NCBI RefSeq assembly: GCF_000264995.1
Contig: NW_006767436.1
Span: 781,414 to 845,413, forward strand
Reading direction: 5' to 3'
Length of the DNA: 64,000 nt
Source: Punctularia strigosozonata HHB-11173 SS5
Taxonomy: Eukaryota; Basidiomycota; Agaricomycetes; Corticiales; Punctulariaceae
Positions 1-64,000 of this stretch are shown piece by piece; position 1 is the stretch's first letter, and each line of letters opens with the position of its first letter. A program made the position numbers and the translations under genes. The notes under the pieces were generated by a model, which searched no databases, had not been told where the DNA came from, and saw nothing but the letters and a program-made list of their open reading frames with translations.

Positions 1-484
1 TGAGCTTGATAATCCTGTGGGCTGATGATAAAAAGAGTTATCAAAGGAACGCCTTCGTGAACCGCTTGTTTGGATGCTTGGGAAAGCGCTCTGTTGTCAT
101 CGACTGAGGAGCACGATGAGACCGCGTCACTTATCTAAAAGAAGCAAACACACCTCTCATATCTTGCATCCTCATCCAGTAAACTACGGCATCGCCGTTA
201 GCAGGATCCTTGAAGGCTGTCTTCATGCGTTGCATGAGCTGCGCAAACGGTGGGTCGGCGTCGACCTTCCCAGCTGCCTCCGGAGACGCTATCTTGCGAT
301 GAACGACGCGCGTGTCCGACTCTCCTTCGCCACTACCAGCATCCGACGATGCGTGTTTCACGTTGGCTTCGGCGGCAGCACCTCCGGGTGCTGTACTATT
401 GTCGACGCGAGCCCGCTTGTGAGGAGACCCGGCGAAGAAGGGGTGGATGGCTTTGAGGGAGCTTGACCTGGATCGTTTGACCAT
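1..484 (-). CDS. Deoxyribodipyrimidine photolyase, N-terminal part (runs off left edge)
   Basis: Flavin enzyme that uses blue light to split UV-induced cyclobutane pyrimidine dimers in DNA. Only the N-terminal ~145 residues lie in the window. After a basic, Ser-rich leader typical of a nuclear or mitochondrial targeting region (MVKRSRSSSLKAIHPFFAG) comes the conserved photolyase opening VVYWMRMQDMR, which continues across an intron at 104..153 (50 nt, GTGTGT...CTCAG) as VDDNRALSQASKQA. This is the start of the photolyase antenna (alpha/beta) domain. The start is placed at 484 because that ATG sits in an ideal GCCGCCATGG context. An in-frame ATG at 517 would add 11 residues. Tandem with, and downstream of, the TXNDC9-like gene. 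The class I/PHR1-type assignment rests on this opening motif only, because the FAD-binding half lies outside the window. Confidence 0.82.
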
Positions 485-739
485 GGCGGCGAAAGACATG
501 AACTGGGGAGCCACCAACGCCCCGCCATCTCCAGTTCAAGCCCACGTCGTAAGCCGCCCGAGAGCCGCTGATCGCTGCCACCTACAGGGAGAAGATCGGA
601 GTGACGCACCTCAAACATGCACAGGGGTAAACACAGCCACCGACATCGAACTGACATCAAAACGGCGATGAAGGACGAGAACCATTCCATTGCGAGGCCA
701 GAGCGATAAACACAGAAAAAGCCGAGAAGACACCAATCT

Positions 740-1662
740 TTAATCATCCAGATCCAAGTCGGAGTCATCATCTTTTGCACTGGAACGTAACTTGTGTGAT
801 CGCTTGTCCGCCACAGTGAAGGACCCTCCCCGGGCGGTGTACGTGGGGTTGGATGAGGACGCCTCGCTTGCTTTCTGAAGAACGCCTTGATCCGCTGATG
901 AGGTGGGGTCGTGAGGTTTCTGAGGCAGCAACATACCGCTTTGAGATAGCCTCAGTTCCAGTACCGCTGTCTTGAAGGAGTCTTCATTTCCGAGCTCCTC
1001 AAATCCAATCAATCTGGAAGGATTGTTTTAGCCAGGACTGGCAAATCTGATCATGCAAACCTACTTGTCTCTGGTAACGCCGTCCACGAAAGTAATCACA
1101 CATGGAAGAACCTTAATTTGCAACTTCTCGACCAGCCAGGGCACATTCTCAACGAACACACGCAGGAATCTCGTCCCGAAGTACTTCGGGGCTAATGCCT
1201 GAGCGTGATATCAACTTCAGCACGGAAGGGGCTTATAATAAACTAACCGCGAGGTGTTGATCCATGATTTGACACCGCTTGAAATTATGATGATAGAAGT
1301 GTATCACACATTGAGCCTCATTTCTGTACAAAGCTCGCATCGGTAAAAGTGGAGCAGACAGGTAGCATTACTCACGCACTCGTCCGTATAACTTCCTTCT
1401 CGTTCATGATCTCGTCGTAACGTCCGTGCCCACCTTCTTTCATAGCTTTGACTTGCTCCATCCTATACAGAAGATGTATAATATCTGCATCAATGAGCGT
1501 ACATATACGGGAAATTCTGCACGGAAGCACTCACTCTCTCCGGAGCGCTTGGATTCCTTCCTCTCGAAATGCAGCATCGGTATCATCTCTCTCAATTTCC
1601 GCTTCAAGCTGTGCGAAGATGTCGTCCTCTTCCGCATCGGAGTCACTGTGATGACCGGACAT
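740..1662 (-). CDS. TXNDC9/Plp1-like phosducin-family thioredoxin-fold protein
   Basis: Cytosolic phosducin-like protein. In yeast and animals this family binds the CCT chaperonin and modulates tubulin and actin folding. The acidic start MSGHHSDSDAEEDDIFAQL leads into a helical segment, then the core RRE-MEQVKAMKEGGHGRYDEI, the thioredoxin-like fold with NEAQCVIHFYHHNFKRC and LAPKYFGTRFLRVFVENVP, and LIGFEELGNEDSFKT, the family's C-terminal strand-helix signature. The tail is polar and acidic (DDDSDLDLDD). Four introns are visible; one spans about 1020-1068, and the reading frame joins at each. No CxxC redox pair is seen, as is usual for this family. Divergent from URA3 with about 135 bp between starts, so the two may share a promoter. 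Confidence 0.86.
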
Positions 1663-1797
1663 CCTGAATCCTGGCTGTCTAGCGAGCGGGTGAGGTCAAG
1701 GAGAAACGCGCATCCACGCGCCCTCCATGAAACGCGCTACACGGTGTCCCACGCTTTCTTTGCAGCCTCCAAGTCCTAGATTGTTTTCAGCATCGTT

Positions 1798-2749
1798 ATG
1801 CCCGCCATGTCTGCGCAAACATACGCTCAGCGGGCACAGAAACATGCCAACCCTGCTGCACGCCAATTACTGGAGACGATAGAGCGAAAGCAGACGAACC
1901 TCTGCGTCAGCGTAGATGTCATCAAAAAGGCGGATTTCCTGGCTATCATCGACGCCGTCGGGCCATTCGTCTGTCTGATCAAGGCAACCGGTGTTCTTTG
2001 AGGTTGCTATACCCAATGACTCACGTACTGCGAAAGTAAAGACTCATGTCGACATTCTCGAAGACTTCGACGAGACGATTATCAAGGATCTACAGGAGCT
2101 GAGCGTAAAGCATGACTTCTTGATATTCGAGGACAGGAAGTTCGCCGACATAGGTAGGTGACATTGCCGTGCTGCCGACCTACTTTCGATTCACAATATG
2201 CCAGGCAATACGGTTTCACTGCAGTATTCGAGCGGTGTTCACAAGATTGCAAGCTGGTCACACATCACCAATGCCCACCCCGTCCCCGGTCCATCGATCA
2301 TCACCGGACTCGGCGTTATAGGACGTCCGCTAGGCCGCGGGCTCTTGCTCCTTGCTGAGATGAGCACCAAGGGGTCTTTGGCGACCGGCGCGTACACAGA
2401 AGAAGCTGTACGCATGGCTCGCGCTGCTCCGGACTTCGTCGTCGGTTTTATCGCGCAACGGCGCATGGAGGGCATCGGAGCTACCGGAACGGAGAGTAAT
2501 GTCGAAGAGGAAGACTTCTTAGTGCTCACTCCTGGCGTCGGCCTGGATGTGAAAGGCGACACCATGGGCCAGCAATATAGGACGCCCAAGCAAGTGGTCC
2601 TAGAGTCGGGGTGCGATGTCATCATCGTTGGGAGGGGTATCTATGGCAAGACGCCCATAGACATAAATTATGTCCACACACAAGCAGAACGGTACCGGAA
2701 AGAAGGATGGTCGGCCTATCAGGAACGCTTGCAGCTGTCGTCGTCGTAG
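1798..2749 (+). CDS. URA3: Orotidine 5'-phosphate decarboxylase
   Basis: Last step of de novo UMP synthesis: decarboxylates OMP to UMP in the cytosol. Three exons: 1798-1990, 2037-2153 and 2205-2749, with introns of 46 and 51 nt. The exon sum is 855 nt, giving 284 residues, typical for fungal URA3 (about 265-285). The active-site block [10 protein letters not shown] carries the Asp-Lys-Asp constellation, and substrate-binding segments such as [17 protein letters not shown] and [11 protein letters not shown] follow in order. There are two candidate starts, 1798 and 1807 ([11 protein letters not shown]). The second would give 281 residues and looks more like relatives. Convergent with Pelota, with only 60 bp between stop codons. 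Confidence 0.96.
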
Positions 2750-2809
2750 CTCAACAGATCCGCTGCTGGGAAAACCAAACGTATAATGTATCGTACATAA
2801 TCGGAACTT

Positions 2810-4367
2810 CTATTCCAGCTTACTCTGTTCTTCGTGTCTCCGATCTGCCTCTTCTTCCTTCGCCTGGCGCTCCTCCATTTCCACAACTTCAACGTCCAGA
2901 GGGAACGTCAAAATGGCAGCTATACCCGTCAACTGGTTGAGTTCTGGAGAAGCGTACGATCAGCCCTCGGACGCCAAGGTAAGTATTACTGCTTGGCATA
3001 CGTTGCCCGGATTCGTGCATGCTCGAGAAGATCAGCACCTCCGCGTTCTTCTGCTTGACAGACTCGACCAGTTCGACATATCGTTTCCTAACAGCGGGGT
3101 CGCTTGACCTAGTATATTGGAGTTGATGCTTCATGATGCTTCGTATGCAATCAAAACATACCGAAACAAATCGTCAGAGATGAGGAGTGTGCCGATCGCT
3201 CCGTGCTCAGCTGCAAGCGCGACATGGTCTGGTCCATACCACGCCCGCATCTCATCCGAACCAAGCATCTTGAAGAACCTTTCGCTTATGTTGACGCGCG
3301 TGACCTCATTTCGATATTGGATACGGCACTCACTTGTCGAGCATCATACCCTCCCGGGCGAATTTGGTCTCCTTTAGTTGCGACACAATCTATGAACACC
3401 AGTAAATATATGAACACCCTGAAGTGCTGAACACTCACTTCAGGACTCTTCAATACTTCTACGAGACTATGGACATGCGGGCTGGTGATATGGACTTTGA
3501 TGAACTTATTCCTGGCCGTCAATATCGCTTTGTTTCCTGTCCTGGTCGCCTCCTTCATGATATAGTCATGCACCGCATCCCGAACCCAACCCGGGCTGGC
3601 AATAACGATCGCTCGGAGAGCAGGGTTGGAATAGGGTATATGGCGGATAAAGCCGGCATAAACAGCAGCGTAGAACTTCTCCAGTCCTTTGTCGTGGGCC
3701 GAAGACGACGATTGCTTTCGCGGTATCGGAACTTCAATGCGTTGGCGGATAACGGTCATATGCTGTGACAGCAAGCAGAACGCGGCCGTGCCTTCGCCAC
3801 ACACGATGGCGCCGACCTCCGCCCCTCGCCCAGGCACGCATGATTCCTCTACACGTTCCAGCGCGACGCTGTCCCAGTTATCCTTCATAATGCTGAGATC
3901 TCGATGAACTTCTATGTCGAGGGTGTGATACGCTCCCATCTTCACGTGCTGATTTTCCTCGACGACGGGCCCAGAGATGTGTAGAGAGGCCGTGGTGACA
4001 TCGGTGTTGGGACCGTTGTCGCCTGCGGAGGAAGATGGCGAGAAGACAGTGCGCTTGACCTGGATAGTAAGCATCGTACGGACACGATGTGATTCTACGG
4101 AGCCGGTGCTTGACACGTTCTTAACCCCACTGCAGACGGGAATAGTTTGTTCAGTATGGCATGATTGTCTGAGGGAAAGACGTACCGAATGGCGGGTGCC
4201 CTGACTTTATCACCCTATGTTGTTCGTCATGAGGCGCAGACATGTATGCCCAACCTACCTACCTCTTGTATAAGATTGTAGAGATGCCACATATCTTCGT
4301 CATCCTCCGGTCGAACTTTGACATAACCTTCGCCGTTCTTCTCGACGTGTTTACTGATGAGCTTCAT
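2810..4367 (-). CDS. DOM34: Pelota/Dom34 ribosome-rescue factor
   Basis: eRF1-like protein that, with Hbs1, enters the empty A site of stalled ribosomes and promotes subunit splitting and no-go decay. The start is exactly the family's: [20 protein letters not shown], followed by [13 protein letters not shown] (Sm-like N domain). The middle domain includes [20 protein letters not shown] and [13 protein letters not shown]. The C domain includes [16 protein letters not shown] and [19 protein letters not shown], then [19 protein letters not shown] and an acidic, Gln/Glu-rich tail. Like all Pelota proteins it lacks the GGQ peptide-release motif of eRF1. Several short introns lie near both ends, and the long central exon runs roughly 4116-3435. 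Divergent from PUS7 with about 217 bp between starts. Confidence 0.95.
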
Positions 4368-4584
4368 GCTGCTTGCAGCTACGCGACAATACAAGAAGTC
4401 TCAGAGTGCCTTTCAGATGTATATACAGAGGAGATGGATGCTACAGAGTTGTAAGCGAAGCAGAGCTCTGGAGAAATGGAGAAACGCCATCGTCATAGAC
4501 TCAGGAGGACAGATAAGATCGTGGTCAAGCACGTGCGGACAGAAACAAAATCCTGCCGGCTCTACATGAGCGACATTCTATGCT

Positions 4585-7500
4585 TTGACCTCCAAACCTA
4601 TGTCTTCCGTTCCGAGATTGAGAGATGTCGGCGAGCAAGCAGGGGAACCTGCTGCGAAGAGACTGAAATTGGAGCCGGACCTTCCAGTCACCCTTTCGAC
4701 GCCAGACGCTCCGAGCGGACCTTCGAATGAAACTCTGAAACACGAACCAGATGCTGGAGAAACTCCCGTTCCTGAAGACACATTCCCCGCTGAAAATGTA
4801 AAAACCGAAGACAACGAGGATGGCGATGCTACTGGTCAAGCTGAGCTTACCACCCAAAAGCAGGCCGACGAACAGATCCTACCGCCTAGCCATGCCTTGT
4901 TGGGGCTCTCGCGCGTTCTCGATCCCAACGACGTTCGAATCATGGAAGCTGACGTTGGAATCTCGCAATACATTGGCAATGACATACCGAGAATAGACGG
5001 CATAATCAAACAGAGGTCAGCGTCCTGATATGTCGTTGGTCGTGCGCTTACACAGCTCGATACGTAGATTCACGGATTTCCTTGTCAATGAGGTCGACCT
5101 CGATGGCAATGTTATTCATCTGAAGTCACTTGCCCCGCCTGAAGTATTGCCTTCGAAAGGCGACAAGGATCAGGCAACTGCGCCGTCGGCAGAGCCTATC
5201 GCGGACAAAGCTGCCGATTCAGAAAAGCCTCTAGAGGACGTTATCATGATAAGTCCTGTTGCGGAAACACCGGCCAACGAAGCAATACCATCGCAACAAG
5301 ATGAGGGTCCTTGGCCTGAGCGCTTCACGTCCGCTCTCAAACCCTTACTGTCTGACGAGAATATCGAAAAGCTGAAGACCATGTACCTGGAGGGACCGGA
5401 GCCGCCTCTTGTCAGTGATAGCGGATGGGCAGGTCGCGCCGCGAAAGTCGCAGATGGGGAAGGCAAGGCAGAGCCCCCCGAGACGTCCGCGGCAGAGGCC
5501 GCTGAAGATCGGGGGAAAGGTAAGCGAGGCAGGGGACGCGACCGTGGTGGTCGAGGCGGACGAGGCGGAAGAGGAGGACGTGGAGGGGGACGACTCGGTC
5601 AACGGGAAGACCACAGGAAGGTCTTGTCAGATGTTCGTCTCTGCTCCGTTGTCGTGCGACCTCTAGTTGTTCGGTACTCAGATAATATGAATATAGCCGA
5701 TCTCGTCCAAAGAGACCAGAACTGAGCTACACAAAATAGTCCGAGAGCTGTTCAAGGGTAAATTTGAGACGGAAACGGACCCGAATACAACGAACGCGGA
5801 AGATGGTTCGCGTATCGTGATCAAGTGGTTGAGAGGAGGTGGTGGTCGTGGAGGCGGTCGCGGTGGGCGTGGCGGCGGAGGTAATATTTACCTCATTTGG
5901 ACTAACCAAGTAACGGTTCGCTGATAGGATCTGCAGGTCGTGGCTCTCGAGGAGACTACCCTCCTTATATCCACTTCACGCTACAGAAAACAAACCGTGA
6001 TACGCAGGATGCGCTCGGACATATCAGCCGATCTATCCACTGCGATGTCAAAGACCTCGCCGTTGCCGGAACGAAGGACAAACGAGGAGTCACCGTACAA
6101 CGCGTCTCTCTCAAACGTTATAACAAGACGGTGGAAGACGTATGGAAGAACATGAATGGGATCACTGCTCGTGGAAGGACTATAGAAGAAGCCACCACAC
6201 AGAGAGGGGAAAGGGGGATCCGCATATCAGATTTTAATTATCGACGTGCAGGATTGGAGCTTGGCATGCTGAAGGGGAATGCATTCGTGATCACGTTACG
6301 GTGAGCAAGTACGCATAGCGCTGTTCAGGTTTTGCTCAATGAGGTTACACTTCCAGCAATGTGCAGGTCGACTCGTTGGACACGATCAATCGCGCTATGG
6401 AGACGATGAAGACCAAAGGGTTCATAAACTATTATGGTAAGGTCTCATCGTCAGATCTGATCAGGTCCTGACCGGCAAGGAAGGAATGCAGCGGTTTGGC
6501 ACAGCGTCCATTCCCACACATTCGATTGGTCTAGCGTTACTAAAGTCGGACTGGCATCGTGCCATATCGCTCATCCTTCGTCATCGACCCGGCGAGCATC
6601 CTGACGTAGAAGCCGCTCGCAGTGCTTGGCTCAACGACGGCGACCTCGATACCGCGCTTGCACTGATGCCTAGACGCGTCGTGGCGGAGCGATGCATCCT
6701 AGAAAGCTATAAGAAGCAAAAGGGAGACACTCGAAATGCCATGGGTGCGCTCTCAACGGTACGTTCGCCTCTTCCCATATTCAGATCGTGATAATTATGA
6801 CATTGATGCTATGATAAAGATTCCGCGCAACTTAAGGCTGATGTATATCCACGCGTACCAATCATATGTTTGGAATGCCATCGTTTCCGAACGGATCAAA
6901 ATGTACGGTGCAAATCGACCGGTCGCCGGCGATCTTGTCTTTGAAAAGATCAAGGATAAAGAGCCTGAGAACGACGAGACGGAGGATACGGATATGGCCG
7001 TCGATCCCACAGAAGCTGACTTGTCTGCAGACGGGAAAGCTTTGCCTGAAGCAGCCGGTACGCCGCTCTCTGCCCGGGTCCCAGGGGTTGCCTGATGTTG
7101 ACAAAGTTTTGAAGATGAATCCCAGAGCAAAGCTGGCAAGCGGAACCGCAAGCGATGGGAGCCACCCAAGGTTAAGACGTTGACCGAGGAAGATCTCGAT
7201 CAGTACACAATATTTGACGTCGTTATGCCCTTACCGGGCAGGGATGTGGCTTATCCTGGCGGTGCCCTTGGCGAGCGCTACCAAGAGCTGATTCGGGCGG
7301 ATGGACTCGATCCTCACGACTGGTCCCGCAAACAGAAGTGAGTGGTCTGAGCTCTGTATCATTGTTATCGATATCTGAGCCTTGTTTTTGTGTCTTCTAC
7401 AGGGAGTATAGTCTCGGCGGTTCCTATCGCAATATCGTTCACCTTCCAAAGGAGCTCTCTTGGTCCGTGCTACGATACACGGACCCTGACGTGCCGTTAG

Positions 7501-7751
7501 CGCAAGCCGACGAAGATAAGTTACTCGGATTCGAACCTCCAGTGATCGAAGAGGACGGCCGATTCCTGGCCTTGCAGGTTCGGCTAACTCTTGGAACGGC
7601 TGCATACGCCACGATGGCGCTTCGTGAAGTCACGAAGACGGAAACAAGCTCTCATTTCCAGACGACTTTGACTCAGGCCTCCGAGGACCAGAAGTTCAAG
7701 GGCGCGATCGAAGCGGTCGATGACTCCGGCGTACCAGGCGCAGAGTCATAG
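4585..7751 (+). CDS. PUS7: tRNA/mRNA pseudouridine synthase, TruD family, with an RGG-rich insert
   Basis: Nuclear TruD-family enzyme that isomerises uridine to pseudouridine (in yeast, U13 of several tRNAs, U35 of U2 snRNA and mRNA sites). After a disordered leader comes [19 protein letters not shown], then [18 protein letters not shown]. The catalytic region [19 protein letters not shown] holds the Asp of the GTKDKRG motif. Then NYYGMQRFG and [15 protein letters not shown] close the TRUD domain, and the C-terminus includes [11 protein letters not shown]. The start is 4585 or 4600. Two Gly-Arg-rich stretches (about 5515-5600 and 5835-5885) interrupt the fold between the N-terminal strand region and the catalytic domain. 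They resemble RGG RNA-binding boxes, separated by one or more introns, and are not part of the usual yeast Pus7. Multiple short introns. Confidence 0.92.
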
Positions 7752-8156
7752 CCGAGGGGCTCTCTAGTGTAGAATCGCCACGTATTTCCACGTTGCTCTG
7801 ACGTCGCATTGCCCCATCTGCAACGGTTTTAGGACCGGGTATGGGAAAGACTCGGTAGCCGTGCGAGCGCCGGAGTGAACGTCCAATGAAGTGTCAGCTC
7901 TTGAGAAACGCGGCCGTCGGGAGCGGCCACCCTCGCTGTAGCCGTTGAAGTATCCACGCTTAGTCGAGCGGTACGTGAGATGGCGATGCATGCGAGGACG
8001 GCGCAATGCTCCCAGAGATCCAGGAGAGCGTGGTATAACATGGAGGTGATTGCATTGAAGAATGGTGTAGCCGACGACCGCGGCAACCCCACCTACTACT
8101 CTCTTGTCATATCTTACGTTCACTTGCTGTAACTACGGGGACTAGTTCAGCAACCA
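7752..8156. other. Intergenic, 405 bp
   Basis: Between the PUS7 stop and the MFS transporter start. Open frames on the minus strand have no recognisable domain and no convincing splice-linked continuation. It probably holds the PUS7 3' UTR and the transporter promoter. Confidence 0.5.
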
Positions 8157-10032
8157 TGGCCAGAGTAGAGACCATCGTGTTCTTGTCGTTAGTGCTTGAT
8201 CTGTTCGGTCAGTCATCACGGCGACCGCGACACGCAGTCATATGGAACGCCCCTGACGTGTCGGGTTCGGACAGCTTTCACTATACCTTTACCGCTCTTC
8301 CCTCGTATAATCGAATGGTACACGAAGGTTCGCCCTTCCAGTCACATTTCATGGACGAAACACTCAAACATCCGACGTCTAGCGGGAGAGTTCTATCCAT
8401 AACGGGTTCCTGTCACGAACGCTGCAACTGGTATCGGGTGTACGAGGCGTCTTCTACGCTTCATCGAAGAACTCGGAAAGATGGGATATTGTACTCCTGG
8501 GTACGACTTATCATATATTTCTCGTAAATGCCACTCATCATGATGCTAAAGGTGGGCTCATGGGCTCTGTGTTCTCGTGAGCTGCTCCGTCTTCAACCTG
8601 AAAGCCTGCCTTGCTCATTCCTCGCCCCAGGACCTTGCAATTTCTTGTTTCGCCGCGGATTGGAAGCCTCTCTGACAAATACGGGAGGAAGAAGATATTG
8701 CTAATCACGATGATTGGCAACATACTATCCGCAGTGGTGTACGTGTGTAACAACACGTTACCGAGCACCATGGCTTAGTCCCCCTCAGGTGGATCCAATC
8801 GACAACTTTCGCATCATATATGCTTTCTCGAGTGATTGGCGGGCTAAGCGAAGGGAATGTACAACTCGCTATGTGAGTCTCCTACAAAACCGTTCACAAT
8901 GCTTTGCTGAAACTCCTACACCAAAGTGCGATTCTTTCCGACGTCACTTCACCGGCCACGCGCGCAAAGGCTCTCGCTCATGTTGGCATTGCTTTCGCGA
9001 TCTGCTTCTGCATCGGCCCTCCCATCGGAGCGTACTTTGCGTCCCGACCTCCACCGGCCGCCTTGTCCGCCCTCGGAATCGAACTCAATCTATATGCAGT
9101 ACCTGCTGCGCTCACCCTCGTTCTCCTCGTCGTGGAAACGGCGTTCCTAATCATAGCGCTGCCGGAGACTCGCGGAAGCAGTGTCCCGGCACCCGCACCC
9201 AAAGACACGAGCACCAACGGGCATGCGAACAGTTCGACGCCCAAGAGTACTCCTGCCGCAGTCCAGCGTAAAAGCGCAGAGCAACGCTTGACCACGTTGA
9301 AGTCGTTGCGTCGCTTGCACTTCCTCTTCCTGGGCATATTCTCAGGCGTCGAATTCACCCTGACCTTCCTCACCTTCGATCGTAAGCGACACTCTGCCTC
9401 GTGCACCTGTGCATCCACCTGATCGCGTCTCCCTTCCTAGTGTTCGACTGGAGCAACAAGCAGAATGGCGCACTGATTGGCTCGATCGGCGTCATCTCTG
9501 CGCTGCTCCAAGGCGGATACGTGCGACGAGCCATGTCCAAGACTGGCGAGGGTGTCATGGCGCGTAATGGCATGACGGCGTGCGCAGTAGGAATGACGCT
9601 CCTCGCCATCCTCCCCCAGTTCGTGGTGACCAACGCGTCACTTGCGATGCGCTTGCTTCAAGGAGCAGCCGTGTGCCTGGCGTTCACGTCAGCCACCGTG
9701 GTGAACGCTCTGACTGCGTTCGCGTCATTGCAGACCGACGATGTCGTCGAAGGCCAGTCCGAATTAGAAAACCCTCAGCTCGCCAAGGGCAAGGCTCTCG
9801 GCCAGTTCCGCTCTTCCGGCCAGCTGGGCCGAGCCATGGGGCCATTATTAGGTACCGTCACCCCCGCATTCAGAATCGTGCAGTCAACTGACGATCGACT
9901 TGTCTCCCAGCCTGCGCATCCTACTGGACATTCGGCCCGTCAACAACTTACGCAGTCTGCGCAGCAGCGATGTTTGCGCTGTCCGTTCACATGCGGCCAC
10001 TGGCGACGAAGCCGAAGATCAAAACCGCTTGA
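8157..10032 (+). CDS. Major facilitator superfamily transporter (TetA/MFSD10-like)
   Basis: Proton-driven membrane transporter of the drug:H+ antiporter type; the substrate is unknown. TM1 begins MARVETIVFLSLVLDLF and continues across an intron as AFTIPLPLFPRIIEWYTK. The loop 2-3 signature follows (RIGSLSDKYGRKKILLI, matching the GxLSDRxGRR consensus), then TM5 with GIAFAICFCIGPPIGAYFAS. A central hydrophilic loop (Ser/Thr/Pro-rich, about 9170-9290) separates two six-helix halves. The second half contains NGALIGSIGVISALLQGGYV, and the C-terminal helix reads TYAVCAAAMFALSVHM before a Lys-rich end. The layout matches animal MFSD10 and bacterial TetA. Several short introns; exon ends in the middle are approximate. 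Confidence 0.88.
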
Positions 10033-10359
10033 CCGGCGACGACAGCATGAGAAAGAACGAATGCTGATTATTTATTGCAATCTTGTGTGGAACAAACTGT
10101 ATCGTAATGAAAGTCCTATTGATAGCCCCCGAGCACAGAAAGTTCGGCGATAAGCCAAGGACGGATCGAACAGGGGTATAGAAAGTCTTTTTGAACACTG
10201 AAAGGACCGAATGCCATAAAGGATGATGACCTGCACAATATTGAGGGTATAGATAGCGTTATCTCATGCTCGTGTGTAAAATATCCCAAGCAATGCTTCG
10301 AAATATGTCCCAAAGGAAAACCAAGGTACCGATTCCCTTACCAGTCGAACCCACGCCTT
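10033..10359. other. Convergent 3' intergenic region, 327 bp
   Basis: Between two convergent stop codons (MFS transporter and glycosyltransferase). AT-richer than its flanks and consistent with two facing 3' UTRs. A minus-strand open frame crosses it, but the glycosyltransferase stops at 10360 in its own frame. Nothing else is seen. Confidence 0.5.
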
Positions 10360-12075
10360 CTATGGTGAGTTCCGGGAGGGAGGGCGTGAGACGGTTGGCG
10401 TCCGTGTGCCCGGAAATGCCTGTACCCCGGGTGTCATGAAGTACGATGTCGCCGTGCTCTCGGATTGGGGAGTTGTTCGCCCCGAGGAGTAGCTTGGGAG
10501 CGACAGCGTGCCCTGCGAAGCGCGAGAGCCCTCGGCTGCCGGGGTCTCGAAGCTGTCCGTGGGCCTTTGCTTTTCGGGTGGGAATTGAGGCACGGGAGAG
10601 GTGTAGCGCGGAGGTGGCATCTGCACGCTCGATGGCACGCGTGAGGGGCGACGCGAGGAGTCGGAATCCGTAGATGGGGCGAGCATCGTGGGGAGCTGAT
10701 ACGCGTTCCTGTTCCGACGACGCGATCGTGAAGGCGTGCCGAGCAGCACGTCTTGCTCGCGCGGTCCCCAAACTGCCTCCATCACCCGCGTGCCTGCTCT
10801 CCACAATGCGTCGATGGCAGGGTGCGCGAAGATCTCGGTCGGACTTGGGATGAGATCAGTCGATTCCGACAGGGACGGTGACGCGGACCGAACTCGGATG
10901 GGGATTGACGATAATATGATCTCCTCCTCGTCGAGCGACATTGGGCTTGCAGGAGGGTCTGGGCTTGCGGGTTCCGCGAAGGTTGAACTTCGCCTCTCGG
11001 GGTCCACGTACCAGAGGCGTCGGCTTTGCGACCAACGGGGCATGATAACGTGGTAGTAGCTGCCCATCCTCATGTGGCGACGCTTGTTGGCTCCGCTGCT
11101 GGGAAGTGCCAATCGCAACAGGCCAAGAACCAATACGATGGATCCAGCCAACATGAGTCGCTTGCCCCAGCTACCCAAGAAACCAATGAAGGCGGCGTCA
11201 TCGGCGTGCCAGCTGCTCCCATAGAAGTGTTCGAAGAACGTATTCGGTGCTTCGCCAGGCTTTGTGTTCTTGCCATAGAGGGACTTGGGCAAGATACGGA
11301 CTTCGCCGAGGTAGGAGGGGTAGGTGTCTGCGGGGTGCGACGACGCATAGAGCCCATATTGGATGGAGAGGAACATGGGTCCTGTCGAGAACATGACAGT
11401 GGGATAGTTGAGGATCCATGAATGGTCAAAGGTGACTAGATTATGAATGGTTTGGGCCATGAATGGGTGCAGCTTCTCAGAGAACATCAGGTCGTTGGAT
11501 ACGCCGACGGGGATGGTCTTGGGAAGGATGACCGAGTGCACCAACAACGGGTCCAATGGGCGAGTGCACCCGATATCGAGGTCCATGTACACGCCACCAT
11601 AGTGGTGGAGGACGAAGTATCGGATAGCGTCGGCGCGCTGGATGGGGTACACGTAGCCATCGAAGGTGTCGAGGAACCACGGGTAATGTTCTGCAATGAA
11701 TTCACGGGAGCTGGCGTCGGTCCATAGCATGTATTCGCTGTCGCGGAAAAATGATAAGGAACTGTTCTTGGCAACCCGCAACCGGGGGCCAACTCACTAA
11801 TCGGGCATCATGTCGCGGCAACCTTGGACGAGAGCCTTCCACTTCTCGGGCAAGGTCTCTGATTTCCATGTCTGGTGGATAATCCTTGGGATGCGCTCGG
11901 GCTGGGACGGTCGTGTCGTATTAGGTCGTGTCGTAAAGTCTACGTCGGTATCCTTTATGTATGCGGCCTCTGGGATGGCGAGGTAATAGGATATAGAAGA
12001 GAGTACGACGAGGGTCCCGAAGAGGACGAGACCCAGCAACGAAAGGGATATCCACAGAGTCCGTCTGCGAGCCAT
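10360..12075 (-). CDS. DXD glycosyltransferase, SUR1/CSH1-type (mannosyl-inositolphosphoceramide synthase-like)
   Basis: Golgi type II membrane glycosyltransferase of the OCH1/SUR1 (GT32) group, which transfers mannose to inositol phosphoceramide. Two exons: 12075-11798 and 11737-10360, with a 60-nt intron. The sum of 1,656 nt gives 551 residues. An N-terminal anchor (LWISLSLLGLVLFGTLVVL) is followed by RIPRIIHQTWKSETLPEKW and EYMLWTDASSREFIAEHYP, then ADAIRYFVLHHYGGVYMDLD with the DLD metal/nucleotide-sugar motif, and GSSWHADDAAF. A second hydrophobic segment (RLMLAGSIVLVLGLLRLALP) is typical of SUR1 homologues. The ~230-residue Ser/Pro-rich cytosolic tail is longer than in yeast. An in-frame upstream ATG at 12273 exists, but 12075 places the anchor correctly. 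Confidence 0.88.
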
Positions 12076-12447
12076 GCCTGATGGAGGGGGAAGGAGGAAC
12101 GAACAAGAAACAGGCTTGGGCTTGGTGCTCCACTGCGCAGCCAAATCAGGGGCGCCGTCAGTGCTCTCACACGGTCGGGCGGGTGTAGCTTCCGGACGTT
12201 TTGATCCCACCCTACTGCCGGCGAGGGCACTGCTGTTTCGCTGTAAGATAAGCCTCTTGGCTAACACGGACATCCGTTTTGCCGTCGTTATAGGGCTGCG
12301 CCCTCACAAGTTACTCCGTTGCGCAGTAGTCAACGTTTATCACACCAAGCAAGAAATTATGTAGCACCTTCACCCTTGCCGCGCAATCGGGAAGCTCCCC
12401 GTCTCAAGACACAGCAATCCACGGAGGCCTGTGCCCCCTCTTACAGC
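12076..12447. other. Intergenic, 372 bp
   Basis: Promoter side of the glycosyltransferase and 3' side of the Swt1-like gene, both on the minus strand. The glycosyltransferase frame stays open to 12273, so a longer leader cannot be fully excluded. No other feature is visible. Confidence 0.45.
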
Positions 12448-13982
12448 TTACGACCCAGTCGGCTTCATCGGCATGCTGAAGATGTACTCGATGTGCGGTT
12501 GAAGCACCGCCAAGGATTCCACCAGCGCTCCGTCCGTCCACAACGCAGCGATCTTGCCAAGGTCCGTGAGCGCCACCTCCCAGTCCCGCCTTGACCAGTC
12601 TTGGCCTCGCCGCGATCCGCGTCCGCTGTAAGGCGGCATGAAGAAGATCTGCACCTGCGGATTCGACGTCGGCCCGCGCAGTGGTTTCTTCGACAGCAGG
12701 TACTCTAGGCAGGTAGACGCGCTCCAGTTCAGGAAGTGCTCTTGTGACCAGGCAGGGGCGTATCTTGACCTCGAGGTAGAGCCTACGGGGCCCAGCAGAT
12801 CATTTGGGTCACCGACGCGGCGCACGAGTTGACGGAGTAAGGTGCCGAAATGCTCGATAACTCCAGTATCGTCGAGCTTCAACGGCTAGCCCATGCGGCT
12901 AGAGAGGAAACACTGACCTTGAAAATGCAATGAATCTAGCGCATGAGACGGCGGCAAGTAGTTGTTGATGTCGTCTACATCCATAGCCATGCCATCTTCG
13001 TCAACCCGCCCCTTTGTACGCTTGAGCTCAGAGTCCGGGCGATAAGGCGCTCTGTAGCCTGAGAAATGAGAGAGATTCGGATATAGAGGGAACATCTGAG
13101 TTGCCATGTCCCTAGAGCACCAGTCATTGGATGGCTGCACTATGGGTATGTCTACAGCGTATCTCAGCGCATCATCAGAATCTAGCTTCAACGCAGGCAA
13201 ACCTTGTATCAAGGCCTCAGAGCAGAGATTCTTGTCTCCACTGGCTAGGTAACCGGGAATGCCGCGTCTAATCCGGAAATATAAACAGCAGTCCAAGATG
13301 GAGAAGTCATTGCGCCTCTTGGGGTCGTTATTCTGGAAAAATAGATTAGAACCCTGCCTCATTTCAATCATGGCCTGAGTGAAGCTTACAGGGCGTGCAG
13401 GATCATATTGTTCATCGCGCGTCTGTCCCTTCACGCACTTGCGTTCCTTCAATCTTTCAAGTATCCACGTCGAGGCTCGGCGAGCGAACCAGGCCAACTT
13501 CTGTGAGTTTTTCTGGCTGTTCACGAGCTCTGCTTCAGTGGGTCACAACCAAGCTGAAGAAAGCAGCTACCCACGCGTCTAATTCCGAGAGCACGGCGCT
13601 CGGTATGATGATCAACAGAGGAGCATCGATCTTCTCAATATCCGCAGTGAATTGCCTTATCACATCGAAGTTGTGAAGCAGCACGTTCGTATCCAGAACG
13701 AGAAACATCTCTGGTTGGGACGCGGGTCCCTAGGAGCACCGTTACGCGCAGGTGCCGCGAGCCAGCCGGGAGCACCGCGCACCTCCATGTCCACATCTTG
13801 CTCAACGAACTGTTCGATCGATCGCACGGTTGCATCGAAATAGATAGCATTGGGTGCTGCACTTGGCCCTGCAGTAGACAGGTTCAGTCGTTTTACTCAC
13901 TCCACGGGTGGCGTCTGCTCTCACCGGTCACGGGAAACGCAGCAGGAGAGGAAGGCAGCTGGCGGGAGTTAGTGACAGACAT
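12448..13982 (-). CDS. SWT1: Swt1-like PIN-domain endoribonuclease
   Basis: Nuclear mRNA-surveillance endonuclease family: yeast Swt1 cleaves defective perinuclear transcripts. The PIN domain begins MFLVLDTNVLLHNFDVIRQF (first catalytic Asp in VLDTN), followed by LLIIIPSAVLSELDAQKNSQ and LAWFARRASTWILERLKE. The second acidic cluster is RRNDFSILDCCLYF, and the third is YLASGDKNLCSEALIQG. This spacing matches Swt1 rather than Nob1 or Rrp44. Frame continuity supports the introns: MSVTNSRQ...VTG | PSAAPN..., an EVR|EMFLV junction, and LDA|QKNSQ. The C-terminal region (SWSAST, IEYIFSMP) is helical and family-like. The start at 13982 is 114 bp from the divergent POP4 start. No evidence of disruption. 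Confidence 0.85.
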
Positions 13983-14096
13983 TTGATACACTCACCTCGA
14001 ACAGCGTGCCGTGACACGTTTTCTGGTCTATTCTTTCGACAAACTTGTTTCGAGACGCGAAATCAGGATGCAAAGCGTGTATGCCACAGCTAAACT

Positions 14097-15304
14097 TTGG
14101 TGGGAGGACCGATCGATGTCGTTCTCACGGCCCCGAGCCTTAGCGAGGCTGAAGCTCGAGAGCCGCATCCATTCACTTCACCTCTTACCGATCACCCAGC
14201 TATGCTTGAAGACTTCTACAACCCGTATCTAATGCCACACTCCTTCTGGTCGACGGTCGAATATCTTAACGAACGTCGAGTGGGCTCGAGTGTGGATCCC
14301 TATAAACTAAAGCTCCGCAAAGTATGACTTCACTTCGTCGCATTTCACTATCTATTTATTGTATTGTGTTAGGGAGATGGCATCAAGTTTAACAACGCCA
14401 CGCCTTTCACCCCGAGCTATGTGCAGCTCGGGACCTCAAGCACCGACCAGTACGCGAATCGAGTGCAAGGCCGGCACATGTTCCTCGCGAATCCGGTGAA
14501 AGCCAGCGCCGCCAAGCAGGAGAGGGAGAAGCGACGAAATGAACGACGGAAGGCGAACGAGCTGAAGCAACGCGGCGTTATGGGCAAGAGGGAGGCGCGC
14601 GAGAAGGGCATCTGGAAGCTCGACCCGGCGCAAGCCAAGTCAGTCCCGCCTTTCGTCTCGCACATCTCCAGCTCAATGATCAGAGATATGCACTGTTTCT
14701 GCCGCTACATCATATGTGGATGGCTTACATGTCGGAGCTCTTGAGCCTGAATGCCCCCCCTGAAGATCCTTCCACACCTCACACTGCCGCCGCAATGCCT
14801 AGTTCCGCAGGCATGCACGCCAAACTCGTGAAGGCTGACTTTCATGGCTCTATCATGACAGGTAGGATCATTCTTTATTGCTGGACCCGAGTGCTGACCC
14901 GATTTGCAGTTCGCCAGAGCAGAAATTCGGCGCTGATAGGGCTATCAGGCATCGTGGTTCACGAAACCGAGAATACATTCAAAATCGTTACACCCAAGGA
15001 CCAAGTGAAAGGTACTGTTCGCACCAGCATCGCAGCGCGTTGGGAGGCTGATGCAGGTGCCAACCCTGCAGTGCTACCCAAGCAGCACTCAATCTTCGCA
15101 TTCGCCGTTCCGCTGTATTCAACGCTTGGACCGTCACCAAGCGATCCCTTTGCGGCACTCGCGAATCTAGGCCAGACAGTACAAACCACAACTGTGTCGG
15201 ACGGACCGCATATCGAGTTCGAATTGCACGGCAATCAGTTCTGCTATCGTGCTTCTGAACGCGCTGGCCGTAAATTCAAACACAAGGAGACCATCGAACT
15301 CTGA
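14097..15304 (+). CDS. POP4: RNase P/MRP subunit POP4 (Rpp29)
   Basis: Protein subunit of nuclear ribonuclease P and RNase MRP, needed for tRNA 5' processing and rRNA maturation. Introns at 14322-14372, 14639-14685, 14862-14909 and 15012-15071 leave 1,002 nt, or 333 residues, in one frame. The conserved Sm-like core is intact: LVKADFHGSIMTVRQSRN, ALIGLSGIVVHETENTFKIV, LPKQHSIFAFAVP and ELHGNQFCYRASERAGRKFK. Upstream lies YALFLPLHHMWMAYMSELL, the family helix. A basic Lys/Arg/Glu-rich segment precedes it (EREKRRNERRKANEL). The start at 14097 (MVGGPIDVVL) is the longest option, and 14202 is also possible. At the second intron the first AG of an AGAG acceptor must be skipped to keep frame. Confidence 0.92.
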
Positions 15305-15652
15305 CTGCTACATCATGGTCTGACAGCTTACATGTGCAGACGTCCCAATCTTGATGATGCATGCGTTGCGGTGTGCAGCCCACAATCGCCGTTTGTACTC
15401 GGTCTGACTGCAGCTGCTTACAGCTAAAGTCCTGCCGATGTATATGAGAAACACATTCAACACGATGTATCATATATTTGTGGAAATATTGTCAACGTCT
15501 TCCAGACTTGATCCGCATGTCATAACCTTCACTCGGTTGGGTGCATTGGCCAGCTTACACATCTAAATCATTGTGTGCGTAGACAATTACAGATGAAGTT
15601 CCGATAGCTATGTGATGTAATAATGTATCAAAACTGTGCTGTCCGTCTCAAA
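15305..15652. other. Convergent 3' intergenic region, 348 bp
   Basis: Between the POP4 stop and the PCF11 stop. T/A-rich, consistent with two facing 3' ends. No coding or structural feature recognised. Confidence 0.5.
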
Positions 15653-18109
15653 TCAAGAAGAGAGCGCCACTTTCTTCATCGGCGGCGTTCCGCGTCCGTC
15701 TAGTACAGAGTCCCGGGATTCTACCTTGCGCTTAGTTCCTGCCAGTCGTGAGTCAGGAGACCGCGATAGCCTCGCCACTTCAGACTTCTTGCCTGGTGAT
15801 GCGCGCGATGACGAAGTCTCTGGAGTTCCAGAACGACTTCGTCCACTACCTGATGTTTCCGTCCGTAACCTCGCGGCGAGCGTGCTGGACGATGCGGCTT
15901 CCGCATGACAAGTCGCATGGAAGATCTACCGGTGAAGAATGGTCACCTCATGCTTTGATATATGAGAATTGGTTGAGACTTACCCTATCGTCCTTCTTGA
16001 CGGCGTTTCGCCACACCCACTCCTCGTCATCCTCAAGAAACTCGGACTTCAGGTTCTCCTTACATATCGGACACGAGAACGTCTTGGCCTCATCACCCGG
16101 AGGCACGACCACAAATTGAGCTCGCAGTTCAGAGTCGAGCTTAGCGGCTTCCGCAGCAGCTGACTCCCTCGCAGTCAGCCGCTTGGAACCATCCATTGGT
16201 CGCTTGCCTTTCCAATTTTCTGCATCACGTATCCAGTCCTAGTGTAGCATGTATGTCAGTTGACGAACGAACGAGTAAAGGATGTGCACGCACCTCTATG
16301 CTAATGAACCAGCTGCGACTATGACCGCGCCCAACGTTCTGACTGGCTTTCCGGTTCTGCCGGAAATGTATGTCTAAATGGTCTTCCAACGCCTTTTTCC
16401 CCAATGTGTCGTCTGCAAACCTCACTCCGCACTGCTTACATTGCGAGGGGAGACTTTCATACAAGATTTCGACGATGGGAGCCCTTTGCCTAAATCCTGC
16501 GTCAGTAGAGTCACAAGTCAGCATAGTAAAATCGGAGACCCACTTCGTAATCTCGGCGCTAGTCAATTTGATCTTGTGTTTGAGGATCTGCTTCCTATAA
16601 CGACGGGAGGCTTCTCGTTCGGGGTCGGCGATGTCCAACTTGGTCTCTTCAGCCTTCGCAATCGCACCAGCGCCGACAGGCGTCCCAGTGCTGGGTGGCA
16701 CTACACCGGCTTTGACGAGGGCACTAAACAGACCTTCTAAATTGGGTGCAGATGAGGTATTACCAGTGGAAGGGGCTGGAAGTGGAGCTACAGGCGGATT
16801 ACTGAGTACCGATGAATACTCGTGCGATCGCTGGTACATCTGTTGCGGGGGTGCGGAAGCATAGGGAGGCTGCTGCGACTGATAGGGGTAGGGTGCAGTC
16901 GAAGACGACGCTACCGGAGGAGGGTACGCATTCGGAACAGGAGGTGGTGGCACATGCGAAGGAACGGACGTGCGTGCAAGCGTGCGGAGTTGCGTAAGGA
17001 TTTGTTGCAGTTCACCCTGGGAAACACCAACATTCACAAGTGACTGCAACTAAAGAACAATCAGTAACAGATACCGGGTGGCAAACGCGCTGCACACCTG
17101 CCGCAACACATTCACTTGGTTTTGAGCATTAGTGTCGTACGGGTTTGCCTGCAGGATCCGCTCCTTCTGGCCTAGCGTGAAGTCCAGTTCGCTAAGAACC
17201 TGCTGTCTTGAAATAGGCGCCGCTTGAGGTTGGCCGAACTGGTGTGGAGATCTATGTTAGCGATTACCGTGTAAAATAGGACGCAAGCAACATACATTCG
17301 AGTCGTTGCCCCAAATCCCGCGTTCGATGGCAACTTGAGGTCCTATGCCAAATAGTTCCTTGCCATGAGGCCCTCCCGTTCTCCATGTCAGGAGCATCTC
17401 CTCCATCTTGCTGCGCGTTGGCTGATCCACCTGATGATAAGTTTCGAGGAAGAGTCCAATGACGAAGGGCGTAAAAAACCGCGCATAGGGATCGTAAACA
17501 TTCTTGGATATAGCGTCGAGGAGGTAAAAGGCGGGTAACTTCATCCATGGCGGTACCTTGAGAAACAATACCAAAAAAGGAAGTGATTAGTCATCGATCC
17601 GCGGAATGCTGAGAGAAAACACAGGACGGGGCACGTGGGCAGGGTCCACCCGACATTGGGGTGGTTGGGAGCCAGCCGTTATTTTACTCAGGTGCTCGAG
17701 CTAGACGAAGACTATATACATGACAAGCCATGCACGCAATCCGCCGACCGACACAGGTGCATACGGTACAGAACGTGGTGCGGATGTATGGGAATGTGGA
17801 TCAGATCTGACTCACCCTTCGTATGTGCGCCTCGAGGCATTGCGCAACGATTTCTGCCCAACGAGAGTATTCTTGCGCGATCATCGACAACGACTGGATG
17901 ATGGGCCTAGAGTTGATGGTGAGTTCTGCTAGTCGGGAGGTATAGTCCCTCCTGAAGCTGTTGGGATCGTAAAAGACGGGATGCGATGGTCCTGGTTGCG
18001 GTACGCCGTAGGCCCCTTGAGGAGCGGGTACAGTGCGTCCGCGCTGTGCGTAGCTCGTAGGATAACCCATCTGACCATAGGAATGGGGCGGCGGGGGGTA
18101 GACAGACAT
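15653..18109 (-). CDS. PCF11: mRNA cleavage and polyadenylation factor Pcf11
   Basis: Subunit of cleavage factor IA. Its CID binds the Ser2-phosphorylated RNA polymerase II CTD, coupling 3'-end processing to termination. After a Tyr/Pro/Gly-rich leader (MSVYPPPPHSYGQMGY) the CID starts FRRDYTSRLAELTINSRPII and continues KLPAFYLLDAISKNVYDPYA and FVIGLFLETYHQVD. A long Pro/Ser-rich linker follows. The first zinc finger is QCKQCGVRFADDTLGKKA...LDIHF, and the second is FSCPICKENLKSEFL...FHATCHAEA, matching the two-finger arrangement flanking the Clp1-binding region. A Ser/Arg-rich tail ends KKVALSS. Several introns, at least two inside the CID region (17575-17800 and thereabouts). Divergent from RPL9 across 1.1 kb. 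Confidence 0.92.
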
Positions 18110-19087
18110 TGCGTCTTAAATGCAGTCGTGGAAGGTCGTTGACGACGATCTGAACTCAAGCGCCTCGAATACGGTGAAAAGGTCGGTCAACGATACGAGC
18201 GTTCGCTTATATCACACAACGGCGAAAGCGTCGGCGGCTTGACGTTGAACGATGAACGATGATGGTCGGTGGGTAAGAGACGTGGATCAACGAAAACCGT
18301 CACCCGCGGGAAGGTGGCTAGTCATCCAGTTTTCCCACGCGCCTCCATTATTGTGCGCTCTGTGCAGCCGGTACATGACGGGGCCGCTACATATGCCCAT
18401 ATTTGCATGAGTTACTTACGGAGAGCCATATAAGTATCGTATGCATTGATTTCCAAAAATGACTATGTCGTTCCGGGAAAGCGATATGAACAACGTTCAA
18501 ATGAGCGCGGCATTGGCAGTGTCTATCTGCACAAGAGCCTACCATATAGATAATTATAGTAAAGATCGTAGTGGTAAGGTATCATAGGGCGATGACATAT
18601 GTATCGAGATGTTGTTTGTATTACGACAATAGCTATGCATGTTTCAGAGATGAGTGACGGGGAAATCTAGGCCTGGGATGACACGGGATGTCATTGCGAT
18701 TGTGCAGGGTAACCACAATTGACCGCGAATGCGCACAACTATGCATATATGCAGACGCCACGAACATGGAGACCTCACGACAGGGCATGTTTCCGCCCTG
18801 GAGGCTGGAGGTGCAGCAAGGCTGGATACGCAGCGGGCATGCTGTATTATTAAAGTGCATGGACCCCACAGAGAACGATGACCACAAGCCCATGCCCAGT
18901 ATAATGCCGTGGTCGGCGTAATTTGATGTCAAAGAAGCACACTGCTCAGTAAATCGCATAGGAATCTGTATCGAGGCCGTAGAGCATGAGTACGATACGC
19001 TGGAGTGAACTGTCAGTACGCCTCCCCACGTGACCTTACAGTCCAACATCCCGCATCCCCAGCAAGGCCACCACATCGACACCTCGG
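18110..19087. other. Long divergent intergenic region, ~1 kb
   Basis: Between PCF11 and the transcribed leader of RPL9. The PCF11-proximal part is GC-rich and the centre (about 18400-18960) is AT-rich, with no convincing ORF, tRNA or repeat. Probably holds both promoters. Confidence 0.45.
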
Positions 19088-19255
19088 GTAAGTGAAATCT
19101 CTGAATTGCTGGCGTAGATCTGGCGCAGACGGTGGATTACTCTCTGGCGACCTACTATGGGGAAAATCTGCGCGGATGATCGCGGGAAATGGATGGATTG
19201 CACTCGCGAACTTTGGATGACACGGGCAAAACTCTGACTGATATACCTCCCTTAG
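19088..19255 (+). other. Probable 5'-UTR intron of RPL9
   Basis: A strong GTAAGT donor at 19088 and a pyrimidine-rich ...CTCCCTTAG acceptor at 19255 lie just upstream of the RPL9 ATG at 19260, in a segment with no upstream coding frame. Ribosomal-protein genes of basidiomycetes often carry a leader intron. Inferred from splice signals only. Confidence 0.5.
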
Positions 19256-19259
19256 CGCC

Positions 19260-19998
19260 ATGAAGGACGTTCTCAAGACAGAAGAGTACGAGATCCCCGA
19301 GGGAGTCACCGTCGAGATCAAGTCTCGTCTCATTACCGTTACTGGTCCCCGGGGCACCTTAACCAAGAACGTCCGACATGTGAACATGGACATCCAGGTC
19401 CAAAAGGGCACGCCAACGAAGGTCACATTTGCTGTCTGGCAGGGTGGCCGTAAGCACGTTGCCCAGCTCAGGACAATGCGCAGCTTAGTGGAGAACATGG
19501 TGCTTGGCGTCACCAAGGCATGTAGACCTTCCGCTAATGGAGATACCGTTTTAACCTTGTTCATCACAGGGATTCCGCTACAAGATGCGTGCCGTGTACG
19601 CTCATTTCCCCATCAACTGCATCATCCAGGAGGATGGCAAGGCGTTGGAGATCCGTAACTTCTTGGGCGAGAAGGTGTGTATAGCGTGGTTACGGGTGGA
19701 CTGAACCGCCTATAGGCTCACTGGAATGATGTGTCACAGACTGTACGGAATGTCGCCATGCTGGAGGGAGTTGAGGTTGCGGAATCGAAGGCCCAGAAAG
19801 ATGAGCTGATTCTCATCGGCAACGATATCCAGAACGTCTCCCAATCTGGTATGGTTCCCATCACTCTCGCTGTGTGGCATTTCTGACCTTGTCTCGCTAG
19901 CTGCCTCGATTCAAGGCATTTGCCGTGTACGGAACAAGGATATCCGAAAGTTCCTTGACGGTATATACGTTTCGGACCGGGGTACTCTCGACGAGTAG
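19260..19998 (+). CDS. RPL9: 60S ribosomal protein uL6 (L9)
   Basis: Large-subunit protein near the sarcin-ricin loop and the GTPase-associated centre. It starts [20 protein letters not shown], then [45 protein letters not shown], and ends [10 protein letters not shown]. Three introns: 19518-19569 (52 nt), 19675-19715 (41 nt) and 19849-19900 (52 nt), leaving 594 nt, or 197 residues, close to the 191 of yeast. The first intron has a GC donor (AAG|GCATGT) with a normal CACAG acceptor. The only nearby GT donor breaks the frame, so a GC-AG intron is required. Strong codon bias, as expected for a highly expressed gene. Confidence 0.97.
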
Positions 19999-20368
19999 GG
20001 GTCTGGCGACCTGCATATCATCTGGCCTCTTTTTCTGTCGCATCCAAAACACCATGTAGCATGTATGCGATTATATGCTATGCCACTCTTCACGAGGATA
20101 AGCACCGCCACACCTTTGCGTGAAGCAGCATCTCCCGTGCTGTCCACCCACGATTACTGGTTCTTGTTGAGACTATTCAACCCAGCATTTATTCAGCCCA
20201 GTATCAATATGCCGTACAGTGTTCGGAACGCACATTATCTGCGGATTTCCCCTCACAGCGTTATGCCATTCTACGTACGATACTTCGGATCGTTATTGCC
20301 TCCCAGTGGCTGACAACTCTGGCCCATTTTGATGGAAGCTCTATCTAGATGAACGACATGTCGAGTGG
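19999..20368. other. Intergenic, 370 bp
   Basis: RPL9 3' region and 5' side of the next plus-strand gene. A plus-strand frame (20065-20313) has no recognisable protein. The upstream exon of the following gene may begin slightly earlier than annotated. Confidence 0.4.
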
Positions 20369-21735
20369 ATGTCTGATCGGGTCCTGCAGCGAGTACTCGC
20401 AGACCTACAACCATTGTGCGTCAGTTGCTTCCCCACCGCGTCGGGCTGAGTTTCGTCGAACAGACTAATACCTAAACTGAGGGCGGAGGCGGATGTAACA
20501 CCCGGAAACGCTAATTCAAATGGGAAAAAGGGCACTGTAGATGTTCATAGAGGCGGTAATGACGATTTTTTAGATATGCCAGTTTGTCGGCTGACGCGTG
20601 CTTTAGACGATTATCAATTCGCGTTCTTCTTCAGGCAAACCGAGCCGCATTCCGTTCTGATCAAGGTACATGACACCTTCGTACTCACGATGGCATGAAT
20701 CGACCGTTGGTACAGACCAGAGACTTCATAGTCGCGCCTACTCAACCTGCGCCGCCCGTCCCGAGCGGTACAGCATCAGAACGCGCTCCCAAGTCAGGAA
20801 AAGACACCTGGAAGGGCGCCACGGGTAATACTACGACTAAGAAACGAAAGAAAGGTTCACGAACACGCCGGGACGTCGGTTCAGACGAGAGCGATACTGC
20901 CGGTTCAAGCTCAGGAGAGGACGCCGCGTTTCAATCTCCTCCTAAGGCCATTCAAACAACTAGGCGATCTACCCGGAGAAAACGCGCAGCACCTACTTAC
21001 GATGAACCCGAGGAAGGTACCACTCAGGACCCAGAATTTCGAATGCAGGGCACGCTTGATGAGTTTGTTAATTTGCGTTGAAAGCTGATGCTAAATGCTC
21101 ATGTTGGACTAACATATTCCAGGAACCCCGACGTGGACCGTAGTCCGTCGCAGCCGCGCTCACCCCAGGTGAAGGAGGAAGACCCTGATTCACCCTTGCC
21201 GGGTGATCCCGGACGAAGAGATACGTCTCGGACGCCTATTGAACTCCACGTCGACGAGGACGAGGCAAAGCCTAAGCCTCTGCTCAGGCTGAAGTACCAA
21301 GGATTCAATATCGTCGGACGGTGCCTATCCGTGGTGGTGGAGCCTTGGCCGCCCATCCGCGCGACATCGGTTGCACCCGTGTTCACGCGCTCTGCTCACG
21401 CAAGGCCACAGAACATCATCGCGCCTCCATCATCGCGGAGAGACGAGGCAGCGAGCATGCGTGCTCAGACTCCGCTTTTCTTACCGGACGACGATCCCCG
21501 TGCTACACCGGCACCCTCAAGCTTCCCCGTGTCTCCGCCGCACCCACTCCCACCTCTTCCTTCCTTCGATGACGCGGAGGAACAACATCTGGACTTCGAG
21601 GAGGATGGTTTAATCCAGTTCAGCCAGGCACTCAAATCCGGAGGTGGCTTACGCGCCGGAGAGGCTTACGATGACGATGAGATGGACGGCGCGGTATTCT
21701 TTGCGGACGCAGACGAGGCTCGCGAGTTGTACTGA
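20369..21735 (+). CDS. Unrecognised low-complexity, probably nuclear protein
   Basis: Not recognised. Reading from 20369 (MSDRVLQRVLADLQPL), introns with good signals link to DDFLDMPVCRLTRALDDYQF and AFFFRQTEPHSVLIK, then TRDFIVAPTQPAPPVP. The centre is basic and Ser-rich (TTKKRKKGSRTRRDV and TTRRSTRRKRAAP), resembling nuclear localisation signals, with acidic Ser patches. After an intron at about 21060-21121 (unusual GTTTGT donor) come a Pro/Glu/Asp-rich part and a compact segment LLRLKYQGFNIVGRCL followed by VVVEPWPPIR, then an acidic C-terminus (DDDEMDGAVFFADADEAREL). The short hydrophobic blocks between disordered linkers suggest a nuclear adaptor or chromatin protein. Start and first intron are uncertain. 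Convergent with MEF2, 58 bp between stops. Confidence 0.6.
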
Positions 21736-21793
21736 TCAAAATTGGAACAATGTCGCTTACAGTACAAGAATATCAGGCATAATGTTTTCGAGA

Positions 21794-24412
21794 CTATAAT
21801 CTTCCTATCTCTCGCAGAATTTCCGTTTTACGGGCCTCGTGCACTTCATGGAAGCCCACGTTCATCATCTCGAACTGTCCATGACCGCCGGACAAAGCAC
21901 GAAGTCGAGTAGAGTAATCGAGCATGCGGCTCAGGGGGGCTAGAGCGTGTATAGTGCGGCTTTGCGAGACACGGTGACCAGACCCTCCGGAGACCGCCAT
22001 TGCTGAGGGAGATATCCAATCGGGAGGGATGTATACTCCATCGGAGCTATATGGCCCACTGTCTTCATCTGCCCCGGTCTCCCTGTTGGGGGATGCAGAC
22101 CCTAGTTCTAGAACTTCTCCGCTATTTTCGTTGAGGTCCTTGACGATCCTGCCGATAGCATCCTCCGCGACTGTTATCTTGATTTTGACGTATGGCTCCA
22201 TGACGGGTCCGGTCCCAGCTGCCTTGATACGGTTGCGCAAGATGTGAGCGGCCGCACCGGCGAGGATCGTTGGGCCAACATGTTGCGGGTACGTGAATGC
22301 TCCAACCTGTACGTGAACTCTGGTCATGGCGAGGTATGTGTTCGGAGAAGTCGACAGAGAGCTGGATAGTCCTCTGGCTATGTTTGCCATCGGAGTGGTT
22401 GAGTCTGAAAATGCATCCGGCCCCGGTACACGGTCGCCTGAGGCGTCAACCACAGTATTACCGCCCCAAATGTCATCGCCTGGTTCATGTTCCGCGAGCG
22501 GACGCAAGCGGAGCTCTACAGTGGTAAAGACAGGTTTTCCAGCCGCCTCCGTGTTCCAACGATCGGTACTGTCCGGCTCCAACCTAGCGTTGATGTTGAG
22601 GCCCTCTCTATAGCTGACACGGCGGGGGCCAAATTCAAATCGCACCCCCCACTCATCTTGCAAGCGACGCTCGACAATCTCCAGGTGCAATGCCCCCAAA
22701 CCATGCACGAGTAGCTGACCTTCGTGTGTCTCCACACGCACCGAGGGGTCGGTACGGGACAGAGCCTCGAGCGCATCCTGAACAGGTTCCAGGTCTGTTC
22801 TCGAATGTGCGATCACCGAGGTCGACATCACTGCCGGAGGAGGCACTATGGCCTGCATCGTGGAAGGACCCGACCCACTATTGCCGCGAGTCGAAATGAG
22901 AGTATCGCCCGTCCGCGTGTACTTCAAGCCTAGGATAACCCCGACAGAGCCGAAGGGCAGGGAATCAACTTCTTGATGATCTGATGCATAGAGCAACATG
23001 AGCTTCGAAACCTTCTCTTTCTGATTACGAGAGGTATTCAACAGCACACTTTGACCCTTCAGCGTCCCTGAAGGATGCATGAGATTGAATATCTAAGATG
23101 AATATGCTTGCTCACCAGAATAGACTCGTATGAAGGTCATCCACCCTTTTCGCTTGTCCCAAACAACCTTCCATGCAAGGGCCCGTACTGGTGCGTTGTT
23201 GGTCTGCTTATCATGAGCTATAGAGAGAGGGCTAGCAAACAGTTCGCCGGCGTAGTCAAGGACAAGCTCCGTGCCGATATGCTTCATCGCGGATCCACAA
23301 AGAACGGGTAGTATCTCGTTGTTGAGAGTTGCTCGTCGCAGATAGGGCATGATTTTCGACGACGGCACAGAAAGATACGCGGATGGTTCCGCCGGAAGCT
23401 CAAGGAGATGTTCCATGAGCTCCTCCGAGAACATGGAAAGATTTTCCAGGAGTGCGGTCCGCGCGGCTACCAGTTCAGATAGCATCGGATGCGAGGATGG
23501 CAGGATGCCTGAGTTGAAAAATCCCTCGACGTTTTGGGGAAGAGGGACCCGAGAAGAATTGCCTGCTTCGTCCCAATTCCACATCTCCCATTTGACAAGG
23601 TCGACAAGGCCTTGGATGCCGGGTTCGGCATGCGAATAGTCTTCGGTCTTGTTACTTGCCACAGGCAGGACGAGAGGCATAGGTTTGGGGTGGAGCCTAT
23701 GGGATAGCACGGACAGTAACGACTGTCGGAAAGATGCCCCGGTCCGGTCAAGCTTGTTGAGAAAGACCATACGAGACGGCACCCCGTACCTATCGAGAAC
23801 TTTCAGAGGCGCCACGTTAGGCAGGACAGACACGACTCACGGTAGTACTCACCTGTCCAGCTGCCTCCATACGCCCCGGGTTTGCGCTTCTACGCCTTCG
23901 ACAGAATCAATCAAGACCACCGCACCGTCCACGACCCTACTAGCACTCTCGACTTCCATGCCAAAGTCAGCGTGCCCAGGAGTATCAATGAGATTCATAG
24001 TCCATTGTTTCCATCGAACAGGTATGCTGGCAGCTTGAATGGTGATGCCGCGCTCGCGCTCGGCGGGTAAGAAATCCGTGGTGGTGCTTCCAGCGTCTAC
24101 GGAGCCGGCTGTGGAGAGGAAAGAGGACTTTAATAGAATAGACTCGGTTAGAGTGGTCTTTCCGGAATCTAAAGATCATCTCAATCGAGAGCATTATTTA
24201 GGCCAAGATGGAAACACACCAATGTGGGCAACCAACGCCATGTTACGAATTTTGGAAGGGTCATGACCTGCAGCCCAAGACATGCCCCTTGAAGGCACAC
24301 ATCTCTGCACTCGCGTTTGCTGCCTGCATAATGCACCAGTGACTAAGGTCCGCAAGGAGTTCATCCACCGAATGTCCTGGTCAATGGTCAAGACAGTGCG
24401 CACGCGCGTCAC
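21794..24412 (-). CDS. MEF2: Mitochondrial ribosome-recycling elongation factor G2
   Basis: Translational GTPase that, with mitochondrial RRF, splits post-termination mitoribosomes. After a mitochondrial-type leader ([20 protein letters not shown]) the G domain has the P-loop [14 protein letters not shown], switch [16 protein letters not shown] (in [13 protein letters not shown]) and the GSA box ([11 protein letters not shown]). Domains II-V follow: [40 protein letters not shown], and the C-terminal [16 protein letters not shown]. Introns interrupt the P-loop, among other places. Two Ser/Pro-rich insertions in the C-terminal half (about 22020-22110 and 22340-22480) lengthen it relative to bacterial EF-G but resemble other fungal MEF2 proteins. 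Divergent from STE14 with only 86 bp between starts. Confidence 0.94.
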
Positions 24413-24498
24413 GGTACTTATATCGCGTTGAGGTCACTTGCTTCGTTCTTTTGTTCGGCGAGACATGGTTTCTTACAATTTAGACTCTTACCACCCCC
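24413..24498. promoter_or_regulatory. Compact bidirectional promoter, MEF2/STE14
   Basis: Only 86 bp separate the two start codons, so both promoters and 5' leaders must overlap here or extend into the opposite gene. No TATA box is evident. Inference from spacing. Confidence 0.45.
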
Positions 24499-25518
24499 AT
24501 GGCCTCAGATGCAGATGCCTCAAACGGCTTCGATGAACGGCTGAAGCAGCGGTCTGCTCGGAAACCGGATGCTCTCGACCTCACGGCTACCGGGGCTGTC
24601 TATGCACCCACAGGCACTATACCGAACACTCTACTCGCGGTTGTCTCTATTGCTTTCGCTCTCGGAGGCGTGTTCTCCATAGGAGCCATCATGTTCCTGT
24701 CGGGGGGTTTTGACGACTTTTGGTGGTCAACGTATCAACTGGGTTTCTTCGTTGCCGCGTGGTCTGCGTTCCACTGGGGCGAATTCGCGGTGACTGCGGG
24801 ATGGAATGCGGATAAATGCAGCGTCGATTGTGAGTTGCACGTCATGCCGATGATATACCAGTCACGCGGTTCATGGTCATACGTTAGCGTTCCTGCTGAA
24901 CAATGGCATGACATACCATGCCGCGAACGGGACGGCCTTACTTGAGTACTTGATTACACTCTACTTCAAGCCTGAATCCAAGAGATATCATTATGTCTCG
25001 GCGCTCGGTGAGGACAATCCATGTCTACCATACCGTAGGCCTAACGGCTCGTAGGGATCATAATGACCATATGCGGCCAGATACTGCGATCCACTGCCAT
25101 GATACATGCCGCGCGCAACTTCTCGCATACCGTGGCATCCCGCAAGGCCAAGGATCACGTCCTTGTCACGGACGGAATATACGCGTGAGCTAACTCTCAT
25201 ACCCGTCGCTATGTCCGTCGCGTTGTCCCTCAATGTCCATGCAGGTACTTCCGACATCCATCATATGCTGGTTTCTTCTATTGGGCACTAGGAACGCAAT
25301 TGGTCTTACAGAACCCTGTGACATTCGTAATGTTCAGCTACTTGTTATGGCGCTTTTTCTACTACCGCACCCGATGTGAGTTCCATCTCACTTTGAGCTA
25401 CTACTGTTATTCAAGAGTATCTATGCTAGACGAAGAAGGGGCTCTGGTCAGATTCTTTGGTGCTGCATACGAGGAATATAGGAAGAAAGTCGGCACGAAG
25501 ATCCCCTTCGTCCCATAG
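24499..25518 (+). CDS. STE14: Protein-S-isoprenylcysteine O-methyltransferase
   Basis: ER membrane enzyme that carboxyl-methylates the prenylated C-terminal cysteine of CaaX proteins (Ras, Rho, mating pheromone precursors), using SAM. The N-terminal part has several hydrophobic helices (LLAVVSIAFALGGVFSIGAI, YQLGFFVAAWSAFHWGEFAV). The ICMT signature is intact: TDGIYAYFRHPSYAGFFYWA, then LWRFFYYRTR and DEEGALVRFFGAAYEEYRKK with the Glu pair used in catalysis, ending GTKIPFVP. Several introns. The last one (after RTR) again needs the second AG of an AGAG acceptor to stay open. Relevant to basidiomycete mating, where pheromones are farnesylated and methylated. Confidence 0.93.
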
Positions 25519-26066
25519 CATCTCTGGATGGCGGTGTGGTATTATAGGTGATTAGGTACTCCTGATAGGAAATCGAGGCACACTCTGGTCTGGAACCGTT
25601 GGGCAGATCTCAACGTGCACTTGAATCAAAGCCCGACCGAATTGCGCTGTTGGATGTGAAACGCCGACAGGAATAGTTGTACAACGTGTCTCGGGGCCTG
25701 CCCGTTTGACAGTTTTCATAGCATTGAAGTTGTTGTCGGTACACGATGCGAACGCCATTCCTTTTCTCCGCGATGTCCTGGGCGTTGGCAATCCGTCAGT
25801 TGCATGGTTTTCATTTGAGTCCGAGTCTGATCATGACGCGCGCGTGGGTAAAGCCCAGTAAACGAAACGTGCCGTCATTTGCGGGGTACCGGTTGACTTC
25901 CTTGGGTACCGGGATTCCTGGTTTCGAACTCTCGATCCTCACCTCGACCTCATTGCGGGGCGCTCATCTGCTGGGACTCTTGGGATCGGACTGCGGTCAG
26001 TGTGACCGGTCTTATGGGACGGACAACGTGTAGCGTGACATCTCTCATTGTACTGCTGTTACGGAC
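25519..26066. other. Intergenic, 548 bp
   Basis: Between STE14 and the left target-site duplication of the Mutator-like element. Two short open frames (about 25552-25791 minus and 25746-26033 plus) overlap each other, and neither looks like a known protein. Confidence 0.4.
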
Positions 26067-26075
26067 GATCGGCGT
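26067..26075. repeat. Target-site duplication, left copy (GATCGGCGT)
   Basis: Nine bases immediately outside the left terminal inverted repeat, matched exactly by 27311-27319. A 9-bp duplication is the hallmark of Mutator-superfamily transposition. Confidence 0.9.
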
Positions 26076-26292
26076 CAGGCTCCTTAACCAGCCGCTCGTA
26101 TCGCGTCGAACTCCCAAATCCTAGGGCGGTAGTCAATGTTGTAACAGAGTAATAGATCATGTGAACTCAGGGGTAAACAATCATGTGATATTTCCTTTTA
26201 TATCCTGAGCTTGGGGGAGTACGACGCGATAGAGCGGCTGGCGGATCTCGTATTTCAAATTCTCGGCTTCGCTCGGCATACCCGCTCAAGAA
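26076..26292 (+). repeat. MULE left terminal inverted repeat, 217 bp
   Basis: Exact reverse complement of 27094-27310 by eye. It contains an internal imperfect palindrome, with arms CCAGCCGCTCGTATCGCG (26088 onward) and CGCGATAGAGCGGCTGG (ending 26241). Confidence 0.9.
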
Positions 26293-26402
26293 CGAGCATG
26301 AGGTTGGAAGAAAGTATGGTGGCTGTGCCACAAATCAAGCCCGTTGTGGGTGCTACTACTGGGGTCCTAACACGTCCACCAAAGCGGCGTATACTTGTGT
26401 CT

Positions 26403-26636
26403 CTAGCAGCACGTGTCAAGGTCCTCCTTGGGGATGTTGCTGATCCGGAAGGAGAGCTCGTTCAGTGCGGAGAGGACCACGCTCGCGTCGAGCGAGGGCC
26501 CTGCGGAAGCGCTGGCTGCGGCCGAGGCGCACATTCTCAATGGGGGTGTTGGACGGGGAAGAACTCGCTGAGGCAGCGACGGAGTGCGGGCAATGTACCT
26601 ATATAGGCTTGCGTGGAAATGACGAGTGAACCACAA
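26403..26636 (-). other. Open frame inside MULE, possibly captured gene fragment
   Basis: A 77-codon minus-strand frame in the element interior contains LDASVVLSALNELSFRISN followed by IPKEDLDTCC. It is GC-richer than the repeats and protein-like in composition, but no domain is recognised. Mutator-like elements are known to pick up host fragments (Pack-MULEs). It could equally be chance. Confidence 0.25.
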
Positions 26637-26712
26637 TGACGAAGTGGTTATTGCGTAGTGTTTGAGCTCCTGTTTTTGCAGGAAGGCACAGGTTCGATCC
26701 CTGGCGGTTGCC
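26637..26712 (+). other. tRNA-like module 1 within MULE (A and B box)
   Basis: TGACGAAGTGG resembles the Pol III A box (consensus TRGCNNAGYGG, one mismatch), and about 45 nt on there is a perfect B box, GGTTCGATCCC, inside a T-arm-like CAGG TTCGATC CCTG hairpin. Between them CCTG TTTTTG CAGG resembles an anticodon arm. The acceptor stem does not close properly, so this is a tRNA relic or SINE-like head rather than a working tRNA gene. Confidence 0.5.
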
Positions 26713-26784
26713 TCCTGTTGTACATTTGTCCAGTGCTATACCTATAAACAAGGTCATATACAATTACGCTCCAAACAGCATCGA

Positions 26785-26870
26785 TGCTGTGTTAGCTCAG
26801 CGGTTAGGCGTCTTTTCCTATTGGTTTTGGTGGCAGTCCGCCTCGCGCGTTCGAGTCCGCCCATTGCATC
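26785..26870 (+). other. tRNA-like module 2 within MULE (A and B box)
   Basis: TTAGCTCAGCGGTTAGG is a strong A-box/D-arm match, and GCGTTCGAGTCCGCC is a B-box/T-arm match about 65 nt downstream, followed by a T-run (CTCTTTTTAAC) that could stop Pol III. The ends GATGC and GCATC could pair, but the stems are too degenerate for a normal cloverleaf. Confidence 0.5.
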
Positions 26871-27093
26871 TCTTTTTAACAACTGTTTCCTCCTGCTTCC
26901 CTCCTCACTTTTGCTCAGGCCGCTTGCTCTCGTACTTAGGGTGCTTACTCTGCTAAGGGAGTGATTTTTACTGTAATATGCATTGGACCGGCCTGAACTG
27001 TCGAAACTTCTTGCAATTAGGCTACAGCGGGCCTCGGGGTCCTTGTGGCGGTGCTTTGTATTATGCCGGATTACGCTTTCGGAATAGGCGTGT

Positions 27094-27310
27094 TTCTTGA
27101 GCGGGTATGCCGAGCGAAGCCGAGAATTTGAAATACGAGATCCGCCAGCCGCTCTATCGCGTCGTACTCCCCCAAGCTCAGGATATAAAAGGAAATATCA
27201 CATGATTGTTTACCCCTGAGTTCACATGATCTATTACTCTGTTACAACATTGACTACCGCCCTAGGATTTGGGAGTTCGACGCGATACGAGCGGCTGGTT
27301 AAGGAGCCTG
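27094..27310 (-). repeat. MULE right terminal inverted repeat, 217 bp
   Basis: Exact reverse complement of the left repeat by eye, ending GGAGCCTG. It is immediately followed by the second copy of the 9-bp target duplication. Confidence 0.9.
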
Positions 27311-27319
27311 GATCGGCGT
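27311..27319. repeat. Target-site duplication, right copy (GATCGGCGT)
   Basis: Matches the left copy exactly, so the empty site can be inferred as one GATCGGCGT. Confidence 0.9.
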
Positions 27320-27684
27320 TCGAGAAATCTCTATCTTTGCCTCTGCCCCCGAAGTGGTGTTAGGGTGAAGCATTGTACCCTCTTGGTTACCCCAGACTTT
27401 CCGGGAATGCCTGTCTGTCTGGCCATCTCTCTGGCCCGGTGAGCAGCACCGCAGATGTGCACTAGACGCGCGCAGGGCCCAAGAGCGTATCCGGTATCCG
27501 ATTTGTGCCTCCATTCAGTCGCCAGCGAATTTATGTAAATATCCTACCTCAGACTGCGCTGCAACGACATGCGTCATCTGCGTGTCCGGACGTGTCGACG
27601 GAGGGGTTATCTTAAATACGCTGGAGCTCCGGTTTTGCTCTGGCTTGCTTCCTTCAGCTCTCTCTCGCCTGCGTTTACTCCGTC
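27320..27684. other. Intergenic, 365 bp, promoter side of the monooxygenase
   Basis: From the MULE to the monooxygenase start. A pyrimidine-rich stretch (CTTCCTTCAGCTCTCTCTCG) just before the ATG looks like a fungal transcription-start region. No other feature. The MULE therefore sits about 370 bp upstream of this gene. Confidence 0.4.
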
Positions 27685-29817
27685 ATGCCTTTTGATTTCT
27701 CCTTCGCTCCCGATACGCGCCGTGACCAGCACGTCCTGATCATTGGGTTAGACGCTCTCTTCCGAGAATCTAAACAGCGCTGACAATGTTACGGCATTCG
27801 TAGCGCTGGTCTTGTGGTGAGCTTGTTTGGTGTGTCCGTTATCGAGTCCATGTTCGTGCTGACCAAATCTCCGCCTCCTCCTGAAGGGCCTCACCATAGC
27901 ACAGGGCCTCAAGCATCGTGGGATCCGCGCTACAGTGTTCGAACGAGATACAGACGGCGGCCGTTCACAAGGATGGGGCCTGACCATCCACTGGGGCCTG
28001 AAAGCGTTGGAGCACTTGTTACCCTCGGAACTCTTCGATCAGTTAGATACGGTGAGCGTTCAACGATCAATGGAGCTCAAGAACCGGGCTGGTCTGAATA
28101 GAGTTCTTCAGTGTCAGGTCGATCGTGAGTTCACGGGTTGATTGACTATATACTCTCACGCAAACTCCGAGCAGCTTCTCTTCGAGCCAATGAGGGTGGA
28201 TATCTGTTTCTAGGTCTGTTACTGCTCTTTTAGTGAGATTAAGGGGGGTAACACAACTCTCCTGCAGATGGACGCGATGGGAGTCCTATCATTTCCATGC
28301 CGTCAGGCAAGCGCAGGATCCGCGCCAACAGGCAGCGGCTACGGGAACTGCTTCTTACTGGTATCGATGTGAAGGCGAGCCAAAAACAGTTCGAATCCCG
28401 CGTTCCGGCTTACGTTCTGTATAGCATGGCAAGCGCTTCAACAATTTCGAGGTTACATCGGACGGCGTACGAGCCTATTTCGTGGATGGAACGTGCGCAG
28501 AAGGTACACTCCTCGTCGGCGCAGACGGCAACAACAGCGTGGTTCGCAAGCAATTACTGGGAGAAGAAGCGGCCGCATTGAAACCGATTCCTGTTGTGGC
28601 TTGCGGAGGTCGGTGCCTCGCGGATGCACTCCGGACGACCGCAATCTAAAATTGCAGTAGTTGTTCAAAGGTACACGAAGGAGCAAGTAGCTCCCCTGCG
28701 TGCTCTGGATCCTTTGCGGTTCCAAGCAGTGAATCCCGACACGGGGACGTACATCTGGGTCCGTCTGATATCAACTTCGGTCTCGTCAATGAACCACTAC
28801 TTACGAAAACATGCAGCATAGCAAGTTACCACCGCAGTTCCGTGGTCAGGAGCTAACATAACTGTTGCAGGCATTCAGGATGTGTCCCCCGACAGAAGCA
28901 GATTTGACATACTCACAATAGTCTCGCATCGCGTGACCGATCTGAGCCTAGAACTGCCTCGAGACGCGACGAATGTTGCCAAGATCAACGATATGAAGAA
29001 ACGTGCAGGTATCAAAGTAACCCCCCTTCTATAGCACCGAACATGCACTAACGCGCGTTATGCCAGATGGTTTCGCCGAGCCTTTTTATTCGCTCCTGAA
29101 TGATATCGACCCTGCATTGAATGCAAGTGTACTATCGCCGATACCTTGGGCTAGTCTAACTTTACGCATCCGCAGTGTACAAGGTTGAACCTTGCGGACT
29201 GGGTACCTGTGCCGTGGACTAACATGGGCGCAATAACCCTTGCTGGAGATGCCGCAGGTGCAATGTCAATGTGTAAGTTAGTATATTCCAGACATGCACA
29301 ACATATATTAACTACGTTGATGCGTTGTTAGATCGAGGGTGAGTACGATTTGAATATAGCACTACTTCCCCATATCACGTCATGATACTCTCAGGGAGGG
29401 AGTCAATCACGGAATGCTCGGTGAGTACTGTCATGTCTGGTGCACACCGGCGTTTGATCCCCTCTTACTGATATTTCTTCTCACAGACGCCGTCTGTTTG
29501 GTCATGCACCTTACCCGAGTGTCTAGGTGTGAAACCGTGCTAGGTGACGCGGTTAGTATCTCGTCGTGAATGATCTGGTGTGCCATCGACTGATGATTTT
29601 CAGCTGATTGAATACGAGGACGAGATGCGTTCTCGACGACAGGTTGCAGTCCCATTGAGCCGACAAGCTGCGCTTGATGCTCACAGTATTCCTCACGGTA
29701 CACTCACATCTCCCGAGTTCCATCTGAGAGCGACGCTGACAGTTGATTCCTTTAGCTGACTCGCCGTTATGCAGCCGTCGAGCTGCACCAGCAATTTGCT
29801 CACGAGTCTTTTCCTGA
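27685..29817 (+). CDS. FAD-dependent (flavoprotein) monooxygenase
   Basis: Class A aromatic-ring or secondary-metabolite type hydroxylase family using FAD and NAD(P)H; the substrate is unknown. It starts MPFDFSFAPDTRRDQHVLII. The Rossmann GxGxxG reads GAGLVG and is split over a 13-nt micro-exon (27804-27816), then LTIAQGLKHRGIRATVFERD and GGRSQGWGLTIHWGLKALE. The NAD(P)H/FAD DG motif is LLVGADGNNSVVRKQLLG, and the second FAD motif is ITLAGDAAGAMS, followed by EGVNHGMLDAV. More than eight short introns. The last exon ends RRAAPAICSRVFS. All landmark motifs are present and no break was noted, but exon ends between 28100 and 28420 are approximate. Accessory-type gene between two transposons. Confidence 0.82.
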
Positions 29818-30061
29818 GTACTTTCCGCCATTGGTACTCCATCGCTGCGCGAAGTGGTTTTCGGTCGTCGCTTCCTTCGTTCCCGCTTTCCTTGTGCTGT
29901 TCGTATCTTGTAATCTTTCTTGCCCGTCCGTTAATCGCGTTGCCTTGTACTTATTACTTGTACCTATCGCAATGCATCACTCTCCATCCATCCGCATCAT
30001 CGAAGCGGTACACCGTGAGAGTCAAGCTGCGTATCGTCATGTCGCTTTTGACTCCCTCTGC
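29818..30061. other. Intergenic before the MITE
   Basis: Monooxygenase 3' region, T-rich, without further recognisable feature. Open frames here run into the MITE and lack protein character. Confidence 0.35.
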
Positions 30062-30612
30062 TAAGGGCCAGTTCGGTAGCAGGTGCAATCAGCGCTGAAT
30101 GCCATTCAGCGCTGAAAGGATGATAATCGCAATGTGACCCCCAGTGACCATCGCCGTCAGTCACGCACTGTGCTGCGCCATGTTGCGCCGTTTGGCTGTC
30201 AGTTTCTGACTGCATTCTGACTGCATTAGATCTACATGCTCCAAAATCCCATAGTATATACTTGGAGAAATGTAGGCTCTGTCTCTGTATTTTATCAATA
30301 TTTTTCTGAGCACTGAAGCACTGGTATCTTCTTGCGGAATATCTTTTTCTGGTAACAACACCGAGATTATCCCAACACGGGAGTTTGAACTCCGGAAAAA
30401 AATACAGTATCATATCTAGTGGCTGAAGTAGACTACTCAACCAATTCTTTTTGGAGTGTTAGCAGAATGTCATCCGCAAAACGGTATGAATACCATCGTT
30501 GTGCAACACCGGCTGGTGGTGTGTGACTCCCACGCATGTAACGTGTGCACGTGGCACTGCGGGATTATCAGCTTTTCAGCGCTGTTTGGACCTGCTACCG
30601 AACAGGCCCTAA
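30062..30612. mobile_element. MITE of PIF/Harbinger (Tourist) type, 545 bp plus TAA duplications
   Basis: The element spans 30065-30609 with TAA at 30062-30064 and 30610-30612. Imperfect terminal inverted repeats begin GGGCCAGTTCGGTAGCAGG on the left and GGGCCTGTTCGGTAGCAGG on the right (reverse complement), extending through CAGCGCTGAA. A 3-bp TAA duplication and GGGCC-start termini are typical of PIF/Harbinger and Tourist elements. No transposase frame, so non-autonomous. An internal palindrome around ATTCAGCGCTGAAT-like sequence lies near the left end. Substitutions between the repeats suggest it is older than the nearby MULE. Confidence 0.75.
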
Positions 30613-30726
30613 GCTAACAATTTGCGATACATAAGTCTACAACATAATCAAATACTCTTTCTTTCAGAATGCTAGCGAGGCGCCACCAGTACTTCCGCAG
30701 TTACCTGTTACCACATCGAATACCAC

Positions 30727-32622
30727 ATGAAGGCAGATTCAGACCGGGTCGATCCCTGCGCCGATCGTTGGCACTATGCTTTTCACCAACTTCAACAGCA
30801 GTCGAACGAAGGCACGGGTCTCGCGCCTCATCTAGTCAGAGAAATACTGGATCAATTGAGACGGTTAGTGCTAGGGTCTAGCCAGTGGTCGAAGTGGCCC
30901 CTGACGGACTAGTCAGGGATGCAGCGCAGGTTCATTCAGGTTACGAGGTCCCCTCGAACTTGACTCTACTGTTGCCGGACGATGCGGATGATCCCATCAT
31001 GGCTGCATTGGCTGGTATGTGCGGTAACGGAAATCATGTCGTCGGGCATCTGATCCTGAATGGTACGAGTCCATTCTCCAAGACATCAACCACATGCAAC
31101 CAGCCACTAAAGCGTCTTGCACTAGGTATGATACGCACCGTGTTAGGAAGTTTCACGGAACCTGAGGCATTATCCGACGTGGAACCGCCCAATCCCATAG
31201 GCATTGACGACCTTGCCCAGGCGTTGCGTGTCCTTCGGATTATTCAGGCGGAGCAAACGCGTCCTAGTATGAGATATAAGTGAGTCATTCGTCTACCATT
31301 GAACTTCCCATGTGATGGTATTGATCATTCTTACTATCATATGCACTCGTAGTCCACTTCAATCGGAGATCGACCAGATTCTTGCGTTTGCGAAGACGAT
31401 CCCGGAACGTGCACCATACCGTTCATTGGCGAATCCAGATGTGAACCCCGAACCTGCCCTACCGCGCCTCACCTCGCGTACGCGCGATCACCCTCGTTGT
31501 TACATCTGCAAAAGCGTCATGAAATCGCACCGTCGTTCAATAAATCCGTGGCTTTGCATCCACTGCGCTGAATTCAATGCCCATCAATCGCAGCCGGTCA
31601 ATCCCGCTCGGTTCCACGGGAAAGTCGCCTTGGTGACGGGCGGGCGCATCAACTTGGGGTTCGCTACCGTGCTGCGACTGCTTCGGGGTGGAGCAAGCCT
31701 CGTTTTTGCTACGACGCGGTTTCACGTGGATGCTCAGAACCGTTACGCCTCTTGTGCGGATCACGAGGATTGGCGCGATAGACTCGTCATACTCGAAGCT
31801 GACTTTACGGATGCAGGAGACGTCACTTGCATGATTGAGAAGATCAAGGGTCTGTTACATGGCCGAACACTAGATATCCTGATCAACAACGCAGCTCAAA
31901 CGGTGCCGATACCACGAGTGGAACGCGAGAGGTTAATGATGCTGGGACCAGCCAAAGGTCGATCCGAACTGCAGTTCATAGAAGAAGATAGAGCCGTCAA
32001 GCCGTATACCTCGCTGGAGACCTCGTCTGTCATTCGGGAGGAGACAAGTATTGTTTCCGTACGTGGCCAGCCTGTCAAGAACAGTTGGACGGCGCATTAC
32101 GATGAGATCCCCTACGTGGAAATGTTCAACGTGCTCACGGTCAACTCGGTTGTGCCTTTCGTCTTGATCCGTGAACTGGCGAATCTGATGGCACGCTCCG
32201 ATCGCGAGGTTCGGAGAAGTGACCCAGCATTCATCGTCAACGTTTCCTCCAGAGAGGGTATTTTCCTCCGCAAAGATAACATAGGCCGAGCTCCACACCA
32301 CGTGCACACAAATATGGCCAAGGCGGCGATGAATATGATCACAGAAACACTCGCGGACGAATTTCGCGATCATAAGGGCATATACATGAACAGCGTTGAT
32401 CCCGGCTATCTCAGCATCCAACACGCAGTCCCGGATGATGAGCGCGTGCAGAGAACAGCGGCTGTGCCGCTAACATGGGAGGATGGAGCTGCGAGGGTGC
32501 TATATCCGGTGGAATGCGGAATCGAGGGCAAGTTGATGTCTGGCCGTTTCCTCAAGGATTATCAAGAGCGGCCATGGCATCCGGAATACGATATGGCACC
32601 AGACTTAGGTGGCATGCCTTGA
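30727..32622 (+). CDS. Atypical short-chain dehydrogenase/reductase with N-terminal zinc-ribbon-like domain
   Basis: Rossmann-fold oxidoreductase of unknown substrate. The N-terminal ~250 residues are helical (from MKADSDRVDPCADRWHYAF) and include C-x2-C-x15-C-x2-C (CYIC...CIHC), a likely zinc site. The SDR domain starts FHGKVALVTGGRINLGFATV, with the NNA motif in ILINNAAQ, and the serine in FIVNVSSREGIF. The usual YxxxK reads HTNMAKAAMNM: the Lys is present, but Thr occupies the Tyr position. I recall other fungal proteins with this HTNMAK version, so it looks like a subfamily feature rather than damage. The C-terminus is MSGRFLKDYQERPWHPEYD. Introns near the start (GTTAGT...CAG, about 30864-30916) and around 31020-31310. 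Convergent with XDH. Confidence 0.8.
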
Positions 32623-32771
32623 CGAGGGCCGACCGGCACATAGGCATAACCAGCAGCATTGAACATATTGGCATATACTTGGGTACATTTTCATCTTACA
32701 GTAATTATTGCAAGTTCCTACTCGTGTCTTATGTTCTCATCTGCTCCCCTTTCGATAACAATGGTAAAAAC

Positions 32772-34398
32772 CTAGAGCTCGTCCACCTTCACGCCTGGGC
32801 CAGAGATGACTGCCTTGATAACGCCTTTTCCGTCCTCGCTCTTGCCCGCCTTGGTGACCTGGAACGCGGTCACGGCTTCCTCGAATGAGAAGCGGTGTGT
32901 GATGAGGGACTTAAGGTCGATCTTTCCGGCCGCTACGAGCGCGATCGCAAGTTGATAGTCGCCCGGCTATGGTATCACAGTTTGAGAGAACCATTCCTTC
33001 GCGTTAGAAAGAGGCGGACGTACGCCGTAGCGGAAGGACCCGAGGAACTTAACCTCCTTGGTGAGCAGGAGAGTAATGGGAATCACGACATCAGGCATGC
33101 CCATACCAACCTAAAGGTGATGTCATCAGGAAATCAGACATGACAACATCAACCAACGAGTTCAACCCCCATACCTGCACATATGTCCCTCCTGCCTTGG
33201 CAATCAAGATACCAGTCTGGATAGATGCCTCGGCACCACTGGCATCCACAACCAGGTCGATACCGTCAGGACCAAGATCCTGAATACCGAGCTTCTCCTT
33301 CATTGCGGCGGCATTGCGTCGGGAGTACTCGATCCGGCTCTCTCCCGGGTTCAGGGGAATCGGGAGGTATATATCGGTTGCGGCATATGACTGTAAGGCA
33401 TTATAGTCACACGGAGTCAAACGACGAGTGACGTGGAGAGAAACGGACCTTGGCGAATTCAAGTCTGTGGGGAACAATGTCTACGGCAATCACTCTCCGC
33501 GCACCGAGTGCACGAGCAACGGCCATGCAAACCAGCCCTACCGGGCCGCATCCGAACACTACGCAAGTCTGATTGGCCCGTAGCTGGCCAATAGCGGCTA
33601 CGGAATGCACGCCCACGGACAAGGGCTCAATCATGGCACCGTCCTCGAGAGTCATGTTATCGGGGAGCTGGACAGCGAAGATCTCAGTCACGAGAGCATG
33701 CCGCCAGATACATGTCATCATACCTTATAGGCAAGATCGCCGGGGATGGCATAGTAGCGAGCCAAAGTACCGTCGTAAGGAGGTGTGGCTGCAAAGACCA
33801 TATCCGGGCAGAGCTGCGGAAGACAGGTCAACAACGTGGTAGATATGTCAAAAGGTTCTATTACTTCGTATCTGCCTGCCTTGCAGGCGTCACAAGAGCG
33901 GCAAGTTGCCCCAGGCTCCAAAGCGACTCGATCGCCAACCTTCAAGCCTTTAACCTTCGCGCCAACTACCGCGGAGTTAGTTCGAAGGTCACGAGTGATT
34001 CCGAACTATTCACCTTTCGTGACGATACCAGCGGACTCATGACCCAAAACCTGAGTCATAATATTCAGCTGGGACCCTGCGCGGAGTATGCTTGGACATA
34101 CCATGGGCGCGTTCACCACGAAGTCACCGATGCGGCCGTGCGTGAGGTAATGCACATCAGAGCCACATATCCCTAAGTCGGAGGTGTAGGTAGCTCGTTT
34201 TTGGTGACCAATACTACTGACCTGTCTTCTTGATAGCAACGAGCACTTCGTGAGGCGCGACTGGAGCAATGTGCCAAGGTCAGCATTTGGATAACCTTGG
34301 ATAACTCAACCGATGTTGATCGCACTTTCAGGGATAGGCCTGTCTTCGTAGACGGTCTGCTCAATCGCCTTGAGTACGAAAGATGGGTTGTCCGACAT
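32772..34398 (-). CDS. XYL2: Xylitol/sorbitol dehydrogenase (zinc-dependent MDR)
   Basis: NAD-dependent polyol dehydrogenase, probably oxidising xylitol to D-xylulose in pentose catabolism. It starts [19 protein letters not shown]. Catalytic zinc ligands lie in [15 protein letters not shown] and VLGHESAG. The structural zinc cysteines are in [13 protein letters not shown]. The NAD-binding loop [18 protein letters not shown] is followed by AVDI, whose Asp favours NAD over NADP. Then [17 protein letters not shown], and an end KVDEL. About six short introns. Relatives include sorbitol and L-arabinitol dehydrogenases, so the exact substrate is uncertain. Divergent from the Ran1-like kinase with 392 bp between starts. 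Confidence 0.88.
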
Positions 34399-34790
34399 CG
34401 CTGGCGAGTGTGGTATGGGCAAAAGCGAGATATAGCTCATCCATCGATGCTGCAGACATGTATAGGAGTCCCCGGCTGAACATTGGGGAGAGCGGGCCGG
34501 TATGTATACAGCCTCACCATGCGCTTTTTCCAGCGTTCAATGGCACACCTGATCCCCTTACGGCATTGATCGGACACTGATAATCCGGCCATCCGGTGCC
34601 GACTTCCGATTTCTTCATCCCGTCCTCTCATCCGCCATCCGCCATTACGCTGAACATCCGCACCTCTTTGTATATAAACCGCAGAAAATATGGATGCTGA
34701 GCACAATCGACGCAGGACGCCATCTTCCCTCGATTTACCTCCAACCAAATCACACCCAATCTCCCTCGCACCATCCCACTTCGCGACAAC
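34399..34790. other. Divergent promoter region XDH/kinase, 392 bp
   Basis: Holds a clear TATA box (34671) serving the kinase and C-rich, CT-rich leader sequence just before its ATG. The XDH side shows no TATA. Confidence 0.5.
34671..34677 (+). promoter_or_regulatory. TATA box of the kinase gene
   Basis: TATATAA (in TTTGTATATAAACCGC) lies 120 bp upstream of the kinase ATG, followed by pyrimidine-rich sequence, the usual arrangement for a fungal TATA promoter. Confidence 0.6.
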
Positions 34791-36429
34791 ATGCCCTCGC
34801 TTCCCACTCCTGGTCCCTCTGTCTGGCTGGGTCAGATCAGACTCGAGCACATACTCGGTCACGGATCGTTCGGACGGGTCTACTACGGCTACGATGCCTC
34901 TCAAGGTCAAGCGTACGCCGTCAAGTGCATACCAAAAAGAAGGGGCCAGTCCCCCGAAGAACTCGACATTCACCGGTCACTTCCTTCACACCCTCACATC
35001 TTGAACTGCATCGCCGCCGACGAAGATGATCATTATCTTTACCTTATCCTCGACTATCACGCCGGCGGGGACCTCCTCGAAGCCATCCGCAAAGGCATAT
35101 TCTATCGTAACGATCAGCTCATCAAGAAGCTGTTCCTGCAACTGCTAGACGCGGTAGACCACATCCATCAGCAGAAGGTTTTCCACTGCGACATCAAGCC
35201 TGGCAATGTTATTTGCGCGTCCAATCATGCCAACGCCTATCTAGCTGACTTTGGTCTTGCGACGAGGAGCAGCCGGAGCCCACGGGCAAGACGTGGTACC
35301 CTACGTTACATGAGTCCTGGTACGCTTATCTTTCATCGGGAGCTATTGCTTTTAGGAACTCACAAACCCATCAGAATGCCACCAGCATCAACCCGCCTCC
35401 CAGTCCGCCGAGGATCCCATGCCGGAATGGCACTGGGCTCATCAAAGCGACATCTGGTCGCTTGGTGTTACTTTGCTCGAAATGGTCACTGGGAAATACC
35501 TCTGGACCGAAGCTATTCCCAGCGACCCCCGCTACGCCGCATACATGGCGGATCCGGATTACCTCCGCCAAGAACTCCATGTCTCCGCGCAAGCTTGCGA
35601 GCTGTTCCGCAAGATATTCACGCAAGACTACGAGACGCGCATCACACTATCTGATCTGCGCGAGGCCATCATATCGGTCAACACCTTCTTTGAGGACGTG
35701 CTAAGTGCACATGGCCTTTGTGTTCGCGATTTACCGAAGGGCACATCCCCGCGCCGTGTACCTGGGCGAGACTTCTGCAAGAGCATTGTGAAGCTGGTGC
35801 CAAAGGCGCAACGCCTTGTCAGACGCCCGCCGCCGAGGAGGTCGCGACACGAGCTCTCTATCAGTTCGGACGAAGGCTACCACCACGACATCCCGGACGA
35901 GCATGAACAACCGCCCCGCCCCAGGGAAACTCATCCACGGAGTGCTGAACCTCGATTCCCCGATTCCGCCCGCGGACCCATGGCACATGCACACTTCGTC
36001 TTACCTCCTCATCAATGCACTCGCCGATTTCCGGTTCGATGCCAGCCTCCCGCGGCATCCATTACACCACTCCCTGCGAAGGGCAGGCACGGCCCCTTGG
36101 CGATCGTCACGGCGCTTTCGACGACGCTATCTGACCTTGATCTTCCTTCTACACCGGCATCGCCTGCACAGTGGGCTTCTGGTCTAGAATGCCCTGCGCT
36201 CAGCCGTGATACCGACTCAGACACCGATAGCGAAGCTGCTATCACACCAGAAACTCGCCCAACACATTGCGATGATGAAGTCTGCGAGCTCGTACTTGAC
36301 GACCCCCTGGCAGGGAACGCGGTCAGGAAGCCCTCGCCATACGCTACTCAAGACAAAGTTGTTACCACGGCAGGACCGTCCGGGATCGTCAGGACTGTCG
36401 GACGTCTTCGGGCGCTCGTACACACCTGA
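34791..36429 (+). CDS. Ran1-like serine/threonine protein kinase
   Basis: Protein kinase of the fungal Ran1/Ksp1 group, which links nutrients to growth, mating and meiosis. One intron, 35320-35374, leaves 1,584 nt, or 527 residues. Kinase domain, residues about 12-300: glycine loop LGHGSFGRVYYGYD, Lys in YAVKCIPK, catalytic loop VFHCDIKPGNVI, DFGLATRSS, activation end GTLRYMSPECHQ, then HQSDIWSLGVTLLEM and the Ran1-like SDPRYAAYMADPDYL. The catalytic loop has HCD instead of HRD, a non-RD kinase that should not need activation-loop phosphorylation. The C-terminal ~230 residues are disordered, Pro/Arg/Ser-rich. The acceptor CATCAG at 35374 is the one that restores the conserved SPE motif. Confidence 0.87.
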
Positions 36430-36792
36430 TAGGGATCGTCATTTTATGTCTCAGTCTTACTACATCAAGGACATTAGGTCTCGGACTGCACTACTGTATC
36501 GTTAGCACGCTTCCATTTGTATTACTAGCCTGCGATATAATTACCAACAAGCCGTGCACATATCTTTACGAACATTACGACTCAGAATTGAGATGAAAAC
36601 GCAGAGAAACCCCTGAATGATTGCGGCTGATGGTACGATCGATGCGCGCGGCTTGCGTGAGGCTCACGCCTTCCTCGGACGATTTTTCGCTTTTATAGCG
36701 CCTTGCACTGCTCCGCACACCATCTCTCTTTCTCCCTCCCTCCTTCCCCGACTACTATCCATCTTCTATTCCGTTACTTGGACTGTCAAAAG
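36430..36792. other. Intergenic, 363 bp, MET6 promoter
   Basis: The distal half is AT-rich. The 80 bp before the MET6 ATG are strongly pyrimidine-rich (CTCTCTTTCTCCCTCCCTCC), typical of highly expressed fungal genes. No other feature seen. Confidence 0.5.
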
Positions 36793-39312
36793 ATGGTCGC
36801 ATCCAGTATTCTCGGCTTTCCTCGCATCGGTAAGTTGCCTTATCCTATTCGAGCCGTTTTTTCTCTGGCCGCCCGGCTAAGCTGTTCTGCCATGCGATAC
36901 TTGCCTCGCGCATGCGATCTTGAATCTGACTTGCTTTCTTCTCATAAGGTGCCAATCGTGAGGTGAAAAAGGCCGTTGAGGCTTACTGGGCGGGCAAGAT
37001 CTCTGCGGACGATCTAACCAAAGCCGCCGCCGACGTCAGGAAGGCCAGCTGGACCAGCGTCAAGGAGAAGGGCGTCGACTTCATCCCTAGGTATATGGTC
37101 TCTTTCGACGATTGCTCGACGCATCTGACCCTCATACACTGCAGCGGCGATTTCTCTCTTTACGACCATGTCCTTGATCACTCTGCCGCATTCAACGTCA
37201 TCCCCAAACGGTACACTGGCCACAACCTGTCCCCTCTAGATGTCTACTTCGCTATGGGCCGTGGTCGTCAGGCTGATGGTGTCGACGTGCCGGCCTCCGA
37301 GATGAAGAAATGGTGCGCAATATCGTTTGCTGGTCTCGTCTTATCTAACACCCAAATTAAGGTTCGACTCGAACTACCACTACGTCGTCCCGGAGCTCTC
37401 GGATGAGGTGGAGTTCAAGCTCAACTTCAACAAGGCGCTTGAGGAGTTCAAGGAAGCCCAGTCGCTCGGCATTACCACCCGCCCGGTCGTTCTTGGCCCA
37501 GTTACGTACCTCGTGCTCGGTAAGGCGAGCAAGGAGGCTCAGCCCGGCTTCCAGCCCATCTCGCTCCTTCCCAAGCTCCTGCCTTTGTACAAGCAGCTCT
37601 TGGCTGACCTCAAGTCTGCTGGTGCTGAGTGGGTCCAAATCGATGAGCCTATTCTCGTCGTGGACTCTTCGGAGAACTTGGAGAAGCAGTTCACCACTGC
37701 CTATGCCGAGCTGGCGCCCGTCGCACCCAAGATTCTCCTCACTTCATACTACGGACGGCTCGACTCGAACGTGAACTACGTGTCCAAGCTTCCCGTTGCT
37801 GGTCTTCACATCGACCTCGACCGTGCCCCTGGTCAGCTTGACGATGTTCTTACGGCCATCAAGCCCACCAGCTTGGGCCTCTCCCTTGGCCTTGTTTCCG
37901 GCAGGAACGTATGGAAGAACGACTTTGCGGCGTCCATCAAGATTGCTCAAAAGGCCATCGACGTCCTCGACAAGGACCGTGTGATCATAAACACGTCGTC
38001 GTCTCTCCTCCATACCCCTGTCACCCTCGCCTCTGAGAAGAAGCTCAGCCCGGAGCAGAAGGACTGGTTCTCCTTTGCCCTCGAGAAGGCCGAGGAAGTC
38101 GCAATCATCACTGCTGTCCTGTCTGGTTCCCAGGATGAGAAGGTAGCCGCTGCCCTCGAAGCAAACAAGGCTTCGATCGCCAAGCGCCGCCAGTTCGAGA
38201 GCACCTCCGACGACGCTGTTCGCAAGCGCGTTGCAGCGATCACCCCCGAGATGTTCAACCGTCAGAGCCCTTTCGCTGTCCGTCAGCAGATCCAGGCGGC
38301 GAAACTCAAGCTTCCGAAGTTCCCCACGACCACCATTGGCTCCTTCCCCCAGACTAAGGAGATCCGCATGGCCCGTGCTAAGCTCGGCAAGGGCGAGCTT
38401 ACCGAGGCTCAGTACGAGGAGTTTATCAAGAAGGAGATCGACCACGTCATCAAGTTCCAGGAGGACATCGGTCTCGACCTCCTTGTCCACGGCGAGCCCG
38501 AGCGTAACGACATGGTCCAATACTTCGGCGAGCTTTTCAACGGCTTCGTCTTCACCCAGAACGGATGGGTTCAGAGCTACGGTTCCCGTTATGTTCGCCC
38601 TCCGATCATCGTCTCCGACGTCAGCCGCTCGGGTCCGATGACCATTAAGTGGAGCACGTACGCACAGAGTGTTACCGAGAAACCCATGAAGGGCATGCTC
38701 ACTGGCCCCGTCACCATCCTCAACTGGTCGTTCCCTCGCGCCGATGTCTCTCGCGAGCTCCAGACTAGGCAGCTTGCTCTCGCCCTTCGCGACGAGGTCA
38801 TTGACCTTGAGAAGGCTGGCATCAGCGCTGTTCAGGTTGACGAGCCCGCCCTTCGTGAGGGCCTTCCTCTGCGTCGCGCGGACTGGGAGGGTTACTTGAA
38901 GTGGGCAGTGGAGTCGTTCAAACTCGCCACCTCCGGTGTCACGGATGCTCTCCAGACCCACTCCCACTTCTGCTACTCCGATTTCAACGACATCTTCCCC
39001 TCAATCCAGGCTCTGGACGCCGATGTCATCTCCATCGAGGCCTCGAAGAGCGACATGAAGCTCCTCAGCGCCTTCAAGCAGTACGGGTACTCGGCTCAGA
39101 TTGGCCCTGGTGTTTACGACATCCACTCTCCTCGTGTTCCCAGCGAGGAGGAGATCAAAGAGCGTCTGAAGAACATCATCGAGGCTCTCCCCGCCAACCT
39201 CCTCTTCGTCAACCCCGACTGCGGTCTCAAGACCCGTGGCTGGACCGAGACTGAGGCTGCACTGAAAAACCTCGTCGCTGCTGCCCGATGGGCACGCGAG
39301 ACCTACCCTTAA
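36793..39312 (+). CDS. MET6: Cobalamin-independent methionine synthase
   Basis: Transfers a methyl group from 5-methyltetrahydropteroyl-triglutamate to homocysteine, the last step of methionine synthesis, in the cytosol. Introns at 36830-36948 (119 nt), 37091-37144 and 37313-37361 leave 2,298 nt, or 765 residues (yeast 767). The N-terminal barrel starts MVASSILGFPRIGANREVKK. The C-terminal catalytic barrel has TTTIGSFPQTKEIR, and the zinc ligands lie in THSHFCYSDF (His and Cys), the Glu region and NPDCGLKTRGW (Cys). Ends RWARETYP. Very strong C-ending codon bias marks high expression and also explains a 407-codon antisense open frame. Complete and intact. Confidence 0.98.
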
Positions 39313-39639
39313 ATGCGTCTCTCCGCGCTTCAACAGCGCCCTGTTAACTTATCAGGGCTCTCTCATCAGAGTCGTCCTGTTCGTGACTTAGGGTTCGTTG
39401 TGGCGAGATGCGGGTTCATAACGATGGCCCTTCGGGCCGTCGCCGAGTGGACCGAGGAGGAAGGGGGCTCTTGGAAAATGCGACGTTTCAACCCGCAACA
39501 GCGCCTCATGAGGGAGGCAGGAGCTTCGCGTGTTGTACTACTAGCATTCGGATTTCAACAATCCCCGAATACACCATCGTTGTGCTGATTTCATACCCAA
39601 TCGATTACAAGAAGTGTGAACGAAAGTACATTTAGTCCT
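39313..39639. other. Convergent 3' intergenic region, 327 bp
   Basis: MET6 3' UTR facing the end of the DUF2985 gene. Nothing else recognised. Confidence 0.5.
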
Positions 39640-41799
39640 CTAGTTGGTAAGCTGTTCGTGAGGAGGAACGGTTATCTCTTCCTCGATAACGATGTCAGGA
39701 ATTGATATCTGCGTTGCTGTCGGGCCGTCCTCAGAGTGCTCACGACTGCGCCTTCTTGTAGGGGTATCCGACACGTAATCGCGTGAAGTAACGCTCCCAT
39801 GTAATTCGGGGGGCGACTCTACCTCCTCCCTCTGCTGCGTCGCAGGTTTCTCGTCGACAACGTTTGACGATTTTTCCATGTTGAGTGCCGTTCGGAGACG
39901 TTCTTCAACTTTTTCGGTACGTCGAGTTCTCTTGGAGCCGATCCATATGAAAACCGCGGAAAGGATACCGCAAATGAATGACGCTGGGAGAAGAGTCGCT
40001 GTAGTTGCAGCCGGTCGGTCGAAACTGAAAGCCTGTGATCAACAACGTTCGATAACTGCAACGGGCCCCGTGATCACCGATTTAAGGCCCACATCACGGA
40101 AGACAACCCGACTTGAAATATGGAATTTCCGTCATTAAGAAGGCATATGATGAGGGCGATACTGGGGATACGTCAGAATCAATTCCAAGGGCATTGAATT
40201 ACTGAAGGCCTACTTGATAGGGAAAGCCTGTAAAGGCTGTAAGGTCGATGACACTGTAACGATTGATGATACGCACCCGATGAGTCTCAGTACCATGCGG
40301 CCGATACCAAGTTTGCGACTTCGTGAACTGTTGCTGGTCTGAGAACGGCGCCTATCTGAGCCGGATTGCCTCCAACGAATGGTAGGAGGAGGCTCACGGT
40401 AATGTAGCGTCCGCTGCTGTTTCTCTGTTAAGACGTGGACATAGTTCACGTCGTACTTCGGATCGGGTAGGTCGTCTTCGTCATACAGGTCTGGGAGACC
40501 TGCCTTCTTTCGTAATTTTCGAGTTTTCCGTTTGTACCACCATATGATGGTTATGCCTAGTATGAAGTGTCAGCCTACGATGAATATTCCTGCGAACGGG
40601 GCACGCACGATATGTGTCGACGACACGCCAAGGGATCAACCCAACGCTGGTAAGCGTGAACAGACCGGTCTCCACCTGCTGCGAAAGTTCGAGCCAATAC
40701 CCCTGCGCTATGCTGTTATGAAGGTTGATCCACTTCACGAGGAAGAGTACAATGGCCGTTCCCCAGAAAACGATGAGGAAGCCGTATATAGCGACGATGA
40801 ACTTGGGACCGTTTAGCAGAAGTGTTGTACGAGACAAAATATGATCTCACGCCGATAGCTACATTGAATGCACACGCTCAGTCCAAGCTAGTGGAGGCTG
40901 AATGATGCAATGGCTCACGAGTCTTGCAAAATGCCCATACCCCACGCATTATACGCTTGAATTGCTGCTTTTTGGTCAGAACATCCTCGACATGCGTGTC
41001 CAGCTCGTCCAAAGTGTATTCTCCGTTTTCCGCTCTGGAAGGGGCAGACCGTTTAGGAAGGACGACCACGGGTTTCCGAGAGTAGAAGGAAAGGGGCGGA
41101 CTGAGAAGAAGTCAGTCAAAGCAGACAGCAAGCAGAAGCTCGTAGCTTCACATTACGATCGCATTGGCGGCGTTGGCCAGGTTGGAGACCGTTGCTATCT
41201 CAGGGTCTGGACAATAAAAAAAAACATTATGAGCAGACAAACCAGTGTCTTGAGTACAGAGCGAACGTACCGATAACATCCAAATGCTCCACCACTTCGT
41301 CTTCGTGATGAGTGCTCTCGTCGGATAGCAAACTGACCGCACTGCCTACACGACTGTGCATGGGATCCTCGCGCATGGCAATCGTTTCCTGGGCACCTTG
41401 TAAAAGGTAGTTCCCCGCCTGATCGCGTTCGTGCGATGCATGGCTGCCTGCCAGGGCCTTCTGGATCAAGGGTGGCTGACGGCGGTCTTCGTGTAGTGTA
41501 GGGGGCCTGGCCGATCTAACAGAATCTCGCAGTATATGGCTCGTTACACGACTCGGTTGGCGGGGGAACGTGCTATAGGGTCTACCATCGTTGGACGCTC
41601 CGCTGGGGCCAGGAACACTGGCAGAGTCCGCCCGTCGTCGAGTAGCATTGTCGGCATGTGGAGAATCGGTCGCGGACGCGTTTCCAGGAGCGAAGAGCTC
41701 CGTCAGGGTGCGACTCCTGCGGCGATTAGGGGCGGGTGCCGGATCGTCGCGAAGGGATGCGTAGTTGTCGTGGCTCCTCTTGATCCTGACGGAGGGCAT
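39640..41799 (-). CDS. DUF2985 integral membrane protein
   Basis: Fungal multi-pass membrane protein of unknown function (DUF2985 family, often next to or fused with PLAC8-type domains). The Ser/Arg-rich N-terminus (MPSVRIKRSHDNYASLRDD) is cytosolic and disordered. The conserved part begins YTLDELDTHVEDVLTKKQQF, then KRIMRGVWAFCKT. The helix IYGFLIVFWGTAIVLFLVKW is followed by YWLELSQQVETGLFTLTSVG, then ITIIWWYKRKTRKLRKKAGL and LYDEDDLPDPKYDVNYVHVL. Further helices near 39990-40330 precede a Pro/Thr-rich acidic tail ending PPHEQLTN. Several introns. The middle exons are clear and the first and last joins are approximate. No enzymatic motif seen. Confidence 0.8.
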
Positions 41800-42105
41800 G
41801 ACTGGAGCACTAGCGTGCGGGACGTAGCCGACTAGGGTATTATAGCCTCTGGGGTGTACTAGCGAGTTGCATAAGTAGCTGTGTGCCTCGGAGCAAAGGC
41901 CCCCCTGGGATTTGCGCGTCGAAGGGCCATGTTATTGGATGTGCGCAGCATGTGAAACAGCGGCGCGCGCTCACTCTACCGTGATGATATGAGGAACTGT
42001 GCAGATGCCAGACCTTACCCATAGACGTGCAGATATGACCGCGAGTTCAAGCAGACGGCAACAGGGATATCGAGGAATTGCGTGATCTATGGATACATCT
42101 ATGTT
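41800..42105. other. Intergenic, 306 bp
   Basis: Between two minus-strand genes. No ORF, tRNA or repeat recognised. Confidence 0.4.
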
Positions 42106-42893
42106 CTATATGAGAGCGAGGGGAGAGATAGCAATAAGATAGAATGAAAGCAAAGCAAGAGTAACGGAACGGTATTGACATTGTACAAAGAGGATTTTCT
42201 GGGGCTTATGATGCATCGCGTTTTGCTCCGTTGTCCACGGACGTGCGTCGTTCTGCCTCATCAGAAGGGCGATGCAAACTCGCGGAGGATGCAGCCTGTA
42301 AGGAATGAGATGAACAACCTTGCGACGATGGACTTGAGAGCTTCGACATACCCCTCTACCAGAATCAAGACTTCGACGTGATTTCGAGGGACCATGGCGG
42401 AATATGTTAAGGATTCGATGGCGAATGCGGCTCATCGGCCTTTCAGGATATCCGCGCTCAGGAGAGTCGAAGCGGGGATCAAGGTCAACCGTAGCGGAGG
42501 AAGCACCGGCCAGTAGGTTGCTACTGGATTCGTCACGAGTCTCTGCACGTTTGGGCGCCGACATGACCCTACGCCGTGCAGTTAACTGCAGAGTGCGGCC
42601 GCTTGATTCTCCTTCGGTCTGTTGCTTGACCTTGCGACCCTTCCCGGTATCGTGGAGATCAAGCATATGAGTGCCTTTGTGAGCCATCCACTTCGATTTC
42701 GATATCAATTCTCGCGCAACCGGCAGCACGGGTAACAGAGGTTGATTGAACGCCATCTTGACCCAGCCTGTCCAGCCAGAAGCCGCAGGGAGGAACTGAT
42801 CGACGAGTTCCTCGAGCTATTTTACGACGTTTCAGAGGATTTAGATCGAAAATCACAGTATTACACTCATACTCCATGTGTGATTCCGAATTT
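42106..42893 (-). CDS. Unrecognised protein with a conserved-looking block
   Basis: Not recognised. An exon beginning near 42893 reads KFGITHG and joins across a 56-nt intron (42817-42872, GTATGAGT...AATAG) to LEELVDQFLPAASGWTGWVK, MAFNQPLLPVLPVARELISK and SKWMAHKGTHMLDLHDTGKG, then RKVKQQ. This 75-residue stretch looks conserved and folded (aromatic, Gly, His). It is followed by a Ser/Arg-rich, probably disordered region, a possible second in-frame intron with GTATGT...TTACAG (about 42298-42352), and a hydrophobic end (VTLALLSFYLIAISPLALI) that could be a tail anchor. The real start codon lies further upstream or in an exon I could not place. Divergent from DPB2. Confidence 0.55.
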
Positions 42894-43073
42894 CTAAGGG
42901 ACGCGTGCGAATATTGGCATCGCGGCAAATTTCTGAGTCACCGCGCGGGCGCGTCATTGAGGCGCTGCGTGATCTTCAGGGTCAGGGCACCTTTCAGTGT
43001 TTCACTGAATACGGCGCGTGTGTCATCCTCTGAACCGCGTCGACCCTCCAGCCGATTTCGAACGCGTTCAACA

Positions 43074-45253
43074 ATGGCAGACTCGCGTCAGAGGGCCATC
43101 ATCAAGGTGTTTAGGAAGTACAGTCACTCCCTAGGTCCAGAAGTTCTCGATTTTTTGGAGGATGTCCTTGATAAACACGAGATCGCCGACGAGGAGGTTG
43201 AATCATCTATGGACTTGGTCGCTAAGGAATACAACAAACAAGACGGTTAGCCTGAGATGTCATTTGGTGAGCTTGCGAGATCACTGAAATTATAAGCTCA
43301 GATGCCACAATGAAAGTCTCCTTGGAGGTCCTACAACGAGTTTATGAGGTGTTGCAGGGGATGCGGCAAGGACAGAGCTCCTCTCAGGACGAGGAACCGC
43401 TCGATCCGGATGGGCATCTACACTTCATTGATGCATATGATATGCCTCTGTGGCACTGGTCCAATGAGCGTAGTACGTTCGACAGGTTTGTCTCTGCTGA
43501 ATGTCGTTGCTTCGCAAGCGTAACGAGAATCTACAGATCGACCTCTGCGCAGACGATATCTGGTTCAGCGGACTCTAGGGTATCAGCCATGCGAGACAGA
43601 CTCAACATCATACGCCAGACCGTGATGCGCAACGAGCACTTCTCTCCATCTACTCTACCTTCACGAGACCGAGAACACCTCTTAACAGTAAGCATCATGC
43701 ATTCGCTCGCGTCTTGCCGGCGTGTAATCTGCTTGTAGCTGCGATCGACGAAGCAGCTGCTCGGGCGTCCAGGCGAGCGATTTTTGCTCCTCGGTATGCT
43801 CGCGCACAACAAAGAAGGCAAACTCTGTCTCGAGGATGCGGATGGCTCGGTTGAACTGGACTTCTCTCAACTTGTTCGTGATCTCCTCGACAAACCATTG
43901 CGTGCTGGAAACTTCTCACAGAGCGCAGTGTAGGACCAACCCAGCGAAGGTTTGTTCACTGAAGGTAGCTTTGCCCTGGTTGAGGGTGACTACACGGACG
44001 ATGCCACGTTAATTGTGATCGCTATTGGACACCCTCCCTGTGAGAGCCGGGAAACTGCTCGGTAAGGTCCAAGACTCTGAGACCGACGTCCACTCAACCT
44101 ATAGCCCAGGTCTATATTCGGACACATTGATTTCCTAGGCAAGGGAGCAACAACGCTTCTTGAAGATGTGAGCAACTCGACGCCTCCGTTCAGCAGACGG
44201 TTGATGATGTTCTACTATCATAGGCTCAATATGCTGTGCGAATACAACGCGACCTTCCAGATCTTAACTTCTTCTTTCTTTCCGACGTCTGGCTCGACCA
44301 TCCTACTACGTTGCGTGGTCTCCGGAAAATGTTCGATAATTGCGTCGAAAGCAATTTCGTTCCGAAGGTTATCGTTCTTTGTGGAAACTTCTCTAGCAAG
44401 AGCATATCCCAAGGCAGCGCACATGATATCCAGAAATATCAAGGTAATACGAACTCCGCACTTGCATGGAAGCTAGAATATCAATGACTGATTCACATAA
44501 CTCAGAGAACTTCGAGTCGCTTGCGGATCTCATACTCTCATACCCTATCCTCGCCAGAACCGCGCATTTCGCCCTCATTCCAGGACCACACGACATGACC
44601 GCCAATACCCTCCTGCCACGCCGCCCGCTGCTCTCGTCCTTTGTCTCGAAACTGCGCGACAAAGTGCCGAACATACATATCGGGACCAACCCGTGTCGCA
44701 TCAAGTTCTACGGGCAAGAGATTGTCATATATAGGGAGGACATTATGGCGCGGATGCTGAGAAACCTTGTCGGCGTCAAGCCTGACGTAAGAACGGATGA
44801 CCTCAAACGATATGTATGTCTAATTGGCATGCAAACTCTCATGGATTTCTGACTTTCCGATGCTCAGTTAGTCCAGACCGTTCTTGACCAAAGTCATTTG
44901 ACGCCACTCACTGTCAACATACAACCTACGCTGTCCGAGTTTGATCACTCCCTACGGCTATACCCTTTACCTACAGCGGTATGCATATTTGCATCTTCGT
45001 TCCATGTCAAGTACTGATCGATTCGGGCTTGACAGGTGGTCCTCGCGGACAAGTATGATAATTTTCAGATGACCTACGAAGGCTGTCATGTCTTCAATCC
45101 TGGGCGCTTTGTTGGCAAGTCCTTCTCGTTCTCGACATATGCGCCCGCCAGGCGAGAATCTGAGTCTTGGTGAGTGAGCAGCACAATCGAGAAAGGTGTC
45201 TAGCACTGAGGACGTTCCATTACAGCGTGCTAGAGCTGGATGACAATGAGTAG
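43074..45253 (+). CDS. DPB2: DNA polymerase epsilon subunit B
   Basis: Essential non-catalytic subunit of the leading-strand polymerase; it also bridges to the GINS/CMG helicase. It starts [20 protein letters not shown] and [20 protein letters not shown], a helical N-terminal domain. Then [19 protein letters not shown], the OB region [20 protein letters not shown], and the inactive calpain/phosphoesterase-like domain: [48 protein letters not shown] and [20 protein letters not shown]. Ends CVLELDDNE. As in all B subunits the metal-binding residues of the phosphoesterase fold are degenerate. About ten short introns. Complete. Confidence 0.93.
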
Positions 45254-45467
45254 GACTTCAGTAATAAAAGAAGACACTGTACTGTATAACCATAATTGAT
45301 ATCGATACTGACTACCGGGCGCTACTTCGTCCTCTTGTGCCGGAAACGGTGAGATCTGCGAGAGACGCGTCCGGCACAGCCACCCCCTTTGAGTATACCG
45401 CGATCGCGTCTGCACCTTCGGAGATGCTCACGTTACGAGTCACCCCTTCAACCAGCTATCATCGCGT

Positions 45468-47042
45468 ATGATTTCCGCCCTTGACTTCGACATACGGCCG
45501 GGATCTGGCCTCGGACCGTTTATTATAGGTGAGTGAATAGGACGGGTCATGTCTACCTGTTCAATTTGCCAACTCCCGTAGGCTCATCCCTGTGGGCCGT
45601 GCTCGACCAGGTTCGCGGCTTGCAGCACTTCTTTCCTCAGGTTGACATCAAATACGATACGGATTCTCCCGTAACGACGCCCATAATCGTTCATCTTCGT
45701 CCTCATCTCGACTTGCTCTTCTCGGGATATCATCAACGGCTACATACCATCTCCGTCCGACGGCTCCGCGACCCTCACCCTCCGCTCACTCTGCGGTATC
45801 AGCACGCGGGGAAGGACGTTGTTCTGTCAAGCCCGACGGAATCCTTGAAGAAAATTGGCGTTAGCAGGACTTTCGGGCCGACGTATCCCGGGGATGATCT
45901 CAAGTATCCGGGAGTGTGGTTCAGTTTCGACGATGATGGTCAGTCTACCTCGGCTGCGACCTCAACGGGTTTCGATGCTAGAGGAAAGGGTGCAAAGAGC
46001 AGTCAAGCAGAGGACAGGATGCATGAAGTGAAGAAAGTCGTAATATGTCAGAAAGAGGGGGAGGGGGAGGAGCGCGATGCCTTGGGTGAAGTCGAGGAAT
46101 GCGAGGCTATGTACGGAGATCTCTCAAGGGCGATCGTAAAGGTGCACTATATAAACCTGCGGATGCGATGCGTATTTCAGCTATATTAACTACCATGTCT
46201 GAACAGATCCACGATGGTGTGATTCTGCACTTCCATCCGCCTTCGGCAAATTCCCCTGTGCACATTGTGCTTGGCCTTACGACGGCTCAAGACCTCGTGG
46301 TAGACCTGGGAACACCTCCGCGTGTACATTACAAAGAAGACGATAGGATGAAGATTCATTCACAGGACGCAGTGGAAGAGGACCCGGAACAGGATTGTGA
46401 GACCGTTATAACTGTGACCTGTACTCTACAACCGGATCTAATGACCTCCAGATTTCTACAATTACTTCCAGTATGGTATGGACATCCTCATCTCGGGGGA
46501 TACCCACAATGTGAAGAAGATCGTACTCCACACGAACGTGGTCAGTACCAGCAGCAGTGCAGGGTATGGCTGTTGTACTCAGAGAGGATTGACTGTAGCC
46601 CGGCACCCCCCTCTTTCAGAGGTATAAGCGTTGTCCCTGGGAGATAGAGAGCCCACCAGAAGACGACGAGGACGGTAACGCGCCTTGGCGGTTGATGTGG
46701 ACCAGCCTGACTCATATCTTGTATCAGATGCACCGCCGCGCAAACCATTCTATGAGCGAGTGAGTACCATCTTCGCATCGCGTTCCCAATACTGCTGACG
46801 TGATGCAGTTCGAGACCATAAGCCACTTTCTCAGCCCGCGGGAGCAACCGCCTTCGATGCTGCTTGATCGCACGGATGAAGAGGAAGGCGTCATGCTGCC
46901 GAGCTCGCAAACGCGTATGTTCAATATGGGATTGTAAACAACGTATCAACTAAACATCGCTTGCTCAGATTTATTCGGTTATAATGGTGTTGTGCTTGAA
47001 GTGACGGATTCTGGCAGAGTCGTCGCTGTTATGCTATTTTGA
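45468..47042 (+). CDS. PHAF1/UPF0183 homologue
   Basis: Homologue of animal PHAF1 (C16orf70), reported to bind phosphoinositides at the phagophore during autophagy. It starts MISALDFDIRPGSGLGPFII, and after an intron SLWAVLDQVRGLQHFFPQVD. The best block is LDLLFSGYHQRLHTISVRRL with GVSRTFGPTYPGDDLKYPGV and WFSFDDDG. Later come VHIVLGLTTAQDLVVDLGTP and RVHYKEDDRMKIHS, then MDILISGDTHNVKKI. Ends GYNGVVLEVTDSGRVVAVML. A Ser-rich loop (about 45940-46090) interrupts the middle, as in other fungal members. Several short introns. Tandem with DPB2, 214 bp apart. Confidence 0.9.
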
Positions 47043-47204
47043 CACACAGATCTACTCTGCACCCATCGAGGCCACGCTAGTGCATACACATCTAGAATAC
47101 ACATCCCTTGTAGTTTATAGTCTGGTGTAAACCGTTGACAGATCAACCCGGTTGGCCAGTTTATGGCACATCTGACACGTCTAGCAGTACACGTACCGGT
47201 CGTT

Positions 47205-48156
47205 CTAGTCCGTCCTGACTACATCCGGCCAAAGAGTTCGCAGCTCCTCTAGCTCCGCAATGACTCTAACCCCTCGAACTTCTTCATCAGTGACTCCGTC
47301 AAGTCTCTCGCCATCAATCTTTTTGATGACCCCCCCTTCCATCATTTCTAGTCCTCTCTCGACGAAATGAACACATCGGCCAAAGCCGAGCTTCGATGCG
47401 GCCTCTACGTTGGCACGATTGTCGTCTATGAAGAAGCATTTCGCAGGATCTACTCCCCCTACTGTCGCAAGGGCCTATAGTTCCTGTCAGCATGGAACAT
47501 GCGCCAATCTCAGGGAATGGTACCTCATGGTAGAATTCGACTTCAGGTTTACAAGAGAAATTTGGTCGTGCATAGTCACAAGAGTATACTCCTTCGAACA
47601 GATCGTCTACTCCCAGGATGCGCAGGACGCGGTATGCATGCTACACACATTACAATCAGACGGCAGCCCAAAGCGCTACGAAGTGAATCATACCGTTTTG
47701 TATGCGTTCGTCAAGGCCCATACACGCGCTTTGCTTCGATCAATGTCCTCTAGTAACTTGCGCAATTTCGGGTCCGGCTTGATCATTTCTTCTAGAGGCA
47801 GTGCTCCGTCGCACTTCTCATTGAAGTCGAGAGGGTCTGCAGTCAAGTGTGATCCATGAGTATCAATAGTAATATGCTGGAATATCGTATGCTTCACCAA
47901 CATCGTGATGACGTACAAGCCCGCGAACCGCAAGCCCGTACTTGGTATAGTATTGTAGGTGTAAAGCTGACGCTTCTTCCTCGGGGAAGCCGAGTGAGAC
48001 GTAGTAGGCTGGACACATATGAGAAGGATTTTGGTAATCCCCTTGGGCAAGCGTACCGTGTATCCTCTCGCCCATTGCTTGAGAAATCTTAGAACTAGCA
48101 GAGTAAAGTGTGTTATCGATGTCGAAGAAGATCACGTAGCGATCGTCGGAGGCCAT
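47205..48156 (-). CDS. HAD-family pyrimidine 5'-nucleotidase (SDT1/PHM8-like)
   Basis: Cytosolic haloacid-dehalogenase phosphatase that removes phosphate from nucleoside monophosphates; the yeast relatives are Sdt1 and Phm8. The catalytic motif I is DIDNTLY (in VIFFDIDNTLYSASSKISQA), then YYTKYGLAVRGLV. Motif II is in VWALTNAYK, with a basic and acidic C-terminal segment containing the motif III/IV region FFIDDNRANVEAA, as in relatives. The C-terminus is VIAELEELRTLWPDVVRTD. The start is taken at 48156 (MASDDRYV). An in-frame ATG at 48225 would add 23 residues. Introns near 47490-47690 and 47830-47960. Convergent with PHAF1. Confidence 0.87.
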
Positions 48157-48566
48157 GGCTTCACACAAGATAGGAGTGATGCTGGCGCTGTGGTCGAAGG
48201 TGAATAGCCGCAGATTTGGAGTCACTGGGGACGAACGTTTTCATAAGCGAGGTCCCGGAGTGATTCCAGCCGGTGCAGTTCAATGATCTTCAATGATTGA
48301 TCTTCATTCACGTGACTTGCACCACACCTTCGCAAGCTCGCTGTACGCCCGTCCGCACCTCAAGGACAAGATCGACTGAACACTGTGAGCTCATATCTCT
48401 ATTTTTCGGTCTCCGAGCTGCTGCAGAATGCTGCTTTCACGATGGGTCAACGAAATCTGTGTAGAAGAGTGAGGATTGGGATGGATGCGGTCGACGAGGC
48501 TTAGATGAAGCGGCAGCGCGGGACGGACGGCCTTACACCTATTCGTTACTGAACACCTCGTTCCAG
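48157..48566. other. Divergent intergenic region, 410 bp
   Basis: Shared promoter space of the SDT1-like gene and RPL6. The sequence before the RPL6 ATG is GC-rich and could include a leader intron, but no clear donor and acceptor pair was found. Confidence 0.4.
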
Positions 48567-49341
48567 ATGGCCCGCAGCAAGGAAATCGCCCCGGGCGTAG
48601 GTCGCCTCTCCCGCTCCCAGGTCTTCGCCAAGCGAGGCCTCTTCAAGGGCGTCAAAAAGTCCGAAACCAAGCCTGCAGCGGAGACCCCCGCGTACAAGGA
48701 GGTTCCGGTGAAGGGCGAGAAGAACGGCGGTACACGGCTTGTCCCCACATCGAAGGCGTCCCGTTTCTACCCCTCAGACGACGTCCGACAGCCCAAGAAG
48801 AGCCGCAAGGTTGCGAAGCCGACGAAGCTGCGGTCATCCATCACTCCTGGCACTGTCCTCATCCTCCTCGCGGGTCGTTTCAGGGGGAAGCGTGTGGTCT
48901 TCTTGAAGCAGCTCGACAGCGGCCTGCTCCTGGTTACCGGTCCATACAAGGTTAACGGCGTCCCTCTCCGTAGGGTCGCTCAAGCCTACGTTATTGCCAC
49001 TTCTACGAAGGTGGATCTCGGCGACTACAAGGTGCGCATTATCACCTGCCAACTATGTCCACTTTTCTGATGATTTGTACCATGCTCAGGTTGACGAGAA
49101 GATCAACGACGCTTACTTTGCCAAGCCATCGTCCAAGGCAAAGACATCCGCGGAGGAGGAATTCTTCTCTGAGGGCAAGCCCAAGGAGAAGGAGGCGTTC
49201 CCCGAGTCGAAGGCGGCGGACCAGAAGGAGGTTGACAAGGCCGTCATCGCCGCCGTTGCCAAGACGGAGAACCTCGCCAAATACCTCAAATCGACGTTCG
49301 GACTTTCCAAGGGACAGTTCCCCCACGAACTGGTCTTCTAG
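48567..49341 (+). CDS. RPL6: 60S ribosomal protein eL6
   Basis: Large-subunit ribosomal protein on the solvent side near ES7/ES39. One intron, 49032-49089 (58 nt), leaves 717 nt, or 238 residues. The basic start is [20 protein letters not shown]. The KOW-like core [20 protein letters not shown] is followed by [20 protein letters not shown] and [20 protein letters not shown]. The C-terminal helix is [20 protein letters not shown]. Strong codon bias. The opposite strand has long shadow frames that are not genes. Confidence 0.97.
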
Positions 49342-49585
49342 TCGGTCGTTAGTGAGGGACGGGGTAGTCGGCCATCTTCACGATATGCTGTTCCATGATC
49401 GATCTATGCATCACAAAATGCACGTTTATATGGCAATTTTTGTACTATTTTCTCCTGAGGATCTGCCTGCGTCAAGATGGACAAGACACTTAACTCGACT
49501 CGATGATGACCACCTGGTGGTCGTGGAAGTTCACGTGCACACACCAAACGCAGTATACTTGAACAGGATCCCTTCCGCACTTCTG

Positions 49586-50729
49586 ATGCTCACTCTACGA
49601 GCTCGTGCTGCCGGCTTCCGCTCTAGGCTACCTCCACGGCGATATGGTCTACCAACGTCCCAACGCAAGAGAAACTTTGTGACCGTTCAACAGCTCACTG
49701 AAGGGTTCCTGGACTTGGCCATCGCGTTACCATTGCCGCCCGAATGGCCACCTTACTCTAGCACAATCATTGCAGTGACCCTCGTTAGCCGCTTGCTGTT
49801 CACATTGCCAGTGTCAATATGGGTGAGACCCGTCAGATATCCCTAAGTGTTACGATGCCTGAACATTTAGCCAGGCGAAAAAACGGGATTGGCGCTTGGA
49901 GGAGGAAGTGATGCCGGAGCTGAAGAAGGCGCAGGCAGTGGCGTCAAAGGTAGTATATTCCCAAATGTCTGCGGCCAAGGAGGCGGGGACGAAGGAGCAG
50001 CTGAAGAAGACGCATGCTGAACGCGTACGGAAACTGGTATGATATCGCCGTTCGGTGTCTACTCTGTCACGTTGACCCTCCATGTAGGTGAAGCGAACGC
50101 GGGACGAGTTACTCCGAAAACACCGCTGCACGACCCTACCTACCGTGCTTATTCCCGCCATCACGCAGATACCGATATTCGTGGGACTGTCGGTCGTGTT
50201 CAATAGGGCATGCCAAAGGCCCACCCCGCTGGACTCCGAATCCTTTGGGACGTTGACGTCCTTGGTCCATACGGATCCCACCATGACATTTCCCATCATT
50301 CTGGGCCTGCTCACCCTCGCCAACGTGGAGTCAGCAAAGTGGAACCTCAGTCCGGAACGTCGAGAGCGCGAAGCCAAAGTCGAGAAGTGGGTTGCGGAGA
50401 AACGGGAGAAGGGCGAGATGGTTGTACGGCCTGCTAACGCGATCCGGACGGGACTCAGGCTGGTGTCCGTGGCGAGGATAATTGTGGGAGCGCTCGTCCC
50501 TGGTGTGAGTCGTTTATGCTTGTGCTCGCGGGACAGGGAAATTCCGGGCTGACGTCGTACTCAGGGCGTTCTCGTCTGTTGGGTTACTTCCGCCGCCTTT
50601 GGTCTCGTCCAAACCTGGGGCTTCGACTGGTGGGAGCGGAGAAGACGCTTGCGACTTCTCCCAACAAGCACGACTTCATCTCCGCCTCCTTCTTCCACCG
50701 CCAACGACCCGCAAAGGAAACGGTCGTAA
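49586..50729 (+). CDS. COX18: Mitochondrial inner-membrane insertase COX18 (OXA1 family)
   Basis: YidC/Oxa1/Alb3 insertase that exports the Cox2 C-terminal domain across the inner membrane during cytochrome oxidase assembly. The mitochondrial leader is MLTLRARAAGFRSRLPPRRY, followed by TVQQLTEGFLDLAIALPLPP. The first helix is TIIAVTLVSRLLFTLPVSIW, then a long charged loop AKKRDWRLEEEVMPELKKAQ, TTLPTVLIPAITQIPIFVGL and FPIILGLLTLANVESAKWNL. The last part, VLVCWVTSAAFGLVQTWGFD, ends in a short basic/Ser tail. The intron after SIW uses a TTTAGCCAG acceptor, the second AG restoring frame. Chosen over OXA1 because it is short and lacks a long C-terminal coiled coil. Confidence 0.88.
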
Positions 50730-51010
50730 ACCAAGTTGTGAGTGCGCGCTCAACGGCGAATCCGCGTATGACTTGAAATGTGGTTGGAGGGAACCTCTTC
50801 TTGGCTCGTTCTTCGGACAGCCTGATGGTGCCCCATGACTTCTCCTTGATCTAATCTGACGGTCTTTCATAATCCGCGCGATTGGCTTGATCTGACGACA
50901 ATTTATAGGTTTCCTCAGATCCGATTTGTGGGCAATACAGATTAATATAGCTTCTAATATCCAAGCGGATGCCATTCGAGTGTTCTCGAACGCGAGGTCG
51001 CAACTTCTTT

Positions 51011-51629
51011 CTATTGGTGTGCGCCGCTCTTTTCCGACGACGGTGCACGCTCCTCTAGTTGGGAATGCCCGTCTCTCCTCGACGTGAAGCGGCCGACCCC
51101 AGCCCACCACGCTATCCGCGGGATCATTAATGTGAAGCCGATGATCAAGGTCGTCCACAGCATGGGACTCCAACGTTCCGGATGCCATTTCTCATCCCCT
51201 AACGCCCATATTGTCACCACCGTATGGAAGATATCGCCCATCATCAGCGGGCCCAGAAGGGCCGCGACGATGCGCTCCTGCACGATGGGCTGCGTTGCGA
51301 GGTATTTTCGTGCCGCGGTGAGGAGGAAGTAGTTCACGGTCCCCATCAGCGCGCAAACGTGTGCGAGCTGCGCGACGGTTACGAGCGTGGCGCGAGGTAA
51401 GGGATTCGACGGTGGGGTGTTATGTGGCCATGGAGCTTGCATGTCGTGTGTCTGTCGGCACGACCGGGCAATGAGTCGCTGTGAAACTGAGACAACTGGC
51501 GACGCCGTTGCTGCTCACCTTCTTTGGATCGAGGAATGCACCGAGCATACCCATGATGCACATAGCCGGTTCGTAGAACGCGAATATAGCATAATATACG
51601 TCTGGTATCGCGGAGACGGTGGGTGTCAT
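51011..51629 (-). CDS. Four-helix membrane protein, DUF7704-like
   Basis: Small fungal membrane protein of unknown function. It starts MTPTVSAIPDVYYAIFAFYE and PAMCIMGMLGAFLDPKK. After one intron (about 51440-51520) it continues with LVTVAQLAHVCALMGTVNYF, ERIVAALLGPLMMGDIFHTV and SPMLWTTLIIGFTLMIPRIA, ending in a hydrophilic tail (EERAPSSEKSGAHQ). The pattern VYY-x-FEP near the start with a DP-K boundary and four hydrophobic spans matches a family common in basidiomycetes and ascomycetes that I recall as DUF7704; the number is from memory. Convergent with COX18. Confidence 0.75.
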
Positions 51630-52526
51630 GATTGCTGGTGAAACTCGAGGACCACTTCACGGAGTCTCTTATACCGTTGAGCACAAATGATCGGGGGAAC
51701 ACTGGGAGAAGGTGTCGGAGAGAAGTCTACAAGCCTCGTATTCTTGCAGGACCAAGAAGCCTCGAGGGAGAGTAGGCTCAGGTGATGTTGTGCCTTGTTG
51801 TACGCGTCAAGGCTCTTATAGTGCTGGGAGATATGCTGATCCGAAACTATTTACGGTGCAGAGGCCGAAGTGGAACGCTGTGTAACGCCGCGTAAAGTCG
51901 ATTTGACTAGTGCCATCAGTAGCATAGCCACTGACAGGTCGATATGAACGTGGTGTTGGGTGCTGAATCTCCCGATAGCGAGTATAGGTCCACGATGCAG
52001 CTTTATGAACGGAGACAAAGAGGGAAATCTACCGCCGGTCGACGCAGGACTCTTGCAGCGAGATCCTGGACATCTGAACCAGGATAGCCTAAGCTTATCC
52101 CCGTGAGGTGGACCAAGATTGACCGGAACTGCCGCATCACACGCGTTGTTGCCGATAACGCAGTGGCACCTGAGTGGGGCACTTCCACTGCGCTTTTTGG
52201 TAGGAGGACAAGCCGCCGAGGCCGGTATGGTGTAGATTTCTTCCCGATAGAGGAGCTGCGGACGGAAGTAAATGCAGACGCCAAGTACGGTGCATGTGGA
52301 CGAGATCCCACGCACACAGAACGTTGAGAGGGTTCTGTCTTGCAGGTGCATCTTGAACCGCATTGGGGCAGAATTGGGCCATAACACAATGCAGAGGCAT
52401 GAAGCCCGCGATTCCTGGACTTTGCCTAGGTGGGTTGGGGTTTGATTGCAGCCTGTCGGGCCGGTCCAGAGAGTCGTGGCGAGGATCATATGGCACATTC
52501 AAGGAAGTCCGCGCCGCGGTCTGTTG
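51630..52526. other. Intergenic, ~900 bp, left flank of the Ngaro element
   Basis: Several overlapping open frames on both strands, none with protein-like features or splice-linked continuation. No repeat recognised up to the start of repeat A1. Confidence 0.4.
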
Positions 52527-52693
52527 TCGTGGTTCTGAGCTGGAGTGAGGAACGAACGTAGGCGCAAGAACGTAGTCTATGCGCGCGCGGGCGTTGCGGT
52601 GGCGGTGCATTCTCTTCCTCGCCATCCGCACCGTCCGCTACCGAGTCTAGCATACGGCGAGCTCGCACAGGGCCGCCGTAACTCGTATTTTGC
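52527..52693 (+). repeat. Ngaro split direct repeat A1, 167 bp
   Basis: Left terminal repeat beginning TCGTGGTTCTGAGCTGG and ending CTCGTATTTTGC. Identical to A2 by eye. Confidence 0.92.
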
Positions 52694-52760
52694 ACAACAG
52701 AAACTAGTACCAACACTCTTTAATAATTAGTCTCAAATTGAACCCCCCGGTGAAAGCATC

Positions 52761-54372
52761 ATGCCACGTATCGACGTTAACCCACATGAACAGGTCGCTC
52801 CGAACTTTGCAGGGGCTGCCTTCGCCGCCTGCAGGCAATCCATGAGCAATCAAGATGGCTTGACGGACGAGCAAGCGGCGCAAGCCCTTCTAGACGCGTG
52901 GACCAACGACATCAATCAAGAAAAGGCCGCGTGGGACCGGCAGGTCGAAGAGGACCGGGAAGCCGCACGCCTTGCGGAGAAGGAGAGGCTCGAGCGCGAG
53001 GCAGCGGAAAAAGCCGAAGAGGAGAAGGAGGCCGCGAAGAGTCGGCCCAAGGTCCCGATACACATTAAGGACCGAATGGTCGGTCACGAGTCCGCCCCGT
53101 CAACCGACGACAAGGCCCTCAAGAAGCTCCGGGCGTATAAGTACATCGAGATGTGGTTCTTCGGAGCCGAGGGGCGGCGCAGAGCCACGGAGGACGCGCT
53201 ATCGAGCGGAGACGACGCCTTATACCTGGCCCGGGACGGCGAAGGGGTAGCGCTGCGGCAGACCGCGCCCAGCCGGATAGCGAAGTATTGCATTCCGGAC
53301 CGAGAGCTCACGTGGAGAGAGTTCTCCATCGCGAAGACCGGGCTCCTAGAGGACATGGCCAGAGTCGGATGGCCGAAGAACATCGTGCAAGACTTCGTCG
53401 ACTTCTTCTTTGCGATCGACAACCATCCGAGTCGCTTCGAGGGTCCGCACGGGGACCCATGCCTTCTCCTCTATCAGGAGGAGGTTCGGAAACTCTGGCA
53501 CCTCCAGTACGAACGCAACCCCGCAGAGATTTTCAACCCCGCGATCTTCAACAACGAGCGGCTGCAGCGTTTGACGCGGAAGTACCTGAACATACAAGCC
53601 AGCGAGGCCAACTATGCGTGCGTCCCAATCTCTCGTTTTTTCTCGCGATTACCCTCGCTGATGTTTCTTCGTTCTTCCTTTATCTGTCCGTCGACGACGT
53701 CACTACGTCTTATCGCGACTCCCATCGGGACGCGATCACTATCGCACCACGCGACCTCACGTTCCCTCAACGTGTACACGCGATCACTATCGCACCCGCA
53801 CGCGATCACTATCGCATCCGCGCGCGCCCTCCCCCGCACGCCCACCGGCCGGGGTACGCCTTCATCGCACCCGCACCCGATTGTGCACCGAAACGCCTCC
53901 CCCCCCCTGCCGCGCACACTCGGCGTCGCACAGCATGCGAAGAGCTGCACCAGCAGCCCCAGGGGGACCAGAGCGGAATGAGAGAAGGCGCTCCGCAAGG
54001 CCGACGGCCCCATACGCGCGCAGCGAGGGAGATCGCAACGGGCGCGAAAGGGATCACCACGGCAAACCGCAGTCTTTTCGCCAGGGCACCAGCGCCAGCG
54101 CCCACGCGCCGTGTGCCCTCTGCCTCGGGCGGCACCCCCACGAGGTCCGATCATGCAGGTCCCGGACTCTCTGGGACGGAAAGACGAAGGCATACGCCGC
54201 GAGGGACGCCAAAGGACAGCTGGTCGACCCGAGCGGCAGAGTCCTCTGCATCGATTTCCAGGTACGCGGATGCAAGCGCGACTCGCACGCCGACGCCTAT
54301 CGTCACTCCTGCTCGGGATGCGGCAAAAGCAGCCACGGCGCTCGCGACTGCCATCTCGCAGAGGGCCAGTAA
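52761..54372 (+). mobile_element. Ngaro gag-like region with zinc knuckle
   Basis: First coding part of the element. It starts MPRIDVNPHEQVAPNFAGAA, with a charged coiled-coil stretch (Arg/Glu/Ala-rich) and a folded block including CIPDRELTWREF. A CCHC zinc knuckle, CSGCGKSSHGARDC, lies towards its end. Nucleocapsid-like role inferred. Fossil treatment: no further detail given. Confidence 0.7.
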
Positions 54373-56341
54373 GGCACTCACGCCGCTGCGAGCCGGAGCC
54401 TGGCACCACTTGCTCGCACGTAGCAGCCTCCTGTACAAGTATCCCATTCTCTCTAGCTCCATTCAACACGGCTTCGATGCGGGCATTCGCCCGCCTACCT
54501 TTACATTCATTCCATCTAATAACATATCCATTGCCGAGCACCGCGAAGAGTTTGATGATATCATTCAGAAGGAATTCCGGAAAGGGCGCTACCTCGGCCC
54601 CTACTCGAGGAGCGAAGTCGAAGAGGCACTGGGGCCGTTCCAATCATCGCCGCTATCTATCATCCCGAAGCCGCACAACCCGGCCAGGTTTCGACTCATC
54701 CAGAACCTTTCTTACCCATACCACCCGCGAGAGCGCGTCTCCTCGATCAACTCCGCCATCGACGCCACAATGTTTCCTTGCACATGGGGAACGTTCGCCG
54801 CCGTGGCGCTGTCGCTGGCACGGCTCCCGCCCGGCTCGCAGATTGCGAGTCGCGACGTGGCTGAAGCCTATCGCACCATACCGATCACGCCCGATCAGTG
54901 GCCGGGCCTGGTGGTGCGAATCGGCGAGGGAGACGCATTCGCAGTGGATACTTGTGACTGCTTCGGCCTGCGATCAGGCTGCGGGATATTCGGCGCAGCC
55001 GCAGACGCCTTCGCAGACCTGGCAAGGGAGGGCGGCATGGGCCCGGTATCGAAATGGGTCGACGACTTCATTTTCGCGCGGGTCCGACGCAGCTGCCTGG
55101 AGGAATACAACCGCAGGCGCCAGGGCTGGAAGCGCAGCATTGCGCAGCACGGGGGCGCGCGTCAAGATCGGAGCCGCCTATGGTACGGCGGGGCAGAGCT
55201 TCCGGACGGTCGCATCGAGGAGTTCGATGATGACATGGCCTTTCCGCTGCGCGACCTCTCGCAGACATCCGAACGTTCGCAGGCGGATGCAGAATTCTGC
55301 TATGCCATGTGTGATGTCGATCGCCTTTCCGAGGAGCTTGGTTGGCCGTGGGGCGCGGACAAGGATCATCAGTTCGCGGAGGTCGCGCCGTTCACGGGTT
55401 TCGATTGGGACGTCCAGTCTCGTACGGTCGCCCTGGGCAAAGGGAAACAGGTCAAGTACATTCGCGCCATTCGGGACTGGAACGCGCAGCGAACGCACAC
55501 GCTGGACGAAGCGCAGAAGCTCTTCGGTAAGCTACTGCACGCGTCCCTGGTGGTCCCCGAGGGAAGAGCTTACCTCACCGAGCTGGAGACCATGCTCGGT
55601 GTCTTCGGTGATCGTCCTTTCCAGCCACATACCCCACCCAAGGGCACAATGGCCGCTCTCCAGTGGTGGCTGGGCACCTTACAGCGAGCCGTACTCAGGC
55701 GGCCCATCCCCGGGCCCGTCGAACTGTTCGACTCCGGAGGATATTCAGATGCGAGCTCCGGAGTGGGCATCGGAGTGGTGGTCAGGGGCCGCTGGAGGGC
55801 CTGGAGGCTCCTCCCAGGCTGGGACGAAGGCGGCAGAGAGATCGGATGGGCCGAAGCCGTCGGCTTCGAGCTACTCGTTCGGATCATCAACCTCCTCGAC
55901 GACGCAGGCGCCAGGCACATCAAAGTCTACGGAGACAACCGAGGCGTCGTCGAAGGCTGGTGGAACGGGCGAAGCCGTAATCGCCACGTCAACGGAGTGT
56001 TCAAGCGCATACACGCTGAGGCCGTCATCACAGGGCATACTTTTCATACAAGATATGTCACCAGCGCCCGCAACCCCGCCGACGCGCCCTCGCGAGGAAT
56101 CTACCCCCCACGAAGCCTGCTGCTCCCTCCCTTACCCCTACCCGAGGCTCTCACAGGACTTCTCATCGACAGCTCGGAGCCACTCACGCAACGCGAGCGC
56201 GAGGCCAGGAGCGAGGGTCGAGCGTACAAACCCCGGCCAAAGGAGCAGAACAGCGGCGAGGCCGTACGGAACTCGATTGCGCAGGCCGACCTCGAACAGC
56301 GCAACGAGCAATTCGCGCGAGCAAACTTCGGCGAATGGTGA
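54373..56341 (+). mobile_element. Ngaro reverse transcriptase and RNase H region
   Basis: Reverse-transcriptase landmarks in order: RFRLIQNLSYP, ASRDVAEAYRTIP, CFGLRSGCGIFG and the catalytic-box variant WVDDFIF. Then an RNase H-like segment with YSDASSGVGIGVVV and KVYGDNRGVVEGW. Arrangement and length fit DIRS-superfamily polymerases. Confidence 0.85.
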
Positions 56342-56379
56342 CCGCGAAGCAGGGGCGGCGCGCCCGCAAGTCAGCCTTC

Positions 56380-57479
56380 GTCCCGCGTGCCCAGCCAGCC
56401 AGCGTTTGTTACTATGGACACCCGCAGGAGGCCGCACGACTTTCGGAGCCGACGGGCAGCCCTCCGGATTGGACCAGCGCGACCTCGATCGGGTGCGCGA
56501 AGTGATGGCCCAGGCGCTAGCCCCGTCAACCGCAGAGACCTACGGCGCGGGGCTAGTCGCATTTCATGCGTTCTGCGACGAGCGCCGAATAGCAGAGGAG
56601 CAGCGGACGCCCGCATCGGCGACACTAATGCTCGCTTTTAGCGCCGCGCTGGCCGGCCTGTACGCGGGGTCGACGGTTGCGAACTACTTCTACGGCGTCC
56701 GAGCATGGCATCTCATCCACGGCGTCGTCTGGGACATGGACGACGCAGCCATGCAGTCCATGCTGAAGGCGACAGTCAAGCTAACTCCCGCGGCCTCGAA
56801 GCGCAAGAAGCGAGAGCCGTACACCGAGGATCTTATTCGCGCAATAAGGCAGCAGCTTGCCGTGGACCAGGGCCTCGACGCCGCAGTATACGCCTGCCTA
56901 ACAATGGCGTTCTACGCCTGCGCGCGTGTAGGCGAGCTCACCGTGCGTAACCGCAGCAGCTTCGAACCCGGCACACATGCCAAGCGCGCTGACCTCGGGC
57001 TCGCCGAGGATCGGAATGGACTGCAGCAACAGACCCTACAGCTGCCGCGGACCAAGTGCGCCGTCGGCGGGGAGCAAATCCATTGGGGACAGCAGGACGG
57101 GATCACAGACCCCGTCGCCGCCCTCGCAAATCACCTCCGCGTCAACAGCCTGGGCGACAACGAGCACATCTTCGCATACAGGGCGCGGAACGGGCAAGTA
57201 TGGCCGCTCACGCGCAAGGCCTTTCTGGACCGCATCCGGGCCGCCACCAGAGCAGCCGGCAGAGCTCCGCTCCAGGGGCACGGCATCCGAATCGGTGGGA
57301 CTCTCGAATACCTGTTGAGAGGCGTCCCATTCGAGGTCGTCAAGACCAAGGGGCGCTGGGGAAGCGAAGCCTTCCTAGGGTATCTCAGGAAGCACGCGGA
57401 GATCCTCGCCCCCTACATGCAGGCACGGCCGCAGCTGCAAGCTGAGTTTATCCGATACGCCATGCCTCCGGTTCGTTGA
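56380..57479 (+). mobile_element. Ngaro tyrosine recombinase region
   Basis: Phage-integrase-type recombinase following the polymerase. The N-terminal core-binding part contains APSTAETYGAGLVAFHAFC and the catalytic part contains AFYACARVGELTVRNR (first Arg box), HGIRIGGTLEYLLRG (His-x-x-Arg box) and KTKGRWGSEAFLGYLRKH (Trp/Tyr box). Ends shortly before repeat B1. Confidence 0.88.
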
Positions 57480-57549
57480 CGGTAAGCACCGCTCCTATCC
57501 GGCGGGGTTCGCCTGCGCGACGCGTCGCAGTGCTCCTACCACTGTGGGT

Positions 57550-57738
57550 ATCGCGGCTCACACACCCCGCACAGATCCCCGGACCGGAACGCCCCCTTCG
57601 GGGGCATTCGCCCGTTTCTCACCAACTTACAAGTAGTCTAATCAGTTTAGTACCACGCGGCTCAGACTTAATTGTATATACCAATTTAAGTGCTCCGTTC
57701 TCTGACCCTGGGAACACGCAACAAAGAGACGGCATAGA
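57550..57738 (+). repeat. Ngaro split direct repeat B1, 189 bp
   Basis: Begins ATCGCGGCTCACACACC, ends AGACGGCATAGA, and abuts A2 directly. Identical to B2 by eye. It contains a small perfect hairpin, GCCCCC-TTC-GGGGGC, at 57591-57605. Confidence 0.92.
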
Positions 57739-57905
57739 TCGTGGTTCTGAGCTGGAGTGAGGAACGAACGTAGGCGCAAGAACGTAGTCTATGCGCGCGC
57801 GGGCGTTGCGGTGGCGGTGCATTCTCTTCCTCGCCATCCGCACCGTCCGCTACCGAGTCTAGCATACGGCGAGCTCGCACAGGGCCGCCGTAACTCGTAT
57901 TTTGC
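57739..57905 (+). repeat. Ngaro split direct repeat A2, 167 bp
   Basis: Second copy of the left terminal repeat, fused to B1. The B1-A2 junction equals the joint expected in a circular intermediate. Confidence 0.92.
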
Positions 57906-58796
57906 CACCCGCCCACCCAGCTCCGACGCGATGCACTGGGGACAACAGCTCAGCCAGCGCAGGCGCCATTCGCAAAAGCAACTCACAAGGTCACGTGTGA
58001 CGATAGCACGGACATGCGTGGCAGAACAAGGAGCAGCTGGAACAGGAAACCGGAAGCCGCAGGTAGCGGCATATCAGGCGCCAATAGTAGGTGAGCCCGG
58101 GGAGGTCCGAGCACGTGCAGATGGCCCCAGCCAGCTTCGAGCCGGGAGAGGGGTACACGGCAGAGGAGGGCGCCGCTGACGGAGCAGCTTCAGGCAAGGC
58201 CGGAAGGGGATAAAGAGCCCGCAGGGGGCGCAGCCCAGTGTAAGGCCGGTCCCTCCCCAGGACGTCGGCAGGCCCTAGGACTAATGGGTCTCAGCCTGGG
58301 TGAGTCGCCTGAACAACGGAAACTCACACTCGTAATGCATAACACGGCAGCGCGGATTATCCAGGTGAACATAATGAGGAACCACACGAGCGCAAAGATG
58401 TTCAGCGTAGAACGCTTCACCAGGAGGGATGATGAGGCCCCCAGGAGGGAGGGGCCAGTTCACCGGAGAGGAACGAGCGACTTGGGAGTGGGAAGACATA
58501 GAAAAAGAGAGTGAAGGGGAAGGAGCGGAAACGTCACCCTCGAGAAACTTATAGGATTGTGAACCGCGGCGAACACACCGCCGCGGATCAGAGTTCCAGT
58601 GTCACATCGGGGAGAAAGAGCGCTCTCGAGCAAGAAGAGGATAGCACCGGAGGAATATGTATGTAAAAGGTGCCATAACATGACAGACCGTCAGCCATTT
58701 GTAGCCCCTGCATTTCTGGGGTCCGGGAATTAAGCGAGGTTCACTTTCAGGGTTGCATCCCACCCTCCACGCCTCATGTGTTGACCCTGCCCGCCC
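57906..58796. other. Ngaro A2-B2 spacer, 891 bp
   Basis: Non-repeated interval inside the element between A2 and B2. Short frames on both strands, none recognisable. It contains a perfect 8-bp hairpin (CCGCGGCG and CGCCGCGG around AACACAC) at 58564-58586. May be a non-coding 3' region of the element. Confidence 0.55.
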
Positions 58797-58985
58797 ATCG
58801 CGGCTCACACACCCCGCACAGATCCCCGGACCGGAACGCCCCCTTCGGGGGCATTCGCCCGTTTCTCACCAACTTACAAGTAGTCTAATCAGTTTAGTAC
58901 CACGCGGCTCAGACTTAATTGTATATACCAATTTAAGTGCTCCGTTCTCTGACCCTGGGAACACGCAACAAAGAGACGGCATAGA
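58797..58985 (+). repeat. Ngaro split direct repeat B2, 189 bp
   Basis: Right terminal repeat of the element; same sequence as B1 by eye, including the small hairpin. Confidence 0.92.
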
Positions 58986-60232
58986 GATGTATCGATGAGT
59001 TGCAAGGCACGCAATCGCGGCCGCGGACTGCAGCCCAATGCCGACAGCGAACTCCGCAGCGGAAGAACAGACACACTCCCACAAATTGAGCGGCAAGCCT
59101 GTATCCGAGTTCGATTGTCCTTGGCCAAGCGAGCAACATCCATGCTCATCCACCGTCTTGTACGTTGTTGAGCTCGCCTTGGAACGTACTAGCGATATGG
59201 CGTGCGGTGATCGCGACGGTCGGGGCGCAAACGAACAGTCACATCGTGCGAACTGGCTTATGCTTCCACGACACTCTTCATAGAGGAAGAAAGTCCGGTG
59301 TGCGTAAAGGAACCGCTCGGAACGGAAGCAATCTCAAGTGCAAGTAAGCAGTCGTCCTTCCAAGCTCACGCCTGCGAGACGTGCCTCCGTACGCAATCAG
59401 CATCCGGTCAAGGGTATTCTATACAACGCTCGTTCTCATTCATGCTTTCATTACACACAAGGATGTAGCCTAGATACCTGAACCCTGAACCCGCCCGACC
59501 GACTCATCGACTCGCGTGCACTGAGTTCTATAAATATCCCGGTACCGCAACCCGTCGATGTTGTGGTACGCAGCGCGCTGTACGACACATGTACATATGG
59601 AACGAACAAAGAGCGGCTAGGTCGGAGCCATTAACTAACGGTACGTGTGCGTGACGCGCGTTAAACATGAGGGGATGAGCTTCGTAGGTGGCCGCGCCAG
59701 GACGCCCGGACAATCCCAAGGGGAGGGGCGCGGGAGGAGGTGGCGCCGAAGGCTGAGCGGGATGGAGGAAGCTGGAAACGGATCCGCACAGCGCCTAAGC
59801 GCGGGGGGCGAACGATGCGAGGCGAGAATGCTGGACGCGGGCTGTCGCCGGAGGTGTATGCGGTACCTTCCTCCAGGCCTTGTCAGCCCCCGCAGCGCAG
59901 TCGATGAGCCGGAACGACGTCATCGAGAAGGCGCATGCGAATGGCGCCACGTCCAGAACGCCGAGAGCGTGTACATTGCCCGAAGTATCGCGCCGGGTTG
60001 TCGCGAATTATGGCACGAGGAAGAGGAGGAGGACGAAACCGTATCGGTCATGAGCACGAATAAATAATGCAATATTGGAATGATGTGTTGCCGCGTGCGA
60101 ATATCGAGGATGAGTGGATGGGTCGTGTCGGATGCGCGTGGATGTGTAAGAAAAGTGTAGGTGTAGGTGGCCATGGTGGAGTGATCGTGATGACGTCTAG
60201 CATGTCTTGTCTAGACCTGCGGGAGGGTGGGA
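58986..60232. other. Gene-free interval, ~1.25 kb, right flank of the Ngaro element
   Basis: From the right end of the Ngaro element to the stop of the TVP38-like gene. Several short frames and one 140-codon plus-strand frame (59645-60067) with biased composition, none protein-like. Nothing else recognised. Confidence 0.4.
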
Positions 60233-61888
60233 CTATGCGTCCGATGCCTCCCGCTGCTGTTTTTCCCGAACGAGTATCTCCAGTTCCCGTTCCCGTTCGC
60301 TCCGGGCACGTTCCCTCGAGCGCGATGGTAATCGGATCTTTATTCGCCATTCCTGCACCCAGCCCCACCGCTCCGTGCCTTCCGCTTCCACGGTCCGACC
60401 TGATTCGGAAGAGGACAGCTTGGAACCCTGCGAGCCAAGGAGTGCACTCAAGCGTTCACGGCCTAATATCGGCGCCAACGAGAGCACGGAAAGGAAGACG
60501 AGCTTGATGATCAGAGATGGGGAGGATAGGAGGGACGATATGGACTGCGGCGTCGGCGAAGGTTGGGACGCGACCGTTTGCAGTATGTCGCCGATCTGCG
60601 AGAAGCACGAACATTCAAAGTCAGCACTGGGTTCCGACGGAATAAACCGGGTTGGAGGGAAAAAAACGTACTTGGCATGTCACGGCCGTCCACGGGAGAG
60701 TACCAATGAACGTCCCGAGCGCGCAGTCGTACAACGACACGCCGCAGACGCCGCAGGCAATGTTGATGCCGGACCACGGAACGACGCCAATCAGGCGCAG
60801 GATCGAAAGTCGGACCCAGGCCGCGCCTCGTTGTTTGGTGCTGATCCCTGAATCAGAGGGTCCCTCCAGCGCTGTGCGACCCATCTCGAGCACTCTTGGG
60901 AAGAACGCCGTAATCAGCGGCGCCAATGGTGTGGCGAGGAGCGTCGAACAGATGGAACCGATGGTAGTCAGCGCTGTCAGAAGCAGTGTGCCGAACACAG
61001 GAGTGAATAGCACGCCTGCAAGCACGTTCTACAAGTGAGGACAACGACGGATACGCAGCGGTCAAAAACGGGTATCAGGAAGTGATATAGTGGCGTGACT
61101 CACCCACAGTACACTGCCTGGTACCGACCAGGCGTGTTTCCAGATGGCTGTGACGGCCATGACACCGATAACGTGGGCGGTCTCCGCATTTCCGGCCTGC
61201 GAGTATGAACGGAGTTCGCGGGCAAGTTGTGCGAGGTCGCCTATCGTGTGCGGCCATGAGACGGTGATGGGGAGGGTGGAGAGCGTGTAGAGAACAAGGG
61301 CCGTGGAGAGCGGGAAAGCCATAATCACGAATAGGATAGGCGCGTGGATCTATTCACGGACATAAGCAGCGATCCCATGCATAATGGTTCAGCGTTGCTC
61401 ACCGAGGGGGAGGAGAGCCAGCGCGAGGACGATGAAGGGCCGGCAGCAACTTTCTTCTCGACAAATACATCTGCAAAAGTGGTCTGCTCCGGCGAGGCAG
61501 ACATGGGCAAAATCGTGTCGGTGCTGGATCGGGGCGAAGACGACGCCGTGGTCCAGTAGCCGTCCGGATGGGCGATGTGCAGCAAGCTGAGGGCCCTCGA
61601 GGTCCACTTCTCGAGCATGCCGGCAGAGATGCTGGTGTTCATCGCGAGCGGCTCCTTTTCAGACAGCTCTGGCAGGGACTGCGCTGCGGGGATGCTGATG
61701 GGGCTAGGAGGTCTGAATGCGGGCGCAGTCGGGGTGCCATCCGCCGCGTCCGAGTCTTTGCATAGGAAGGAGGCGCGTGGGCCCAACGAGCTGAGGGTGA
61801 GAGCGGGGCGCATGTTGGTAGAGGATGCGCGGGCGCGTGAGGCGGGCGGGGGGACGAGCGCGCCCGCGGTGGTGGATGGGATGGGCAT
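60233..61888 (-). CDS. TVP38/TMEM64-type membrane protein (VTT domain)
   Basis: Multi-pass membrane protein of the DedA/VTT family; relatives TVP38, TMEM41B and VMP1 act in Golgi/ER membrane traffic and lipid scrambling. The disordered N-terminus ends SLLHIAHPDGYWTTASSSPR. An intron (donor GTGAGC, acceptor AATAG near 61345) joins SSPS to IHAPILFVIMAFPLSTALVL. The VTT domain has VMAVTAIWKHAWSVPGSVLW, NVLAGVLFTPVFGTLLLTAL and RLIGVVPWSGINIACGVCGV, then YDCALGTFIGTLPWTAVTCQ, with the PGS and VPW-x-x-I-N motifs typical of the family. A C-terminal helix and Arg/Glu-rich coiled tail end EKQQREASDA. The start at 61888 is provisional; the frame is open further upstream. Confidence 0.82.
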
Positions 61889-62608
61889 CGGGCGCTGCCT
61901 CGAGTCGAACAGATGTATGGCAGCTTGGAAGCGGGATCCGGGTTCGGACTTGTTATGGTCCTCCCAGACATGGCTGACATCAGCCGATGACCGACGCGCC
62001 TCTGCCGCAGCGCCACCACCGCATCCCTCGGCTCCAACCGTCCTCGACTCGGCCCGACCTGCCCTGTAATGCTCAGAACGCTGGCATATCCAGCGTCCTC
62101 GATTATCCTGCTTACGCTCCACAGATTGCGGCGCTGCTCGACACGGAGGACGAGGATCAGCTATCCCGTTGAGAAAATATCTGGCGCGAAGCCGCGCGTT
62201 GGGTAAACATGCTGACCGAGTCCTCCGAGAGAAACGCGTCGCCCGGCATCGGGACCATCGGGTCAAGACGCTGTAGTCAAAAGAACCTTCATTTGGCCGC
62301 GTTCCCGGATGCGATCGCGCACAGCAAGCAGTCTTACGAAACCAAACACACGCTCGCTCACATGATGCCCGTTCTGAGATCAGCGCGGTCAAAGATGAAG
62401 AGTGCGCGATCATGGTTATCCCCACAGGGTGCAATGCAGTAACGCAGTAAAAGCAAAGCGATACATGGGAGTAACGCGCAGCATAATTCATACACTCTTT
62501 TTGCATGACATGGTGGCAGTGATGGGTAGGCGCAGAGAGCCTCCCGAGAGGAAAGACAGCGAGATTTGACGAAACGCAGACACCCCATCGTCAAATCGTA
62601 TGGTACGA
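61889..62608. other. Intergenic, ~720 bp
   Basis: Between the TVP38-like start and the eL36 stop. The TVP38 frame remains open to about 62506, so an upstream exon or longer N-terminus may lie here. Other frames are shadows of this GC-rich stretch. Confidence 0.4.
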
Positions 62609-63266
62609 TTAGTGGGCCGCCCTCCTGCTCTCCTGGATGACGTTGCTGAGCTCCTCCAACTTGCGTTTCGAGCGAAGCATCGTGCCCAACTGGCAAACAA
62701 AGATGAGTTCATCAGCATTGCATTGGAATGGCGTAAAGTATAGAGGCCACGGGCGATGATACACACCCGCTTCTTCGTGAGCTTACGAGCCTTCTTGTCC
62801 TGGTGGAGCGCACGTAAACATCAGAATTGATCCAACATGAATCGAGACAAACCTTGGAGTTCCTCAGCAGTTCCATCACCCGGCGCTCGTAAGGCGCAAA
62901 GCCAACAACCTCCCGCACGATTGACCGCACGAACTTGGTGCGCTGCGAAGCGACACCCTTGCGGTGCGAGGGCTTCGCGACCTTGTCGATCTTGGTGGTC
63001 TTGTGGCCGTATTCAATGCCGAAGCGGTGGTCTAGTCAAACGTAGTCCACGAGCAAAGTAGTGTTCAACGGCAAGTGCAGATTATTTGAGGTAGACCGCA
63101 TTGATGACGTTCACGAATTCATGCCGTGTTCGTCCAGAGAGTAGCGGAGCAAGTCCGAGATGCACAAGTTGTCCAAACGAGCATAGTTTCATCAAGCAAG
63201 ATCGATCCATACGTAAGTCAAAGGTTCATTGTCCGTGGCATAATCATACGCACTAGAGAGAACCAT
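62609..63266 (-). CDS. RPL36: 60S ribosomal protein eL36
   Basis: Large-subunit ribosomal protein. Four exons: 63266-63254 (13 nt), 63031-62853, 62799-62767 (33 nt) and 62689-62609, total 306 nt, or 101 residues (yeast 100). The assembled protein starts [20 protein letters not shown], then [54 protein letters not shown] and [19 protein letters not shown]. The first exon is inferred: its ATG, phase-1 GTGCGT donor and the ACTAG acceptor at 63032 give the right length and an N-terminus resembling MAxRSNLRxG in relatives. The 222-nt first intron is the longest coding intron noted here. Confidence 0.9.
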
Positions 63267-63633
63267 TTTGTCGTCAGTCGGCGGTGTCTTGAGGGGATGG
63301 GGCGGCGAGGAGGAGATTGGGGACTGTGGGAACATATGTGGCTTGGTACTGCAAAAACGTGCGAAAAACTGTACCACAGCCCTCAATGCACGTTCAGTGT
63401 CAATAATTCAGATCGCAAGAACGTATGAATTCTCTACGTCGTCGGTAGGACGGCCCACTACTTCAAGCTGTGTATGTACAGGGAGTTGTATGGTACTACT
63501 GTATAATGAGATAAGAGGAGAGAGAGAGAAGGCAAACACGAGAACGGAACAGGCTCGCATCGAGCGCCACAATATCTGGGTGAGGAGGGGGGAGAGCTCA
63601 GAGGCATCGGGTCGTCGAGATTTGCCGTCGTCA
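63267..63633. other. Intergenic, 367 bp, eL36 promoter
   Basis: Between the eL36 start and the stop of the last minus-strand frame. A purine-rich run (GAGAGAGAGAGAAGG, about 63517-63531) on the plus strand is a CT-rich tract on the minus strand and belongs to the downstream gene's 3' region or the eL36 promoter. Confidence 0.4.
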
Positions 63634-64000
63634 TCACATGGCATGCAGTGTCCTGTAGTCCGTAGCGGGAGCCGCTCTCCGAACAACCTGCACTTTGCCG
63701 GTCGAGCCGCCAGTCTGGTAGGGATAGGACGGTGCAGGCGCCATCTCGTCGCGCGGAGTGCGTGGCGGGATGCTCGAGGTCGGCGAGGTGATCGTGGAAG
63801 TGGGTGGGCCAGGTGGAGGGAGGGATGCATCGCGTTCGAATGCTGGTTCAAGGGGATGTCGCCGTGCACCCTTTCCCGGGATTCCGCTCCCTCGCGGATT
63901 ATCCTCCTCCTCTTCTTCTTCCTCTTCGTCAGGATCTTCTCCGTCTCCAGCATGATCCTTTGAGTAACATAGCATTTGAGTTGAGAACGAGTGACCACAA
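63634..64000 (-). CDS. C-terminal exon of an unrecognised acidic/Pro-rich protein (runs off right edge)
   Basis: The open frame reads from the right edge through QMLCYSKDHAGDGEDPDEEE, a run of eight Glu, a Pro/Ser/Thr-rich stretch, then YPYQTGGSTGKVQVVRRAA and an end DYRTLHAM. Composition is that of a disordered cytosolic tail. The frame stays open to the window end, so the rest of the gene should lie to the right. It is not recognised and could be a chance frame. Confidence 0.35.
   Translation of the reverse strand, partial: CGHSFSTQMLCYSKDHAGDGEDPDEEEEEEEEDNPRGSGIPGKGARRHPLEPAFERDASLPPPGPPTSTITSPTSSIPPRTPRDEMAPAPSYPYQTGGSTGKVQVVRRAAPATDYRTLHAM

Follow-up and report, generated by a model that had tools for sequence, protein, structure and literature searches.

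The stretch at 52527-58985 of the window, which is the whole 64,000-nt piece of Punctularia strigosozonata DNA that was analysed, raises two questions: to which class of mobile element it belongs, and how a single RNA from it could supply Gag, a reverse transcriptase-RNase H (RT-RNase H, the pol product) and a tyrosine recombinase (YR). Tyrosine-recombinase retrotransposons have been little studied, and to our knowledge no Ngaro element has been studied experimentally. In a direct-repeat search of 51500-60000, only two families of at least 40 nt were found, A (167 nt) and B (189 nt), each present twice with 100% identity and too long and exact for chance. Their order is A1...B1A2...B2, with B1 adjoining A2 directly (57738/57739); the repeat pairs given by the sequence-only reading are exact to the base. 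Gag with a CCHC knuckle, RT-RNase H and the tyrosine recombinase lie between the repeats. The features, all on the plus strand, are as follows.

52527-52693, plus strand: A1, left terminal repeat, 167 nt (repeat search; junctions compared in 5 copies)
52761-53617, plus strand: gag exon 1, 285 codons and 2 nt, ending GC^GTGCGT, with the same break in 5/5 copies
53618-53933, plus strand: proposed gag intron, 316 nt, GTGCGT...CACAG (lengths compared in 5 copies)
53934-54372, plus strand: gag exon 2 with a CX2CX4HX4C zinc knuckle, stop at 54370-54372
54374-56341, plus strand: pol, RT-RNase H, 655 codons from ALTPL plus the stop, in frame +1 to gag
53982-57479, plus strand: YR frame, 1165 codons without a stop, +1 to pol and overlapping all of it
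56340-57479, plus strand: tyrosine recombinase domain, encoded where the 3' end of the YR frame extends beyond the overlap
57550-57738, plus strand: B1, internal copy of the right terminal repeat, 189 nt
57739-57905, plus strand: A2, internal copy of the left repeat, abutting B1
57906-58796, plus strand: interval between A2 and B2, 891 nt, in which no gene is recognised (the family scan does not extend to the short ORFs here)
58797-58985, plus strand: B2, right terminal repeat

The residues of the three enzymatic signatures that had been read between the repeats are all present. The window pol contains RDVAEAYR and KWVDDF in the RT and the residues D, E, D, D in the RNase H, and the recombinase contains R196, K239, H314, R317, W340 and Y348, which we take to be the catalytic and motif residues. 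The motifs read as RT and RNase H lie in the pol ORF and are conserved among copies. Neither the RT nor the YR protein of the window matched any Pfam model at E < 0.01, and an NCBIfam scan of both proteins and one relative returned nothing relevant. Proteins of some relatives do match Pfam, the RNase H only below the cut-off: RVT_3 was matched in 2/7 aligned pol members (best E 4.1e-4, under the curated cut-off) and PF00589 in 8 of the 15 aligned YR members (best E 1e-5). Across these 15 sequences, five of the six YR catalytic residues are invariant and the sixth is nearly so, giving the R...HxxR...Y pattern of tyrosine recombinases. When searched against solved structures, the YR profile matched Cre/Tre recombinases and nothing else (E 0.001-0.015), and no individual segment of it passed by itself. 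The pol profile matched only isatin hydrolase and ubiquitin-type proteins (E as low as 2.4e-8), which we regard as spurious.

The internal B1A2 block is located downstream of YR, which is the split-direct-repeat layout of Ngaro elements. The element is structurally complete, unbroken and probably young, and we are highly confident of its assignment to the Ngaro group. Ngaro elements are already known, and this one is a further member. In the parts of the report on Agaricomycotina Ngaro elements considered here (PMC3783388), these have A-pol-B-A-B repeats, Gag, RT-RH and YR without a methyltransferase, with YR in the pol frame or shifted; the window element is like them in repeats and proteins, by comparison with the description rather than with RepBase sequences. 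The Cafeteria Ngaro, as partly covered (PMC8547959), shares the A1-[ORFs]-B1A2B2 layout with Gag, RT-RH and YR, but it also occurs as solo AB repeats, whereas the reduced form here, L025, is A1-ORFs-B without the A2-B2 part. The Ngaro-like DIRS-53_XT of Xenopus, from the sections considered (PMC9210276), likewise has 100% identical split direct repeats (236 and 152 bp there) and overlapping frames of all ORFs; it differs in an extra SGNH hydrolase ORF, none being recognised in the window element.

Could the element instead be PAT- or DIRS1-like? In DIRS1-like elements, as far as the relevant part of the source goes (PMC3266345), a YR ORF also overlaps pol at length and carries its catalytic domain in the non-overlapping 3' end, as in the window. 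However, those elements have inverted terminal repeats and a methyltransferase, and the window element has direct split repeats and neither of the two. There are no inverted pairs of at least 40 nt in 51500-60000, and so no inverted terminal repeats with internal complementary regions. A PAT element would combine split direct repeats with a methyltransferase. The element proteins gave no Pfam match to a methyltransferase, DDE integrase or protease, in a search that misses the RT as well; pol ends ~85 aa past the last RNase H residue, and PAT is unlikely because this leaves no room for a methyltransferase. Both assignments are largely refuted and appear to us very improbable, and of the "Ngaro/PAT" label in the sequence-only reading, Ngaro is retained, with the split repeats, the recombinase and the lack of a consistent target duplication in its favour, and PAT is dropped. 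An LTR retrotransposon would have a single direct repeat per end and a short target duplication; B1 and B2 are not flanking repeats of this kind, and no consistent duplication accompanies the insertions.

We searched the 33.6-Mb genome for other copies, the counts being lower bounds. Other A and B matches all fall within four related elements, so the repeats are not unrelated host sequence. The full layout recurs in three more relatives, which differ from the window copy by ~8-25%, and L025 is a close sister (95-97% identical). Other Ngaro elements besides these are present in the genome, and in a more distant group the full layout is seen in both of the members that were checked. Neither 120-nt flank of the window element has another match in the genome. 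For the window copy and L025, though not for L023, L024 and L026, the two flanks were also joined (120 + 120 nt) and searched in the genome; they match only their own flanks, and no empty site was found for either copy. The earlier claim that insertion leaves no target duplication holds provisionally, in that none is consistent across the seven insertions read, with the reservation that two of the seven have a 3-bp flank match (GGT in L024 and, provided that one shared G is assigned to A as well as to B, ATT in C1).

A recent insertion had been read from the repeat identity, and this is supported as a bound: 0/356 paired repeat bases differ, so the divergence is under ~0.84%, and by comparison ~8% of the CpG cytosines have been lost from the close sister. 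The pairs could also be kept alike by gene conversion within each copy, and in favour of this the window copy and the three full-layout relatives, ~8-25% apart, all have 99-100% identical pairs. Yet conversion is not needed, since each new insertion should carry two pairs freshly rebuilt by replication; moreover, both L024 pairs are at 99% and the B pairs of other Ngaro loci range from 92.7 to 100%, as expected for copies of differing ages. We consider conversion improbable and recent insertion the better account.

The gag region probably contains an intron at 53618-53933, judging by sequence comparison. The corresponding stretch is 316, 326, 326, 373 and 372 nt long in five copies (1, 2, 2, 1 and 0 modulo 3), and only splicing joins both Gag halves in every copy because these lengths fall in all three phases. 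If exon 2 were instead a separate small protein and the 316-nt stretch a spacer, the ATG that opens exon 2 in 5/5 copies would be its start. This reading is doubtful, with some chance of being right: in all five copies GTGCGT or GTATGT marks the exact point where exon 1 conservation ceases, and exon 2 follows a CAG; without splicing, the frame would close at positions that vary among the copies, between 291 and 425 aa after its start. The main text of PMC3783388 contains 0 matches to "intron" or "splic".

The YR frame contains no stop across the 655 pol codons in 5/5 copies tested (the window copy and four relatives). We asked whether translation of the recombinase could begin at a separate start after pol, with base composition or codon bias explaining why the overlap lacks stops. 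The G+C content of the element region is 61-64%, so stops are scarcer, and the first YR-frame ATG common to the five copies comes after the pol stop, at ~codon 710. Against this, synonymous shuffles of pol, a null that keeps codon use, give 8-13 stops in the YR frame (means 8.4-12.6), and 0/2000 reach zero, while in 26 control frames the +1 stop counts agree with those of the respective shuffles (lowest P 0.045). What is depleted is specifically the codon boundary that completes a stop; such boundaries follow 0 of 50, 46, 46, 43 and 37 NT[AG] codons versus 33-35% of other codons (Fisher 1e-8 to 6e-7; controls P ≥ 0.053 in 7/7 sequences). In addition, a conserved YR block is located upstream of the shared ATG. 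An own start with an incidental overlap is therefore very unlikely. In the +2 frame, mild stop depletion is common (P < 0.05 in 9/26 controls; P 0.0015 in the L026 pol).

The overprinted peptide is conserved no better than the other silent frame, and openness itself therefore seems to be selected. We lean toward a third frame held open by selection through the 655 pol codons, its peptide unconstrained, for the sole purpose of bringing ribosomes to the recombinase. With similar, moderate confidence, we suggest that the recombinase is made as a long fusion by ribosomes entering the YR frame in or before late gag. YR-frame ATGs occur upstream of pol in each copy, at differing places, and internal starts there are possible. 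For Ngaro elements we found no test of selection on the pol/YR overlap in the literature searched, including parts of PMC3783388.

Around the observed anatomy, intron phase pattern and stop depletion, we infer splicing, frameshifting, circle formation and an integration step for an element that may be active, adapting the circle model for DIRS1-like elements from the part of PMC3266345 that describes it. Splicing of the gag intron would yield full Gag with its zinc knuckle. Pol would probably be made through a +1 shift or an alternative join, because it directly follows the gag stop in +1 (6/6 copies, the stop being TAA, TAG or TGA) with no shared start near its beginning (no ATG common to the copies before nt 400). 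The recombinase would be the long fusion from the third frame, kept free of stops across pol. Unspliced genomic RNA would be copied by the element's own RT-RNase H, the internal B1A2 block may supply the sequence to complete the ends of a circle with a B|A junction, and the recombinase would open the circle at this junction and insert it without target duplication.

If true, a single RNA of this Ngaro lineage is translated in three frames once the end of gag is reached: Gag stops, RT-RNase H continues in +1 and the recombinase occupies the third. Overlapping coding would then take an unusual form, with a polymerase gene doubling as a sequence-free "runway" for a second gene. The scheme makes specific predictions testable at the RNA and ribosome level. 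Relatives of graded divergence in one genome allowed the intron to be argued by phase, the overlap by stop depletion and the relative ages by CpG decay. As for the repeats and the interval between them, an RNA fold of B gave no signal (z -0.34), and the A2-B2 interval is 88% identical in the C2 copy and 68% identical over most of its length in the C13 copy.

The element had been read from sequence alone as a Ngaro retrotransposon with split direct repeats, and a direct-repeat search returned the A and B repeats at the positions first given, with both pairs exactly identical. The element spans 6,459 nt in the order A1-ORFs-B1A2-891 nt-B2, and the repeat search found no inverted repeats within it.

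Features of the element (window positions, + strand)
52527..58985, + strand, whole element
52761..53617, + strand, gag exon 1
53618..53933, + strand, proposed gag intron
53934..54372, + strand, gag exon 2
54374..56341, + strand, pol (RT-RNase H)
53982..57479, + strand, tyrosine recombinase (YR) frame

In the genome containing the window (33.57 Mb, 32 contigs), A and B were each found in at least nine places, all inside five related elements, the window copy included. L023 and L024 share ~87-92% identity with the window copy in long pieces.

Relatives of the window copy in the same genome
L023, contig C2: full layout, both repeat pairs 100% identical
L024, contig C15: full layout, both repeat pairs 99% identical, masked stretch between A2 and B2
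L026, contig C13, minus strand: full layout, repeats of 167 and 205 nt, pairs 100% identical, long pieces ~76-78% identical
L025, contig C11: one A and one B, long pieces 95-97% identical

About 40 bp downstream of the L023 copy lies a reading frame (L023:7482-8480) whose letters resemble, by eye, a tetratricopeptide-repeat protein.

In the window copy, none of the 356 paired A and B sites differs, which limits the divergence to less than ~0.84% by the rule of three. L025 differs from it at 135 of 4704 sites; using L023 and L024 as outgroups to polarise these differences placed 101 on L025 and 14 on the window copy and left 20 unassigned. C>T or G>A accounts for 87 of the 101 L025 changes, and 79 of those 87 lie in CpG, so that L025 has lost 79 of 1042 CpG cytosines (7.6%; 521 CpG in the compared stretches). 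At this rate ~11 changes are expected among the 148 CpG cytosines of A1, A2, B1 and B2, while none was observed (P ~1e-5 by arithmetic, assuming equal methylation). This points to a window copy that is much younger than L025 or was spared its decay.

L025 itself reads A1...B and then other DNA. This form would arise if B1 and B2 recombined in the inserted element, or if a circle was resolved at its two B|A junctions and only then inserted; both origins would predict the same sequence, which does not separate them. Its pol also carries a 1.8-kb insert (L025:3929-5705) with the ends CTGTCCCGC...GCGCGACAG, which resemble short terminal inverted repeats and perhaps mark a DNA transposon.

Among the seven insertions read, we found no consistent target duplication. 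The window copy is flanked by ...GTTG on the left and GATG... on the right. In the four close copies B ends in CATAGA and A starts with TCG, and in L026 B ends in CATAGAT and A begins with AGAT. Three-bp flank matches occur in L024 (GGT) and in the C1 element (ATT, provided a single G shared by A and B is assigned to each of them), and 1-4 junction bases in L023, L026 and C1 are assignable to either flank or element. For the window copy and L025, the two insertions covered by this search, the 120 nt on either side are single-copy in the genome.

In all five copies, exon 1 conservation of gag breaks at GC^GTGCGT (GTATGT in L026) and exon 2 opens after CAG. The proposed introns are 316, 326, 326, 373 and 372 nt long, with all three phases represented, and joining the exons yields a single unbroken Gag with the same layout in each copy, with CX2CX4HX4C near its end in 5/5. 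No branch point was identified in the proposed intron. Since the intron is kept in all five genomic copies, the RNA template of reverse transcription was presumably unspliced. A comparable break separates two gag frames in the C21 element, at an approximate position.

Pol lies directly behind the gag stop, in frame +1, in 6/6 copies, although the stop itself varies (TAA in four, TAG in one, TGA in one); pol-frame ATGs before nt 400 are few and vary in position. Pol contains RDVAEAYR and WVDDF, which we take to be RT motifs, and a D-E-D-D set, presumably that of RNase H. Domain-model matches were weak for the window copy and better for its relatives, which limits the domain calls. In the recombinase, R196, K239, H314, R317, W340 and Y348 are present; all but R196, which is C in L045, are invariant in 15 aligned YR sequences. 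A ~60-residue stretch directly follows WVDDF in pol (window 54374-56338) and is missing from the two second-group sequences aligned.

The YR frame is +1 relative to pol and contains no stop over 655 pol codons in the window copy, L023, L024, L026 or C21. Synonymous shuffles gave means of 12.5, 9.3, 11.0, 12.6 and 8.4 stops, respectively, and zero stops in 0/2000 shuffles for each; L025 was left aside because its pol is interrupted by the insert. In the decayed C14 copy, 2 stops were counted versus 10.5 expected. As controls we used 26 frames (gag and YR, and second-group pol, gag and YR, excluding C14 pol), whose +1 counts track their own shuffles (lowest P 0.045), four of them (gag exon 2) having no power with ~1 stop or fewer expected. 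The +2 counts were mildly low in 9/26 controls (P < 0.05, down to 0.002), as they were in L026 pol (10 versus 19.6 expected, P 0.0015), though pol-length frames with low +2 counts still hold at least 10 stops. This depletion counts against a clean picture, and the boundary test is cleaner. The stop-completing base followed NT[AG] codons in 0/50, 0/46, 0/46, 0/43 and 0/37 cases in the five copies versus 33-35% after other codons (Fisher P 1.3e-8, 2.9e-8, 2e-8, 1.7e-7 and 6.1e-7, from related copies that are not independent events), with P of at least 0.053 in 7/7 controls.

Related though the copies are, fourfold sites in the others differ from the window copy by 0.22-0.62. The YR-frame peptide within the overlap is not conserved above expectation, with +1/+2 identities of 0.734/0.731, 0.705/0.699, 0.471/0.465 and 0.369/0.346. 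No YR-frame ATG within the overlap is common to all five copies; the first common one is at ~codon 710, downstream of a conserved YR block. Upstream of pol, each copy carries one or more ATGs in this frame, and their places vary between copies.

In a literature search of titles and abstract openings, which covered few subscription papers (the original Ngaro papers belong to these), neither a Ngaro gag intron nor selection for an open YR frame was found. Published descriptions cover Ngaro elements from Agaricomycotina (PMC3783388), a long pol/YR overlap in DIRS1-like elements (PMC3266345) and overlapping ORFs in a Xenopus Ngaro (PMC9210276). We therefore place the element in a known kind, with the proposed gag intron and the open YR frame as the two features that deserve follow-up.

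Genome searches returned at least 34 rows with the recombinase and at least 62 with pol. YR identity reaches 54% or more at at least eight loci (the five related elements, C21, C14 and C2:787 kb), and the remaining YR matches listed are mostly at 25-35%. The further Ngaro-like loci (L036-L056) are more numerous, with 27-35% YR identity. Just 3' of YR, 16 of the 21 cut out have a direct repeat pair and five have none; the pairs are 92.7-100% identical, 10 of them fully, which suggests several young insertions. Both fully extended loci (C1, C19) have the A1...B1A2...B2 layout; unlike in the window element, their YR is outside frame +1 to pol.

In C21:229800-237900 (L057, L032, L058) the gag, pol and YR frames are all open, and a search of this stretch for direct repeat pairs recovered neither A nor B. 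The first 65 nt of B1 (window 57550-57615), 92% conserved in the C13 copy, contain the hairpin CCCCCTTCGGGGG. At the matching place after YR the C21 element has AGCCCTTCGGGGCT, so the stem seems to be kept through a change.
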